Source: a virus
Direction: 5' to 3' (one strand)
Virus record (IMG/VR): IMGVR_UViG_3300028666_000056
Coordinates: 1-41,299 of that record
DNA length: 41,299 nt
Below the pieces are notes generated by a model. The model did not search any database and was not told the DNA's origin. It saw only the letters and a list, made by a program, of their open reading frames with translations. Made by a program: the position numbers and the translations under genes. Within the stretch, counting starts at the first letter, position 1. Every line of letters starts with the position of its first letter. Shown piece after piece: positions 1-41,299 of the stretch.

Positions 1-270
1 AAGCTCGCTGCAGCTGGTGTAAACCTCATTGGCGCTTACTGGGATGGTTCTAAGGTCACCGTATACCTGATGCCTCTCGAAGGTATCGACGTTCATGTAC
101 CGTTCAGCGTAGCGTTGATCGTTGGCACTCTGGTCCAGGTCGCGACCTATAAGCAAGTCCAAGAAGGTGTGGTTGGAGCAATGGTGTCTGGCTTCAGCGA
201 AGAAGGCGTGATGATTCTCGACAAGAAATCTGAGAAGCGTGTCGCTAAAACTCGGAAGGCTCGTAAATGA
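1..270 (+). CDS. Unknown protein, C-terminal part only
   Basis: The reading frame is open from the first base of the window and ends at a TGA that overlaps the next start codon (ATGA). Only about 89 C-terminal residues are visible. They contain a beta/hydrophobic stretch (valines, isoleucines, VPFSVALIVG), then a very basic tail rich in Lys and Arg (KKSEKR, KTRKARK). The basic tail could contact nucleic acid, but that is only a guess. I do not recognise the family. It is translationally coupled to the exonuclease gene that follows, so the two probably belong to one plus-strand operon. Confidence 0.6.
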   Translation, partial: KLAAAGVNLIGAYWDGSKVTVYLMPLEGIDVHVPFSVALIVGTLVQVATYKQVQEGVVGAMVSGFSEEGVMILDKKSEKRVAKTRKARK

Positions 271-965
271 AACTGATGGCTATCGACTGTGAAATGAATC
301 AACCGTCCGGCAAACTCATTCAGATCGGAGCAGTTGCATTCGATCCTCTGACCGGCGAGATTCTTGATCGCGTGGCAGCTTACGTGAACCCTGGCGAACA
401 ACTCAATCCCGAGATCACTACTCTCACTCGCATAACACAGGAGAAGGTCGATGGTGGACTTACGCCTGAACAGGCTTATAGACTCCTCAAACAATTCGCA
501 GAAACTAATAAAGTGTTCCGCAACCCCGTCGTTTGGGGATCTGGCGACTCGAATGATGCAAAAGAAATCTACAAGCAGTCCAGTGTTCAAGAAGAAAATT
601 TTATGGGACATCGTGTAATTGACGTCAAGACCATTTGTCAGATTCGCTCAATCGTTCTGAAGGGTGACGTTGCCGGTGGGCTGCGCGAGTACCTGAAGCG
701 CATTGGTCGTCAATGGGACCCGAAGTACGGTGAGCCGCATGACGCGCTGGCAGATGCACTTAACACGGTGCATTGCTTTATGATGTATTCCGAATTTATG
801 ACTGCCTTCACTCACATCGAAAAGTACCACGAGCAATTCGCCAAGCCCGAGAATAAGGGTAAGTGGCAAGGCGTCCTCAAGAAGCTTGCTGTGGACATCG
901 GCGCTCAGATTAAGTGTCTGGCCGCGCTGCAGTCATTGAAAGATGATTTGGAAGGTCAGAACTAG
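267..965 (+). CDS. DEDDh-family 3'-5' exonuclease (RNase T/DnaQ fold)
   Basis: A 232-residue protein with the exonuclease motifs of the RNase H-like DEDD superfamily. Motif I is the N-terminal I-D-C-E (D7, E9); motif II is the G-D-S-N-D segment (D94/D97); motif III is H158-D-A-L-A-D163, which makes it the DEDDh subtype. Such enzymes use two metal ions to remove nucleotides from 3' ends of DNA or RNA. The length and single-domain layout resemble T4 DexA-type exonucleases, but substrate cannot be read from sequence. The start overlaps the upstream stop (ATGA). Its TAG stop interlocks with the TAG of the convergent minus-strand gene inside one CTAG. A second DEDDh exonuclease is at 37813-38391, so the phage has two. 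Confidence 0.85.
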   Translation: MKLMAIDCEMNQPSGKLIQIGAVAFDPLTGEILDRVAAYVNPGEQLNPEITTLTRITQEKVDGGLTPEQAYRLLKQFAETNKVFRNPVVWGSGDSNDAKEIYKQSSVQEENFMGHRVIDVKTICQIRSIVLKGDVAGGLREYLKRIGRQWDPKYGEPHDALADALNTVHCFMMYSEFMTAFTHIEKYHEQFAKPENKGKWQGVLKKLAVDIGAQIKCLAALQSLKDDLEGQN

Positions 966-1303
966 TCTTGTTTCTTGTCGTCGCCGTCAACGCTCATGGA
1001 CTTGCCATCGCCTTGCATTTTGCGACCGAGATAAAATCCACCGCACGCCAAAAATAGTTGCAGCGAATATGACGCAGCGTTCTGAATTGCGGTCTGCGTC
1101 TCAGGCCCTGGAGCGAAGTCGCTGGACAAGTGAGCGATCACAGACACGATAAAGAGAAGTGCGCAGAGTACGCAGAGGTTTAAAGAGATCCAGTACGATG
1201 TGACTGTGACCGAACCTTTGCCGGTCTTGGGGTCTCTGGCCATCGGGAGTGGAAATCCGTCTCTGTTCCAGTTATTAAAAGTTTCTTTGATCTTTTGCCA
1301 CAT
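962..1303 (-). CDS. Two-TM membrane protein, holin-like candidate
   Basis: A 113-residue protein. It has a charged N-terminal stretch (about 1-35), a long hydrophobic segment around 36-60 (NLCVLCALLFIVSVIAHL), a short loop, a second hydrophobic segment around 78-93 (LQLFLACGGFYLG), and a charged C-terminus ending in DDKKQD. Size and topology fit a class II-type holin or spanin-like inner-membrane protein. It follows a coiled-coil membrane protein (TAATG overlap) and a cysteine-hydrolase-like gene, an arrangement typical of lysis cassettes. No family-specific motif is visible, so holin is an inference from size, topology and position. Confidence 0.6.
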   Translation of the reverse strand: MWQKIKETFNNWNRDGFPLPMARDPKTGKGSVTVTSYWISLNLCVLCALLFIVSVIAHLSSDFAPGPETQTAIQNAASYSLQLFLACGGFYLGRKMQGDGKSMSVDGDDKKQD

Positions 1304-1593
1304 TACATTTTACCCATGAGTTTGAGTACGAATGCGGCGACGGCGGTAGCAGCTGCTGCGATTGAGGCTGCCCATTTTGTGAAGTGCATAATTGATTGTC
1401 TGGCCGCTTTTTTAACTTCGATGTGCGCAAGGTGCGCTTTCATTGGATGGATTTCTGCTTCGAGAATGTCTGTGCGTTTGACGTGGTATTCCAAAGAGTC
1501 CGTATTACGCGACAGGGTAACATTCAGTTGCCCTAATTGATCGACTACTTTGTCCAATTTGGATTCCATGCGTTCTAGACGTTCGTCGCTCAT
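1303..1593 (-). CDS. Coiled-coil, tail-anchored membrane protein (XhlA-like)
   Basis: A 96-residue protein. Residues 1-65 are predicted heptad-rich helix (MSDERLERMESKLDKVVDQL and onward), followed by one C-terminal transmembrane helix rich in Ala/Val (about 70-93). This architecture, an N-terminal coiled coil with a C-terminal anchor, is that of XhlA-type holin-associated proteins in phage lysis modules. ATG start with a GGGGAAATT stretch upstream. The RCCTAATCTW motif lies 32 bases before the start codon, so this gene probably begins a late transcript together with the next membrane protein. Confidence 0.6.
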   Translation of the reverse strand: MSDERLERMESKLDKVVDQLGQLNVTLSRNTDSLEYHVKRTDILEAEIHPMKAHLAHIEVKKAARQSIMHFTKWAASIAAAATAVAAFVLKLMGKM

Positions 1594-1625
1594 AATTTCC
1601 CCGCGATAGTTGACTTCGCAGGTAA

Positions 1626-1635
1626 AAGATTAGGT
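1626..1635 (-). promoter_or_regulatory. Late motif RCCTAATCTW, copy 1 (before holin-like genes)
   Basis: The minus strand reads ACCTAATCTT, 32 bases before the ATG at 1593. Its TAA (1630-1632) is the stop codon of the papain-like enzyme gene. Together with six other copies in equivalent places, it is probably a phage late promoter element or RNA-processing site. Confidence 0.6.
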
Positions 1636-2157
1636 ATTCGACTGACCCCAGACGGGAGGCAGAGATTTTATCAATGGATACAGGTCTTTAGGCGTTAAAT
1701 CATCCAGGATCTCTTTGGATTGGAGGCAGTTGGCATTCTCAAGAAGTGCCGCGACGAACGCACTGCACCAATAGGTATCGCCAACCGTTCTGAAGGGATT
1801 GTGGATTTTCCAGCCAACAAAAGCGGCCATTTGAACGAGTGCTAAACCCAAACATCCGATGGTTCCATAGGGCACGCCGAGCTTGCTCTCAGCGAATGTC
1901 TTGGCATCCTTGTCGATGGCTGGGTCAACATTGAAATCGAACGAATAGATGATCTTTTCAGCGGCCAAGAACTCTGCTTCGATCATTGCATTGACGAACG
2001 TATGACTTGCTTGGTAATAGACTGGTAGGCCCGTTGTGTCGTCTACCACCTTGATGGCGACGTGTGAGTAGGGGGTTCCTTCCGATGCCATGATCGCCCA
2101 AGAGAACGGTGCGAACCACGTTGTAGCTTTCGAGAATACGACAGTTATTGTTTTCAT
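1630..2157 (-). CDS. Permuted NlpC/P60-like papain-fold hydrolase
   Basis: A 175-residue protein if started at the ATG that overlaps the previous stop (ATGA at 2154-2157); an in-frame ATG at 2196 would add 13 residues but has no ribosome site. The candidate catalytic His comes first (Y-S-H-V, H32) and the Cys later (Y-W-C-S-A-F-V, C131). This is the circularly permuted order of YiiX/LRAT-like NlpC/P60 enzymes. Such folds cleave cell-wall peptides or act as amidases or acyltransferases. Beside two holin-like genes it may be the endolysin or an accessory lysis enzyme. There is no separate wall-binding domain. Its TAA stop is inside the late motif, giving the C-terminus -SNT. Confidence 0.6.
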   Translation of the reverse strand: MKTITVVFSKATTWFAPFSWAIMASEGTPYSHVAIKVVDDTTGLPVYYQASHTFVNAMIEAEFLAAEKIIYSFDFNVDPAIDKDAKTFAESKLGVPYGTIGCLGLALVQMAAFVGWKIHNPFRTVGDTYWCSAFVAALLENANCLQSKEILDDLTPKDLYPLIKSLPPVWGQSNT

Positions 2158-2492
2158 AAACTTGAGATTACCTGAATCATTTTGTTCCTCATCCATTGGA
2201 TGCGGTCGGGGGTTAAAAACGGAGCCATATCGGGGGTAACTACTACTTTACTCAATGCGTTGTAAGCTAGAATTAGTGAACCTTCAGAGCCGTAGACCAT
2301 AACCTGATTAAGTGCAGCTCCAACCGCTGCGGCTTGCGCACTGGTGATGCCCATTGCCAAATTCTCAGCTGCGAATTCCGCAATCATAACGACCCAGATA
2401 GCCTGGGCCTTTTGTACGGTGCTCAAGCACTTGTTGTACACTGGTTGACTAATATTAAAATAGGTCGATGAACCGTCTGGATTGATTGCCAT
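2154..2492 (-). CDS. Hypothetical small protein in tail/lysis operon
   Basis: A 112-residue protein with no family I recognise. It is mostly helical by composition, with an Ala-rich middle (about 35-65), no signal peptide and no clear membrane helix. Start overlaps the preceding stop as TAATG and its own stop overlaps the next start as ATGA, so it is translated as part of a coupled chain from the spike gene to the papain-like enzyme. Position suggests a tail-spike accessory or lysis-associated protein; function unknown. Confidence 0.6.
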   Translation of the reverse strand: MAINPDGSSTYFNISQPVYNKCLSTVQKAQAIWVVMIAEFAAENLAMGITSAQAAAVGAALNQVMVYGSEGSLILAYNALSKVVVTPDMAPFLTPDRIQWMRNKMIQVISSL

Positions 2493-2674
2493 TACTCGAA
2501 TACCAAAAACATTTTGCCCGTATCGGCATTCAACGCGGGAGTCATATCAACTACTGGTTGACCTTCAAACCAATACTGCTGGGTTCCGGTTTGACTGGGC
2601 TCGAATCGAACTCCCTCAACCGGACTGCCGTCAGTGTAATATTTCTGACCACCTTGTGGATCTACTGCATTCAC
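2492..2674 (-). CDS. Short beta-rich hypothetical protein (GTG start)
   Basis: A 60-residue protein. The start codon is GTG with a clear AGGAG five bases upstream; the two ATGs just before it run at once into a stop. The sequence has strand-turn character with repeated G-Q-P/G-S-P turns and aromatic residues (Y, F, W), like the short beta proteins often found next to phage spikes. The stop overlaps the next start (TAATG). No family recognised. Confidence 0.5.
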   Translation of the reverse strand: MNAVDPQGGQKYYTDGSPVEGVRFEPSQTGTQQYWFEGQPVVDMTPALNADTGKMFLVFE

Positions 2675-2682
2675 ATCATCTC

Positions 2683-5562
2683 CTAGGAGTTTACACTCCA
2701 GTCATCGACATTTACCCAACCAGCTGTGCCATCAGCATCTATATAAAAAGTTACCGCGCAATCATCCGTCACTGCCGCTATTGTTGCCGTAAGGAGTTGG
2801 AAGGCTCCGTTAGCAGCGTTAGTTGACGAAGCTAATACCACGTCGGTGTTGTTGCCCGTAGCCGCGTCCGCTCGTTGAATCAAGCGCACTTGGTTTCCGT
2901 TGTAGGCCGTTCCGTCACCGGCAACCGACTTGCGAACAAAGACGTTGATCACCGCTGTTTGACCATTAGGAACCGCGATCTTTTTGTACCCGCTCTGAAT
3001 TTTATTCGCAGCGTTACTGGGAGTCAGGCGCTCAGAAGGCGAGGCTTTGTTCCAGATTATAGTGTCGGGTTTGGTTGTGCCAAACTTCTTCCACGTCATA
3101 TGGTTGCCAGCGGTCTGTTGATGGCGAGCCGAGCTGATCTGCCCACCTTCGATCATATTTCCAGGTGTTGCAACCTGCGTGGCGGAATTCATAATACAGT
3201 TGCGGAAAAACAAGCGCGGGTAAATGTTGGCTGCGGATATTTGAACATCTCCAGTCGCAAACTGAGTAGTGACTCCCATAGTGCAATTGTCGATGTAAGA
3301 TTCTTTCGTATCATTACCCACCGCGATTCCGACTGGAGTCACGAGAGTAGTTCCTGCGTTCAATACTAAATTGCGCAGGAAGGTATTGCCCGTCGAACTG
3401 CTATACTGAACGCAGGCCGTGGCATTACCGAACATCGTGCCTGTGTCGAATATCGTATCGAAGGTGTTACCTATGACCATGCCGTAAGTAGAGTTGCGCC
3501 ACGACGTGAGATTCGATATATAGCCGTATGGGTTGTTGCCGAAGTTTGTGATACCGGCAAAGTTGAGTCCTACGCCAGTGTTCGAGTGTGCTGTCAAGTT
3601 GTTGATCGTGCCCATTACGCCAGAAGTTTGCGCTTGCGCAACGACCATCCCTTGAGTCAAGCCAGATACGGCAGTGATATTTGTGATGGTTCCATACAGA
3701 TTGCTAAGTGAAAAGCACGATGCGCCGGACAGAATCACGATGACGTTGTTGATCGAAACGCTTGTGGCTGTTCCACCTGTTGTAATTACGCCAGAGCCTA
3801 CGATATTATAAAGATTCGTATTGCTGATAGAGATATTGGCGTTGGCAGCAGCGTTACAGTTGATGCCTGTCGAACTTGCCACGTTGAAGTCGTGAATCGA
3901 ACAGTTATTGATTGTAGCTGAGCCGGTGGTCGTATCCAAATCTATGCCGCGCTTCGATGCAGTTGCCGAACCCATGTTGAAAAATTCTGTGGACTCGAAA
4001 TCTACGACTGATGCAAGTGCGCAGTGGACATAAGTTTGAAGCGTGGTGCTCAAGCTGAATATTTGCACGTTGCGTGTCAAGTTAATAAGTTCTGCTACAA
4101 CACCAGCTGTTCCACCGCCGCCATGCGCGTTGGTGAGACCTGTGATCGTCAGCGTAGTTCCAGATGCGTCTGCGGTCAAGGCTTTAGCTTCGCTCTGTAA
4201 GCGTGTCTGAGTAGTCGCCGCTAGTGCGATGACGTTACCGTTTTTCCATCCAGTGGCCACGTTAGTAGTAAGAGAGGTTGCCGACACAGAGGCGTCTGCA
4301 GCTAACAGTGCAGAATTCGTGATTACGTTCCCGCCAGTGTTCATCATACCGCCAGAACGAACTTCCAATCCGAATTGTACGTTGGACGCACAAACGATTT
4401 CTAGTTGAGCTGTGCTGGTTGAAGGCATTGGAGTGCCAGCTGTTCCGATGTTGAATGTTGCGCCAGAATAAACGGTGGGAGCATTGGCAATTCTGAAGTA
4501 ATAAGCGGTCGAGGCAGCTGTACCATACGCGAAGGTACCTAGGTCGGCGATTTGCAAACCTCCCCAAGACGTCGTATTGGTATTGTCCATGGTCACGGTA
4601 TATGAATTCAAAACACCAGGACTCGTATGATCGCCAGCGATATACATTGTGTCGCCGGATGCGGGAGCTTGATTGGTCGTGGTGCGCAGGATTCGAGCCC
4701 AATCACCGGCAGTTGCAGAGCGGTATGGTGTTATGTTACCAGCCGTTGTGCCAGAAATTTGTAAAGTGTAATTTGTGCCAGCGTTCAGGGTTACGCTCGA
4801 AGGCAAGATGAACTGTGCGAACCCGTTGTTAGACGTAGCGTTGACAGTCGATAGATCAGCTGCAGCTACGACGACGAGCGTATCTGCTACTCCAGATATA
4901 TTGTAGAATCCTAAGCCCGTCACTCCTCCGACTGCGCTCGGTGCGCCAGTGAGAGTGAAAGTGGTTGCGGTGGGCGTGGTCGCAACAGTATACGTTCCGT
5001 TAAATGAAGGAGTAGCCGTTGATCCTTTGATCGTGATCTGGGTCGAACCAGCCGTAAATCCGTGAGCGGCAGTTGTCGTAAATACTGGAACGGCGACTAG
5101 AGTGTTCGACGCGATATTGGCTAGTGGTGTTTGCCAAGTTCCGGCTGTACCAGCAACTGTTACGCTGACTGGTACCGTGAACGTATTGGCGTCTAGGACA
5201 GTGACCGTGTAAGGGCCGGTCAATGCGGGCGTTGAGTTTGTACCTGCGAGTAAGACAGCTTCTCCAGTTACTAAACCGTGATTTGCCGAAACAACGTGCG
5301 TGGGGTTGGCGATTGAAATTGCTGTAACGGTTCCGTTTTTTCCAAGTTTTACAGCTACGTTTCCTAACAAAGTGTGCGACAGAACTTTTAAGGCTAAAGC
5401 GTCTATCGTGATAGCGCCAGGAGCGAACGATTGGCTAGCTACCCACGACGTCGTACTTGCTGATGATGCCGCTTCAGAATCTTGAAACGATGTTGTATCC
5501 GCCGCACTCCAAGTGCCAGCTGCAGACATGTTTCCTGTTTTATTGTTGATTAGGAATGCCAT
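2683..5562 (-). CDS. Tail spike/fibre with right-handed beta-helix
   Basis: A 959-residue, Ser/Thr/Gly/Ala/Asn-rich adhesin. Residues 1-100 form a short N-terminal module, then come Ig-like/beta-sandwich repeats marked by paired segments such as H-G-L-V-T-G and H-G-F-T-A-G (about 90-215). A long central region (about 320-800) has regularly spaced Asn/Ile/Ser ladders (I-N-N-C-S-I, I-S-N-T-N-L, I-N-N-V-I-V) typical of a right-handed parallel beta-helix. The C-terminal 110 residues look like a jelly-roll or carbohydrate-binding cap ending in W-V-N-V-D-D-W-S. Likely a receptor-binding spike, perhaps with polysaccharide-cleaving activity; no catalytic residues can be assigned. Coupled to the upstream 81-residue gene by TAATG. 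Confidence 0.8.
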   Translation of the reverse strand: MAFLINNKTGNMSAAGTWSAADTTSFQDSEAASSASTTSWVASQSFAPGAITIDALALKVLSHTLLGNVAVKLGKNGTVTAISIANPTHVVSANHGLVTGEAVLLAGTNSTPALTGPYTVTVLDANTFTVPVSVTVAGTAGTWQTPLANIASNTLVAVPVFTTTAAHGFTAGSTQITIKGSTATPSFNGTYTVATTPTATTFTLTGAPSAVGGVTGLGFYNISGVADTLVVVAAADLSTVNATSNNGFAQFILPSSVTLNAGTNYTLQISGTTAGNITPYRSATAGDWARILRTTTNQAPASGDTMYIAGDHTSPGVLNSYTVTMDNTNTTSWGGLQIADLGTFAYGTAASTAYYFRIANAPTVYSGATFNIGTAGTPMPSTSTAQLEIVCASNVQFGLEVRSGGMMNTGGNVITNSALLAADASVSATSLTTNVATGWKNGNVIALAATTQTRLQSEAKALTADASGTTLTITGLTNAHGGGGTAGVVAELINLTRNVQIFSLSTTLQTYVHCALASVVDFESTEFFNMGSATASKRGIDLDTTTGSATINNCSIHDFNVASSTGINCNAAANANISISNTNLYNIVGSGVITTGGTATSVSINNVIVILSGASCFSLSNLYGTITNITAVSGLTQGMVVAQAQTSGVMGTINNLTAHSNTGVGLNFAGITNFGNNPYGYISNLTSWRNSTYGMVIGNTFDTIFDTGTMFGNATACVQYSSSTGNTFLRNLVLNAGTTLVTPVGIAVGNDTKESYIDNCTMGVTTQFATGDVQISAANIYPRLFFRNCIMNSATQVATPGNMIEGGQISSARHQQTAGNHMTWKKFGTTKPDTIIWNKASPSERLTPSNAANKIQSGYKKIAVPNGQTAVINVFVRKSVAGDGTAYNGNQVRLIQRADAATGNNTDVVLASSTNAANGAFQLLTATIAAVTDDCAVTFYIDADGTAGWVNVDDWSVNS

Positions 5563-5807
5563 TATTGATCTCCTGAGTCTGCTTGAGCCGCCAAGTCAGC
5601 TTGCGCTTGATTGTAGGCGTTGGTCGCTGAAATAATTTCTGGAGCTGCCTGCGAATACAGAAACGAATCATCAATTTGTGACGGGTCGATCTTAAAAGAC
5701 TTCTCTACGCGCACCATGGGCATGCCATCTTCAAGATCCTCCAGAACGAGCGTGTAGTTCGTTGCTCCGAACTGCACGTGTTTATTAATGAATCGGTACC
5801 TGTACAT
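5562..5807 (-). CDS. Small hypothetical protein between fibre and spike
   Basis: An 81-residue protein with a beta-rich first half (MYRYRFINKHVQF...) and an Ala/Gln-rich helical C-terminus ending in Q-A-D-S-G-D-Q. Its start lies one base after the stop of the long fibre gene, and its stop overlaps the spike start. Small proteins at this position are often fibre chaperones or adaptors. I do not recognise the family, so that role is only suggested by position. Confidence 0.55.
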   Translation of the reverse strand: MYRYRFINKHVQFGATNYTLVLEDLEDGMPMVRVEKSFKIDPSQIDDSFLYSQAAPEIISATNAYNQAQADLAAQADSGDQ

Positions 5808-5808
5808 C

Positions 5809-8800
5809 TTAGAATCCTTTACTCACTGCAACCACGTTCCATTTGCTCTGGGCAGCATTGTAGATGCAGCCGATGTAATCGGTTTTATTTGCACCACTAG
5901 ATAATACCACAGAAATGATATCGAGGCCGAATGTGAACACTGGGTCAAATGACAAAGTGCGTCCACCTGTAGCATCCTGCGTTATGCGGTATGTGATCTT
6001 TTGACCGTCGACAGGATTGGTTGGAGCCGAAAGATTACGATTGCCCGCGAGAGTGACCGTGAAGGTGTTACCCTTCGAGGCGTCGGTTGCGATGTTTGCG
6101 CCGTCAACCAGAGCTACAACGGCAGTTTTTAAAGCCGTAGTCATCTGAGCTGTTGCGATTTGATCGTTCGTATCGGGCAACACATAGATGCGGTCTGCGG
6201 TGTTTGCAGAGCCATCAAAGGTTCTTACGAAACCATTCGTGCCCTTCCAAGCGAAACGACCGATTGAATCCGAGAAGAGTCTGAAGCCGCTCGTGGGAGT
6301 GCCAGGAGCTGCTGACTGTGAATTATGGCCAGTATATCCAGAACCTGCAGAGCCAGTCACTACCATGCCGCCGTTGATCTGCATCAACTCAACGCCATTG
6401 TCTGTGGTTGTACCTACGAGGATGCGACCAGTGGAATTGATGCGCATGCGTTCAGAAGATGTGGTTGTAGTGGTTGGCGTGGTGCTGAATGAAATGTACG
6501 TCGCCATTGAGGTTGTCGAGAATGTCTCGTCGGCGACGATATTTATAATACCAGTCGAAGATGCGGCGAAGGCAGACGTGCCATACCCGCGACCGCTGAA
6601 GAAGGTCAAAGTAGTTCCAGCAACGGTAGCTGAAGGACTTCCGATGGTTCCAGCGGCTTGTCTTCCACGGAATCCGACATTGGAGCCGTAACCAGTAACT
6701 TGAACGCCCTTTGTTACGCCAGAGCTGTTTACGATGTCGAGTACTGCGTTGGTAGCAGGAGCTGTTCCGATACCAACCGCGTGATTAGTTCCATCAACAA
6801 CGAAATCTGTTGAATTGACGGATAGGGCGGCGAGTGCGGTATTGGTGACTGCTAAAGTGCCGGTGAATGTTTTGTTTCCCGCGAAACTTTGCGTCGAAAT
6901 GTTGACCATGCCAGGAGCTGAAACACTTGCGCTTTGGGCGTAGATGTTATTGGCTGCGTCAATGCTTAAACCGTTTGCAGCTGCGCCATTACCGTCGATT
7001 GCGCCGACTGTTGTAACATATAATAGCATGGCTGCGACGTTGGCGACAGATAGGTCGCTGGGGTTCGCTGTCGCACCAGTGTTATTGCCCTTTAGAGTGT
7101 GGGCAGCCATCTGAGCCAGTTTAGAATTGCTGACTACATTCGCTTGAATGAGAGTTGCACTTTGAGTTCCCGCAACATCACCAGCAAGCGAGCCTGTGAA
7201 AGTAGAAGATGAGCCGGATACGTTTCCGGTTACGTTACCAGTCAGATTAGACGTGATCATGGTCGCTGCGAAATTGCCCGATGCGTCGCGAGTTACGATT
7301 GCATTTGCAGTGTCGGCTGAATCGGCAGTCGTGTTTGCGTTCGGTAAAATGCCGGTGACAGTGCTTGCGCTCAGTGCAAAGCGTGTTGTAACCCAAGTGG
7401 TCGGAGTCGTATCAATAGTGATAGGCGCTGCGGTGGTTTGTCTCCAGACAGAGCCAGCGTAGGTTGTTCCGAGGCGCACCAGCGTCGTGATGAACTGGAA
7501 TGACTGAGTGGTTCCACCAGTGGGGTACCAAGACGGGCGAGTCCAAGCGCCGACGTGGGCTTGCCAAGGACCGTTCTGAGCAGGGGTCGTTTGCGCAGTA
7601 CATAAGACGAGCGTATTATCGGCAGTTGTAACACCGTCGATGGTTTGGAATCCGCTTAGGCCGATGTTCGCGGTCGCGACAACTGCTACAGCTGGCTTGT
7701 TGGCCAGAGAAGCTTTGGTATCTGTAACTGCACCGACCGAGATTGTCGTAACGCCAGTGTCAGTTAACGTAATATCACCAGATACTGTCTGCGGTGCAAA
7801 GACGGTTCCGTTTGAAATCAGGATCTGAGCATCTGTTCCAACGGTGGGCGAGATCGTGTCGAGCTTCGTTTTGTCTGCTGCAGACATAAAACCGTTGGCG
7901 GTCTCAGTTGCGACAGCGTGTAAGGTTGGGCTTGTCTGATTGCCGTGAGCATGGACGTGATCAGCGCGAGCGCCTGAAGGAGATGAACCGACGCCGTTTG
8001 ACGTACCAATTTGAACAGGTACATCGACCGGAACTTCAACGAACAATCCATTTGCGTGAATACTGACAGAAGCCAAGATGCTAGAAACGTCGGCTGCGTC
8101 GGAGGAAAGTTGAAGGTTCGCACTAAGTTGTTGGCCAGTGAGCGTAAGGTGAATCGAATTGGTGTTGAGGATAGTGATGTCACCAGTATTCGAGCCGGAT
8201 ACGTTAGAGGCGGTGACAGTTCCAGAGAACAAACCATTTCCGATCACGTCTAATGCTTGAGCGGGCGTCGGTTGATTGATGCCTACGCGATTGTCGTTCG
8301 TATCTACGACCAGTGTGTTTGCACCAACTAAGAGTGCATCTGCACTCAAGACGTTGATGGTCAATGCGCCAGTCATCGTATCGCCGGATTTCAATACATT
8401 CAAGGAGGCTGCGCCGGTTACGTTACCGACCAAATTGGCTGTGATGGTGGACGCTACAAAGTTGCCAGAGCTGTCTCGGCGAACGATTTGGCTTGCGGTG
8501 TTTGAGGCCGTGGCCGCATTTGCGAGGACTTCTGCAGAGTGGATATTTGCTGCAGACGAACCTCCAACTGAAAGAACAGTCACCGCACCGGAGTGGTTCA
8601 TACTTGCATCGGAAGATAACGACACAAGCTGATACTTCGATGCGGTGCTGTTCCAAACTAAAATTTGCGTATCTGACGGAACGGAATTTGTTACAGCGAA
8701 TCCTTGGATTCCAGTAACAGTTGCAGCTGCAGCTCCTGGGCCTGTAGCTGTCACGTCGCCTGTAAGAGACGTGATCGACGATCCGACTGTCGCGCCGATC

Positions 8801-9597
8801 TGCCCTTGCAACTTCTCGAAAGCTTGCAATATAGAATCTGTAGCCGACAATGCAATATTACTACCAACTACATAGCCAGTCAAGAGCTTGCCGGTTACGA
8901 CTGTGGAAGCGATTGCGGTTGCACCTTGTGTTCCGGTCACATCTCCAGCCAAAGAGCCAGTGAAGGATGCTGCGGAGCCGGATGCGTTGCCTGTGACATT
9001 ACCAATTAAATTAGCAGTTATAACTGCGGCTGCGAAATTGCCAGATGCGTCACGGCGAACAATCTGATTGCCAGTGTTTGCGCTAGTTGCAGCATTAGCA
9101 AGAATTTCAGCTGCGTGGATATTTGCTGCAGATGAACCGCCGACCGAGATTACAACCGTCGTGCTTTGAGTTCCGTTTACGTCACCGCCGAGCGAGCCAC
9201 TCCAGTTTACTGACGTTAGCGAAGATGTTGCGGTCGCGGCATTACCGTTTAAATTGGCCGTGATCGTAGAAGCTACGAAGTTACCAGATGAGTCCCTGCG
9301 AACGATTTCGCTGAATGTGTTGGCTGGAGTTGCAGCATTTGCGAGAAGAGTTGCCGTCGCGATGTTAGCTGCGGACTGACCGCCAACCGATATTACGACC
9401 GTAGCAGCTGCACCAGGACCAGTGCCTGTTACATCGCCCGTCAAGCTAGTGATACCGTCGGCAGAACCGATTGCAGTTTCTACGCCGAGTGCCGACAAGA
9501 CATAAACAACGCCGTCTGTCTTGGCATACATACTGATCAGGCCTGAGTCTGGCGGGGTCGGTGTGGCTGATAATTCGTTAAATGTAATTTTTGCCAT
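5809..9597 (-). CDS. Long repeat-built tail fibre protein
   Basis: A 1262-residue fibre. The N-terminus starts with a short phage-fibre module (I-T-F-N-E-L, L-I-S-M-Y-A-K-T-D-G). At least four copies of a repeat of about 80-100 residues follow, each with V-G-G-x-S-A-A-N-I, then I-V-R-R-D-x-S-G-N-F, then I-T-A-N-L-x-G-N-V-T-G and G-S-L-A-G-D-V-x-G-T-Q. Later segments of the V-G-I-x-x-P/V-G-I-G-T type are typical of fibre shafts. The last 100 residues form a beta domain (G-Q-K-I-T-Y-R-I-T-Q-D...W-N-V-V) common at fibre tips. No S74 chaperone domain is seen. AGGAG lies before the ATG. It probably binds host surface structures. Confidence 0.85.
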   Translation of the reverse strand: MAKITFNELSATPTPPDSGLISMYAKTDGVVYVLSALGVETAIGSADGITSLTGDVTGTGPGAAATVVISVGGQSAANIATATLLANAATPANTFSEIVRRDSSGNFVASTITANLNGNAATATSSLTSVNWSGSLGGDVNGTQSTTVVISVGGSSAANIHAAEILANAATSANTGNQIVRRDASGNFAAAVITANLIGNVTGNASGSAASFTGSLAGDVTGTQGATAIASTVVTGKLLTGYVVGSNIALSATDSILQAFEKLQGQIGATVGSSITSLTGDVTATGPGAAAATVTGIQGFAVTNSVPSDTQILVWNSTASKYQLVSLSSDASMNHSGAVTVLSVGGSSAANIHSAEVLANAATASNTASQIVRRDSSGNFVASTITANLVGNVTGAASLNVLKSGDTMTGALTINVLSADALLVGANTLVVDTNDNRVGINQPTPAQALDVIGNGLFSGTVTASNVSGSNTGDITILNTNSIHLTLTGQQLSANLQLSSDAADVSSILASVSIHANGLFVEVPVDVPVQIGTSNGVGSSPSGARADHVHAHGNQTSPTLHAVATETANGFMSAADKTKLDTISPTVGTDAQILISNGTVFAPQTVSGDITLTDTGVTTISVGAVTDTKASLANKPAVAVVATANIGLSGFQTIDGVTTADNTLVLCTAQTTPAQNGPWQAHVGAWTRPSWYPTGGTTQSFQFITTLVRLGTTYAGSVWRQTTAAPITIDTTPTTWVTTRFALSASTVTGILPNANTTADSADTANAIVTRDASGNFAATMITSNLTGNVTGNVSGSSSTFTGSLAGDVAGTQSATLIQANVVSNSKLAQMAAHTLKGNNTGATANPSDLSVANVAAMLLYVTTVGAIDGNGAAANGLSIDAANNIYAQSASVSAPGMVNISTQSFAGNKTFTGTLAVTNTALAALSVNSTDFVVDGTNHAVGIGTAPATNAVLDIVNSSGVTKGVQVTGYGSNVGFRGRQAAGTIGSPSATVAGTTLTFFSGRGYGTSAFAASSTGIINIVADETFSTTSMATYISFSTTPTTTTTSSERMRINSTGRILVGTTTDNGVELMQINGGMVVTGSAGSGYTGHNSQSAAPGTPTSGFRLFSDSIGRFAWKGTNGFVRTFDGSANTADRIYVLPDTNDQIATAQMTTALKTAVVALVDGANIATDASKGNTFTVTLAGNRNLSAPTNPVDGQKITYRITQDATGGRTLSFDPVFTFGLDIISVVLSSGANKTDYIGCIYNAAQSKWNVVAVSKGF

Positions 9598-9605
9598 GGT
9601 ATCTC

Positions 9606-10265
9606 CTAGATCAGTTTAAGTTCGGCGTCGCCGAGTAAAATTATGTCGCCCGAAATCAATTCAACATCAGTGCTGATTACCGAGTACTTGTCTGGAACCG
9701 TCACATCTGCAAGAATTTGCCGGTTGAAGGCAAATGCCTGAGCTTGGATTGCTCCGCTATCTTGAAGGATCGCTTTCGAGTCTTCGATCAAGTTGCCAGA
9801 CGTTCCATTCCAGCGGGTGATAGCTTTGTCGGTCGATGAGCCTGGTCCGACAACATCACCTGAACCACCACCGCCTGTGCTATTCGGGCCTTCGAGGAAG
9901 AGTACGCCAGCCGTTGCATCTTGAGCAATGACGGTTGCAATCTTTGGTCCGAGAGGAGTGGTGGATAAATTGCCGGACGCATCGCAGAACAGAAAGGTAC
10001 CGACTCCCCAAGCTGCAGTGTTCACGTTGTACATGAAGCCAAGGCACCAAATGTATGAGCCCATGCCTGTCGGGATTGCTGCTTGGGTTACACCGCGAAC
10101 GACGTCTACTCCGCCGATTGCAACCGCAACCTCGGGGTATAGAGTACCCATGCCAACGAACTTGACGCACTTTAAAGGACCAGGAATGGTCGCGCCAGTG
10201 TCGTTCTGAACAATCTGTTGTGATGGGCCGTGAAGATCCGTGCCCGCTAAATCCTTATGGAACAT
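9606..10265 (-). CDS. Tail fibre-associated structural protein
   Basis: A 219-residue protein. The N-terminal half (1-130) is beta-rich with G-M-G-T-L-Y-P-E-V-A-V and F-L-F-C-D-A-S-G-N-L-S segments. A poly-Gly linker (G-G-G-G-S-G, about 133) leads to a segment D-V-V-G-P-x-S-S-T-D-K-A-I-T-R-W-N-G-T-S-G, which is very common in phage tail-fibre proteins. The C-terminus is a short beta module ending in E-L-K-L-I. Probably a short fibre or the connector to which the long fibre attaches. Start directly follows the preceding stop (TAAATG). Confidence 0.7.
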   Translation of the reverse strand: MFHKDLAGTDLHGPSQQIVQNDTGATIPGPLKCVKFVGMGTLYPEVAVAIGGVDVVRGVTQAAIPTGMGSYIWCLGFMYNVNTAAWGVGTFLFCDASGNLSTTPLGPKIATVIAQDATAGVLFLEGPNSTGGGGSGDVVGPGSSTDKAITRWNGTSGNLIEDSKAILQDSGAIQAQAFAFNRQILADVTVPDKYSVISTDVELISGDIILLGDAELKLI

Positions 10266-10502
10266 TTACCCCACCGTCACTACGTTGCCGCCATTGTCAA
10301 TTACGACCGTCGGCCCGTCTGGTATTTGAGAGTTACTTGCTACGTCGAAAGTCATGCGCGGTTGACCAGCCTGATTAAGGGTCGCGGTCACAATTCGATC
10401 TGCATTGAAGTTGCGCACCATATCCAATTTCTTGGTTATGGGGTTCAACACCAATTCATCGTCGTCTGTTGGAACTGGATTTGGAGCCGTCGTGCCTGCC
10501 AT
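10266..10502 (-). CDS. Small hypothetical tail-module protein
   Basis: A 78-residue protein, acidic and proline-rich at the N-terminus (P-N-P-V-P-T-D-D-D-E) and beta-like afterwards (T-V-V-I-D-N-G-G-N-V-V-T-V-G). Start overlaps the previous stop (TAATG) and the next gene follows without a gap. It belongs to the fibre operon; the V-I-D-N-G-G-N-V segment resembles fibre-shaft strands. No specific family recognised. Confidence 0.55.
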   Translation of the reverse strand: MAGTTAPNPVPTDDDELVLNPITKKLDMVRNFNADRIVTATLNQAGQPRMTFDVASNSQIPDGPTVVIDNGGNVVTVG

Positions 10503-11158
10503 TAAATCACCGTGGTCTGATAGTCTATGGGTTTATTGGCCGTGTTGTATGTCACATCGACCGTGTATTTCAAAACTGTTGCCAGATAGAACTGGTACTG
10601 GCTTGCCTTGCCGTTTGCGCCGTAGACGATTTTAACGTCATCAGTATAGGGCAGCGGATCGGCGGGCGTGCCAGTATCAACGATGATGCGGACTTTGCCG
10701 TTGGCATCAAGGCTTGTGTCGATTGGAGCGCCATACTTATTGACTAGCAAATTGCGCAGGGCGGTCGCGGGCTCTTCTTGGTAAACGGCGCGAAGGACCA
10801 GCTCAGACCCGAACTTGTTGCGGTTAACTTCGCCCATTTGGAGCGTTCCGCCGTTAAACGCAACTGGATTGGCATATGGTCCGGTGATTCCCGTCCCGAT
10901 TGAACCAACTTGAATTTGGGTGTCGTTTAGAACGCGCTTGATCTCAAAATCTTGAGCGTTGCCAGAAAGATCGGTGAGTACGATGGGTGCTTTAGGGTGT
11001 AGGCCAAACGTGTCGGACACCGTGATAACGGAGTTCGCGACTGCAATAGGTGAAAGGAAAACGGACAGCCACTGCTGCTCCCGTAGATCCGGTGCGTTTG
11101 CCACTTTTATACCTCGGCCTGGTGAGCCGTTGCTACCCGTGTAGCTGACTCGAACCAT
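10502..11158 (-). CDS. First gene of the tail-fibre operon, unknown structural protein
   Basis: A 218-residue protein, mainly beta-strand in character with G/N/T-rich turns; the middle (A-V-Y-Q-E-E-P-A-T-A-L-R-N-L-L-V-N-K-Y-G) is helical. No enzyme motif. As the first gene of the fibre block it may anchor the fibre to the baseplate, but the family is not recognised. The start codon (ATG 11158) has only a weak ribosome site, C-G-G-A. The late motif lies 14 bases upstream, and the start faces the divergent plus-strand promoter of the accessory island. Confidence 0.65.
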   Translation of the reverse strand: MVRVSYTGSNGSPGRGIKVANAPDLREQQWLSVFLSPIAVANSVITVSDTFGLHPKAPIVLTDLSGNAQDFEIKRVLNDTQIQVGSIGTGITGPYANPVAFNGGTLQMGEVNRNKFGSELVLRAVYQEEPATALRNLLVNKYGAPIDTSLDANGKVRIIVDTGTPADPLPYTDDVKIVYGANGKASQYQFYLATVLKYTVDVTYNTANKPIDYQTTVI

Positions 11159-11172
11159 TCCGAGTCACTCAG

Positions 11173-11182
11173 AAGATTAGGT
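11173..11182 (-). promoter_or_regulatory. Late motif RCCTAATCTW, copy 2 (before tail-fibre operon)
   Basis: The minus strand reads ACCTAATCTT, 14 bases before the ATG at 11158. No gene ends here, so this copy shows that the motif exists independently of stop codons. It faces the divergent island promoter, whose palindrome begins only 11 bases away. Confidence 0.6.
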
Positions 11183-11193
11183 TCTGAAGGTAG

Positions 11194-11222
11194 TTGACTT
11201 GGCCGGTCAAGAATGGCATACT
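11194..11222 (+). promoter_or_regulatory. Promoter 1 of the island with palindromic operator
   Basis: A TTGACT -35 (11194-11199), 17-base spacer and CATACT -10 (11217-11222). The -35 lies in the palindrome TTGACTTGGCCGGTCAA (11194-11210), the first of three island sites of the form TTGACTTnnnnnGTCAA. A repressor here would block the -35. The start site would be about 10 bases before ATG 11239, leaving a very short leader that still holds most of the ribosome site. Confidence 0.55.
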
Positions 11223-11238
11223 GTGTCAGAGGTGGCCC

Positions 11239-11505
11239 ATGTTTGGAAACAAAGAATTGGATGGATTTGAGTACCAAGGGTTCGTGTACAGTTACGACTT
11301 GGAAGTCTCTTCCGACAACTGCAAAACTGACCATTTCGTCACCAAAGACGGCAAGCGCACCGAAATGGATTGGTCGCCGTACTCTAACCCGAGCGCGGAG
11401 GATTTCAAGCTCTGGATTGATCTTGGTATGCCGCGACGCGTCGGAATCGGGCCTTTGAATGAGCGAGATTTGGCCAATCTCAAATTGAAACAAGGACTTA
11501 AATAA
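11239..11505 (+). CDS. Island gene 1: small hypothetical protein
   Basis: An 88-residue protein. I start it at the ATG preceded by AGAGG seven bases away rather than at the upstream ATG at 11194, which lies inside the predicted -35/operator. It contains several aromatics (F-E-Y-Q-G-F-V-Y-S-Y) and a charged C-terminus (N-E-R-D-L-A-N-L-K-L-K-Q). No signal, membrane helix or known domain. It has its own predicted promoter with a palindrome over the -35 and is separated from the next gene by a second promoter of the same design. First gene of the plus-strand accessory island. Confidence 0.65.
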   Translation: MFGNKELDGFEYQGFVYSYDLEVSSDNCKTDHFVTKDGKRTEMDWSPYSNPSAEDFKLWIDLGMPRRVGIGPLNERDLANLKLKQGLK

Positions 11506-11508
11506 AAG

Positions 11509-11537
11509 TTGACTTTTTAAGTCAACTGCGAGATATT
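11509..11537 (+). promoter_or_regulatory. Promoter 2 of the island with palindromic operator
   Basis: TTGACT (11509-11514), 17-base spacer, GATATT (11532-11537). The palindrome TTGACTTTTTAAGTCAA (11509-11525, arms extend by one more base each side) covers the -35. It lies just after the stop of island gene 1. The predicted start site, about 11544, is the first base of a folded RNA element in the leader of the zinc-ribbon gene. Confidence 0.6.
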
Positions 11538-11543
11538 GAGCTA

Positions 11544-11634
11544 GCAAGGTGTCCTGGGTGTAACCAGGCGATGGATAGGTCCCCCGACCCATAAGTCCGG
11601 CATCAAAGCCGGTTCCGGTTAGAACGGGCCTTGC
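11544..11634 (+). ncRNA. Structured leader RNA, cloverleaf-like, not a standard tRNA
   Basis: A closing stem GCAAGG (11544-11549) / CCTTGC (11629-11634) encloses four hairpins: CCTGG/CCAGG (11553-11568), ATGG..GTC/GAC..CCAT (11571-11592), CCGGC/GCCGG (11597-11612) and GTTC/GAAC (11612-11625). This resembles a class II tRNA outline, but arm lengths, the missing T-loop TTCRA and the missing CCA exclude a normal tRNA. It starts at the predicted start site of promoter 2 and ends 18 bases before ATG 11653. It could be a leader riboregulator, a protein-binding site or a tRNA-like decoy. The fold was drawn by eye. Confidence 0.45.
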
Positions 11635-11652
11635 ATTTAACAAAGAGGGTGT

Positions 11653-12057
11653 ATGGATCAGCAAGAATTGTTCGACAATCCAGTGATTCCACCGCCGCCC
11701 GAAGACCACGACGAAGTGGTCAAGCGCGTGACGGTTATTGATGCCCTACCAGGCGGCATCGGCCAGACGGCCCAGCCCTTAGCCGAGCCCATTGAAATTC
11801 TGCATTTCGTTTCGGTGAAGGTCAAGGATAGCCTCGACAAGCCGTCCATCGTGCCCATCAAGCTTATCACCGCCGAACAGGGTATGGAGCTGGTCAAGGC
11901 CGATCAATTCTCGCGGGCGATGGTCCCACAGAAGTCACAGTGCAAGAGCTGTGACGCGGAACTTCCTGCAGATCGTAGCCTTCACTGCCACACGTGCCGC
12001 CCAAGCCTTGGCGAAGATCCTGGTGGTTTCCTTTACTGTGGAGTATCCGGTGAATAA
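11653..12057 (+). CDS. Island gene 2: zinc-ribbon-like protein
   Basis: A 134-residue protein. Residues 1-90 are proline-rich, then acidic, then beta-like (I-L-H-F-V-S-V-K-V-K-D). The C-terminal part holds a likely zinc ribbon: C97-K-S-C100 and, eleven residues later, C112-H-T-C115. Zinc ribbons of this form bind nucleic acid or proteins; role unknown. AGAGGGTGT precedes the ATG. The gene has a 109-base leader whose 91-nt folded element begins at the predicted transcription start. It ends in TAA overlapping the GTG start of the next gene. Confidence 0.65.
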   Translation: MDQQELFDNPVIPPPPEDHDEVVKRVTVIDALPGGIGQTAQPLAEPIEILHFVSVKVKDSLDKPSIVPIKLITAEQGMELVKADQFSRAMVPQKSQCKSCDAELPADRSLHCHTCRPSLGEDPGGFLYCGVSGE

Positions 12058-12286
12058 AAAAGACGTGCTCGTCATTGGCCCGCACGAACTTGGCGCGATC
12101 AAACTCGCTGCACTTCGCGTATTCCATGAAACGCACACCTTGCCGGAAGATGGTAAGGAAGCTCAGATTTACATGATTTTGGAAGGCTTTCACACGTTTT
12201 TGAAGTCGAAGGGGATTGACCCAGGCTTCCGCGTTAAACCAGTAAGGGAGGACCATGGAGACACAACACCACTCGACGATCTCTAA
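12050..12286 (+). CDS. Island gene 3: hypothetical protein (GTG start)
   Basis: A 78-residue protein. A longer frame opens at an ATG at 11951, but that would overlap the zinc-ribbon gene by 107 bases. The GTG at 12050 has GGAG six bases before it and overlaps the preceding stop by only eight bases, so I choose it. The protein is mixed helix/strand (V-L-V-I-G-P-H-E-L-G, L-E-G-F-H-T-F-L-K-S-K-G) with an acidic C-terminus. No family recognised. It overlaps the next start by 32 bases. Confidence 0.6.
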   Translation: MNKKDVLVIGPHELGAIKLAALRVFHETHTLPEDGKEAQIYMILEGFHTFLKSKGIDPGFRVKPVREDHGDTTPLDDL

Positions 12287-12467
12287 GCCGAGAAAGTTGA
12301 ATAAAGAGCAGAAGGCTTTGCGGTTGGAATTGGCCAAAGTTGCTATGGCGGCGATTATTGCCAAGCATCCTCCCGTTACGAACGATGGCATTGGCGAAAT
12401 CTATGATCAGGTTGCGGTCGGTGCGTTTTCCTATGCCGATGCGATGATGAAGGAAATGGCCAAATGA
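12255..12467 (+). CDS. Island gene 4: small helical protein
   Basis: A 70-residue, basic-to-amphipathic helical protein (K-L-N-K-E-Q-K-A-L-R-L-E-L-A-K-V-A-M-A-A-I-I). A very strong GGGAGG sits directly before the ATG. It overlaps the upstream gene by 32 bases and the next by four (ATGA), so it is part of a coupled chain leading into the glycosylase-like gene. Function unknown. Confidence 0.6.
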   Translation: METQHHSTISKPRKLNKEQKALRLELAKVAMAAIIAKHPPVTNDGIGEIYDQVAVGAFSYADAMMKEMAK

Positions 12468-13015
12468 AGGTTTTGTTCATAGGCGCAAACCCATCACCGA
12501 AAAATACCGACGCGACGGTTCCTTTTGAAGGAACTCAGTCCGGCGAGATTTTAAAGACGTGGATTCATATCCTCGGGATCAAACCTGAAGATTGTGGATT
12601 TTTGAACATCAGCGACACGGTGACAAAGGAAGTTTCGCAGATCAAAAAGAAGGATATCGACATTCAGACATTTTTCTTCAACGTATGCATGAAGAGCGCC
12701 GAAATGTTTCACGGGCAGCCGCTCGCGACGCTGATCTTGAGCGCCAAGCTCCAAAGCGAAAACCGACTCAACGCGGCATTTGAAAAGCAGTCTGACGCGG
12801 ATCTGAAAAAGCACCTCGCACTTATGGATGAAACGGATATGCCCAAAATCATTCCGCTGGGTAAGCTAGCGGCGTGGGGTATTGAGCAGACAGGCCTGGA
12901 GTTTCACGAACTTCCGCATCCTTCTGGCCGGAACCGTAAACTCAACGATAAGGACGCGCTGCAGAAAACGCTTGATGATTGTCGGGCGTGGTTGTATAGT
13001 GAACCTGTTAAGTAA
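12464..13015 (+). CDS. Island gene 5: uracil-DNA glycosylase superfamily protein
   Basis: A 183-residue protein with both hallmark motifs of the UDG/MUG fold: the N-terminal I-G-A-N-P-S loop (residues 6-11, the catalytic water-activating loop in many families) and the C-terminal H152-P-S-G-R-N loop that inserts into the DNA minor groove. The first loop has Asn where family 1 enzymes have Asp, as in MUG/TDG-type members. Such enzymes remove uracil or mismatched bases from DNA. No four-Cys iron-sulfur set of family 4/5 is visible. Many phage members of this fold are uncharacterised and may act on modified bases. Start overlaps the previous stop (ATGA). The promoter of the next gene lies in its 3' end. 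Confidence 0.7.
   Translation: MKVLFIGANPSPKNTDATVPFEGTQSGEILKTWIHILGIKPEDCGFLNISDTVTKEVSQIKKKDIDIQTFFFNVCMKSAEMFHGQPLATLILSAKLQSENRLNAAFEKQSDADLKKHLALMDETDMPKIIPLGKLAAWGIEQTGLEFHELPHPSGRNRKLNDKDALQKTLDDCRAWLYSEPVK
12972..13000 (+). promoter_or_regulatory. Internal promoter for island genes 6-7
   Basis: TTGATG (12972-12977), 17-base spacer, TATAGT (12995-13000), located in the 3' end of the glycosylase-like gene. It would give the basic protein and the Rrf2-like regulator their own transcript starting near 13007, just before the palindrome at 13018-13032. Confidence 0.5.
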
Positions 13016-13017
13016 AC

Positions 13018-13032
13018 TTACCTCGGAGGTAA
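13018..13032 (+). promoter_or_regulatory. Perfect 15-bp palindrome containing the ribosome site
   Basis: TTACCTCGGAGGTAA is a perfect palindrome around a central G and includes the GGAGG of gene 6 (ATG at 13036). As DNA it could be an operator at about +12; as RNA it can pair TTACC with GGTAA and hide part of the ribosome site. It differs from the TTGAC palindromes, so it may answer to another factor. Confidence 0.5.
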
Positions 13033-13035
13033 ACA

Positions 13036-13518
13036 ATGGTTAAAGCACTCAAATTGTCGGCGAAGGATTTAAGATATCCTCTTCAGCAACTATTGGAGAA
13101 TCTCGCCGTCATCCACAATAACCGCGCATACACGGGTTACGTCTTCTTCGCTGAATCTGATCTGAAAGAGTTGCGACGCAACTACCGCCGATTGGTTCGC
13201 AAGGAATTCCCAAAGGCTAAGAAGTATGCCATCGACGCGAAAGTGAATGAGTATTTCTATTCACTCTCCACGAACATGAGCCTTGAAAAAGTGGTCAAGC
13301 CTGGATTTGTCTTAGTGGATTATGATGGGATCGGCAACAGCATTCGTAAGCTGGAAGAAAATGAGCGTGAAGAGCAGGCCCGCAAATACGCTGCCGAGCG
13401 TCTGATGTTGGAAGATGCAGCGGCTAGGGCCGAGCACGCCAAATACAATCATGCGTTGTTACCCAGGTGCGTGGTCAAGTTTTTCGTCGATAATTTTGGA
13501 GAGCCCACACGGAGCTAA
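13036..13518 (+). CDS. Island gene 6: hypothetical basic protein
   Basis: A 160-residue protein, rich in Lys/Arg in its first half (L-R-R-N-Y-R-R-L-V-R-K-E-F-P-K-A-K-K) and with a long charged helix around 108-140 (L-E-E-N-E-R-E-E-Q-A-R-K-Y-A-A-E-R). The composition would suit nucleic-acid binding, but no named domain is seen. A strong GGAGG ribosome site lies within a perfect palindrome, and a TTGATG-N17-TATAGT promoter lies upstream in the glycosylase gene. So it can be expressed separately from genes 2-5, together with the regulator gene that starts one base after its stop. Confidence 0.65.
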   Translation: MVKALKLSAKDLRYPLQQLLENLAVIHNNRAYTGYVFFAESDLKELRRNYRRLVRKEFPKAKKYAIDAKVNEYFYSLSTNMSLEKVVKPGFVLVDYDGIGNSIRKLEENEREEQARKYAAERLMLEDAAARAEHAKYNHALLPRCVVKFFVDNFGEPTRS

Positions 13519-13519
13519 G

Positions 13520-13864
13520 ATGAAGATGCCTGAGAAGGTTCGGCTATCGGTCGACCTTATCAAATTCCTGAAAAATCTCCCTGACGACAAGCCGCGCCGA
13601 GTGAAAGACTTGGCTGCGGTGCTCGGCACTACGGAGAATTTTCTTCACCAGATCGTTTGCCATCTGAATAAAGAAGGCATGATCTATGTGACCAAGGGTC
13701 CATACGGCGGAGTTCGCGCTGCGGAGCCACATAAGGACGTCAACTTGCTTGATATCTATCGTTTGTTTGGGTATATGCTTGGCATCAAAGCTGGCACCAA
13801 CTTGACTTACAGTGATCGGATTGAAAACAAGATTCGCGACTTTATTTCTACGTTTGTTATTTGA
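13520..13864 (+). CDS. Island gene 7: Rrf2-like winged-helix regulator
   Basis: A 114-residue protein matching the Rrf2 pattern. A helix-turn-helix segment (V-K-D-L-A-A-V-L-G-T-T, about 28-38) leads into F-L-H-Q-I-V-C-H-L-N-K-E-G (41-53), then a wing Y-V-T-K-G-P-Y-G-G-V (56-65) and the typical D-V-N-L-L-D-I-Y-R-L-F-G (73-84). Usual Rrf2 proteins run 130-160 residues with three Cys for an Fe-S cluster after this point. This one lacks them, so it probably does not sense through a cluster. I start it at the ATG preceded by GGAG; a longer frame from 13415 would overlap gene 6 deeply. It is the best candidate to bind the TTGACTTnnnnnGTCAA sites; one of these overlaps its own stop codon. Confidence 0.75.
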   Translation: MKMPEKVRLSVDLIKFLKNLPDDKPRRVKDLAAVLGTTENFLHQIVCHLNKEGMIYVTKGPYGGVRAAEPHKDVNLLDIYRLFGYMLGIKAGTNLTYSDRIENKIRDFISTFVI

Positions 13865-13894
13865 CTTGATTAGTCAACTGTTTTGCGTTACACT
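13861..13894 (+). promoter_or_regulatory. Promoter 3 of the island with palindromic operator
   Basis: The palindrome TTGACTTGATTAGTCAA (13861-13877) overlaps the stop codon of the regulator gene and covers a TTGATT -35 (13866-13871). A 17-base spacer then leads to TACACT (13889-13894). Drives the secreted protein and the collagen-like lipoprotein genes. Third member of the TTGACTTnnnnnGTCAA set. Confidence 0.6.
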
Positions 13895-13922
13895 GAATTT
13901 GCTTTAAACCAATGGAGGATTT

Positions 13923-14378
13923 ATGAAGAAGTTTTTAATTTTAGCCCTGTTCTCGTTAGCGGTACATGCAGAAGAGAAGTCCGTCACTCAGAGCGGAAAC
14001 ACCATCAACATCAACGTGAACAAAGGTGGATGCTGCGAGCCGAAGTGCAAGCAACAGAAACCTAAAGTGATCACAAAGACCGTAGTCAAGGAAGTAATCG
14101 TTGAGAAGCCGGTCGAAGTGATCGTTGAAAAACCTGTCGACCACACTATCTATGTGACCAAAACGGTCACTAAGAAAGTTCAAAAGAAAAACCGCATTTC
14201 TCTGTTGGGCGGATTAGGTCCGACCCGAATCGACCAACCTCAGAACAACCGCGTGGATTTAATCCGTGGTCCTGTGGGCGGCGCGATGTATCAACGCATG
14301 TTGAACGAATCCTTGAGTGTAGGTATTCAAGGGCAAACCAACCAGACAGTGCTCGGCACCGTCGGCTTTGATTTCTAG
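13923..14378 (+). CDS. Island gene 8: secreted protein with Val/Glu/Lys/Pro repeats
   Basis: A 151-residue protein with a clean signal peptide: K-K, then a hydrophobic core ([10 protein letters not shown]), with A-V-H-A as cleavage site at about 16-17. The mature part has a Cys-rich spot (G-G-C-C-E-P-K-C), then repeated E-V-I-V-E-K-P-V units (about 59-77) and a basic [12 protein letters not shown]. It ends in a beta-like domain closing in V-G-F-D-F, a hydrophobic, Phe-terminal end often seen in outer-membrane beta structures. Likely periplasmic or envelope-associated. GGAGG precedes the ATG, and the gene has its own promoter with the island palindrome over the -35. It probably shares its transcript with the lipoprotein gene. 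Confidence 0.75.
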
Positions 14379-14391
14379 AAAGGAATCACAA

Positions 14392-15324
14392 ATGAAACAA
14401 ATCATCTTAGCACTCAGTCTAGTTTTGTTGAGCGGATGCGGGCGAGTAATGGACTCCCGCTTTATGAGCGCACCTGGCGGCGGTAACACGCTGACGGAAA
14501 CGCCCGCTACTCCGGCACAATGCCCGAATGGTGGAACAGTTTTGAATGTCAACGGAAACCAATCCATCGTTTGTAACGGTGCTCCTGGAGCCAACGGTTC
14601 CAACGGCAGCAATGGATCGAATGGTGCAGCTGGTCCGCAAGGTCCTGCAGGTGCCACTGGAGCCCAAGGCGCTACAGGAGCCACGGGCGCTACAGGTGCA
14701 ACGGGAGCCACTGGTGCTACCGGCGCAGCTGGCCACAACGGTACTAATGGAACGAACGGGACCAATGGAACCAACGGCACCAACGGCACCAATGGAACCA
14801 ATGGAACCAACGGAGCGGGTTATCAGCCTGGTTTGTTGTGTGACGTTTATTCCATCAAACAAGCTGACGAGAATGGTACTGTGAATTGGAATACCCTATT
14901 ATCCGATGGGACTTTCAAATTCTCGACCGTACTTGCAAACTTGAATGTGCCGAACCAAAGCGCAAATGATTTGTTCGCCAGCTTCACCGCAGCGCAGCAA
15001 GCTTTGCTCGGATACACAGACTATGCCCTGGACTGCAGTGGCTACATCAACGTACCTGAGACGGGACTTTACAATCTCGTGCAAGGCAGTGATGATGGTT
15101 CTGAATTGGCAATCGACAACACGATCTTGATCAACATGCCTGACTTGCAACCCTATGCAACTTCGAGCAAGCAGGTTCAATTGTTCGCCGGTCGCCACAC
15201 CTTCAACGTGCTTTACTTCCAAGGTCCTCAGACCAACATCGGTCTGACTTTGACTTGGCAAGGTCCTGCCAATCAAGGCTTAGGCGCTGCAGTGACTGTC
15301 CCCGCGTCAGCGTTTACCCATTAA
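14392..15324 (+). CDS. Island gene 9: collagen-like lipoprotein with PA14-type domain
   Basis: A 310-residue lipoprotein. Residues 1-16 are a signal peptide with lipobox L-L-S-G-C (C16 lipidated; +2 Gly favours outer-membrane sorting). Residues 63-143 are Gly-X-Y repeats in two blocks, G-A-T and then N-G-T. The C-terminal half (about 150-310) resembles a PA14 domain: V-P-E-T-G-L-Y, then [23 protein letters not shown], and L-T-W-Q-G-P. PA14 domains bind glycans. The product would form a collagen-like trimer rod on the host cell carrying lectin heads, so it is probably a host-surface cargo gene rather than a virion part. I chose the ATG with AAGGA eight bases before it. A strong terminator follows. 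Confidence 0.85.
14640..14817 (+). repeat. Tandem 9-base repeats coding for collagen-like Gly-X-Y
   Basis: Tandem short repeats inside the lipoprotein gene, in two blocks: variations of GGTGCTACAGGAGCCACG (Gly-Ala-Thr) and then of AACGGCACCAATGGAACC (Asn-Gly-Thr). Such repeats change copy number easily by slippage, so the rod length of the protein may vary between isolates. Confidence 0.85.
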
Positions 15325-15331
15325 ACGAAAA

Positions 15332-15351
15332 AGGCCAGGTTTCCCTGGCCT
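15332..15351. terminator. Bidirectional rho-independent terminator
   Basis: AGGCCAGG (15332-15339), loop TTTC, CCTGGCCT (15344-15351). TCTTTTATT follows on the plus strand; on the minus strand the hairpin is followed by TTTTCGTTT. It separates the plus-strand lipoprotein gene from the convergent minus-strand tail tube gene and stops both transcripts. Confidence 0.9.
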
Positions 15352-15379
15352 CTTTTATTCCATATTCTGATTTGAAATA

Positions 15380-15856
15380 TTATGTGCCGTCGTCTAAGTT
15401 GGCGGCTGATGCGGCTTCGTCGTCTCCGCCTTGTGCGATTCCGAACTCGTCCTCGCCCTTGATTCCGATGATGTCAATGCGGATATCCGACACGCCGCGA
15501 GCGGCAACGCCTGAACTCCAACCTTGAACGCGACAACCGGAAGCTTCAAAGATCGTGGTATTTGTCTGGCGGTCGAGCACAGACACGTTGAAATCTTCTT
15601 CAGTCAAAAGATTTTTGAGCAAGGTAGCGTTGGCGACCTTGTACGGACCAGCATTCACAACGCGATAACCGCTCAAGGACAGCTGAACAGCTTCTTGAGT
15701 GGTGGGCGTGATCTCTGCCGGATTGTACCGACCGAGGATGAATTGCGGGTCTTTCCCTTGGCGGATTGACCAAGTGCATTGCGAAAACAAACCGACCAAG
15801 GCTCCGTTAATCAGAATCTTGGCCCGCGCACCTGTTAAAATCTTAGCTTGTGCCAT
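15380..15856 (-). CDS. Tail tube protein
   Basis: A 158-residue protein immediately downstream of the sheath gene, the conserved place and size for the inner tail tube of contractile-tailed phages. It is beta-rich, with an N-terminal A-K-I-L-I-N-G-A-L-V-G strand pair and Q-L-S-L-S-G-Y-R-V-V, consistent with the Gp19/XkdM-type tube fold, and has an acidic C-terminus (D-D-E-A-A-S-A-A-N-L-D-D-G-T). AGGAG lies upstream of the ATG. Eleven bases separate it from the sheath gene, so both are read from the same late transcript. It forms the channel for DNA ejection. Confidence 0.8.
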   Translation of the reverse strand: MAQAKILTGARAKILINGALVGLFSQCTWSIRQGKDPQFILGRYNPAEITPTTQEAVQLSLSGYRVVNAGPYKVANATLLKNLLTEEDFNVSVLDRQTNTTIFEASGCRVQGWSSGVAARGVSDIRIDIIGIKGEDEFGIAQGGDDEAASAANLDDGT

Positions 15857-15867
15857 GTGTTATGCTC

Positions 15868-18657
15868 CTATTGCGATGCCGATTGAGTTACTTGGCTGAC
15901 AAGCAACGAGATCGGAACGAAGTATATAAGGCCGTTCAGCTTGATCTCTGCTTTCAGAACCATTGCGGGTCCAATGAGATTGGCCGTTGCGTTCTTATAG
16001 CCCTTCGGCGCATCGGACGAAGCCGAAATCCAGCGCAGGCGCTTGTAGTTGAACATTGAAGCGTCCAAGATACTGAGAGCGCCCTGTGCGGTGATCTCTG
16101 CTGCGGATTTCCCGTCGACTTGGCGGTCGAAGGTGTCGATGAGACTGAGAGTGATAAGATCGGAAACGTAGATCGCTTGCACCGAGTTGTAAACGAAATT
16201 GTTGTCGACACTGTATGTCGTTTGGTCCGAAACCCAACGGAATCCGCCAGTAGCCACAGGCTGCATGAACAGAAGTCCAGTTTTGAGTGCGTCGATACGA
16301 TCACCAGGAGACGTCGGGTCCCATCCGCTGACTGCGCCAAGGCCGTTGATGTTCGCGAATTTCTTCACGATGCCTTTGTAACCGGCAGCGGCTTGCATAC
16401 CAGCTGCAACGATTGAGGACATCCACGGTTGGAACAACGTCGGAGCACCGGCAGAGTTGACGCCTTGAACGGGCTGCATCGAAAGTGCAAAGCGGTAGTT
16501 GGCGATTGAGCCAGCTGCTTCGCGGATCTTCGAGTAAACATCCTGTTTGGAGCCGAAACCTTGACGGTTGTTGCGCATTTCAATCTCAGACATCAAGATG
16601 ACGTGTGAGCTGAGGTACTCATTGATCGCGTCGATGGTGTACGTCGAAGACGAGTCGGTCAAACCGGCTGCGATATCGAGAGTAGCATCTTGCGAGATCA
16701 AGGTGATCACGAAATTTGTGACGAGGCGTTGGCATGCGTCGATACCGGCCACGAAAGCGGCAGAAGTCGTTCCGTTTTTCGCACCGTTGTGCAAGAATTG
16801 GAAGGACGGAGTTGCATCGGGCAGACCAGGCATTTCGACAACCCAGTTCACCAGCGTATCAACATTCACGGCAGCTTGCCAGTTCGATGCATCCGATTTG
16901 ATACGAGCGTTCATCACGTCCGGCAAAGTCGAAGATGCGTTATAAGTTCCTTCGTCAAGAGTCGAGGGAGCTTGCGAGCTGTAGCGGGCAGAGCCGAGCG
17001 AAGCAGACCAGTTGGTTTGCGAATTGATGTAGGCCACAAGGTCTGACATCGTAACGAATTGCTGATAAGTGCAAGTGAATGCAACAACCGAACCAATTTT
17101 GAATTGGATGCTGGTCGGGCCGACAACTACGCTTGCGCTGTTGCCTTCGTAACCGACTTGGAGAATCACGTTACCGCCGCCTTGATAAGCTTTGGAGTAG
17201 CTGAGACCTTGGAGGATCGTCAACTGCATGATTTCTTCAGAAGCCGAGATGAGTTGCGAGTTCGAGAGACCTTCGTCTTCTCCGGAAGCATTCAAGAAGA
17301 TGGTGTGAACATCGCCTTCAAATGCCATCGTTTTACCAGCACCTTGCAAGACAGCTTGCAAAAGTTGGATGGGTTCTGCGCCAGACGCATATGCAACTGA
17401 GCCAGTTCCAGTTCCAGAAGAACCTTCGCTGATGCGAGTTGCGGATACAGTCGTCGAAGTACCTGCGGTAACTTGATAGAAGCCTGCTTGAACTGTGCTG
17501 AATGCAGAGGGTACAGTCAAGATGTCGCCAGCCTGTGGGATCGCGTTAAAGAACGTCGATGCAGGCGTTTGAATCTGGATCTGCGAACCGTTGTTTAACA
17601 ACACATTGTATGTGCCGTAAACGCCTAGCATGAAGTCACGGCTGGTGCCGGTGACGTTCTGGATGTTGATCTCGGAGTAGAGGATAATGTCAGTGTCATC
17701 TGCGTGGGTTGCGCCGGTAGCAGCTACGAGAGCGCCATTCGTTGCAACAGCCTGCAGAGTCAAAGTAGCCGAGGTAACCGTGTTGGTCACGCCAGTCACG
17801 ATGTAGGTTCCTGCGTTGGCTTGCGCGGTTCCTGCGATAGACGAGTTTTGTGCAGAGCCGTAATCGCCAGAAGCAGGGATAACTGCTACGTCGCCGATTA
17901 CAGGAGCGTTTGCCCAGAGGCTTCCAGCTTGCAATGTGACTTGCAAAGTTTTTGCGCTGAGGACAGCTGCCGTCAAAGTTAAAGCAGTGGTGCTAACCAA
18001 TTTCTTATGACCACCGTTCACCAATGTGCCTGCAGCTACGTTTTCCAAAGCGGAAACGAGAGCGTCAGGAGCCATCTTAGCAGTGATCGCGGTAGAGAGT
18101 AATGCTCCACCGTTTTCGCGGATTCCAACTGTCACAGTGCCGGACAATGCCGGAGCGTATGCGAAGAGTCCGGTTTGCGGAGCAACTTCAGGTTGGAAAA
18201 CTTCGGATTGATACTGGATCAAGTTGCCAGGAGCGCCAGGTTTCAAAGCTGTAGCGTTGGCATACGTCGGGCCAGTTGCGGGAGTCAAAGCAGCGCCTTC
18301 TGCGCGGATCATCAAAGAGCCGGTTGCAGGCGAGGACATGTTGGTTTTCACGATGCGGATCAAAGACACTGCGCCCAAGATGTTCGGGTCGTTTGCTGCG
18401 TCGATGATTTTGTTCACTGCGTCCACGATGGGTCCAGAGCCGTATTTGGCGAGAACTTTCGTGTACTGATCAGGAGTGTACTGAACAGCGGACAAGTCTG
18501 GTTCGTCGAGGAAGCCAGGACCTTGGTCAGCTTCACCAACGATAGTCACGACGCCAGCGGAAGCAGTTTGTGACACGCCTTGCAAAACGGCGAGTGACAC
18601 ATACGTGCCAGGGTCGATTAGCGTTATGCCATCATCTGTTGTATAAGACTGAGCCAT
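15868..18657 (-). CDS. Contractile tail sheath protein
   Basis: A 929-residue tail sheath. The N-terminus (P-G-T-Y-V-S-L-A-V-L-Q-G-V) and the C-terminal part (I-D-T-F-D-R-Q-V-D-G-K-S, followed by a long run to the end) fit sheath proteins, whose terminal arms lock neighbouring subunits. It is longer than common sheaths (about 400-700 residues). The excess lies in the middle (about 170-430), where Thr/Ala/Gly-rich beta repeats suggest inserted surface domains. A strong GGAGG precedes the ATG, and the late motif lies 24 bases before the start, in keeping with very high late expression. It drives tail contraction during infection. Confidence 0.85.
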   Translation of the reverse strand: MAQSYTTDDGITLIDPGTYVSLAVLQGVSQTASAGVVTIVGEADQGPGFLDEPDLSAVQYTPDQYTKVLAKYGSGPIVDAVNKIIDAANDPNILGAVSLIRIVKTNMSSPATGSLMIRAEGAALTPATGPTYANATALKPGAPGNLIQYQSEVFQPEVAPQTGLFAYAPALSGTVTVGIRENGGALLSTAITAKMAPDALVSALENVAAGTLVNGGHKKLVSTTALTLTAAVLSAKTLQVTLQAGSLWANAPVIGDVAVIPASGDYGSAQNSSIAGTAQANAGTYIVTGVTNTVTSATLTLQAVATNGALVAATGATHADDTDIILYSEINIQNVTGTSRDFMLGVYGTYNVLLNNGSQIQIQTPASTFFNAIPQAGDILTVPSAFSTVQAGFYQVTAGTSTTVSATRISEGSSGTGTGSVAYASGAEPIQLLQAVLQGAGKTMAFEGDVHTIFLNASGEDEGLSNSQLISASEEIMQLTILQGLSYSKAYQGGGNVILQVGYEGNSASVVVGPTSIQFKIGSVVAFTCTYQQFVTMSDLVAYINSQTNWSASLGSARYSSQAPSTLDEGTYNASSTLPDVMNARIKSDASNWQAAVNVDTLVNWVVEMPGLPDATPSFQFLHNGAKNGTTSAAFVAGIDACQRLVTNFVITLISQDATLDIAAGLTDSSSTYTIDAINEYLSSHVILMSEIEMRNNRQGFGSKQDVYSKIREAAGSIANYRFALSMQPVQGVNSAGAPTLFQPWMSSIVAAGMQAAAGYKGIVKKFANINGLGAVSGWDPTSPGDRIDALKTGLLFMQPVATGGFRWVSDQTTYSVDNNFVYNSVQAIYVSDLITLSLIDTFDRQVDGKSAAEITAQGALSILDASMFNYKRLRWISASSDAPKGYKNATANLIGPAMVLKAEIKLNGLIYFVPISLLVSQVTQSASQ

Positions 18658-18681
18658 TTAAAATACCTCCGAACTACAAAT

Positions 18682-18691
18682 AAGATTAGGT
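18682..18691 (-). promoter_or_regulatory. Late motif RCCTAATCTW, copy 3 (before tail sheath)
   Basis: The minus strand reads ACCTAATCTT, 24 bases before the sheath ATG. Its TAA is the stop of the 87-residue upstream protein. Preceded by CAGA, as in copy 2. The sheath and tube are among the most abundant late proteins, which supports a promoter role. Confidence 0.65.
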
Positions 18692-18949
18692 TCTGAATCC
18701 AAAGTCGCGAAGTCCATCATTGAACTTTTTGTAGTGCATGAACCCACGAGCTTCAAAATGCTTTTTCACGGCGACTTTGAGAGAGGGTTTGAACTTGTAC
18801 TTACTTTGGGTTTGCAACCACCAACGATCAAAAGAAATCGGAATGTCAGGCGTTTTAGCCGCAACCGGCGCTTGCGCAACAGGAGCGGGTGAGGCGTCTT
18901 CTGAAACAACTACGAATTCTTTGGCTTCTTCTTTTCGCTTTTGGTTCAT
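18686..18949 (-). CDS. Small hypothetical protein before the sheath gene
   Basis: An 87-residue protein. It has a charged N-terminal helix, an Ala/Pro linker (S-P-A-P-V-A-Q-A-P-V-A) and a basic, aromatic C-terminal part (F-D-R-W-W-L-Q-T-Q-S-K-Y-K-F-K). The C-terminus -F-R-T is produced because its TAA is the TAA of the late motif. Start is two bases after the stop of the upstream gene. Function unknown; perhaps a small virion protein. Confidence 0.6.
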   Translation of the reverse strand: MNQKRKEEAKEFVVVSEDASPAPVAQAPVAAKTPDIPISFDRWWLQTQSKYKFKPSLKVAVKKHFEARGFMHYKKFNDGLRDFGFRT

Positions 18950-18950
18950 A

Positions 18951-19805
18951 TTAGCATCCTTGTTTCATGTGTTTGGGCTTCCAAGGCTTAGCCAAGTCAG
19001 CTTTAATTTCTTCTTTCGACATGCGCATGCCAGCCGGTTTCGGCATAGCAGGTTGACCCATGCCAGGAGGCTTCGGGCCTGCACCAGCCGGTTTCGGCAT
19101 AGCGGGCTTTGCCATTCCAGGAGCTTTAGGAGCTGCCGGTGCGCCAGCGGGAGCCGGTGCGCCGAAGGCTTTGGTAAGCTCTTCAAACTTCTTAGGGTCA
19201 TCTTTTGCGGCTTTGAGCAAAACTTTCGCTTGATTCAAAATATCTTCAGCTTTCATTGCCGGAGCAGGCGCGGCGGGAGCTGCGGGCTTCTGCGCGGGAA
19301 CACCACCGGCAACGCGATTAGCGGGTGAACGCTCTTGTTGCGGGCCGTGGATCGTATGCAAATGGGCGAGCATGGCCTTTTGCTTCTCGGGAGTGTCGAG
19401 GATCTTTAACGCATGATGTAACGATTCATCGCCTTCAGCTACATTGTGAGCTTCAGCGGGCGCGGATTGAGGAGGATGCGGCTTGTCGTCTTTATGCATG
19501 GGCGCAGCTGCGGCGGGCTTAGTCGCGGGCATTGCGTCTTTTTGCATGTCAGGATGTTCCGACGGTTTCTTTTCAGAACTGATCTCGCCGCCTTGATCTG
19601 CAGCAGGAATATCGCTTTTTTTGATTTTCTTGTCGCGAAGATCGGCTTTGCGCTGATTTTCCATGGTGCGCTTTTCGAGCGCGGTACGCTCAGGAGAAGC
19701 TTTCGGAGCGGCACCTTTGGAAGCCTTTGTAAGTTCCTCAAATTGCTGGGGATTTTCCTTAGCGACTTTGAGAAGGTCTTGGGCCTGTTTCAGTACGTCT
19801 TTCAT
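18951..19805 (-). CDS. Low-complexity virion-type protein with duplicated helix motif
   Basis: A 284-residue protein when started at the ATG at 19805; an in-frame GTG at 19826 is less likely. A helical motif of about 28 residues (K-Q-A-Q-D-L-L-K-V-A-K ... F-E-E-L-T-K) is at the N-terminus and recurs around 190-220 (N-Q-A-K-V-L-L-K-A-A-K ... F-E-E-L-T-K). The rest is Pro/Ala/Lys-rich and disordered, with P-A-M-P-K-P-A-G repeats near the end. The duplicated helix may bind a repeated partner such as head or tail proteins. Late motif 41 bases before the start. No known family. Confidence 0.6.
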   Translation of the reverse strand: MKDVLKQAQDLLKVAKENPQQFEELTKASKGAAPKASPERTALEKRTMENQRKADLRDKKIKKSDIPAADQGGEISSEKKPSEHPDMQKDAMPATKPAAAAPMHKDDKPHPPQSAPAEAHNVAEGDESLHHALKILDTPEKQKAMLAHLHTIHGPQQERSPANRVAGGVPAQKPAAPAAPAPAMKAEDILNQAKVLLKAAKDDPKKFEELTKAFGAPAPAGAPAAPKAPGMAKPAMPKPAGAGPKPPGMGQPAMPKPAGMRMSKEEIKADLAKPWKPKHMKQGC

Positions 19806-19846
19806 GTTCACTCTACACCTCTCCACGAGATAGTTTCAATACAGGA

Positions 19847-19856
19847 TAGATTAGGT
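19847..19856 (-). promoter_or_regulatory. Late motif RCCTAATCTW, copy 4
   Basis: The minus strand reads ACCTAATCTA, the one copy with A in place of the last T. It lies 41 bases before the ATG at 19805, and its TAA ends the GP88-like gene. Confidence 0.55.
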
Positions 19857-21677
19857 TCTTGCTTTCAGGAGCCTGCGAAGGCTAAGTGGTTCCGATTTCT
19901 TAGTGTCAACGCCGTGCTTCAAAGCTTCCATGACTTCTTTTTGAATCTGAGGATTGCCCTTGATGTGCTCTTCGAGACCAGGGTACGATTTGTCGTACTG
20001 ACCGTGAATATAGAGACCGACCTTGCGATTGTTCTTATCGGCTGCAGCCAAATCACTTTCCATGGCATCGGCGTATCCAGCTTTCTTCATCGAAGCTTCA
20101 TCGGGGAACACGACGGCGTGCGGCTTGCTCGGGTCAATCAAGTGATCGTACTTCGAGCCCATTGACTGAACGACGTTGAAGTTCGGCAGCTTCTCAAGTT
20201 CATTGAGCCGCGAGCGAAGATTCGGGTGATGACTCTTGGTGTACGCATAAAATTTCACGTCAGGGTGAGCCTTCGCGATTTCGGTCCACTTGTCAATGTA
20301 CTGAGGCGAATAGAAATCACCAGAGTCGTGAACACGTATTGCCTTGATCGCTTTCGCGCCCTTGGCAGTCTTTGCTTTTTGAATCATGTCGACCATCTTT
20401 GGCACGAAATCTTCTTTCTGTGACGCAAGCCAGTTCGACACGCGGGGAGGCATTGTCGTTTTCCAGAAGCGAAGAAATGAGCCCGTGTCGGCGTAGCAAT
20501 ATTTTGCGCACGAGCCAGCACCAGGACATGTTTCGATTGGAACCAGATTGAATGATGCAATGCCGTCTTTCGCTAGCTTGGAATTCGTAGTACTCAGAGA
20601 AACCTTCGTCTTTTCAGGGTCGGCCATGAGCTGACTTTTGACGTCTTGAACGCGTGCCCGTTGATTGGGTCGCTCGGTTTTCGGATTGTACGGTTTCGGA
20701 GCTTCTGCTGCCGGAGCAACTGGAGCTGCTGAAACATTCTTTGCATCATCTTCTGCTTTACCAAATAAATTACCAAATTCTTGAGCGACGTTCGCTAGGC
20801 CGGTTTTTTCAGGCAGACCACCGCTCATAGCTTGTTGAACTTGATGGCCTCTCTCTTGTAACGAAGGTCCGGTCGACGTTGTTTCAGTCGGAGGAATTGG
20901 GACTTGACCACCGTCTTTCTCAAGCTTCTTCTTTGCGGTTGGATGCTCGTCTTTGACCGTGGCATATCCAGGCTTTGCATTCGGGTGAGTTTGGCCAGGT
21001 TCTTCGCCAATACCTAAAAGCTTAAGCGACATGCGCTTGCCTTCCGGTACGTTCTTGCGCCAAACATCTGCGACAAACTTTGCAGCTTGTTCGCGAAGCG
21101 GATGTTCTTGTGGAATGACATTGCCAGCTGCAAAATGCTGCTTCAATTCATGCGGAATTTCGATTCCAGCGATATGGGTCGCAGGTGCCAATTTAGGAGC
21201 TGGTGCTGGCGACACTTGCGCCGCAGCGGGTTTGGCAGATTGGGGATTCACGCCAACTTTCTTGCCGACCAAGAAGCGATTCTTGACCAGGACTTTTCCG
21301 AAGCCAGTTTTGGCGGGAGCTTGAGCCGACGGCGCTAAAACGATGCGACCGTGCGGATTTGACGGCTGATCGCGCAAGCCCGCCGCTGTGCTAGTATGGG
21401 TCTGCGGAGCTGGTTTTGGCTGAACTGGCTTTTTGAATCCACGACGCATTGTGGCAATGTATGAATTTTTTCTCATTTCTTCTTTGGTGTCACCGTATAG
21501 TTTGGCGTCAGAACCTGATGTAGTGCTATGATCGGCAGACGAAACGGCAGCTTTGCTGCTATCATCGTTGGAAACCGGCGTAGCTCCTTGGGAATCAGCG
21601 GAAGGCTGATCGGCAGAATTATATGCGCCTTCTGCGGTCGTTCCATTGATTTCGGTCATGTCGTCGTGATCGCTCAT
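19851..21677 (-). CDS. GP88-like Cys-cluster domain on a disordered N-terminus
   Basis: A 608-residue protein. Residues 1-340 are low-complexity (Ser/Ala/Pro/Lys) with short helical islands. The C-terminal 250 residues resemble the phage GP88 family: T-C384-P-G-A-G-S-C390-A-K-Y-C394-Y, an Arg/Asn-containing helix (R-V-S-N-W-L), then R-V-H-D-S-G-D-F-Y-S and K-F-Y-A-Y-T-K-S-H-H. The three close Cys and the alternating beta/alpha order recall metal- or Fe-S-binding TIM-barrel enzymes, but the reaction of GP88 proteins is unknown to me. Lying among structural genes with a disordered tail, it may be packaged. Its TAA is in a late motif (C-terminus -A-R-T). ATG 21677 has no ribosome site; ATG 21659 is an alternative. 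Confidence 0.65.
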   Translation of the reverse strand: MSDHDDMTEINGTTAEGAYNSADQPSADSQGATPVSNDDSSKAAVSSADHSTTSGSDAKLYGDTKEEMRKNSYIATMRRGFKKPVQPKPAPQTHTSTAAGLRDQPSNPHGRIVLAPSAQAPAKTGFGKVLVKNRFLVGKKVGVNPQSAKPAAAQVSPAPAPKLAPATHIAGIEIPHELKQHFAAGNVIPQEHPLREQAAKFVADVWRKNVPEGKRMSLKLLGIGEEPGQTHPNAKPGYATVKDEHPTAKKKLEKDGGQVPIPPTETTSTGPSLQERGHQVQQAMSGGLPEKTGLANVAQEFGNLFGKAEDDAKNVSAAPVAPAAEAPKPYNPKTERPNQRARVQDVKSQLMADPEKTKVSLSTTNSKLAKDGIASFNLVPIETCPGAGSCAKYCYADTGSFLRFWKTTMPPRVSNWLASQKEDFVPKMVDMIQKAKTAKGAKAIKAIRVHDSGDFYSPQYIDKWTEIAKAHPDVKFYAYTKSHHPNLRSRLNELEKLPNFNVVQSMGSKYDHLIDPSKPHAVVFPDEASMKKAGYADAMESDLAAADKNNRKVGLYIHGQYDKSYPGLEEHIKGNPQIQKEVMEALKHGVDTKKSEPLSLRRLLKART

Positions 21678-21683
21678 AGTTCA

Positions 21684-21693
21684 AAGATTAGGC
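21684..21693 (-). promoter_or_regulatory. Late motif RCCTAATCTW, copy 5
   Basis: The minus strand reads GCCTAATCTT. The TAG stop of the Nudix-GNAT gene shares its first base. Only six bases lie between it and ATG 21677. If it is a promoter, the mRNA would be nearly leaderless, or translation starts at ATG 21659. Confidence 0.55.
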
Positions 21694-22832
21694 TAATAGG
21701 TCCTGATGACCTGATCGCCTGCCTTCAGCTCAGCTGGGTGAAATTTGACGCCGGTAGCCTCGGAAGTAAGGGCTGGGCCAAGCTTGCTGAACTTCTCGTA
21801 ATCCTCTTTGTCGATGGGGATATACGGAGTTGAGCCTTTCATGTTCATAATTTTCTTAGGAGCACCGTAAACCAGCAGGATGTGCATCTCTTTGCCGTCA
21901 ACGCCCTTTAGCACATGCGGCTTGAAGATCATATCCTTCGCGTCGATTGGCTCGTGAAATTTCTGGCCTTCGATGGTACGCTGGATAGTTTGATGGTCGA
22001 TCTGGTTCATGTCGCCAAAATTCTTAACCGTCATCTTGGTGGTCTTACCGTGAAGCGAAACAGGAATTTGTAGAACCATGTTAATCGGCGCTGGCGCGGG
22101 AGCTGGTTGTTCCGACTTTTTTATTTTACCATCCGGTCCAATGAATTTGTTTGCAAATGCGCGACCGGCTTCTGTCATATCGGGTGAACGAGCAAGTTTC
22201 TTACCGGACAACTTCTGGGCGTGAGAGGCCATCGCTGAGCCAATGCCCTTACGCTGATACTTCTGCTTGACTTCAAAATTGAACGGCATAATGCCGTCTT
22301 TCTTGTGAGTGACGGCTAAGAATCCAACTTGTTTACCGCCCATCTGATACCGCACGATAAAGTCGTGCTTCTTAGGATTAAACGCACTTGGCTCAACCAC
22401 AAAAGGCTCGACCTTGATTTTACCGGACGCTTTGGTGATCGGAGCAGGAGGAGTTTTCTTGATCCAGTCGGAAACGATATTGTGCTCGGTCGGTACGTGA
22501 AGATTCTCGTGGGTGTTCGGGTCTAGAAATTTGAACGTGACAAATTCTTTGTCGGGGTCTGCTTTGGCATCAGGCAATTGACCGGCTGGGTGAACACCGT
22601 GAAACAGAATGATATTGTTTTGGCCGTAGGTGCGCTCATGGACTTTTTCGATCTTTACGCCCTTGAGACCAGTTTCTTCTTCGAGTTCGCGAGTTGCTGA
22701 TTCGTGATCGGTTTCGCCTGGGTGACAATGACCACCAGCGCATGCCCACTTTTTATTGTCGCGGCGCAGGCCGTGCAAGAATAGGTTCGGCTCAGTCGGA
22801 TGTTGAATTGCGATGACGGCTATCTTCTTCAT
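21693..22832 (-). CDS. Nudix hydrolase-GNAT acetyltransferase fusion
   Basis: A 379-residue multidomain protein. Residues 1-125 are a Nudix domain with a complete box from G34 to L56 (G-x5-E40 ... R48-E-L-E-E-E-T-G-L), so the metal-binding Glu residues are kept and hydrolysis of a nucleoside diphosphate-linked substrate is plausible. Residues about 135-235 look like a GNAT fold, with the acetyl-CoA loop Q193-R-K-G-I-G198 followed by a helix and the phage-typical S-P-D-M-T-E-A-G-R-A-F. The last 130 residues form an unknown domain. Such mixed enzymes among structural genes resemble phage polyvalent proteins that enter the cell with DNA. ATGA overlap with the previous gene. Confidence 0.75.
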   Translation of the reverse strand: MKKIAVIAIQHPTEPNLFLHGLRRDNKKWACAGGHCHPGETDHESATRELEEETGLKGVKIEKVHERTYGQNNIILFHGVHPAGQLPDAKADPDKEFVTFKFLDPNTHENLHVPTEHNIVSDWIKKTPPAPITKASGKIKVEPFVVEPSAFNPKKHDFIVRYQMGGKQVGFLAVTHKKDGIMPFNFEVKQKYQRKGIGSAMASHAQKLSGKKLARSPDMTEAGRAFANKFIGPDGKIKKSEQPAPAPAPINMVLQIPVSLHGKTTKMTVKNFGDMNQIDHQTIQRTIEGQKFHEPIDAKDMIFKPHVLKGVDGKEMHILLVYGAPKKIMNMKGSTPYIPIDKEDYEKFSKLGPALTSEATGVKFHPAELKAGDQVIRTY

Positions 22833-23827
22833 TCCAGATCGCCCTTGAATTTTTTATTGCGACGTTTGATCTCATCGCCGACCATTTCCCAGCCTTGATC
22901 TGCGGCTTGCTCTTGATAAGCCTTTGGGGTCTTAGGCCCATCAATGATGAAGATGCCGCCTTTGATGCCTTGTAACTTGGGAGCTGCGTACTTGATAAAG
23001 TCGGCTTGCACTTGGCCCATTAAGCTCATCATGCATGACCATACCATTTCAGTGCCGTTGAAGTGTGGATTCTGTTGAATATCGCCGACGTTGAATGTCG
23101 AGAGTCCAAACCCACGACGCTCAAGGTACGCTTCTTTGTAGCGCAGCATGATGTACTGTCCGATCTGACGAAGCCAAAGGGCTTGATTCAGGTTTGACTC
23201 AGCGTGCATGCCGATGGCAAAAGTTTCGTCTAGGAATACTAGTTCCTTCTGAAGATTCCAAAGGCTCGTCGGTGGTGCGATGTAACAGTTCGTGAAGTCG
23301 TCTGTTGTACCCGCCAGAATTTGGAACTGGGTAAGACCCACTAACTTGCGAATGATATATGCTTTGCCGCTCTTCTTAGAAACCAAGAATTGGCCGACGA
23401 ACATTTTATTAGTGTTCTCGCCGGTAGGGAGAGTCATTGTTCCATCGACTGAATTATACGCGCTTGGCGTGAAGGTCTGGTAAACCTTTTGAACTTCCTG
23501 CGTGATGCCGCCTGGCGAGATTTCACTCTCCATTGAATCATCAGACAATGAAGCGCGTTCGGTCATTTCGCGGGAGGACAAGCGCACGATAGTGAAGCAC
23601 GGGAAGCGTGGCGTGTCGACTCGATTATTGAGATAGACTTGAATGTCATTGCCCAAGAACCATTCGACTGCAGCAGACGCTTCCTTCTGCCCATAGTCGG
23701 ACTTAGAGAGTGGGTCATGCGCGAGACCGTCAAAGATATCCCACAGAATCCAATTGTTCTTGCGAAGGTCCGCAAGTGCGCCTTCGATCATGCTTTTGAT
23801 TAGGATGTCTGTTGCTAGGATTCCCAT
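22829..23827 (-). CDS. Neck/tail-completion-type structural protein
   Basis: A 332-residue protein of mixed helix and strand, without low-complexity tails. Features are an N-terminal helix with W-I-L-W-D-I-F, a beta-rich centre (P-C-F-T-I-V-R-L-S-S-R-E) and a basic end (K-R-R-N-K-K-F-K). It lies just after the HK97-gp10-like gene and upstream of sheath and tube genes, where tail-terminator and neck proteins usually sit. I cannot match it to a named family, so the role rests on position. Start overlaps the previous stop (TAATG), stop overlaps the next start (ATGA). Confidence 0.55.
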   Translation of the reverse strand: MGILATDILIKSMIEGALADLRKNNWILWDIFDGLAHDPLSKSDYGQKEASAAVEWFLGNDIQVYLNNRVDTPRFPCFTIVRLSSREMTERASLSDDSMESEISPGGITQEVQKVYQTFTPSAYNSVDGTMTLPTGENTNKMFVGQFLVSKKSGKAYIIRKLVGLTQFQILAGTTDDFTNCYIAPPTSLWNLQKELVFLDETFAIGMHAESNLNQALWLRQIGQYIMLRYKEAYLERRGFGLSTFNVGDIQQNPHFNGTEMVWSCMMSLMGQVQADFIKYAAPKLQGIKGGIFIIDGPKTPKAYQEQAADQGWEMVGDEIKRRNKKFKGDLE

Positions 23828-24816
23828 TACGGCACCGACAAACTTTCTTCAAGTTTTTTGATGATGTTGATCCACTCTTTGTCGGCCCATTCTTTCGTTT
23901 GCTGTATAGAATTGAACGCGTCAACACGCGGGTACATCCAGCGGCCTTCGAGCTTATGTTTTGAAGATATGACGCGAAAAACCACGGTCTCTTTCTGGAC
24001 TTTGGCTTTGCCGGTCTTTTTATCGCGCATGATTTCGCCCTTACCATTGCGCTTGACTCGCTGGCTTACGACCGCACCGGCAAGCTTAAAGATACCGCCG
24101 TGAGGCTGTAGTCCGGTCTGGCCGATCTTGGCCAAGGCCTTATTCAATTCTTCAGCTGCAGCTTGGGTACGCGGCTTCGAGAATAGGTCGGGAGCCTGAT
24201 GCTGCGGAGTGCGAGAGTGCATGTCGAGCTTGTGGAGAATTCCTAACTTTGGTTCGCCGCTTGCGTTCTTTTCAATTTTGGTGAGCGATATCTTTTGGGT
24301 CTTGGCCTGTTGGCGAATCAACTCAGCGAATCCTGCCTTAGCACCTTTGGCGTCGGCTTTTCCTTCGGTCTGCTTCATGGGGATAGCGCGGTACAAGGAA
24401 CCGTCTTTGGCTCGCTTGACGCCCTTAGCGCCAGGCTTTAAAAGCCATTCGCCCATGAATGTTTCTTCGCGGCCTTCTTCAAGCCAGCGAATGTTCTCGT
24501 CGAGTTCAACGACCCAGATGCCATCAGTGACTTTATTCCAGCGAACGTGTTTGACTGTTTGGTCAATTGCGGGATTTTGCGCAGATTGCCCGTGAGCATT
24601 CTTACCGTAACGATCAAGACCTAAGAAGAACTGTCTTTTGAAGTCGTCGTTTGCCCATTTTTGTCTTGCGAGATTTACAATGTGGGCATGAGCAGCTACC
24701 GACAAGGTTTCGACCGCATCGACTACTCTGTCTTCGATCACATCCCTGGTCGTGCGGAGTTGTTCCGCAATCGCAGAAACGTCTACTCTGAATCTGAATG
24801 CGGCTTGGTTGTTCAC
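23827..24816 (-). CDS. HK97-gp10-like head-tail connector protein
   Basis: A 329-residue protein. An N-terminal helical region (A-I-A-E-Q-L-R-T-T-R-D-V) leads to V-V-E-L-D-E-N-I-R-W-L-E-E-G, matching the Y/W-x-x-x-L/I-E-x-G core of HK97-gp10-type proteins. The C-terminal segment F-R-V-I-S-S, W-M-Y-P-R-V-D-A-F-N-S-I, followed by a helix, matches the end of the same fold (F-M-R-P-A...). It is longer than usual members because of a basic, Gln/Lys-rich insert. It probably sits in the neck between head and tail. ATGA overlap with the upstream gene. Confidence 0.65.
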   Translation of the reverse strand: MNNQAAFRFRVDVSAIAEQLRTTRDVIEDRVVDAVETLSVAAHAHIVNLARQKWANDDFKRQFFLGLDRYGKNAHGQSAQNPAIDQTVKHVRWNKVTDGIWVVELDENIRWLEEGREETFMGEWLLKPGAKGVKRAKDGSLYRAIPMKQTEGKADAKGAKAGFAELIRQQAKTQKISLTKIEKNASGEPKLGILHKLDMHSRTPQHQAPDLFSKPRTQAAAEELNKALAKIGQTGLQPHGGIFKLAGAVVSQRVKRNGKGEIMRDKKTGKAKVQKETVVFRVISSKHKLEGRWMYPRVDAFNSIQQTKEWADKEWINIIKKLEESLSVP

Positions 24817-26036
24817 TCACGAACCCCTTCCGTGCCAGACTTAGCCTTGGCGTTATGTGATGCAACGGAAATTACGTCGCCTTTGAGATCCTTCACTTGA
24901 CCTGCGGCGACAGAACGCCATTTAGCTTTACCGTCAACCATAAGTTTTTTCTTGCGGCCTTTTACGGTGCCGACAGGATAACGAATGGCGATTGCTTTGT
25001 TCAACTCTTCGGTTAAACCGACAAGTTCAGACTTCTTGGTTGACTGTTTGGCTTTGGCCATATCGACAAGCTTGTGAACCAGACCCATGATCTTTTTGAA
25101 GGCTTCAGGATTCTTTTCCTGTAGCGACATTAAGCCTGGGAGTTTTTCTTGCACTGAGGCGAGGAGGTTTCCGATTTTATCGGTTGAAGCATCAGTATCA
25201 TCCGTATCGTCAGAATCCGAATCATCACTGTCGCTGTCACTATCGTCATCGCTATCATCATCGCCGTCATCTTTTTTACCTTTCTTGGAATCGGAGTCTT
25301 CAGAGTCCTTGGACTTTTTCTGTTTGGTCTCGGTATCGGGTTTGTCTTTTTTCTTCTCACCAGAAACTGCTTCAAGCAAACTGCCTGGCGGCTGTTTCTC
25401 TTGCTCGGCCTGTTGCTGCTGTTGCTGTTGAGCTTGTGCTTGCATTTGCTGAGCAGGACCCATCAACTGCTGAATAGTCGCATTGATCAACGCGCCTTCA
25501 GCTTGCAATTGCTGCTGAGCATCCAAGCCAGGCACGTACTTCCCGACGCCAGGTGCAGATGCATCGGGAGGCGGTGACTTCGGGTGAGTCATATCGTACT
25601 GATTTGGCTGCGGACCAAACACATCGTCTTCAATTTGAAGAGACTTGCGCATCTCTTTGTACGAATCATCTTTCGGATCATACAATTCGATATCGTTTGT
25701 GAACGTAGATTTCTTGGCGGCTAGGGATGCTTCGCGCAGATCGAGGCCCATGCCGACTGACATCATTGCGCCGAACACTTCGCGATAACCTGCAAGGATA
25801 AGCGGGAGTTCTTCTGCTACGGTGATCGGGACTTGAAGCACTTGACGATCATACGTGGAAAGCGCGACTGAGCCGCCCTTCTCACCGACGAGCTGATTCA
25901 TCTTGGTCGAAATGCTTTTGAGTTGATAGTCCAGGTCTTTAGCTTCTGCGAAGTAGCCTGAGTCTACGAGATCGCGGACTTTATCGGCTACGCCGTCTGT
26001 AGCTATGAGGACCCACACTGTGGTCTGTGTGCTCAC
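24813..26036 (-). CDS. Structural-module protein with degenerate mCpol/GGDEF-like palm domain
   Basis: A 407-residue protein. Residues 1-120 resemble a phage version of the mCpol/GGDEF nucleotidyl-cyclase palm: an opening strand with T-D-G-V-A-D-K-V where active members have D-G-D-D-I-G; then G-G-S-V-A-L-S-T-Y-D where they have G-G-D-E; then M-S-V-G-M-G and E-A-S-L-A-A-K-K-S, closing with I-E-L-Y-D-P. The metal-binding acids are largely lost, so it is probably inactive or a nucleotide-binding scaffold. After it come a Gln-rich segment, a long Asp/Ser acidic stretch (about 230-290) and a basic C-terminal helix/strand region. The acidic stretch and position suggest a scaffold or internal head protein. 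Confidence 0.5.
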   Translation of the reverse strand: MSTQTTVWVLIATDGVADKVRDLVDSGYFAEAKDLDYQLKSISTKMNQLVGEKGGSVALSTYDRQVLQVPITVAEELPLILAGYREVFGAMMSVGMGLDLREASLAAKKSTFTNDIELYDPKDDSYKEMRKSLQIEDDVFGPQPNQYDMTHPKSPPPDASAPGVGKYVPGLDAQQQLQAEGALINATIQQLMGPAQQMQAQAQQQQQQQAEQEKQPPGSLLEAVSGEKKKDKPDTETKQKKSKDSEDSDSKKGKKDDGDDDSDDDSDSDSDDSDSDDTDDTDASTDKIGNLLASVQEKLPGLMSLQEKNPEAFKKIMGLVHKLVDMAKAKQSTKKSELVGLTEELNKAIAIRYPVGTVKGRKKKLMVDGKAKWRSVAAGQVKDLKGDVISVASHNAKAKSGTEGVRE

Positions 26037-28177
26037 GATACACCAAACTTTCTCTTTATCAGCAAGGCTGATTTGAGCGTTAAAAGGAACAGCTTAACCA
26101 CTTCTGGGTCAGCTCCCTTGGCAAACGCCAGGCTGAAATTGCCGTCAGACTTCTTCATAACCTGAACGAATTTATACGGCTTGCCTTCTTCATCTTTCTT
26201 CATAACCAAGAAACATGCGCACGGCTGAAACTTGGGATTGCCGTCTTTATCTTTCACGAATTCAGCGACTCCGCAGTTCTGGCAAGCGGACTTGTAAAGC
26301 TGCTCTTCAGTTGCGTGTGAAATCACGGACTTGCCGAGTTTGTTTCTGAAATACTCGTCTTTTTGCATAGTCGGATTCTTGGGTTGAACAGCGCCAGGAG
26401 TCTTGGGCGGTTTGTATCCGCCCGTGCCCGATGCGTCAGCCTGCGCCGAAGCTTGCTTTGCGGCGGCTTGCGCCGGAGCATTGGAAGGAGGTATTGGAGC
26501 TTTGGGAGCCAATGCTTTCGCGGGACCGTTCGGTTGACCTGCGCCCATCGGCTTATCAGCTTTGCCGAATCCACCAAGACCTAGGCCGACTCCGCCCATC
26601 ACGCGACCGTGTGCTGTAGGACTAGCTTTAGCGTCTGCTGCAATACCAGAAGCTGCAGATGAACTGCCTCCGCTGGAAGGTTCAGCTGCAAACATTGGAA
26701 ATGCGATTCCGCCGCCAGCGGGTTTCTTGGCATTGGTAACACCGCCGCCTCCCGAGGGAGACGATTGGCTGGTGACCTGCTTGCCCTTTTCTTCTTTCTT
26801 CACATGCTCAGGCAATTTCTTGCCCTTGGTTGCTTCATCCCACTCGTGAACGTGAGCTTTACCGCCGAGAGCTTTAGTACCATCGTCGGTGTGTGCCCAG
26901 CGACGCTGAGCATCGGACACGTAAGGCTTCGAGAGTTTTTCGGCAGCTTTACGGAAATAGGAATTGCATTTGTCGAGTTTCGGATTCGGCGCAACGGGCG
27001 CAGACGATTGACGAGGCGAAGAAGTGTCTGCGGGCGCATGTGGTGCCATGGAATCTTTCTTGATGCCGTCGGCGCTGATGCGCTGTTGAATGCCCTTTTG
27101 CTGATGCTGATCTTGTTCTGCACCGGCCATGCGCGGGCTAGAAATATTACGAGCAGCTTGCATAGACGGAGCCATCGACTCTTTTGAGAACGGCTTCTCT
27201 GTATGCGGAGTATCCGATACTCTTACACCTTCAGCCATTTGGCGAGGTTTCGGTACCGGAGTGGCGGGCATGTCTTCTTTCTTAAATGGAGTTTCTTTCG
27301 AGGGAATTTCTGCGCGTCCTTTGGATTCAGGTGCAACTTTTGTCTTGGGATCAATAACGAGATCGGCGGCATCTTTGCCTCTCAAGTCTCGAACTTCTAG
27401 AGTGCCCATGCCAGGCGTTTTGATGTCGGGATTGTTCTTCAAGTCTTTATTGTGGTCTTTACCGACTTGCTCTGCCGATTTACCCTCGGTGAGTTTGCCT
27501 TGCTGATCTTTCACTTCTTTCTCCGATACCTTGTCAAGCTCGCTCTCGAATCTATCACGTGACAATTGCTTAGCGCAGAGAGCGTCTACAAGTTTGCCGA
27601 TGACGGCAGTCATTTCGCGGACATTGGCGTGGGACATTTGCCATTTGATGTTTTCAGGGTCATCTGGCGGAGTACAATTTGACATGCCGATCATGCTGCG
27701 AACCATGTCGAGATCAGGGCCTTCGGCTTTAGGTTCGTTCAAATGCGGATTGGCCGTCGCTTCTTCTGCAACGAGATCGTCTGAACTCTTAGGCTTCTCA
27801 TCGCCGAACGAATCATAAAGTTCGCCTACCGTCATCATGTGGCCGGACACTGCAGGAAGGGATTGCTTCTCGAACGTATGGATGATCTTTCCGCCCTGAA
27901 CGTATTCGGCGCGGTATTGATCGTCGGCCTGCTTTTCAAAGTGAATCATAATATCATCGCGGCCAGGAAACTTGACATCGAGAATATTGCCAGGTTTCAT
28001 AGGCTTGATGTTTTGGACAAGCCAAGAGATGATGGTTCGCGGAACGACAATCAACGGCAGATAGTACTCCAGCGGGTCAATTACCGCTGCAGTCTTCTGC
28101 TTAAAAATGGCTTTCTCAAGGGTTTCATACCCCTGATTGCCAAGAATTGATTTTAGCAGCTTCGTGCTGTCGTTCAT
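26033..28177 (-). CDS. Large virion-type protein with C-terminal zinc-finger-like end
   Basis: A 714-residue protein. Residues 1-120 form an ordered domain (Y-Y-L-P-L-I-V-V-P-R-T-I). The middle is disordered and Lys/Pro/Ser/Ala-rich. Near 430 is the phage-typical stretch S-D-A-Q-R-R-W-A-H-T, with G-K-K-L-P-E-H-V after it, found in many phage head-associated proteins. The last 100 residues hold C-Q-N-C and, further on, P-C-A-C, a likely metal site, and end in helices. No enzyme motif is visible. It is probably a packaged or core protein. ATGA overlap with the next gene. Confidence 0.6.
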   Translation of the reverse strand: MNDSTKLLKSILGNQGYETLEKAIFKQKTAAVIDPLEYYLPLIVVPRTIISWLVQNIKPMKPGNILDVKFPGRDDIMIHFEKQADDQYRAEYVQGGKIIHTFEKQSLPAVSGHMMTVGELYDSFGDEKPKSSDDLVAEEATANPHLNEPKAEGPDLDMVRSMIGMSNCTPPDDPENIKWQMSHANVREMTAVIGKLVDALCAKQLSRDRFESELDKVSEKEVKDQQGKLTEGKSAEQVGKDHNKDLKNNPDIKTPGMGTLEVRDLRGKDAADLVIDPKTKVAPESKGRAEIPSKETPFKKEDMPATPVPKPRQMAEGVRVSDTPHTEKPFSKESMAPSMQAARNISSPRMAGAEQDQHQQKGIQQRISADGIKKDSMAPHAPADTSSPRQSSAPVAPNPKLDKCNSYFRKAAEKLSKPYVSDAQRRWAHTDDGTKALGGKAHVHEWDEATKGKKLPEHVKKEEKGKQVTSQSSPSGGGGVTNAKKPAGGGIAFPMFAAEPSSGGSSSAASGIAADAKASPTAHGRVMGGVGLGLGGFGKADKPMGAGQPNGPAKALAPKAPIPPSNAPAQAAAKQASAQADASGTGGYKPPKTPGAVQPKNPTMQKDEYFRNKLGKSVISHATEEQLYKSACQNCGVAEFVKDKDGNPKFQPCACFLVMKKDEEGKPYKFVQVMKKSDGNFSLAFAKGADPEVVKLFLLTLKSALLIKRKFGVS

Positions 28178-28189
28178 CGAAAGACCGCC

Positions 28190-28588
28190 TTACGAGTTGC
28201 TGCCGGAATTTGGATTCAATTTAAGGTCATCGTTGATCAGGTATCCGAAGCAAGTTGCTGCACTACAGATAATGTAGTTGTTTGTATACACGGCGATCAG
28301 CGTGTAATCCATAGGTTTCAGGGCGATGCCATCTGCGCCGCCTGTCGGAGCAGTGACTGCATTGGTCGTACCGAGTTTAGCCCATGCAGTGGTCGCGCTG
28401 TTGTTGTAAACGGCGACGATGGAACCAAGTTCCACGCCGACAGCTGCATTCAACGCTCCGAGGATCGTAGGATATCCGAGTATCGGGCCGAGCTGCTTCA
28501 TTGCACCAGAATGTTGGTTGAATGAGCCTTCAGTCGCGTCTGCCGCGCTATACCGATCTTGTGAGGCTTTTGTTCTTTTGGCGTTCAT
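28190..28588 (-). CDS. Small structural protein, decoration-type candidate
   Basis: A 132-residue protein, beta-rich after an N-terminal helix, with an Ala/Gly/Thr-rich middle (A-L-N-A-A-V-G-V-E-L-G-S-I-V-A-V) and two Cys close together (I-C-S-A-A-T-C). Size and composition would suit a head decoration or minor capsid protein. It has a strong AGGAG ribosome site and the late motif 22 bases before its start, so it is probably highly expressed. No family match that I can name. Confidence 0.6.
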   Translation of the reverse strand: MNAKRTKASQDRYSAADATEGSFNQHSGAMKQLGPILGYPTILGALNAAVGVELGSIVAVYNNSATTAWAKLGTTNAVTAPTGGADGIALKPMDYTLIAVYTNNYIICSAATCFGYLINDDLKLNPNSGSNS

Positions 28589-28610
28589 GGGAATCTCCTA
28601 TATAATCAAC

Positions 28611-28620
28611 AAGATTAGGC
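28611..28620 (-). promoter_or_regulatory. Late motif RCCTAATCTW, copy 6
   Basis: The minus strand reads GCCTAATCTT, directly after the TGA stop of the 310-residue structural protein and 22 bases before ATG 28588. Followed by TTGATTATATAGGAG, which holds the ribosome site. Confidence 0.6.
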
Positions 28621-29553
28621 TCAAAGCATTCCGCCGTTGGAACTGCCGTCATTTGGCCCAGTTACCCCACCGACAGGAGGTGGGTTCTGGTATCTCTGAT
28701 CCATTCTCGATTGATTTGGGTCGTTGTTCACATCGCTAAGTACTTGTTCTCTCATCACTAAAGCTTGAAACGGCATGCGTTCAAGTTTACGGTCAAAGGT
28801 CAACATGTCTGTGATCTGACTCACGCGGATTTCATGCAGCATTTTTGCCACGATGAAATAGGGTGTGTATCTGTACCGGATTGCATAGACGGTGCCGCGA
28901 TTGGTCTTCTCATTGAAACCTGGCCGGTTCTGGGTCAGCCATTTGATGAAACCTTCGGGCGTGATCGAAAAATCAGTGTCTTGCTTGTATTCTTTGCCAT
29001 CTGCGTCACGAAGATATTCCACGAACGTGGCCGGATACTGCAGCTTGTCAACGCCGGTCGAATTGGCTTCAATGTACTGGACGGCGATTACTCGCACTTC
29101 AACGTCTTTTAGGTAGAAGCGGTCCCACTTGCCGATCACTACTTCTTCGCGGTTGCCGCACTCGTCCGGCTCGCCGGACTCATATTGCATAGGGAATGTC
29201 ACAATGGCAGTATCGGCCTCGGTCACACCTTCGACTTCGATGTTCCAGTCAGACGTATTGCTGCTGAAAAAGATGTGCATCGAGCCAGCTTCCTTGTAAA
29301 TGAAGTTGTCATCGGACTGACGCTTGGACTGAACCGCATGAATGTCGCCGATGGACGCCATACCGGACGGGTCTGGGAAGGCGCGGTAGTGAATTACGTC
29401 AACGCCCTGACTTTTGATCAACTGATTGAACGCATCTCGGTCAAACGACTGTTGGTACTGTGCCAGCTGAATAATTTGCTGCATACCGTCGAGAGGCTGG
29501 TTCTGTCTTTTGCGGGGTCCACCGCGTCTGCGGGGAGCTGCTTTGTCGGCCAT
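28621..29553 (-). CDS. Virion structural protein, adaptor-like
   Basis: A 310-residue protein with a very basic N-terminus (A-P-R-R-R-G-G-P-R-K-R), a beta-rich body containing D-F-S-I-T-P-E-G-F-I-K-W and V-Y-A-I-R-Y-R-Y-T-P-Y-F-I-V, and a disordered Gly/Pro/Asn C-terminus. The body motif (a beta barrel followed by Y-R-Y-x-P-x-F-x-V) is one I associate with head-tail adaptor or baseplate-hub proteins of large phages, but I cannot name the family. AAGGAG precedes the ATG, overlapping the end of the previous gene. Its TGA stop is immediately followed by the late motif. Confidence 0.6.
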   Translation of the reverse strand: MADKAAPRRRGGPRKRQNQPLDGMQQIIQLAQYQQSFDRDAFNQLIKSQGVDVIHYRAFPDPSGMASIGDIHAVQSKRQSDDNFIYKEAGSMHIFFSSNTSDWNIEVEGVTEADTAIVTFPMQYESGEPDECGNREEVVIGKWDRFYLKDVEVRVIAVQYIEANSTGVDKLQYPATFVEYLRDADGKEYKQDTDFSITPEGFIKWLTQNRPGFNEKTNRGTVYAIRYRYTPYFIVAKMLHEIRVSQITDMLTFDRKLERMPFQALVMREQVLSDVNNDPNQSRMDQRYQNPPPVGGVTGPNDGSSNGGML

Positions 29554-29555
29554 AC

Positions 29556-30065
29556 CTACTCCTTAAACAGATCAGATAATTCGTCGTGATCTTGAGCGCA
29601 CATCGCGGGCACCGTCATGGTAAGGTCGCGAACGAGTGCATGTCTGCTGATTTTGCCAGCTTTGATTTCTTCTTGAGCTTCGCTTTTGCTCATTACTTCG
29701 ATCTTGCCCTTGGAAACGTCATACACGACGAAGGTGTCGGCGGCGGTTGCTTCGACTTTGCTGAGGGATACGGTCGGCATGAACATCACCTTACGAAGCT
29801 TTTGGAACAAGTCTTCTTCCGACTTGATCAGGTCGCGCTCGGATTTCTTGAAGTCTGAATCCCAAATGATCTTTTCTTTTTTGCCAGCGAGGAACTGGGC
29901 TATGGCGCGATGAGGCGCGGCACCTATAGAGCATGTGTTGCCGGACTCGTCCTTGCAAAAGAATGCGTGCAGACCACCTTTGGTGGAAATGTAAACGACC
30001 GGACGACCGTCGTCAGTCTTACCGGCTATGGACTTGCTATCTATCTGGTCTGCGCTAATTTTCAT
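29556..30065 (-). CDS. Hypothetical structural-module protein
   Basis: A 169-residue protein with a beta-like first third (G-R-P-V-V-Y-I-S-T-K-G-G-L), a charged coiled-helix middle (K-S-E-R-D-L-I-K-S-E-E-D-L-F-Q-K-L-R-K) and an acidic end (D-H-D-E-L-S-D-L-F-K-E). It is linked by ATGA to the transglycosylase-like gene. No family recognised; probably a virion or assembly protein by position. Confidence 0.55.
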   Translation of the reverse strand: MKISADQIDSKSIAGKTDDGRPVVYISTKGGLHAFFCKDESGNTCSIGAAPHRAIAQFLAGKKEKIIWDSDFKKSERDLIKSEEDLFQKLRKVMFMPTVSLSKVEATAADTFVVYDVSKGKIEVMSKSEAQEEIKAGKISRHALVRDLTMTVPAMCAQDHDELSDLFKE

Positions 30066-31114
30066 ACGGTTTTGTTAGCCTGCTTGATGTTGGATTTTAA
30101 TTTCTCTTCTGGCGTCATCATAGATTGAGGCTTGATCGAATCAAGCTCTTCGTCGCGAATGCGGCCCATATCGGGCGTGAAGTTGGAGTCGCGAGTCGGC
30201 TCTTCAGTCAACTCGTCTTCGCGCCGCTTGTACCAGTTCTTCACTCGCATTGCGAAATCGGAACTGTCAACTGCAGTCTGCGTCTTCTTGATATCGCTGG
30301 CGGGAGTACGCTTAGGAGCGTAGGGGTTTAGCTTGTCAAGTTGCTTGAACTTCGACACGTAATCACTGTGGACTAATTTGTCGGTCGTGATGTCCGTCGG
30401 ATGCAAGTTGTGGCCATGTAACCAAGCGAACGCAGCTTTGTTTGCATTGCCGCCTTGTCTCTGATGTACGTGCTCTGCGAGCTTGCGGGCTAAACCAAGT
30501 TCCACTTTCGGATTCTGCTTGAGGTGTGCTTCAAGTTTATCGTGCGACATTTGCGGAAGGTCTTTGTATTCCGGCTTGAGGGAGCCGTCGCGCTGCATGC
30601 GGCCAACGATTTCATCGACCGTAGGCTTAAGAAGTCCCCAACGCCCTATAGCGCGAGTGCCCTTAAACTTGCCTGACTGTATAGGCTTGTGTTTCACGTT
30701 TTTCCCACCAGTCGATTCGATCTGTTCCACGTTCCAAAGGAAGTGATCCATTGGATGGGTTCCAAAATCTTCTGAATGATCTTCTGCTTGGGCCACTGCC
30801 GGAGGAGCCGACGGCTTAAACTGCGGGCGGTGCATCTGGCTACCCATTGGACTGACTGCAGTCGCGAGGCTTAGTCCGACAGCCGTAGCTTTTTGACGAA
30901 GAGACTTTGAGATGTCAGTGTTTTCTACCCACGAAGACATGGCATGGCCGTCGATGTATTCCGAAACAGCTTCCACGGCTTCTTTCAAGGTCTCGCAGGA
31001 CATCGCGATCTCTTGTGTCATCGGGAACATCATAAAAACAGGATTCAAATCTTCTATGTCGGAGATTTTGAAGAACTGCTTGTCTTGGTTCGGCGATTGA
31101 ACAAATAAAATCAT
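30062..31114 (-). CDS. Virion-associated lytic transglycosylase-like protein
   Basis: A 350-residue protein. Residues 1-115 are an unknown N-terminal region. Residues about 120-260 look like a lysozyme-fold SLT domain: Q-I-E133-S-T-G-G (E133 the candidate catalytic acid), A-I-G-R-W-G-L-L-K-P-T-V (the G-x-x-G-L-M/L-x-x-T pattern), a helix with L-G-L-A-R-K-L-A-E-H-V, and A-F-A-W-L-H-G-H-N-L, then Y-V-S-K-F. Such domains cut peptidoglycan glycan strands without hydrolysis. In the structural operon it most likely opens the wall locally during DNA entry. The rest is a charged, disordered tail. ATGA overlaps on both sides. Confidence 0.7.
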   Translation of the reverse strand: MILFVQSPNQDKQFFKISDIEDLNPVFMMFPMTQEIAMSCETLKEAVEAVSEYIDGHAMSSWVENTDISKSLRQKATAVGLSLATAVSPMGSQMHRPQFKPSAPPAVAQAEDHSEDFGTHPMDHFLWNVEQIESTGGKNVKHKPIQSGKFKGTRAIGRWGLLKPTVDEIVGRMQRDGSLKPEYKDLPQMSHDKLEAHLKQNPKVELGLARKLAEHVHQRQGGNANKAAFAWLHGHNLHPTDITTDKLVHSDYVSKFKQLDKLNPYAPKRTPASDIKKTQTAVDSSDFAMRVKNWYKRREDELTEEPTRDSNFTPDMGRIRDEELDSIKPQSMMTPEEKLKSNIKQANKTV

Positions 31115-32907
31115 GCAGCCTGCCTTTCGCTGATCAGTCGACGAAAGTGATCTGCCCAGCTTTTGAGGATATCGCGTTTAGCGGCTGGGAGTTGATCAAT
31201 TGCATCGGCGATTGCCGCCATATGCGCATACTTTGGTCCGTCGGGATGCCACGTGTCCGAGAAGTGCCGCAGCATTTGATTGCGTGGGTCTACGTCGGGT
31301 TCGTTTCTGATCGCTTTCGTTTCCAAGTATGGATTCTCCGCAAGTGACTTAAATGTTTCTCCAGCTTCTTCGGGTGTCATGCCCGAGATTATGTTTCTGA
31401 CGCCGCTGTTGAGCAAGGACCTTTGTTTGAAAGTCAGCTTGCCCTTCTTGTTGACTATATCAGAAATTGCCGAGAGAGCATCCTTTTTATTGCTTGGAAG
31501 AGATTTCAATTGCTTAGCAGTGATTTTTGGCGTGGCAGGTGACGAATTGCGCGTATCCTGGAATGCATGATGCAGTGAGCTAACATCATACATATTGTCG
31601 CCTTCGGGATCTGCTTGCATCGCGGTGTTCCAGTTGTTCATCTTGTGCCAGCGATTATTGAAATTGTCGCGGACGTGATTGCGCACGTCAGGATCTTTGA
31701 TGTGTGCGACCTGACTTTCGAGTTCGTCTTTGATCTTCTGGCCGTGCTGTGACCACCAGTCAACTAGCTCGTGGTGAGAAGAGAAGCCCTGCGCTCCGCG
31801 ATGTAAGTGGTGCAACGCAGATTTGGTGATGTAGGCCATTGGGGTCTCTTTGACTTGCGACATTTCTGGATCAGCTGATGCCATCCACTTGGCTCTCGGG
31901 CCTTCGCGGAGTATCTTTGAGTACTGCATGTTGCGTTCGTGATCAATCGCTAAAACTGGATTGTATCCTTGCACATTCGTCGTGTCGGGCGAGACCAGGA
32001 GATTACCCCAGTGCCTGTCAAGGTTGTTTGTCAGATAGTCCATCACGCCGATCTTATGAATGTCGGTCGGGTTGACTTGATACTTGTCTTTGTTGTAGGA
32101 CTTCGCGCCCATCTCGTAACCATGTGCAAATTTATGCACAGTTAAAGGCACACCTTTATGCTCATGCGCTGACACATCTTCGGCGAGATCACCGATGTTG
32201 CCAGCGTTGAACAAGGCTTTGGTCGCCATAGTCGCCCAGCCAAGAATAGGATGTTTGACCCAGGACTTGGTTGCTGATTCGATTTCGCGGTGATACGGTT
32301 TGGCCATATACTTGTTGGGCGAATGGGGATACTCAGTATCTTCGATTTCGTGAACCATCTTGGGTGAAATTCCCTTTTCATCCAGCTTACTGGCGGGGAA
32401 TTCCATATTTTTATCATTGAGCATTTTGGCGTGCTCAGGGTGAACTGGGAACTGAGTAATGTGCGGCTTTGCATCAACGACAAGATTAGCATCTTCATTG
32501 TGCTTCTTAGCTACGCGGTTCCAATCCTTTTCTTTGACTGCCTTTTTCAAATCGGAAATGGTCAGATTCTGGAGTGAGCTTGCAGCCCACGTGCCGAATT
32601 CGTAAACGGATTTTTCCAGGAGTTGTCGGTGAAAGTTGCTGGGTAAACTGTCGAGAGTTTCCTGGCGATATCCAGGAACCGTCAGATATTTCTTGAGAAA
32701 ATGAAGGCCCATGTGGTCGGGCGCAAACTGTTGCTTAACGATGAATGGAACATGCTTTGCGACAAGTTCGCCGAACGCTGCTCGGCCTTCCGGCCCGAGT
32801 TCAGACTCAAGGGCTTCCATGAATTCACCAAGGGAGATCGTCCCAACGGGTTCGGTCTTTTCTAAGGACTGATCTCGCTGAGATAGCCAACGCTTGATGC
32901 TCTTCAT
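31111..32907 (-). CDS. HipA/PI3K-type protein kinase-like virion protein
   Basis: A 598-residue protein. An N-terminal helical region precedes a kinase-like core at about 195-330. The core has a candidate ATP lysine in Y-M-A-K203-P-Y, a catalytic-loop pattern D-Y-L-T-N-N-L-D297-R-H-W-G-N302, and the metal-binding A-I-D322-H-E-R-N-M. D-R-H-x-x-N followed by I-D-H is the signature shared by HipA, FAM20 and PI3/4-kinase folds, and all key residues are kept. The target could be a host protein, a lipid or itself. The C-terminal 270 residues are helical. It starts a few bases after the previous stop without a ribosome site. It is probably packaged or ejected with the DNA. Confidence 0.7.
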   Translation of the reverse strand: MKSIKRWLSQRDQSLEKTEPVGTISLGEFMEALESELGPEGRAAFGELVAKHVPFIVKQQFAPDHMGLHFLKKYLTVPGYRQETLDSLPSNFHRQLLEKSVYEFGTWAASSLQNLTISDLKKAVKEKDWNRVAKKHNEDANLVVDAKPHITQFPVHPEHAKMLNDKNMEFPASKLDEKGISPKMVHEIEDTEYPHSPNKYMAKPYHREIESATKSWVKHPILGWATMATKALFNAGNIGDLAEDVSAHEHKGVPLTVHKFAHGYEMGAKSYNKDKYQVNPTDIHKIGVMDYLTNNLDRHWGNLLVSPDTTNVQGYNPVLAIDHERNMQYSKILREGPRAKWMASADPEMSQVKETPMAYITKSALHHLHRGAQGFSSHHELVDWWSQHGQKIKDELESQVAHIKDPDVRNHVRDNFNNRWHKMNNWNTAMQADPEGDNMYDVSSLHHAFQDTRNSSPATPKITAKQLKSLPSNKKDALSAISDIVNKKGKLTFKQRSLLNSGVRNIISGMTPEEAGETFKSLAENPYLETKAIRNEPDVDPRNQMLRHFSDTWHPDGPKYAHMAAIADAIDQLPAAKRDILKSWADHFRRLISERQAA

Positions 32908-32908
32908 G

Positions 32909-34159
32909 TTACACGTTAGATGTGAAGAATGAGTTGCCGAACATTACCTTGAGGTGCTTGATGATCATGGCGTATCGCTTTTCCAATTTATCCAAGCGAA
33001 GTTCGATCAATTCGATGATGCGATCTGTGACGGACTGCGACAAGCCATCGACGCTCATGGACTGAGATGCAATCCTGAACAACGGCAACATGACTTCGAG
33101 CGCATAAATTGCCGCTGCGGAGCCGATTGCCTCATTGACGATGACCGGAACCATTCCTTCTGGGTCCATCAAACCTGTTTCGCACTCGACAGTCCAGAAC
33201 GCAGGCAAAAAGCCCAACGCTCCAATGACTTGCAATAATGCTGAACCAGTGAGTGAACCGGCCTGTGCTTCAAAGCCGAGACCGCCGCCAGAGAACACCA
33301 CTCCAAGCGGAACGACGTTGAGCAGACCGCGAGTTGCGTTGCCCATTTCAATCCATTCGTTTGGAATGCGATAAATTTCTGAACCGGACGGGAAGCGATG
33401 ATCGTGTTTCGGTTTTGAAGTCGCTGTTGCCCAGAAAGCCGGTGTCATTATCGGTACATTGCCGAGATTTCCGACCTGCTGCGAAACATACAGATTGTTG
33501 TTGTACTTTACGACTGCGCCGATGCCATAGGTGGTCACGTTTGACCATGCACCATCCCACGCAGCTAGAGTCCATTGCGCAGGCGATGTGTCAGGCTGAT
33601 TTCCGACGTTGGCACTCACTGCAGAAGCATAGCTTGAGCCATTCCAAGTGACGATTGCGCCGAGTCCATAGGGAGTTCCCAAGTGCCAAGGATTGGTGTG
33701 TCGCGGGCTTTGGCCGTCTGGAAATAAACCCTCGTGATCGTTTTCCAAAGAAACTGATTCTTCTTCGCCGAAATCATTGATCGAACCATACGCTGCCGAG
33801 CAGATCGCAAGGCGCTTCACGCGGCGGATGGGTTTGAACGGGATTTCAAGTGCGACGAACTGAGCATAAAGTTGCGGATCGAATGGCATGCGATGGCGTA
33901 CAAGGCGCGTTTGCACGCTGGTCTTAGCTTCCAATTGGAACCGTCCAAGCCCGCGTTTGATGAAAGATTCGAGATCCTTCGGTCCAAGGCGTTCTTTGGT
34001 CAGCGGCGAGATAAGCGGAATGCCGAACAGATAGCTGCGGGCCATCGTTTCGCCGTCAATGAGAGGTTCCAGCTCTGCGTACAGGCCGGTGCCATCTATT
34101 TGGCGTTCGGGGAAGGTTGCACCAGTCCCCTTTTTGGCTTTCTTCATGTTGGTTGACAT
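32909..34159 (-). CDS. Structural protein with inserted chitin-binding-like modules
   Basis: A 416-residue protein in which a structural scaffold is split by an insert. Residues 1-145 and about 265-416 look like one phage structural protein with A-S-Q-S-M-S-V-D-G-L-S-Q-S-V-T and a helical C-terminus. Between them (about 150-260) lie two short repeats with the pattern G-x-I/A-V-x-W/Y-x-x-x-x-Y ... P-x-x-x-x-x-W (W-N-G-S-S-Y ... P-A-Q-W and Y-N-N-N-L-Y ... P-A-F-W). This recalls ChtBD3/CBM5-type carbohydrate-binding modules, which phages often display on the capsid. TAATG overlap with the upstream gene. Confidence 0.65.
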   Translation of the reverse strand: MSTNMKKAKKGTGATFPERQIDGTGLYAELEPLIDGETMARSYLFGIPLISPLTKERLGPKDLESFIKRGLGRFQLEAKTSVQTRLVRHRMPFDPQLYAQFVALEIPFKPIRRVKRLAICSAAYGSINDFGEEESVSLENDHEGLFPDGQSPRHTNPWHLGTPYGLGAIVTWNGSSYASAVSANVGNQPDTSPAQWTLAAWDGAWSNVTTYGIGAVVKYNNNLYVSQQVGNLGNVPIMTPAFWATATSKPKHDHRFPSGSEIYRIPNEWIEMGNATRGLLNVVPLGVVFSGGGLGFEAQAGSLTGSALLQVIGALGFLPAFWTVECETGLMDPEGMVPVIVNEAIGSAAAIYALEVMLPLFRIASQSMSVDGLSQSVTDRIIELIELRLDKLEKRYAMIIKHLKVMFGNSFFTSNV

Positions 34160-34578
34160 TATGCGTAAAACCTATTGCTGCCTGTGCCAGAGGCGACTAA
34201 ACGACCTTCCGGCAAAAGGGTTTGGATTGAAGTTCCGTCGGTGAGAGTCAGGGTCATATTGCCTTGAATCACATCGTTCGGCATAATCGTGATCTTCCAA
34301 ATCGAGCGGTCGTCGGCGGGGAACGCCATTACCGCAACGCGTTGAACTACCAAGCACGAGTCTAAGTTATCGAAATTAGCTACTAATGTGGCAGCAGACG
34401 ACGGCATGTAGCGGGTCGGGCAATCGGTGTCGCACGCGTTTGCGCAACCGCTCGATGAGATAGAAACAATCTGGATGTACATATCCTGACCACTACCGTT
34501 AACGTGTTCAAATTGCGGAACGACGTCGTATGCATTGACGTTGTAGACGCTTTCTAGGAAAACAAAGGCTAGCTTCAT
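34159..34578 (-). CDS. Small Cys-containing structural-module protein
   Basis: A 139-residue, beta-rich protein with a Cys cluster (S-G-C-A-N-A-C-D-T-D-C-P-T-R-Y, about 44-58) that could bind a metal, and a C-terminal beta part (T-L-T-L-T-D-G-T-S-I-Q-T-L-L). A strong GGAGG precedes the ATG. The late motif lies 32 bases before the start, so this gene opens the large late transcript. Family not recognised. Confidence 0.6.
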   Translation of the reverse strand: MKLAFVFLESVYNVNAYDVVPQFEHVNGSGQDMYIQIVSISSSGCANACDTDCPTRYMPSSAATLVANFDNLDSCLVVQRVAVMAFPADDRSIWKITIMPNDVIQGNMTLTLTDGTSIQTLLPEGRLVASGTGSNRFYA

Positions 34579-34610
34579 AGGCGCAATCCTCCAAAAGGAT
34601 GTACGCCCAT

Positions 34611-34620
34611 AAGATTAGGC
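34611..34620 (-). promoter_or_regulatory. Late motif RCCTAATCTW, copy 7 (start of the late structural block)
   Basis: The minus strand reads GCCTAATCTT, 32 bases before ATG 34578. Its TAA is the stop of the prohead protease gene. It is the most upstream copy in the window; beyond it only ordinary promoters are seen. Confidence 0.6.
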
Positions 34621-35322
34621 TCTTGTCTTGCCACGTTTCTGCTTGGATTTACCCTGTCTTTTCGGCTGTTTACCGCCGCGCATGGCTTGTTCCATAGCAA
34701 CTTGCTGATCATACGAGGGATGATTGCCGAGGAACATTGACGGAGGTGCGTTGTTGGTGCGCGGAATACCAATATGGTCAACGATTCCCCACGTGCGGGC
34801 AGTCGCGGCGGTTAAAGTCCAGTCGGCATTGTGCTTCGACTTGATTTTGTCGTCGAAATCTTTTAAAGTCTTGCCGGTGTCTTCGGCTAAATTTTGGAAC
34901 AATTTCTTATTCAACATGGCCGTGACTTTGGCGGACTCTTGCACATCAGCGTTTTTACCTACTGCGAAGCTCGACACTTGATGGATCAGGATGTGCATGT
35001 CTTTGGCCGCGAAACGATAGCCCTTGGTACCTGCCGCGAGCAGCGATGCTCCACAAGACATTGCCATTCCAACGCCGATGGTAGCGACCGGCTTGTGCGA
35101 TGACTTGATCAAGTCGCGGATTGCGGTAAGGGCATAAACCTCGCCGCCGTAGCTGTTGATGAACACTGGAATGATCTGGCACTCTTGGTCTTTTTCGAGT
35201 TCCATGAATTTATCATAGAATCTGATCACCGCGTCGCTGTCGAAATCTGTGACCCAGACCATCTTACTGTCCGGTGCCATCGACAACATTCGCATCAAGT
35301 CCTTCTCCATACCGTTACTCAT
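34615..35322 (-). CDS. ClpP-type prohead (head maturation) protease
   Basis: A 235-residue serine protease of the ClpP/crotonase fold. The oxyanion loop region F-I-N-S-Y-G-G-E-V is at 55-62, the nucleophile S89 is in G-M-A-M-S-C-G-A-S-L-L-A-A-G, and the His H114 is in I-L-I-H-Q-V-S-S. The third residue is probably an Asp around 165-170. Short length and position upstream of structural genes fit the phage prohead protease, which trims scaffold and capsid proteins. The very basic C-terminus (K-Q-P-K-R-Q-G-K-S-K-Q-K-R) may bind scaffold or DNA. GGGAG precedes the ATG. Its TAA is within the late motif, so its stop and the start of the late block are joined. Confidence 0.85.
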   Translation of the reverse strand: MSNGMEKDLMRMLSMAPDSKMVWVTDFDSDAVIRFYDKFMELEKDQECQIIPVFINSYGGEVYALTAIRDLIKSSHKPVATIGVGMAMSCGASLLAAGTKGYRFAAKDMHILIHQVSSFAVGKNADVQESAKVTAMLNKKLFQNLAEDTGKTLKDFDDKIKSKHNADWTLTAATARTWGIVDHIGIPRTNNAPPSMFLGNHPSYDQQVAMEQAMRGGKQPKRQGKSKQKRGKTRA

Positions 35323-35632
35323 CGTCTCTCCCGTCGGTGGTTCTGATTCGTTTACTTTCGTCGTTCGTTTTTACATTGCTCACAACAAGTTTCACTATGG
35401 AATCATCTTCGGCGCGAACCGGCGTGATCCATGGCGGGTTGTCGCTGTCATCAAGACTCAGTGACTCAGGGTATCCAGTACGGCCAACAAAACATTTCCA
35501 GACAGGTCCGTCGATCACTAGGAAGCCGCCGATCACGAGACCGTCTGAATTGACTACGGGGAAAACTTCAAAGGCTGGAGTCCAGCCGTCGAACGCGACA
35601 ACGAATTTTTTGGTGACATCACTTTCGTTCAT
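35315..35632 (-). CDS. Hypothetical protein before the prohead protease
   Basis: A 105-residue protein. I use the ATG at 35632, which has GGAG seven bases upstream; a longer frame from 35737 would overlap the previous gene by more than 100 bases. The body is beta-like (F-V-V-A-F-D-G-W-T-P-A-F-E-V-F, V-I-G-G-F-L-V-I-D-G) with a polar C-terminus rich in Asp and Arg. It overlaps the protease start by eight bases. Function unknown; perhaps an assembly factor by position. Confidence 0.55.
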   Translation of the reverse strand: MNESDVTKKFVVAFDGWTPAFEVFPVVNSDGLVIGGFLVIDGPVWKCFVGRTGYPESLSLDDSDNPPWITPVRAEDDSIVKLVVSNVKTNDESKRIRTTDGRDDE

Positions 35633-35894
35633 TTTGGTCTCCACCTTGGGCTTTGAAGGAAAAGTTTCCTTTATCGTCGAGGCCATAGGTCTTCTTGGTA
35701 AATTCGATTGCACTGTCGGACACATACCACATGACAATGTTCAATGCCGCGCTGAGTATGGCGTCGAGCGGGACGGGTTGCTCGCACAGTAACAGGAGAC
35801 CTACACAACCTAAATTCAGCACGCCTAAGAACATGTTTGCTTTTGAAAACACTTGAAAAATTTTAAGCTTGGTTCTGGGTTTTATTTGAAGCAT
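35619..35894 (-). CDS. Small two-TM membrane protein
   Basis: A 91-residue protein starting at the ATG at 35894, which has AGGAG upstream; an in-frame ATG at 35999 would lie inside the previous gene. A basic N-terminus (K-P-R-T-K-L-K) is followed by a strongly hydrophobic helix (F-L-G-V-L-N-L-G-C-V-G-L-L-L-L) and a second hydrophobic stretch (I-L-S-A-A-L-N-I-V-M-W-Y-V), then a polar C-terminus. Likely an inner-membrane protein of the host. It overlaps the upstream metallopeptidase gene by 32 bases. Function unknown. Confidence 0.6.
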   Translation of the reverse strand: MLQIKPRTKLKIFQVFSKANMFLGVLNLGCVGLLLLCEQPVPLDAILSAALNIVMWYVSDSAIEFTKKTYGLDDKGNFSFKAQGGDQNERK

Positions 35895-36414
35895 ACCTTC
35901 TCCTGTATTGTTTCTCAAAGTGACGCGACATCTTAGTGTATACCTTGACGGGCGGTCTTTTACCAGTGATATAAAACTGGAAGTAATACCACATGTCAAC
36001 GCGGCGTGTTGCGAGGAATTTGTAGCGCGGTATTTTTAGGTCCAGGTCGTGGAACACCGCGTCTTGAAGTTTGGCGTCATTTTTCTCGGTGAGCCAAATC
36101 AAGTAACGGTGACCTTTGGATATAGGAGGTTGACCTTTGACCCAATTGGCGTCAGCTTCCAAAGCAGCGGTGACTTCCGCATCTTCTTTACGATTGGCCG
36201 CGATCCATCCACGGTGGTGGGCCAACTCGTGGACAAGTGCTAGAATTAAACTGGTTTTTGATTGGCGTGTCCAGCGGTAAACTGTGATTTTGGTTCCGTC
36301 ATTATGCCATTCGGCTTCTGGGTCGCCACGCTTGTAGACCTTCCACTCGATTTTAATGCCGAGTCCAGCCGCGTACTTTTCTATGCGAGCGATTTCTTTG
36401 TCACGAATTCCCAT
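35863..36414 (-). CDS. HExxH zinc metallopeptidase-like protein
   Basis: A 183-residue protein with V-H62-E63-L-A-H66-H in the middle of a helix, the zinc-binding HExxH signature, and a downstream Glu-containing helix (E-V-T-A-A-L-E-A-D-A-N-W-V) that could give the third ligand. The rest is basic, especially the C-terminus (K-Q-Y-R-R-R-Y). It could be a protease acting on host or phage proteins, or an inactive relative. The predicted promoter ends so close that transcription would begin at the A of the ATG, giving a leaderless mRNA; no ribosome site is present. First gene of the block that ends in the prohead protease. Confidence 0.65.
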   Translation of the reverse strand: MGIRDKEIARIEKYAAGLGIKIEWKVYKRGDPEAEWHNDGTKITVYRWTRQSKTSLILALVHELAHHRGWIAANRKEDAEVTAALEADANWVKGQPPISKGHRYLIWLTEKNDAKLQDAVFHDLDLKIPRYKFLATRRVDMWYYFQFYITGKRPPVKVYTKMSRHFEKQYRRRYASNKTQNQA

Positions 36415-36419
36415 AAGGC

Positions 36420-36449
36420 ATAATACCAGGAAAACGGGCTGGATGTCCA
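36420..36449 (-). promoter_or_regulatory. Extended -10 promoter, probably giving a leaderless mRNA
   Basis: Minus strand: TGGACA (36444-36449), 18-base spacer, TGG then TATTAT (36420-36425), an extended -10. The start site six to seven bases on falls at the A of ATG 36414. The -35 sits inside the hairpin of the terminator of the preceding operon. Confidence 0.6.
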
Positions 36450-36454
36450 GCCCG
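36431..36454 (-). terminator. Rho-independent terminator of the DUF932 operon
   Basis: On the minus strand, CGGGCTGGA and TCCAGCCCG (36435-36454 overall) form a strong hairpin followed by TTTT (36431-36434). It lies nine bases after the stop of the 89-residue gene and overlaps the next promoter. Confidence 0.8.
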
Positions 36455-36462
36455 CTCCGAAT

Positions 36463-36732
36463 CTATTTTGCAGCTTCTAACATTACTGCGGTAGGAGCTG
36501 TCCAGCCAGGTGCATCCGACGCGATGTGTGATAACCAGATTTTGCCTGCCATCACTTCCGTTGCCAACTGCATTGCTCCGACAAGTCCCATCTGATTGCT
36601 GGGGAAGGGATTGTGTTCCACTTGCCCGCCTTTTTGCATCGCGATCAGGACTCTGTATCCCACTTTGGGGTCCAGGATTACCTGGACCAGTTTGTGGTTG
36701 ACGATTACTTCGCCTTTGATTTTGGTGCTCAT
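36463..36732 (-). CDS. Hypothetical protein linked to the DUF932 gene
   Basis: An 89-residue protein of mixed strand and helix (I-V-N-H-K-L-V-Q-V-I-L-D-P-K-V-G-Y, L-V-G-A-M-Q-L-A-T-E-V-M-A-G-K-I). No known domain. Coupled to the DUF932 gene by TAATG and followed by a strong hairpin terminator, so the two form a short operon. Function unknown. Confidence 0.6.
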   Translation of the reverse strand: MSTKIKGEVIVNHKLVQVILDPKVGYRVLIAMQKGGQVEHNPFPSNQMGLVGAMQLATEVMAGKIWLSHIASDAPGWTAPTAVMLEAAK

Positions 36733-37697
36733 TAGATTGCACCGCCGGTTGACATTGCGACTGCGACTTTCATAGCACGAGCGTTGATGTCTTTGCTCTG
36801 ACCAAACCAGAGGCTATCTTCACGCTTGTCGGCGTCATCTTTAGCTTCGTGGCTCAAGTACTGAGTGACACCGTTGTACAAACCCCACATTGTTCCACGT
36901 GAACCGGAAAGGTCTGCGCCGAAGCCTGTTTCAAAGAGCTTCGTGATATTCTCAGTCAAACCAGTCAAGCGAGTTTGCTGACGCTCGGTGATTTCTTCAG
37001 CCGAGAATTTCGGATAGAACACTTCGCGAACGAAGGTCTTGAGATCGGCTTCGTTGACTCCGCAGCGAACCATTGCTTTGTACTGTTCGCCGGTAGCCTC
37101 GAACTGTTGATTGGCTACGTTCACCATTTCGCGAACTTTTTCGAGAGCGATTTCGATTTTTGCAGTGTGACGAACGCGGAGAAGAGCTGCGTCCGTTGCG
37201 TTGATGGCCGATGCCAAGGTGTTAGCGCAAACTACGCGGATAGGAGAGAAACCCACCATTGCCGACGCAATTCCGTCATGGCGATTGGTGAGAAGGAGAT
37301 ACTTGCGAACCAAGTCGTTCGGAGCGATTTCCATCGGATTGCGATTCAACTGGGCCAAAACCCAAATCTTGCGACCGCCATCCAAAGAACCAGCGGTTTC
37401 AAGAGTCACTTCGCCAGAATCGACGAAGGGCTGGAAGAAATCGAAAGCCTTTTCGTTTTGGAGGGGAGTGTAGACCTTGCCAACTTCACCGAGCTTAGCG
37501 CCGTCGGTGTTGCGGATGATTGCTGAAGTGTCGCACAGGCGACCGTCGGCCAAATACATCGGAGTTTTGGTGACTCCCCAATTCAAGCCCGCAAGCTTGA
37601 TACCTTCTGCAATGGAAGGTGCAGCTGCAATGACTTTGCCCAGCTTGTGCCAGGGAACTTCTTTGACGCTGAACATATTTTCGACTTGGTGACTCAT
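36732..37697 (-). CDS. DUF932 (phage/plasmid-like TIGR03299) protein
   Basis: A 321-residue protein of the DUF932/TIGR03299 family widespread in phages and plasmids. The N-terminus has the conserved M-F-S-V-K-E-V-P-W-H-K-L-G, followed by G-L-N-W-G-V, V-G-K-V-Y-T-P-L-Q-N, a central T-N-R-H-D-G-I-A-S-A and the P-I-R-V-V-C-A-N-T-L signature. The biochemical role is unsettled; members are usually found in early or accessory regions of phages. It has its own predicted promoter (TTGCAA-N17-GATACT) and an AAGGAG ribosome site, so it may be expressed early. Length is near the family's usual. Confidence 0.85.
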   Translation of the reverse strand: MSHQVENMFSVKEVPWHKLGKVIAAAPSIAEGIKLAGLNWGVTKTPMYLADGRLCDTSAIIRNTDGAKLGEVGKVYTPLQNEKAFDFFQPFVDSGEVTLETAGSLDGGRKIWVLAQLNRNPMEIAPNDLVRKYLLLTNRHDGIASAMVGFSPIRVVCANTLASAINATDAALLRVRHTAKIEIALEKVREMVNVANQQFEATGEQYKAMVRCGVNEADLKTFVREVFYPKFSAEEITERQQTRLTGLTENITKLFETGFGADLSGSRGTMWGLYNGVTQYLSHEAKDDADKREDSLWFGQSKDINARAMKVAVAMSTGGAI

Positions 37698-37731
37698 TTA
37701 TTTCTCCTTGTGAGTTACTTGATACACAATT

Positions 37732-37760
37732 AGTATCTCACAAGCGTTGCGACTTTGCAA
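37732..37760 (-). promoter_or_regulatory. Promoter of the DUF932 gene
   Basis: Minus strand: TTGCAA (37755-37760), 17-base spacer, GATACT (37732-37737), with AAGGAG and ATG 37697 downstream. The 115-base gap 37698-37812 contains this promoter and a palindrome just upstream. Confidence 0.6.
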
Positions 37761-37761
37761 G

Positions 37762-37774
37762 CTGCGTCACGCAG
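37762..37774. promoter_or_regulatory. Perfect 13-bp palindrome upstream of the DUF932 promoter
   Basis: CTGCGTCACGCAG is a perfect palindrome around a central base and lies one base upstream of the -35. This is a usual place for an activator or repressor operator. No second copy was seen in the window. Confidence 0.45.
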
Positions 37775-37812
37775 TTTCCCAAAATAGGTCAATATTCGCC
37801 TAATTTAGGGAA

Positions 37813-38391
37813 TTACAATGTCAGAAGCACCTCAAGGCTTGCCACGCAGAGGTGTGTATCACCTTTGGCCGTGTGCAGTAGGTGTTCGGCAACGGTTACG
37901 CCTAAATATTTGGCTAAAATTTCGAGTTTCAATTTGAGATCAGAGGGGAGCTTCCCTTTCATCTTCAAACCCTTCGCAATCGGAACGGTATCAAGCGTGT
38001 GATAATCAGTGAACTTGCGCCACACTTGTTCGACAAGCAAATTAGCGGTCACAAATTTATCGTCAAAGGGTTCGTTGTGCCCGATACGCACAAGCCGGTT
38101 GCGCCCGCCGTCGGATTCCTTGTCGAGGAACCGATAGAGGGTGAGTGCGGCATCGTCGCGGGTCATGGCGACTTGATCATGCTTTTCGAGATTGATTCGA
38201 TTGATCTTCAAAGCTTCGTCGGTATAGACGTACTTTTCGCCAGGGTTTGGCTTAACCTTCAGGTCCAGCTCATCGTGCAGCGTGAACTTGCAATTCTGGT
38301 ACGTGTAAATACCAAAATACGCGGTAAGCAGGCTGTGAGACCGATGGTGTAGACCACCAGTCTCCGTGTCGTATGCGACGAATTTTTCCAT
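37813..38391 (-). CDS. DEDDh-family 3'-5' exonuclease (second copy)
   Basis: A 192-residue protein with A-Y-D8-T-E10-T-G-G as motif I, I-G-H-N-E-P-F-D-D as motif II, a Y-H-T-L-D-T-V segment, and H-T-A-K-G-D as motif III, making it a DEDDh RNase T/DnaQ-type exonuclease. It differs clearly from the copy at 267-965, so the two are not a recent duplication. Coupled by TAATG to the upstream DNA ligase, it may act in DNA end processing during repair or replication. Confidence 0.8.
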   Translation of the reverse strand: MEKFVAYDTETGGLHHRSHSLLTAYFGIYTYQNCKFTLHDELDLKVKPNPGEKYVYTDEALKINRINLEKHDQVAMTRDDAALTLYRFLDKESDGGRNRLVRIGHNEPFDDKFVTANLLVEQVWRKFTDYHTLDTVPIAKGLKMKGKLPSDLKLKLEILAKYLGVTVAEHLLHTAKGDTHLCVASLEVLLTL

Positions 38392-39635
38392 TACTCAGGG
38401 TCTCGTATGTCGATGCCCACTCCGTGGAATGGAACGGGTTCATCACCTTCGGTCAGGTTGGCGTAGCGTACCGTGAGGAATTTGCCTTGCCATAAGGAAT
38501 GGTCCTCGAAGTACTCTTTCAAGTACGACAGCGGACCATCTTTCTTGCAGGTGAAAACGAATCCCTCTTTGGTTTTGCAAACGAATGAGCCTACATGACC
38601 TTGAAGTTTGCCGGAACCTTCTTCAATGCCGGTGATCTCAAACTCTTCGTCAACAAATTTCTTCACCTTGAGCAGATCGTAGGAACGCTTGTTCTGCGTG
38701 TACTTGCCCGCGCCGTTGCGGAGCATTGCACCTTCATAACCAAGAGCGCGAAGGTCTAGCATGATGGCGTCGACTGCTTCAGGGCTATCGACCATGCCGG
38801 TTTGCACGCAGCGCACGGTTTTCATGTCGGTGACAGTCGAGAATAATACTTGAAGTTCGTCGTAGCGATCAACGAATGATTTGTCGGTCACCATGTCGTA
38901 AACGTGGTACTCGACCAGCTCGAATCGGCCTTTCGGCACTTTTGAACGAACGCACGAGCCAAGTTCTTGGAACGTAAACGCATCTGGAGTTTTGACGCCA
39001 GTGTAATCGTCCGAAGCTTCATTGACCTGGGCATTGAACAGTTCGCCGTCCAAAATTACATTCTCGGTGAACGACTCTTCCAACACCTTATTGATGTGCG
39101 GCACGCCAGTGATTACTTCCCGTTTGCGAGAGAAGAGTGTGGCTTTGCCGTCTTTAATGACCGCGATGCAGCGATGGCCGTTCAATTTGGCCTGAATGTA
39201 CGCGGGCCATTTGACCTTGTTGGGGAACTCAGCGAATTTCTGAGCGAGCATCGGGAAGATGCCTGCGTCGCCGGTTTGATCGTCAAGCTTTTGAGTGCGA
39301 GCGTCATATTCGGTTTCGACGTAGCCCTTTTTCTTTTGCTTGTCCCACTTGCCCTTGGCATTCTTTTGAGCTTGCTCGTAGGCGGTCGTGGCGTTGGCCT
39401 TACCAGCGTTTTTACCAGACTTGACCGTATCGGACGTCCGTTGTGGGCTTGGCGTACCAAGCTGACCGTAGACCGTGACAACGGCTGCCTGGCCTGTTGC
39501 CGTCAACTCTTCTGCGAAGATATCCCAATACTGAATTGCGCCGGTATTGGTTTTCTTGAAGAGACGCGGGAACCGTTTTACTACTGGGACGCGAGCTGAG
39601 GTGTCGAGATTGCCTAAACTTCCAGCGGAGTTCAT
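38391..39635 (-). CDS. ATP-dependent DNA ligase with WGR-like N-terminal domain
   Basis: A 414-residue protein. Residues about 20-110 resemble a WGR domain (R-L-F-K-K, Y-W-D-I-F, V-V-T-V-Y-G-Q-L-G, then A-Y-E-Q-A-Q-K-N-A-K-G-K), a DNA-binding module. The ligase core has motif I K150-L-N-G-H-R with the lysine that is adenylated, motif III D196-G-E-L, motif IV E-G-A-M-L-R and motif V L-L-K-V-K-K, followed by an OB-fold region (L-Q-G-H-V-G-S-F-V). Motif I has Asn in place of the common Asp (K-x-D-G), a tolerated change in some ligases. It seals DNA nicks in phage replication or repair. Confidence 0.85.
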   Translation of the reverse strand: MNSAGSLGNLDTSARVPVVKRFPRLFKKTNTGAIQYWDIFAEELTATGQAAVVTVYGQLGTPSPQRTSDTVKSGKNAGKANATTAYEQAQKNAKGKWDKQKKKGYVETEYDARTQKLDDQTGDAGIFPMLAQKFAEFPNKVKWPAYIQAKLNGHRCIAVIKDGKATLFSRKREVITGVPHINKVLEESFTENVILDGELFNAQVNEASDDYTGVKTPDAFTFQELGSCVRSKVPKGRFELVEYHVYDMVTDKSFVDRYDELQVLFSTVTDMKTVRCVQTGMVDSPEAVDAIMLDLRALGYEGAMLRNGAGKYTQNKRSYDLLKVKKFVDEEFEITGIEEGSGKLQGHVGSFVCKTKEGFVFTCKKDGPLSYLKEYFEDHSLWQGKFLTVRYANLTEGDEPVPFHGVGIDIRDPE

Positions 39636-40136
39636 TTATTGGCCTTTCTGTTGGGAATATTTTTGAAATTCATCTTCTATTACAGAGTTGAGCTGTTCAA
39701 GCTCTTCGGGAGTCCTTGGGCGTTGATTGGTCAAGGTAACCACGCGAATATAGCCGGATGCGAAAGCGCAGTGGCCGTCACCAAGTTTGCAAACGCCATC
39801 CGAGCCGTTTAGCATGCGAAGAATAAGCGGGTTAATGGTTTCAATACAAATGCGCGGGTCTTCGAGAAGCTTGGCCACGAGTTCGGGTTGAGACTGAATG
39901 CGGGCGAGACAACCTTGAACCAAGGCTTCTCCGCTGATGAATTCAGCCTTCTCTTCCAAAAGAATTCGTGCGACTTGGAGCTTGGCGCGTTTGTCTTGAG
40001 CTGTCGGCTCTGGTTTATTCGAGCTGATTGAGCTTAGGCCTAAAACCGCCGCAAAAACGGCGACTACTGCCAAAACAACGATCACAGCCTTGCGTGCATT
40101 ATTTTTCACTTTTGACTCTTGATTCATTAGGTCCAT
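39636..40136 (-). CDS. Single-TM anchored protein upstream of the DNA ligase
   Basis: A 166-residue protein when started at the ATG at 40136, which has GGAGG just upstream; longer or slightly shorter starts are possible. The N-terminus is polar and basic (K-N-N-A-R-K), followed by one strong hydrophobic helix (A-V-I-V-V-L-A-V-V-A-V-F-A-A-V-L-G-L), then a helical soluble region with several Cys and a Gln-rich end. Topology suggests an inner-membrane protein with a periplasmic domain. An extended -10 promoter lies directly upstream. Function unknown; it probably heads the ligase/exonuclease operon. Confidence 0.6.
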   Translation of the reverse strand: MDLMNQESKVKNNARKAVIVVLAVVAVFAAVLGLSSISSNKPEPTAQDKRAKLQVARILLEEKAEFISGEALVQGCLARIQSQPELVAKLLEDPRICIETINPLILRMLNGSDGVCKLGDGHCAFASGYIRVVTLTNQRPRTPEELEQLNSVIEDEFQKYSQQKGQ

Positions 40137-40153
40137 GGAACCTCCATGAACCC

Positions 40154-40181
40154 ATAATACCACGTTTCTCGTATTGGTCCA
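40154..40181 (-). promoter_or_regulatory. Extended -10 promoter of the ligase operon
   Basis: Minus strand: TGGACC (40176-40181), 16-base spacer, TGG then TATTAT (40154-40159). It shares TGGTATTAT with the promoter at 36420. The start site lies about 11 bases before ATG 40136, with the ribosome site in between. Confidence 0.5.
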
Positions 40182-40184
40182 GTG

Positions 40185-40538
40185 TTAATTTCTGCGACCT
40201 TGGGAGATATCGGTTACCAATCCGGCAACCGGACGGGTAGGAGCAGGTGCTAAGATCCCGCGACGGCGAAGCTCTTCGCGCTCGAATTGAGTGTGCTTGC
40301 CTATGAAATTGATTTTGCGCTCCAAACGATCAAAGCGTTCTTTAGCCGTTGCGTCATGGTTGGCCAATCGCATGTTGACGTCTGCCACTCCAAGACCAGT
40401 GCGGAGGACTGCGAAAAGACGCGGAATGATCGTGTGGCGATTGCGGTAAATATAGATGGCCGCGAATGCCTCTGCTGCAACGTAAACCACGCAGAACAAA
40501 ATCCCGATAACCGACAAGACGTTTAAAATTGTGTTCAT
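40185..40538 (-). CDS. Single-TM protein with helical tail
   Basis: A 117-residue protein from the ATG at 40538, which has GGAGG five bases before it; the much longer frame from 40676 lacks a ribosome site. The first 35 residues form a hydrophobic transmembrane helix (V-L-S-V-I-G-I-L-F-C-V-V-Y-V-A-A-E-A-F), followed by a charged amphipathic helix (A-K-E-R-F-D-R-L-E-R-K) and a Pro/Arg-rich end. A TTGCAA-N17-TAAACT promoter lies just upstream. Function unknown; perhaps an early membrane protein. Confidence 0.6.
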   Translation of the reverse strand: MNTILNVLSVIGILFCVVYVAAEAFAAIYIYRNRHTIIPRLFAVLRTGLGVADVNMRLANHDATAKERFDRLERKINFIGKHTQFEREELRRRGILAPAPTRPVAGLVTDISQGRRN

Positions 40539-40557
40539 AAAATCCTCCATTGAATAC

Positions 40558-40586
40558 AGTTTACGCGAAGTGTCGGAGGATTGCAA
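40558..40586 (-). promoter_or_regulatory. Sigma70-like promoter before the 117-residue membrane protein
   Basis: Minus strand: TTGCAA (40581-40586), 17-base spacer, TAAACT (40558-40563), then GGAGG and ATG 40538. The spacing is optimal and the same TTGCAA -35 is used at 37755. Confidence 0.6.
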
Positions 40587-40587
40587 A

Positions 40588-41028
40588 CTATTTTGGTAGA
40601 AACGACTCAAGATGAGATTTAAGGATGGTCGTGGCCACATTACGCAGGTGGAACTCGCTGGCTCCCATCGGGACAATGCCTTGGAAACGACGATATGAGT
40701 AGGCTAGGTCCAAAACATGTTCAATTGCCATCTTGCGTGCCGCGACTTCAGCCGACATATCCCCATTTAAGGTTGAGCGTATGGTGTTGCATGTGAGCGG
40801 GCGGTTGCGCATGATCGCGCCAACTTCGCCCATGAAATCAGCAATGGCTTCAGTGCCTATAGTGTTCGCGGTTGGAGATTCCAACAAATTGGCGATTAAA
40901 AAACGAATATCAGACACATAAAATGCTGCCTTTTGGCGAGACATGCGGCGGGAAGCGAATTCGGCGTAGTTGTAAACGCGGCCCATGAAATAATCGTGAA
41001 TTGCCTCAAAGCCTTGATTATCCGACAC
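40588..41028 (-). CDS. Hypothetical helical protein (GTG start)
   Basis: A 146-residue, mainly helical protein without membrane segment or known motif; it contains R-R-M-S-R-Q-K-A-A-F-Y and a long amphipathic C-terminus. The start codon is GTG, with GGAG six bases before it, and overlaps the end of the upstream gene by 11 bases. Function unknown. Confidence 0.6.
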   Translation of the reverse strand: MSDNQGFEAIHDYFMGRVYNYAEFASRRMSRQKAAFYVSDIRFLIANLLESPTANTIGTEAIADFMGEVGAIMRNRPLTCNTIRSTLNGDMSAEVAARKMAIEHVLDLAYSYRRFQGIVPMGASEFHLRNVATTILKSHLESFLPK

Positions 41029-41257
41029 GCTTGCTCCGATCTGCGGATGACTTAAATATATCGAAGAAAATTTCGTAATCCAAGATCACGAACTTAAGCA
41101 TAGCAGCGACTTCTTCTTTTGTCAACTTAGCGATGGCGGCATTGTATGCTGCCTCGAAGTACTGTTTCTTTTCGTCGTCGGTTTCGTACTCTTTCAAATT
41201 TCCGAGGTAGTTGACGATCTCGTCGGTGAATTTCTGGACGGCTTTATCTTCATTCAT
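41018..41257 (-). CDS. Small acidic hypothetical protein
   Basis: A 79-residue protein, acidic and helical (E-Y-E-T-D-D-E-K-K-Q-Y-F-E-A-A-Y-N-A-A), ending in a basic tail (S-S-A-D-R-S-K-R-V-G). It overlaps the next gene's GTG start by 11 bases, so the two are translated together. Only 42 bases of upstream sequence are in the window; a promoter cannot be judged. Family not recognised. Confidence 0.6.
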   Translation of the reverse strand: MNEDKAVQKFTDEIVNYLGNLKEYETDDEKKQYFEAAYNAAIAKLTKEEVAAMLKFVILDYEIFFDIFKSSADRSKRVG

Positions 41258-41299
41258 GTTTTGTCCGGTGACATCCTATATCGGTTGCCAGAGTAAATC

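Follow-up and report, generated by a model that had tools for sequence, protein, structure and literature searches.

The three palindromes in the plus-strand island of this phage are probably operators, putatively of the IscR type-1 class, and the Rrf2-like protein encoded among them would, as we read the sequences, be their repressor: blind to iron-sulfur (Fe-S) clusters, regulating its own operon, and turning off counter-strand operons nested in late gene blocks. The window, by which is meant the whole stretch of DNA analyzed, is a viral contig of 41,299 bases (41.3 kb) that is 99.98% identical to a 65,369-base IMG/VR contig over the 16 kb compared. Most genes of the window lie on the minus strand, and the plus-strand island occupies 11.2-15.3 kb. 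The phage was placed in a family of large contractile-tailed phages (myophages), whose members were gathered with a two-sequence alignment of the tail sheath that reached 22 loci. Among named phages, Myxococcus phage Mx1 (169.6 kb) comes nearest, with 36% identity over the full-length tail sheath. Much closer are two sister phages, G2 (97.9 kb, with a near-copy, L013) and G3 (155 kb), with tail sheaths 61-63% identical. Their islands have the same gene order as that of the present phage and include an orthologue of the Rrf2-like protein (47-53% identity).

An earlier reading, made from the sequence alone, had placed three 17-base palindromes in the island, and all three are indeed there (Table 1), each at the start of an operon and each on the -35/spacer DNA of a sigma-70-like promoter. 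It had found none elsewhere. A genome-wide scan for the 17-bp pattern bears this out for exact copies, TTGAC-N7-GTCAA occurring only at the three island sites in the window and in the 65.7 kb, but a degenerate fourth site, ATAGTTGATCATTTAGGTAGACTAT, exists at contig 5832-5856 (window position -18539, hence outside the window), preceding a plus-strand operon at contig 5871-6759. The earlier reading had each palindrome overlap the -35 box of a promoter with a 17-base spacer. At sites 1 and 2 this box is TTGACT, followed by CATACT and GATATT. At site 3, the palindrome's TTGACT taken as the -35 box would give a spacer of 22 bases, and the 17-base spacing belongs instead to TTGATT, at 13866 inside the palindrome, with TACACT at 13889 as the -10 box. 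The stop codon of the regulator gene (13862-13864) lies within site 3, as had been noted.

Table 1. Features of the plus-strand island, in window coordinates (operon 1, 11239-11505; operon 2, 11653-13864; operon 3, 13923-15324)
Feature	Position	Strand	Remarks
Operator 1, type-1-like dyad GTAGTTGACTTGGCCGGTCAAGAAT	11190..11214; palindrome 11194-11210	+	aligned to IscR type-1 consensus
Promoter 1, TTGACT-17-CATACT	11194..11222	+	
Operon 1 gene, 88 aa, MFGNKELDGFEY...	11239..11505	+	59% homologue in G3
Operator 2, AAAGTTGACTTTTTAAGTCAACTGC	11505..11529; perfect palindrome 11509-11525	+	
Promoter 2, TTGACT-17-GATATT	11509..11537	+	
Structured leader RNA, predicted 5' end of operon 2 transcript	11544..11634	+	
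Operon 2 gene 1, 134 aa, C-terminal CxxC...CxxC zinc-ribbon-like segment	11653..12057	+	50% identical in sisters
Operon 2 gene 2, 78 aa, kept in sister phages	12050..12286	+	
Operon 2 gene 3, 70 aa	12255..12467	+	
Operon 2 gene 4, uracil-DNA-glycosylase superfamily, 183 aa	12464..13015	+	PF03167 E 2.3e-10; sisters 46-48%
Operon 2 gene 5, 160 aa, conserved	13036..13518	+	
Rrf2-like regulator, 114 aa, last gene of operon 2	13520..13864	+	
Operator 3, TTATTTGACTTGATTAGTCAACTGT	13857..13881; palindrome 13861-13877	+	overlaps regulator stop codon
Promoter 3, TTGATT-17-TACACT	13866..13894	+	read from sequence
Operon 3 gene 1, 151 aa, predicted secreted	13923..14378	+	not in sister islands
Operon 3 gene 2, 310 aa, lipoprotein-like, collagen repeats and PA14 domain	14392..15324	+	not in sister islands
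Intrinsic terminator at island end	15332..15351	+	

The exact palindrome is absent from the genomes of G2 and G3. This might have been taken to refute the regulon, an argument that was dropped because the aligned promoters show a degenerate dyad. The island promoters of G2 and G3 follow a 29-base pattern, ATASTTGACY-N6-RTGGACTATNNGATAMT, common to promoters elsewhere in the same genomes; at orthologous genes, the sister promoters read ATASTTGACY...GTGGACTAT..GATAMT, and the sister island promoters themselves start with TTAT. A matrix was made from four sister promoters, the present phage excluded; over the 65.7 kb it ranked contig 5836 first and site 2 second. From the shared pattern and this ranking, the palindromes are therefore best seen as belonging, in diverged form, to a conserved class of operator-promoters. 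At orthologous promoters, conservation in the sisters extends beyond the -35 box, into the spacer and to the bases just before the -10 box. The right arm of the operator is AGTCAA in this phage versus GTGGA in the sisters; residues N40, H43, and Q44 of the regulator are conserved.

In all, nine promoters bear the operator: four in this phage, two in G2, and three in G3. An operator stands before operon 2, the regulator's own, in all three phages, and G2 and G3 share another before a gene of 260-265 aa. The G3 homologue of the operon 1 gene lies off the island, at 33.5 kb, directly behind a type-1-like operator-promoter. Eight of the nine promoters drive operons that run against the main gene direction and are embedded among genes that follow it (by crude gene calls); around the ninth, that at 33.5 kb in G3, genes point both ways, but it shares its strand with the other G3 sites. 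Of the island regulon proposed by the sequence-only reading, there survives a single regulon with Rrf2-class operators in repressor-like positions, kept in the sister phages; its confinement to the island does not. The three carriers form one clade, so the co-occurrence of sites and regulator counts as a single evolutionary event. Two further members of the family, G4 and G5, have divergent Rrf2 proteins (PF02082) and no such sites, which weakens the mere presence or absence of an Rrf2 gene as a predictor of the sites.

The dyads resemble a known operator. The published E. coli consensus for IscR type-1 sites is ATASYYGACTRWWWYAGTCRRSTAT, and in the P. aeruginosa iscR promoter the recognition elements of RNA polymerase are overlapped by a pair of putative type-1 sites, of which one is ATAGTTGACCTAATTACTCGGATAA (PMC3899308). 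The resemblance was recognized post hoc, after the sister promoters had been aligned; the consensus itself was taken from the literature, with no fitting here. It was scored across whole genomes (maximum 39). In this phage, sites 3 and 2 stand at the top of the genome-wide scan with 32/39 and 31/39, site 3 thus scoring best, and site 1 is weaker, below the top sites. The sister phages score higher, G2 with 35 and 32 and G3 with 34 and 33. The three carrier genomes together have ten sites scoring 31 or more, against 0.43 expected from shuffled sequences, though some of the ten fall within coding sequence and are probably chance matches (that at contig 1191 was set aside for this reason). The seven other genomes of the family have two, against 1.6 expected, which is the level of chance. 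Taken alone, the top score in this phage is marginal, being reached in 4 of 100 shuffles, but none of 400 permuted palindromic consensuses attained the observed maxima in all three genomes. Assignment to the type-1 class is by scored match, no site being an exact match to the consensus.

The regulator had been described as an Rrf2-like winged-helix protein without the Fe-S cysteines, and both parts of the description stand. It matches PF02082 with 53.4 bits (curated cut-off, 30; E 3.7e-14), scores 46.3 bits with the NCBIfam superfamily model TIGR00738, under its cut-off of 73.3, and falls far below the equivalog cut-offs for IscR (TIGR02010; 17.4 bits versus 207.55) and CymR (26 versus 195). 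An AlphaFold model from a three-sequence alignment (mean pLDDT 78) is confident in the winged helix-turn-helix (wHTH) and of low confidence in a short C-terminal helix. Its top Foldseek matches are Rrf2 structures, namely IscR, CymR, NsrR (including NsrR bound to DNA), and RsrR. The model thus predicts an Rrf2-family fold with a candidate C-terminal dimerization helix. A scan of genome contigs returned no cellular relatives of the protein, and in the phage and plasmid collections the Rrf2 matches were all remote. A search of the open-access literature for Rrf2 with bacteriophage found, by title and abstract, no study of a phage-encoded Rrf2 protein.

The ligands of the [2Fe-2S] cluster of IscR (C92, C98, C104, and H107) are all missing from the regulator, whose sole cysteine is C47. 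The alignment with IscR is gapless through the recognition helix, where L-H43-Q stands against L-E43-Q of IscR, and histidine occupies the position of Glu43 in all three orthologues. Binding of cluster-free IscR to type-1 sites is hindered by Glu43, an effect that the E43A replacement relieves (PMC3899308). A cluster-free protein lacking Glu43 is how one might expect a constitutive type-1 binder to look, so the phage protein, having neither cluster ligands nor Glu43, may bind type-1-like sites whatever the Fe-S status.

With IscR, then, the regulator shares the Rrf2 wHTH fold and the register of the recognition helix, a type-1-like 25-bp dyad placed over RNA polymerase recognition elements, as at the iscR promoters of E. 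coli and P. aeruginosa, and, presumably, autoregulation from its own operon. It differs in its length (114 aa), its lack of Cys/His cluster ligands, its His43, and its predicted targets, which are phage operons rather than genes of Fe-S biogenesis. With CymR and other cluster-free Rrf2 regulators, it shares the fold, the absence of a cluster, and a predicted role as repressor; its operator is, in distinction to that of CymR, IscR-type-1-like. CymR senses cysteine status through CysK. A functional analogy may also be drawn with Cro, likewise a regulator within its own early operon and associated with near-consensus promoters, but the phage regulator has a different fold, and no integrase or HTH_3 partner was found.

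The switch that we infer, as to binding, dimerization, repression, and timing, would run as follows. Promoters of near-consensus sigma-70 type suggest that operons 1 to 3 and the fourth counter-strand operon fire at once on infection. The regulator would accumulate and, as a dimer, bind operators of the type-1 class. Because these cover the -35 box and spacer, the most likely effect is occlusion of RNA polymerase there, hence repression. The regulator gene is last in an operon under its own operator, so the simplest dynamics would be immediate expression followed by autorepressive shut-off of its own operon and the others. This fits the data better than the earlier suggestion that the cargo genes are expressed independently of the lytic program, which was not adopted because no tyrosine integrase (PF00589) matched in seven genomes of the family, most of the contigs being fragments. 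Nor did HTH_3 (PF01381) match above cut-off in four genomes, carriers included. The marks of a temperate-phage immunity region, an integrase with a CI/Cro-type HTH protein, are thus not seen here, and no lysogeny switch is indicated.

The leader of operon 2 presents a separate observation. It begins near the predicted +1 position, in G3 as in this phage, and folds into a closing stem with four hairpins (a multi-helix junction) and a conserved C-rich loop. Folding z-scores are -6.1 and -5.8 for the sister copies and -2.1 for that of this phage. With a covariance model made from the sister copies, that of the window is recovered at the orthologous position (E 0.025 in 1.18 Mb), with several pairs lost. 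The Rfam families gave no match, and identity as a tRNA or a member of an Rfam family was unsupported by the searches.

Might the repeats arise by chance? TTGAC is, after all, the -35 consensus, and three-copy families of 5-7-5 inverted repeats appear in 24 of 200 shuffled sequences (12%), so the repeat by itself is not decisive. It could be supposed that the sites are sigma-70 -35 elements with accidental dyad symmetry or, at site 2, where a T run follows the hairpin on the minus strand, an opposite-strand terminator. We consider this very improbable. Among TTGAC words on both strands of the 65.7 kb, GTCAA follows at +7 in 6 of 246 cases (the three palindromes, each read on two strands), compared to 0.24 expected, so that the right arm is 25-fold commoner at this spacing than it should be. 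The palindromes are also non-random in their clustering within 2.7 kb, in an extra shared TT, and in their placement at three operon starts. The case against chance is strong on comparison, through the conservation that orthologous promoters show within the spacer and just ahead of the -10 box and through the excess of consensus matches in the carriers.

A harder question is which protein reads the sites. In the viral collection, TTGACTTNNNAAGTCAA is so abundant (at least 119 stretches) as to be uninformative; ATASTTGACYNNNNYRGTSRACTAT occurs in 26. Apart from G2 and G3, the contigs with ATASTTGACYNNNNYRGTSRACTAT gave no match to PF02082 (0 of 23). One of them, G030 (IMGVR_UViG_3300005805_000078), has about 12 copies of the dyad, mostly upstream of TTGCC-type promoters, and no Rrf2 gene was detected in it. 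Something other than a phage-encoded Rrf2 protein may therefore read the dyad in these phages, either host IscR or another phage protein. Such occurrences keep alive the idea that host IscR, or another host Rrf2 protein, binds the sites of the present phage as well, which fit the E. coli type-1 consensus; the phage operons would then read the Fe-S or redox state of the host, and the phage protein would regulate elsewhere or compete. This seems unlikely, because within the myophage family the sites are found only in the clade with this Rrf2 orthologue, and in all three carriers the regulator's own operon lies behind one. The geometry differs too, the dyad lying upstream of the -35 box in several unrelated phages with a readable promoter. 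Less likely again are operators for some other phage regulator, encoded beyond the recovered fragment, the Rrf2-like protein being incidental. The contig is indeed a fragment, and phages without Rrf2 attest that another protein can read the dyad, but the Rrf2 gene sits inside the regulon, the operators are of a class that Rrf2-family proteins bind, and the carriers have no HTH_3 protein above cut-off.

If the phage's own Rrf2-like protein is the repressor, then such a phage regulator gains a predicted operator and regulon, defined by comparison of three genomes, and nature would offer a counterpart to the laboratory result that removal of Glu43 lets cluster-free IscR bind type-1 sites. It would then also be worth asking whether phages tap or override the iron-sulfur regulator of their hosts. 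Perhaps, to be more tentative, the phage lineage took up an IscR-type regulator and lost its Fe-S sensor and Glu43 gate. The operators resemble host IscR sites, so cross-talk might run both ways: phage operons could come under host IscR, and the host isc promoter under the phage protein. IscR-type sites could be a recurrent regulatory input to phages, as is hinted by the presence of this dyad in unrelated phages that lack Rrf2.

The second of the three plus-strand island operons, which ends with the Rrf2-like regulator gene, is preceded by a structured leader RNA that is conserved in three phages and folds into four hairpins and a closing stem, with a C-rich loop (AUCCCCCU) kept in the sister phages that carry the same island. 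No Rfam family corresponds to this leader, which is possibly a cis-regulatory or processed RNA. Operon 3 is absent from the islands of the sister phages and looks like captured cargo, inserted between the regulator and the terminator.

Positions of the island features, the weak dyad and the divergent Rrf2-like genes
Feature	Position	Details
Operon 2 leader RNA, window copy	window 11544-11634	
Operon 2 leader RNA, L019 copy	15477-15572	minus strand
Operon 2 leader RNA, L033 copy	15477-15572	minus strand
Operon 3	window 13923-15324	predicted secreted protein; lipoprotein-like protein that contains a PA14 domain and collagen repeats
Weak dyad ATCTTTTACCTGCGAAGTCAACTAT	window 1606-1630	directly upstream of minus-strand gene 1303-1593
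Divergent Rrf2-like gene, other family member	L016:12455-13821	minus strand
Divergent Rrf2-like gene, other family member	G004:108832-109168	minus strand

The weak dyad near the window start has no clear -10 and is probably a chance occurrence. Two other members of the family carry divergent Rrf2-like genes, and in neither genome do type-1-like sites exceed chance. One gene (L016) adjoins what looks by eye like a ThyX gene; the protein encoded by the other (G004) has Glu at position 43.

A near-identical block, ATAGTTGACCGGTTTGGTCGACTATTATACAGGGTATTGAC, followed by a promoter, is common to related viral contigs (L222, L223, L230-L233, L235, L237 and L242); one stretch of this group was searched against the phage collection, with no match.

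At loci L241 and L259 (44.7-59.0 kb), an unrelated phage, G030 (IMGVR_UViG_3300005805_000078), carries about 12 IscR-type-1-like dyads (AGTTGACY-N5-RGTCRACT), and a TTGCC-type -35 lies downstream of most copies. A PF02082 profile search detected no Rrf2 protein in G030, which encodes a protein that, judged by eye, is PstS-like. Its dyads may constitute an activator-like regulon.
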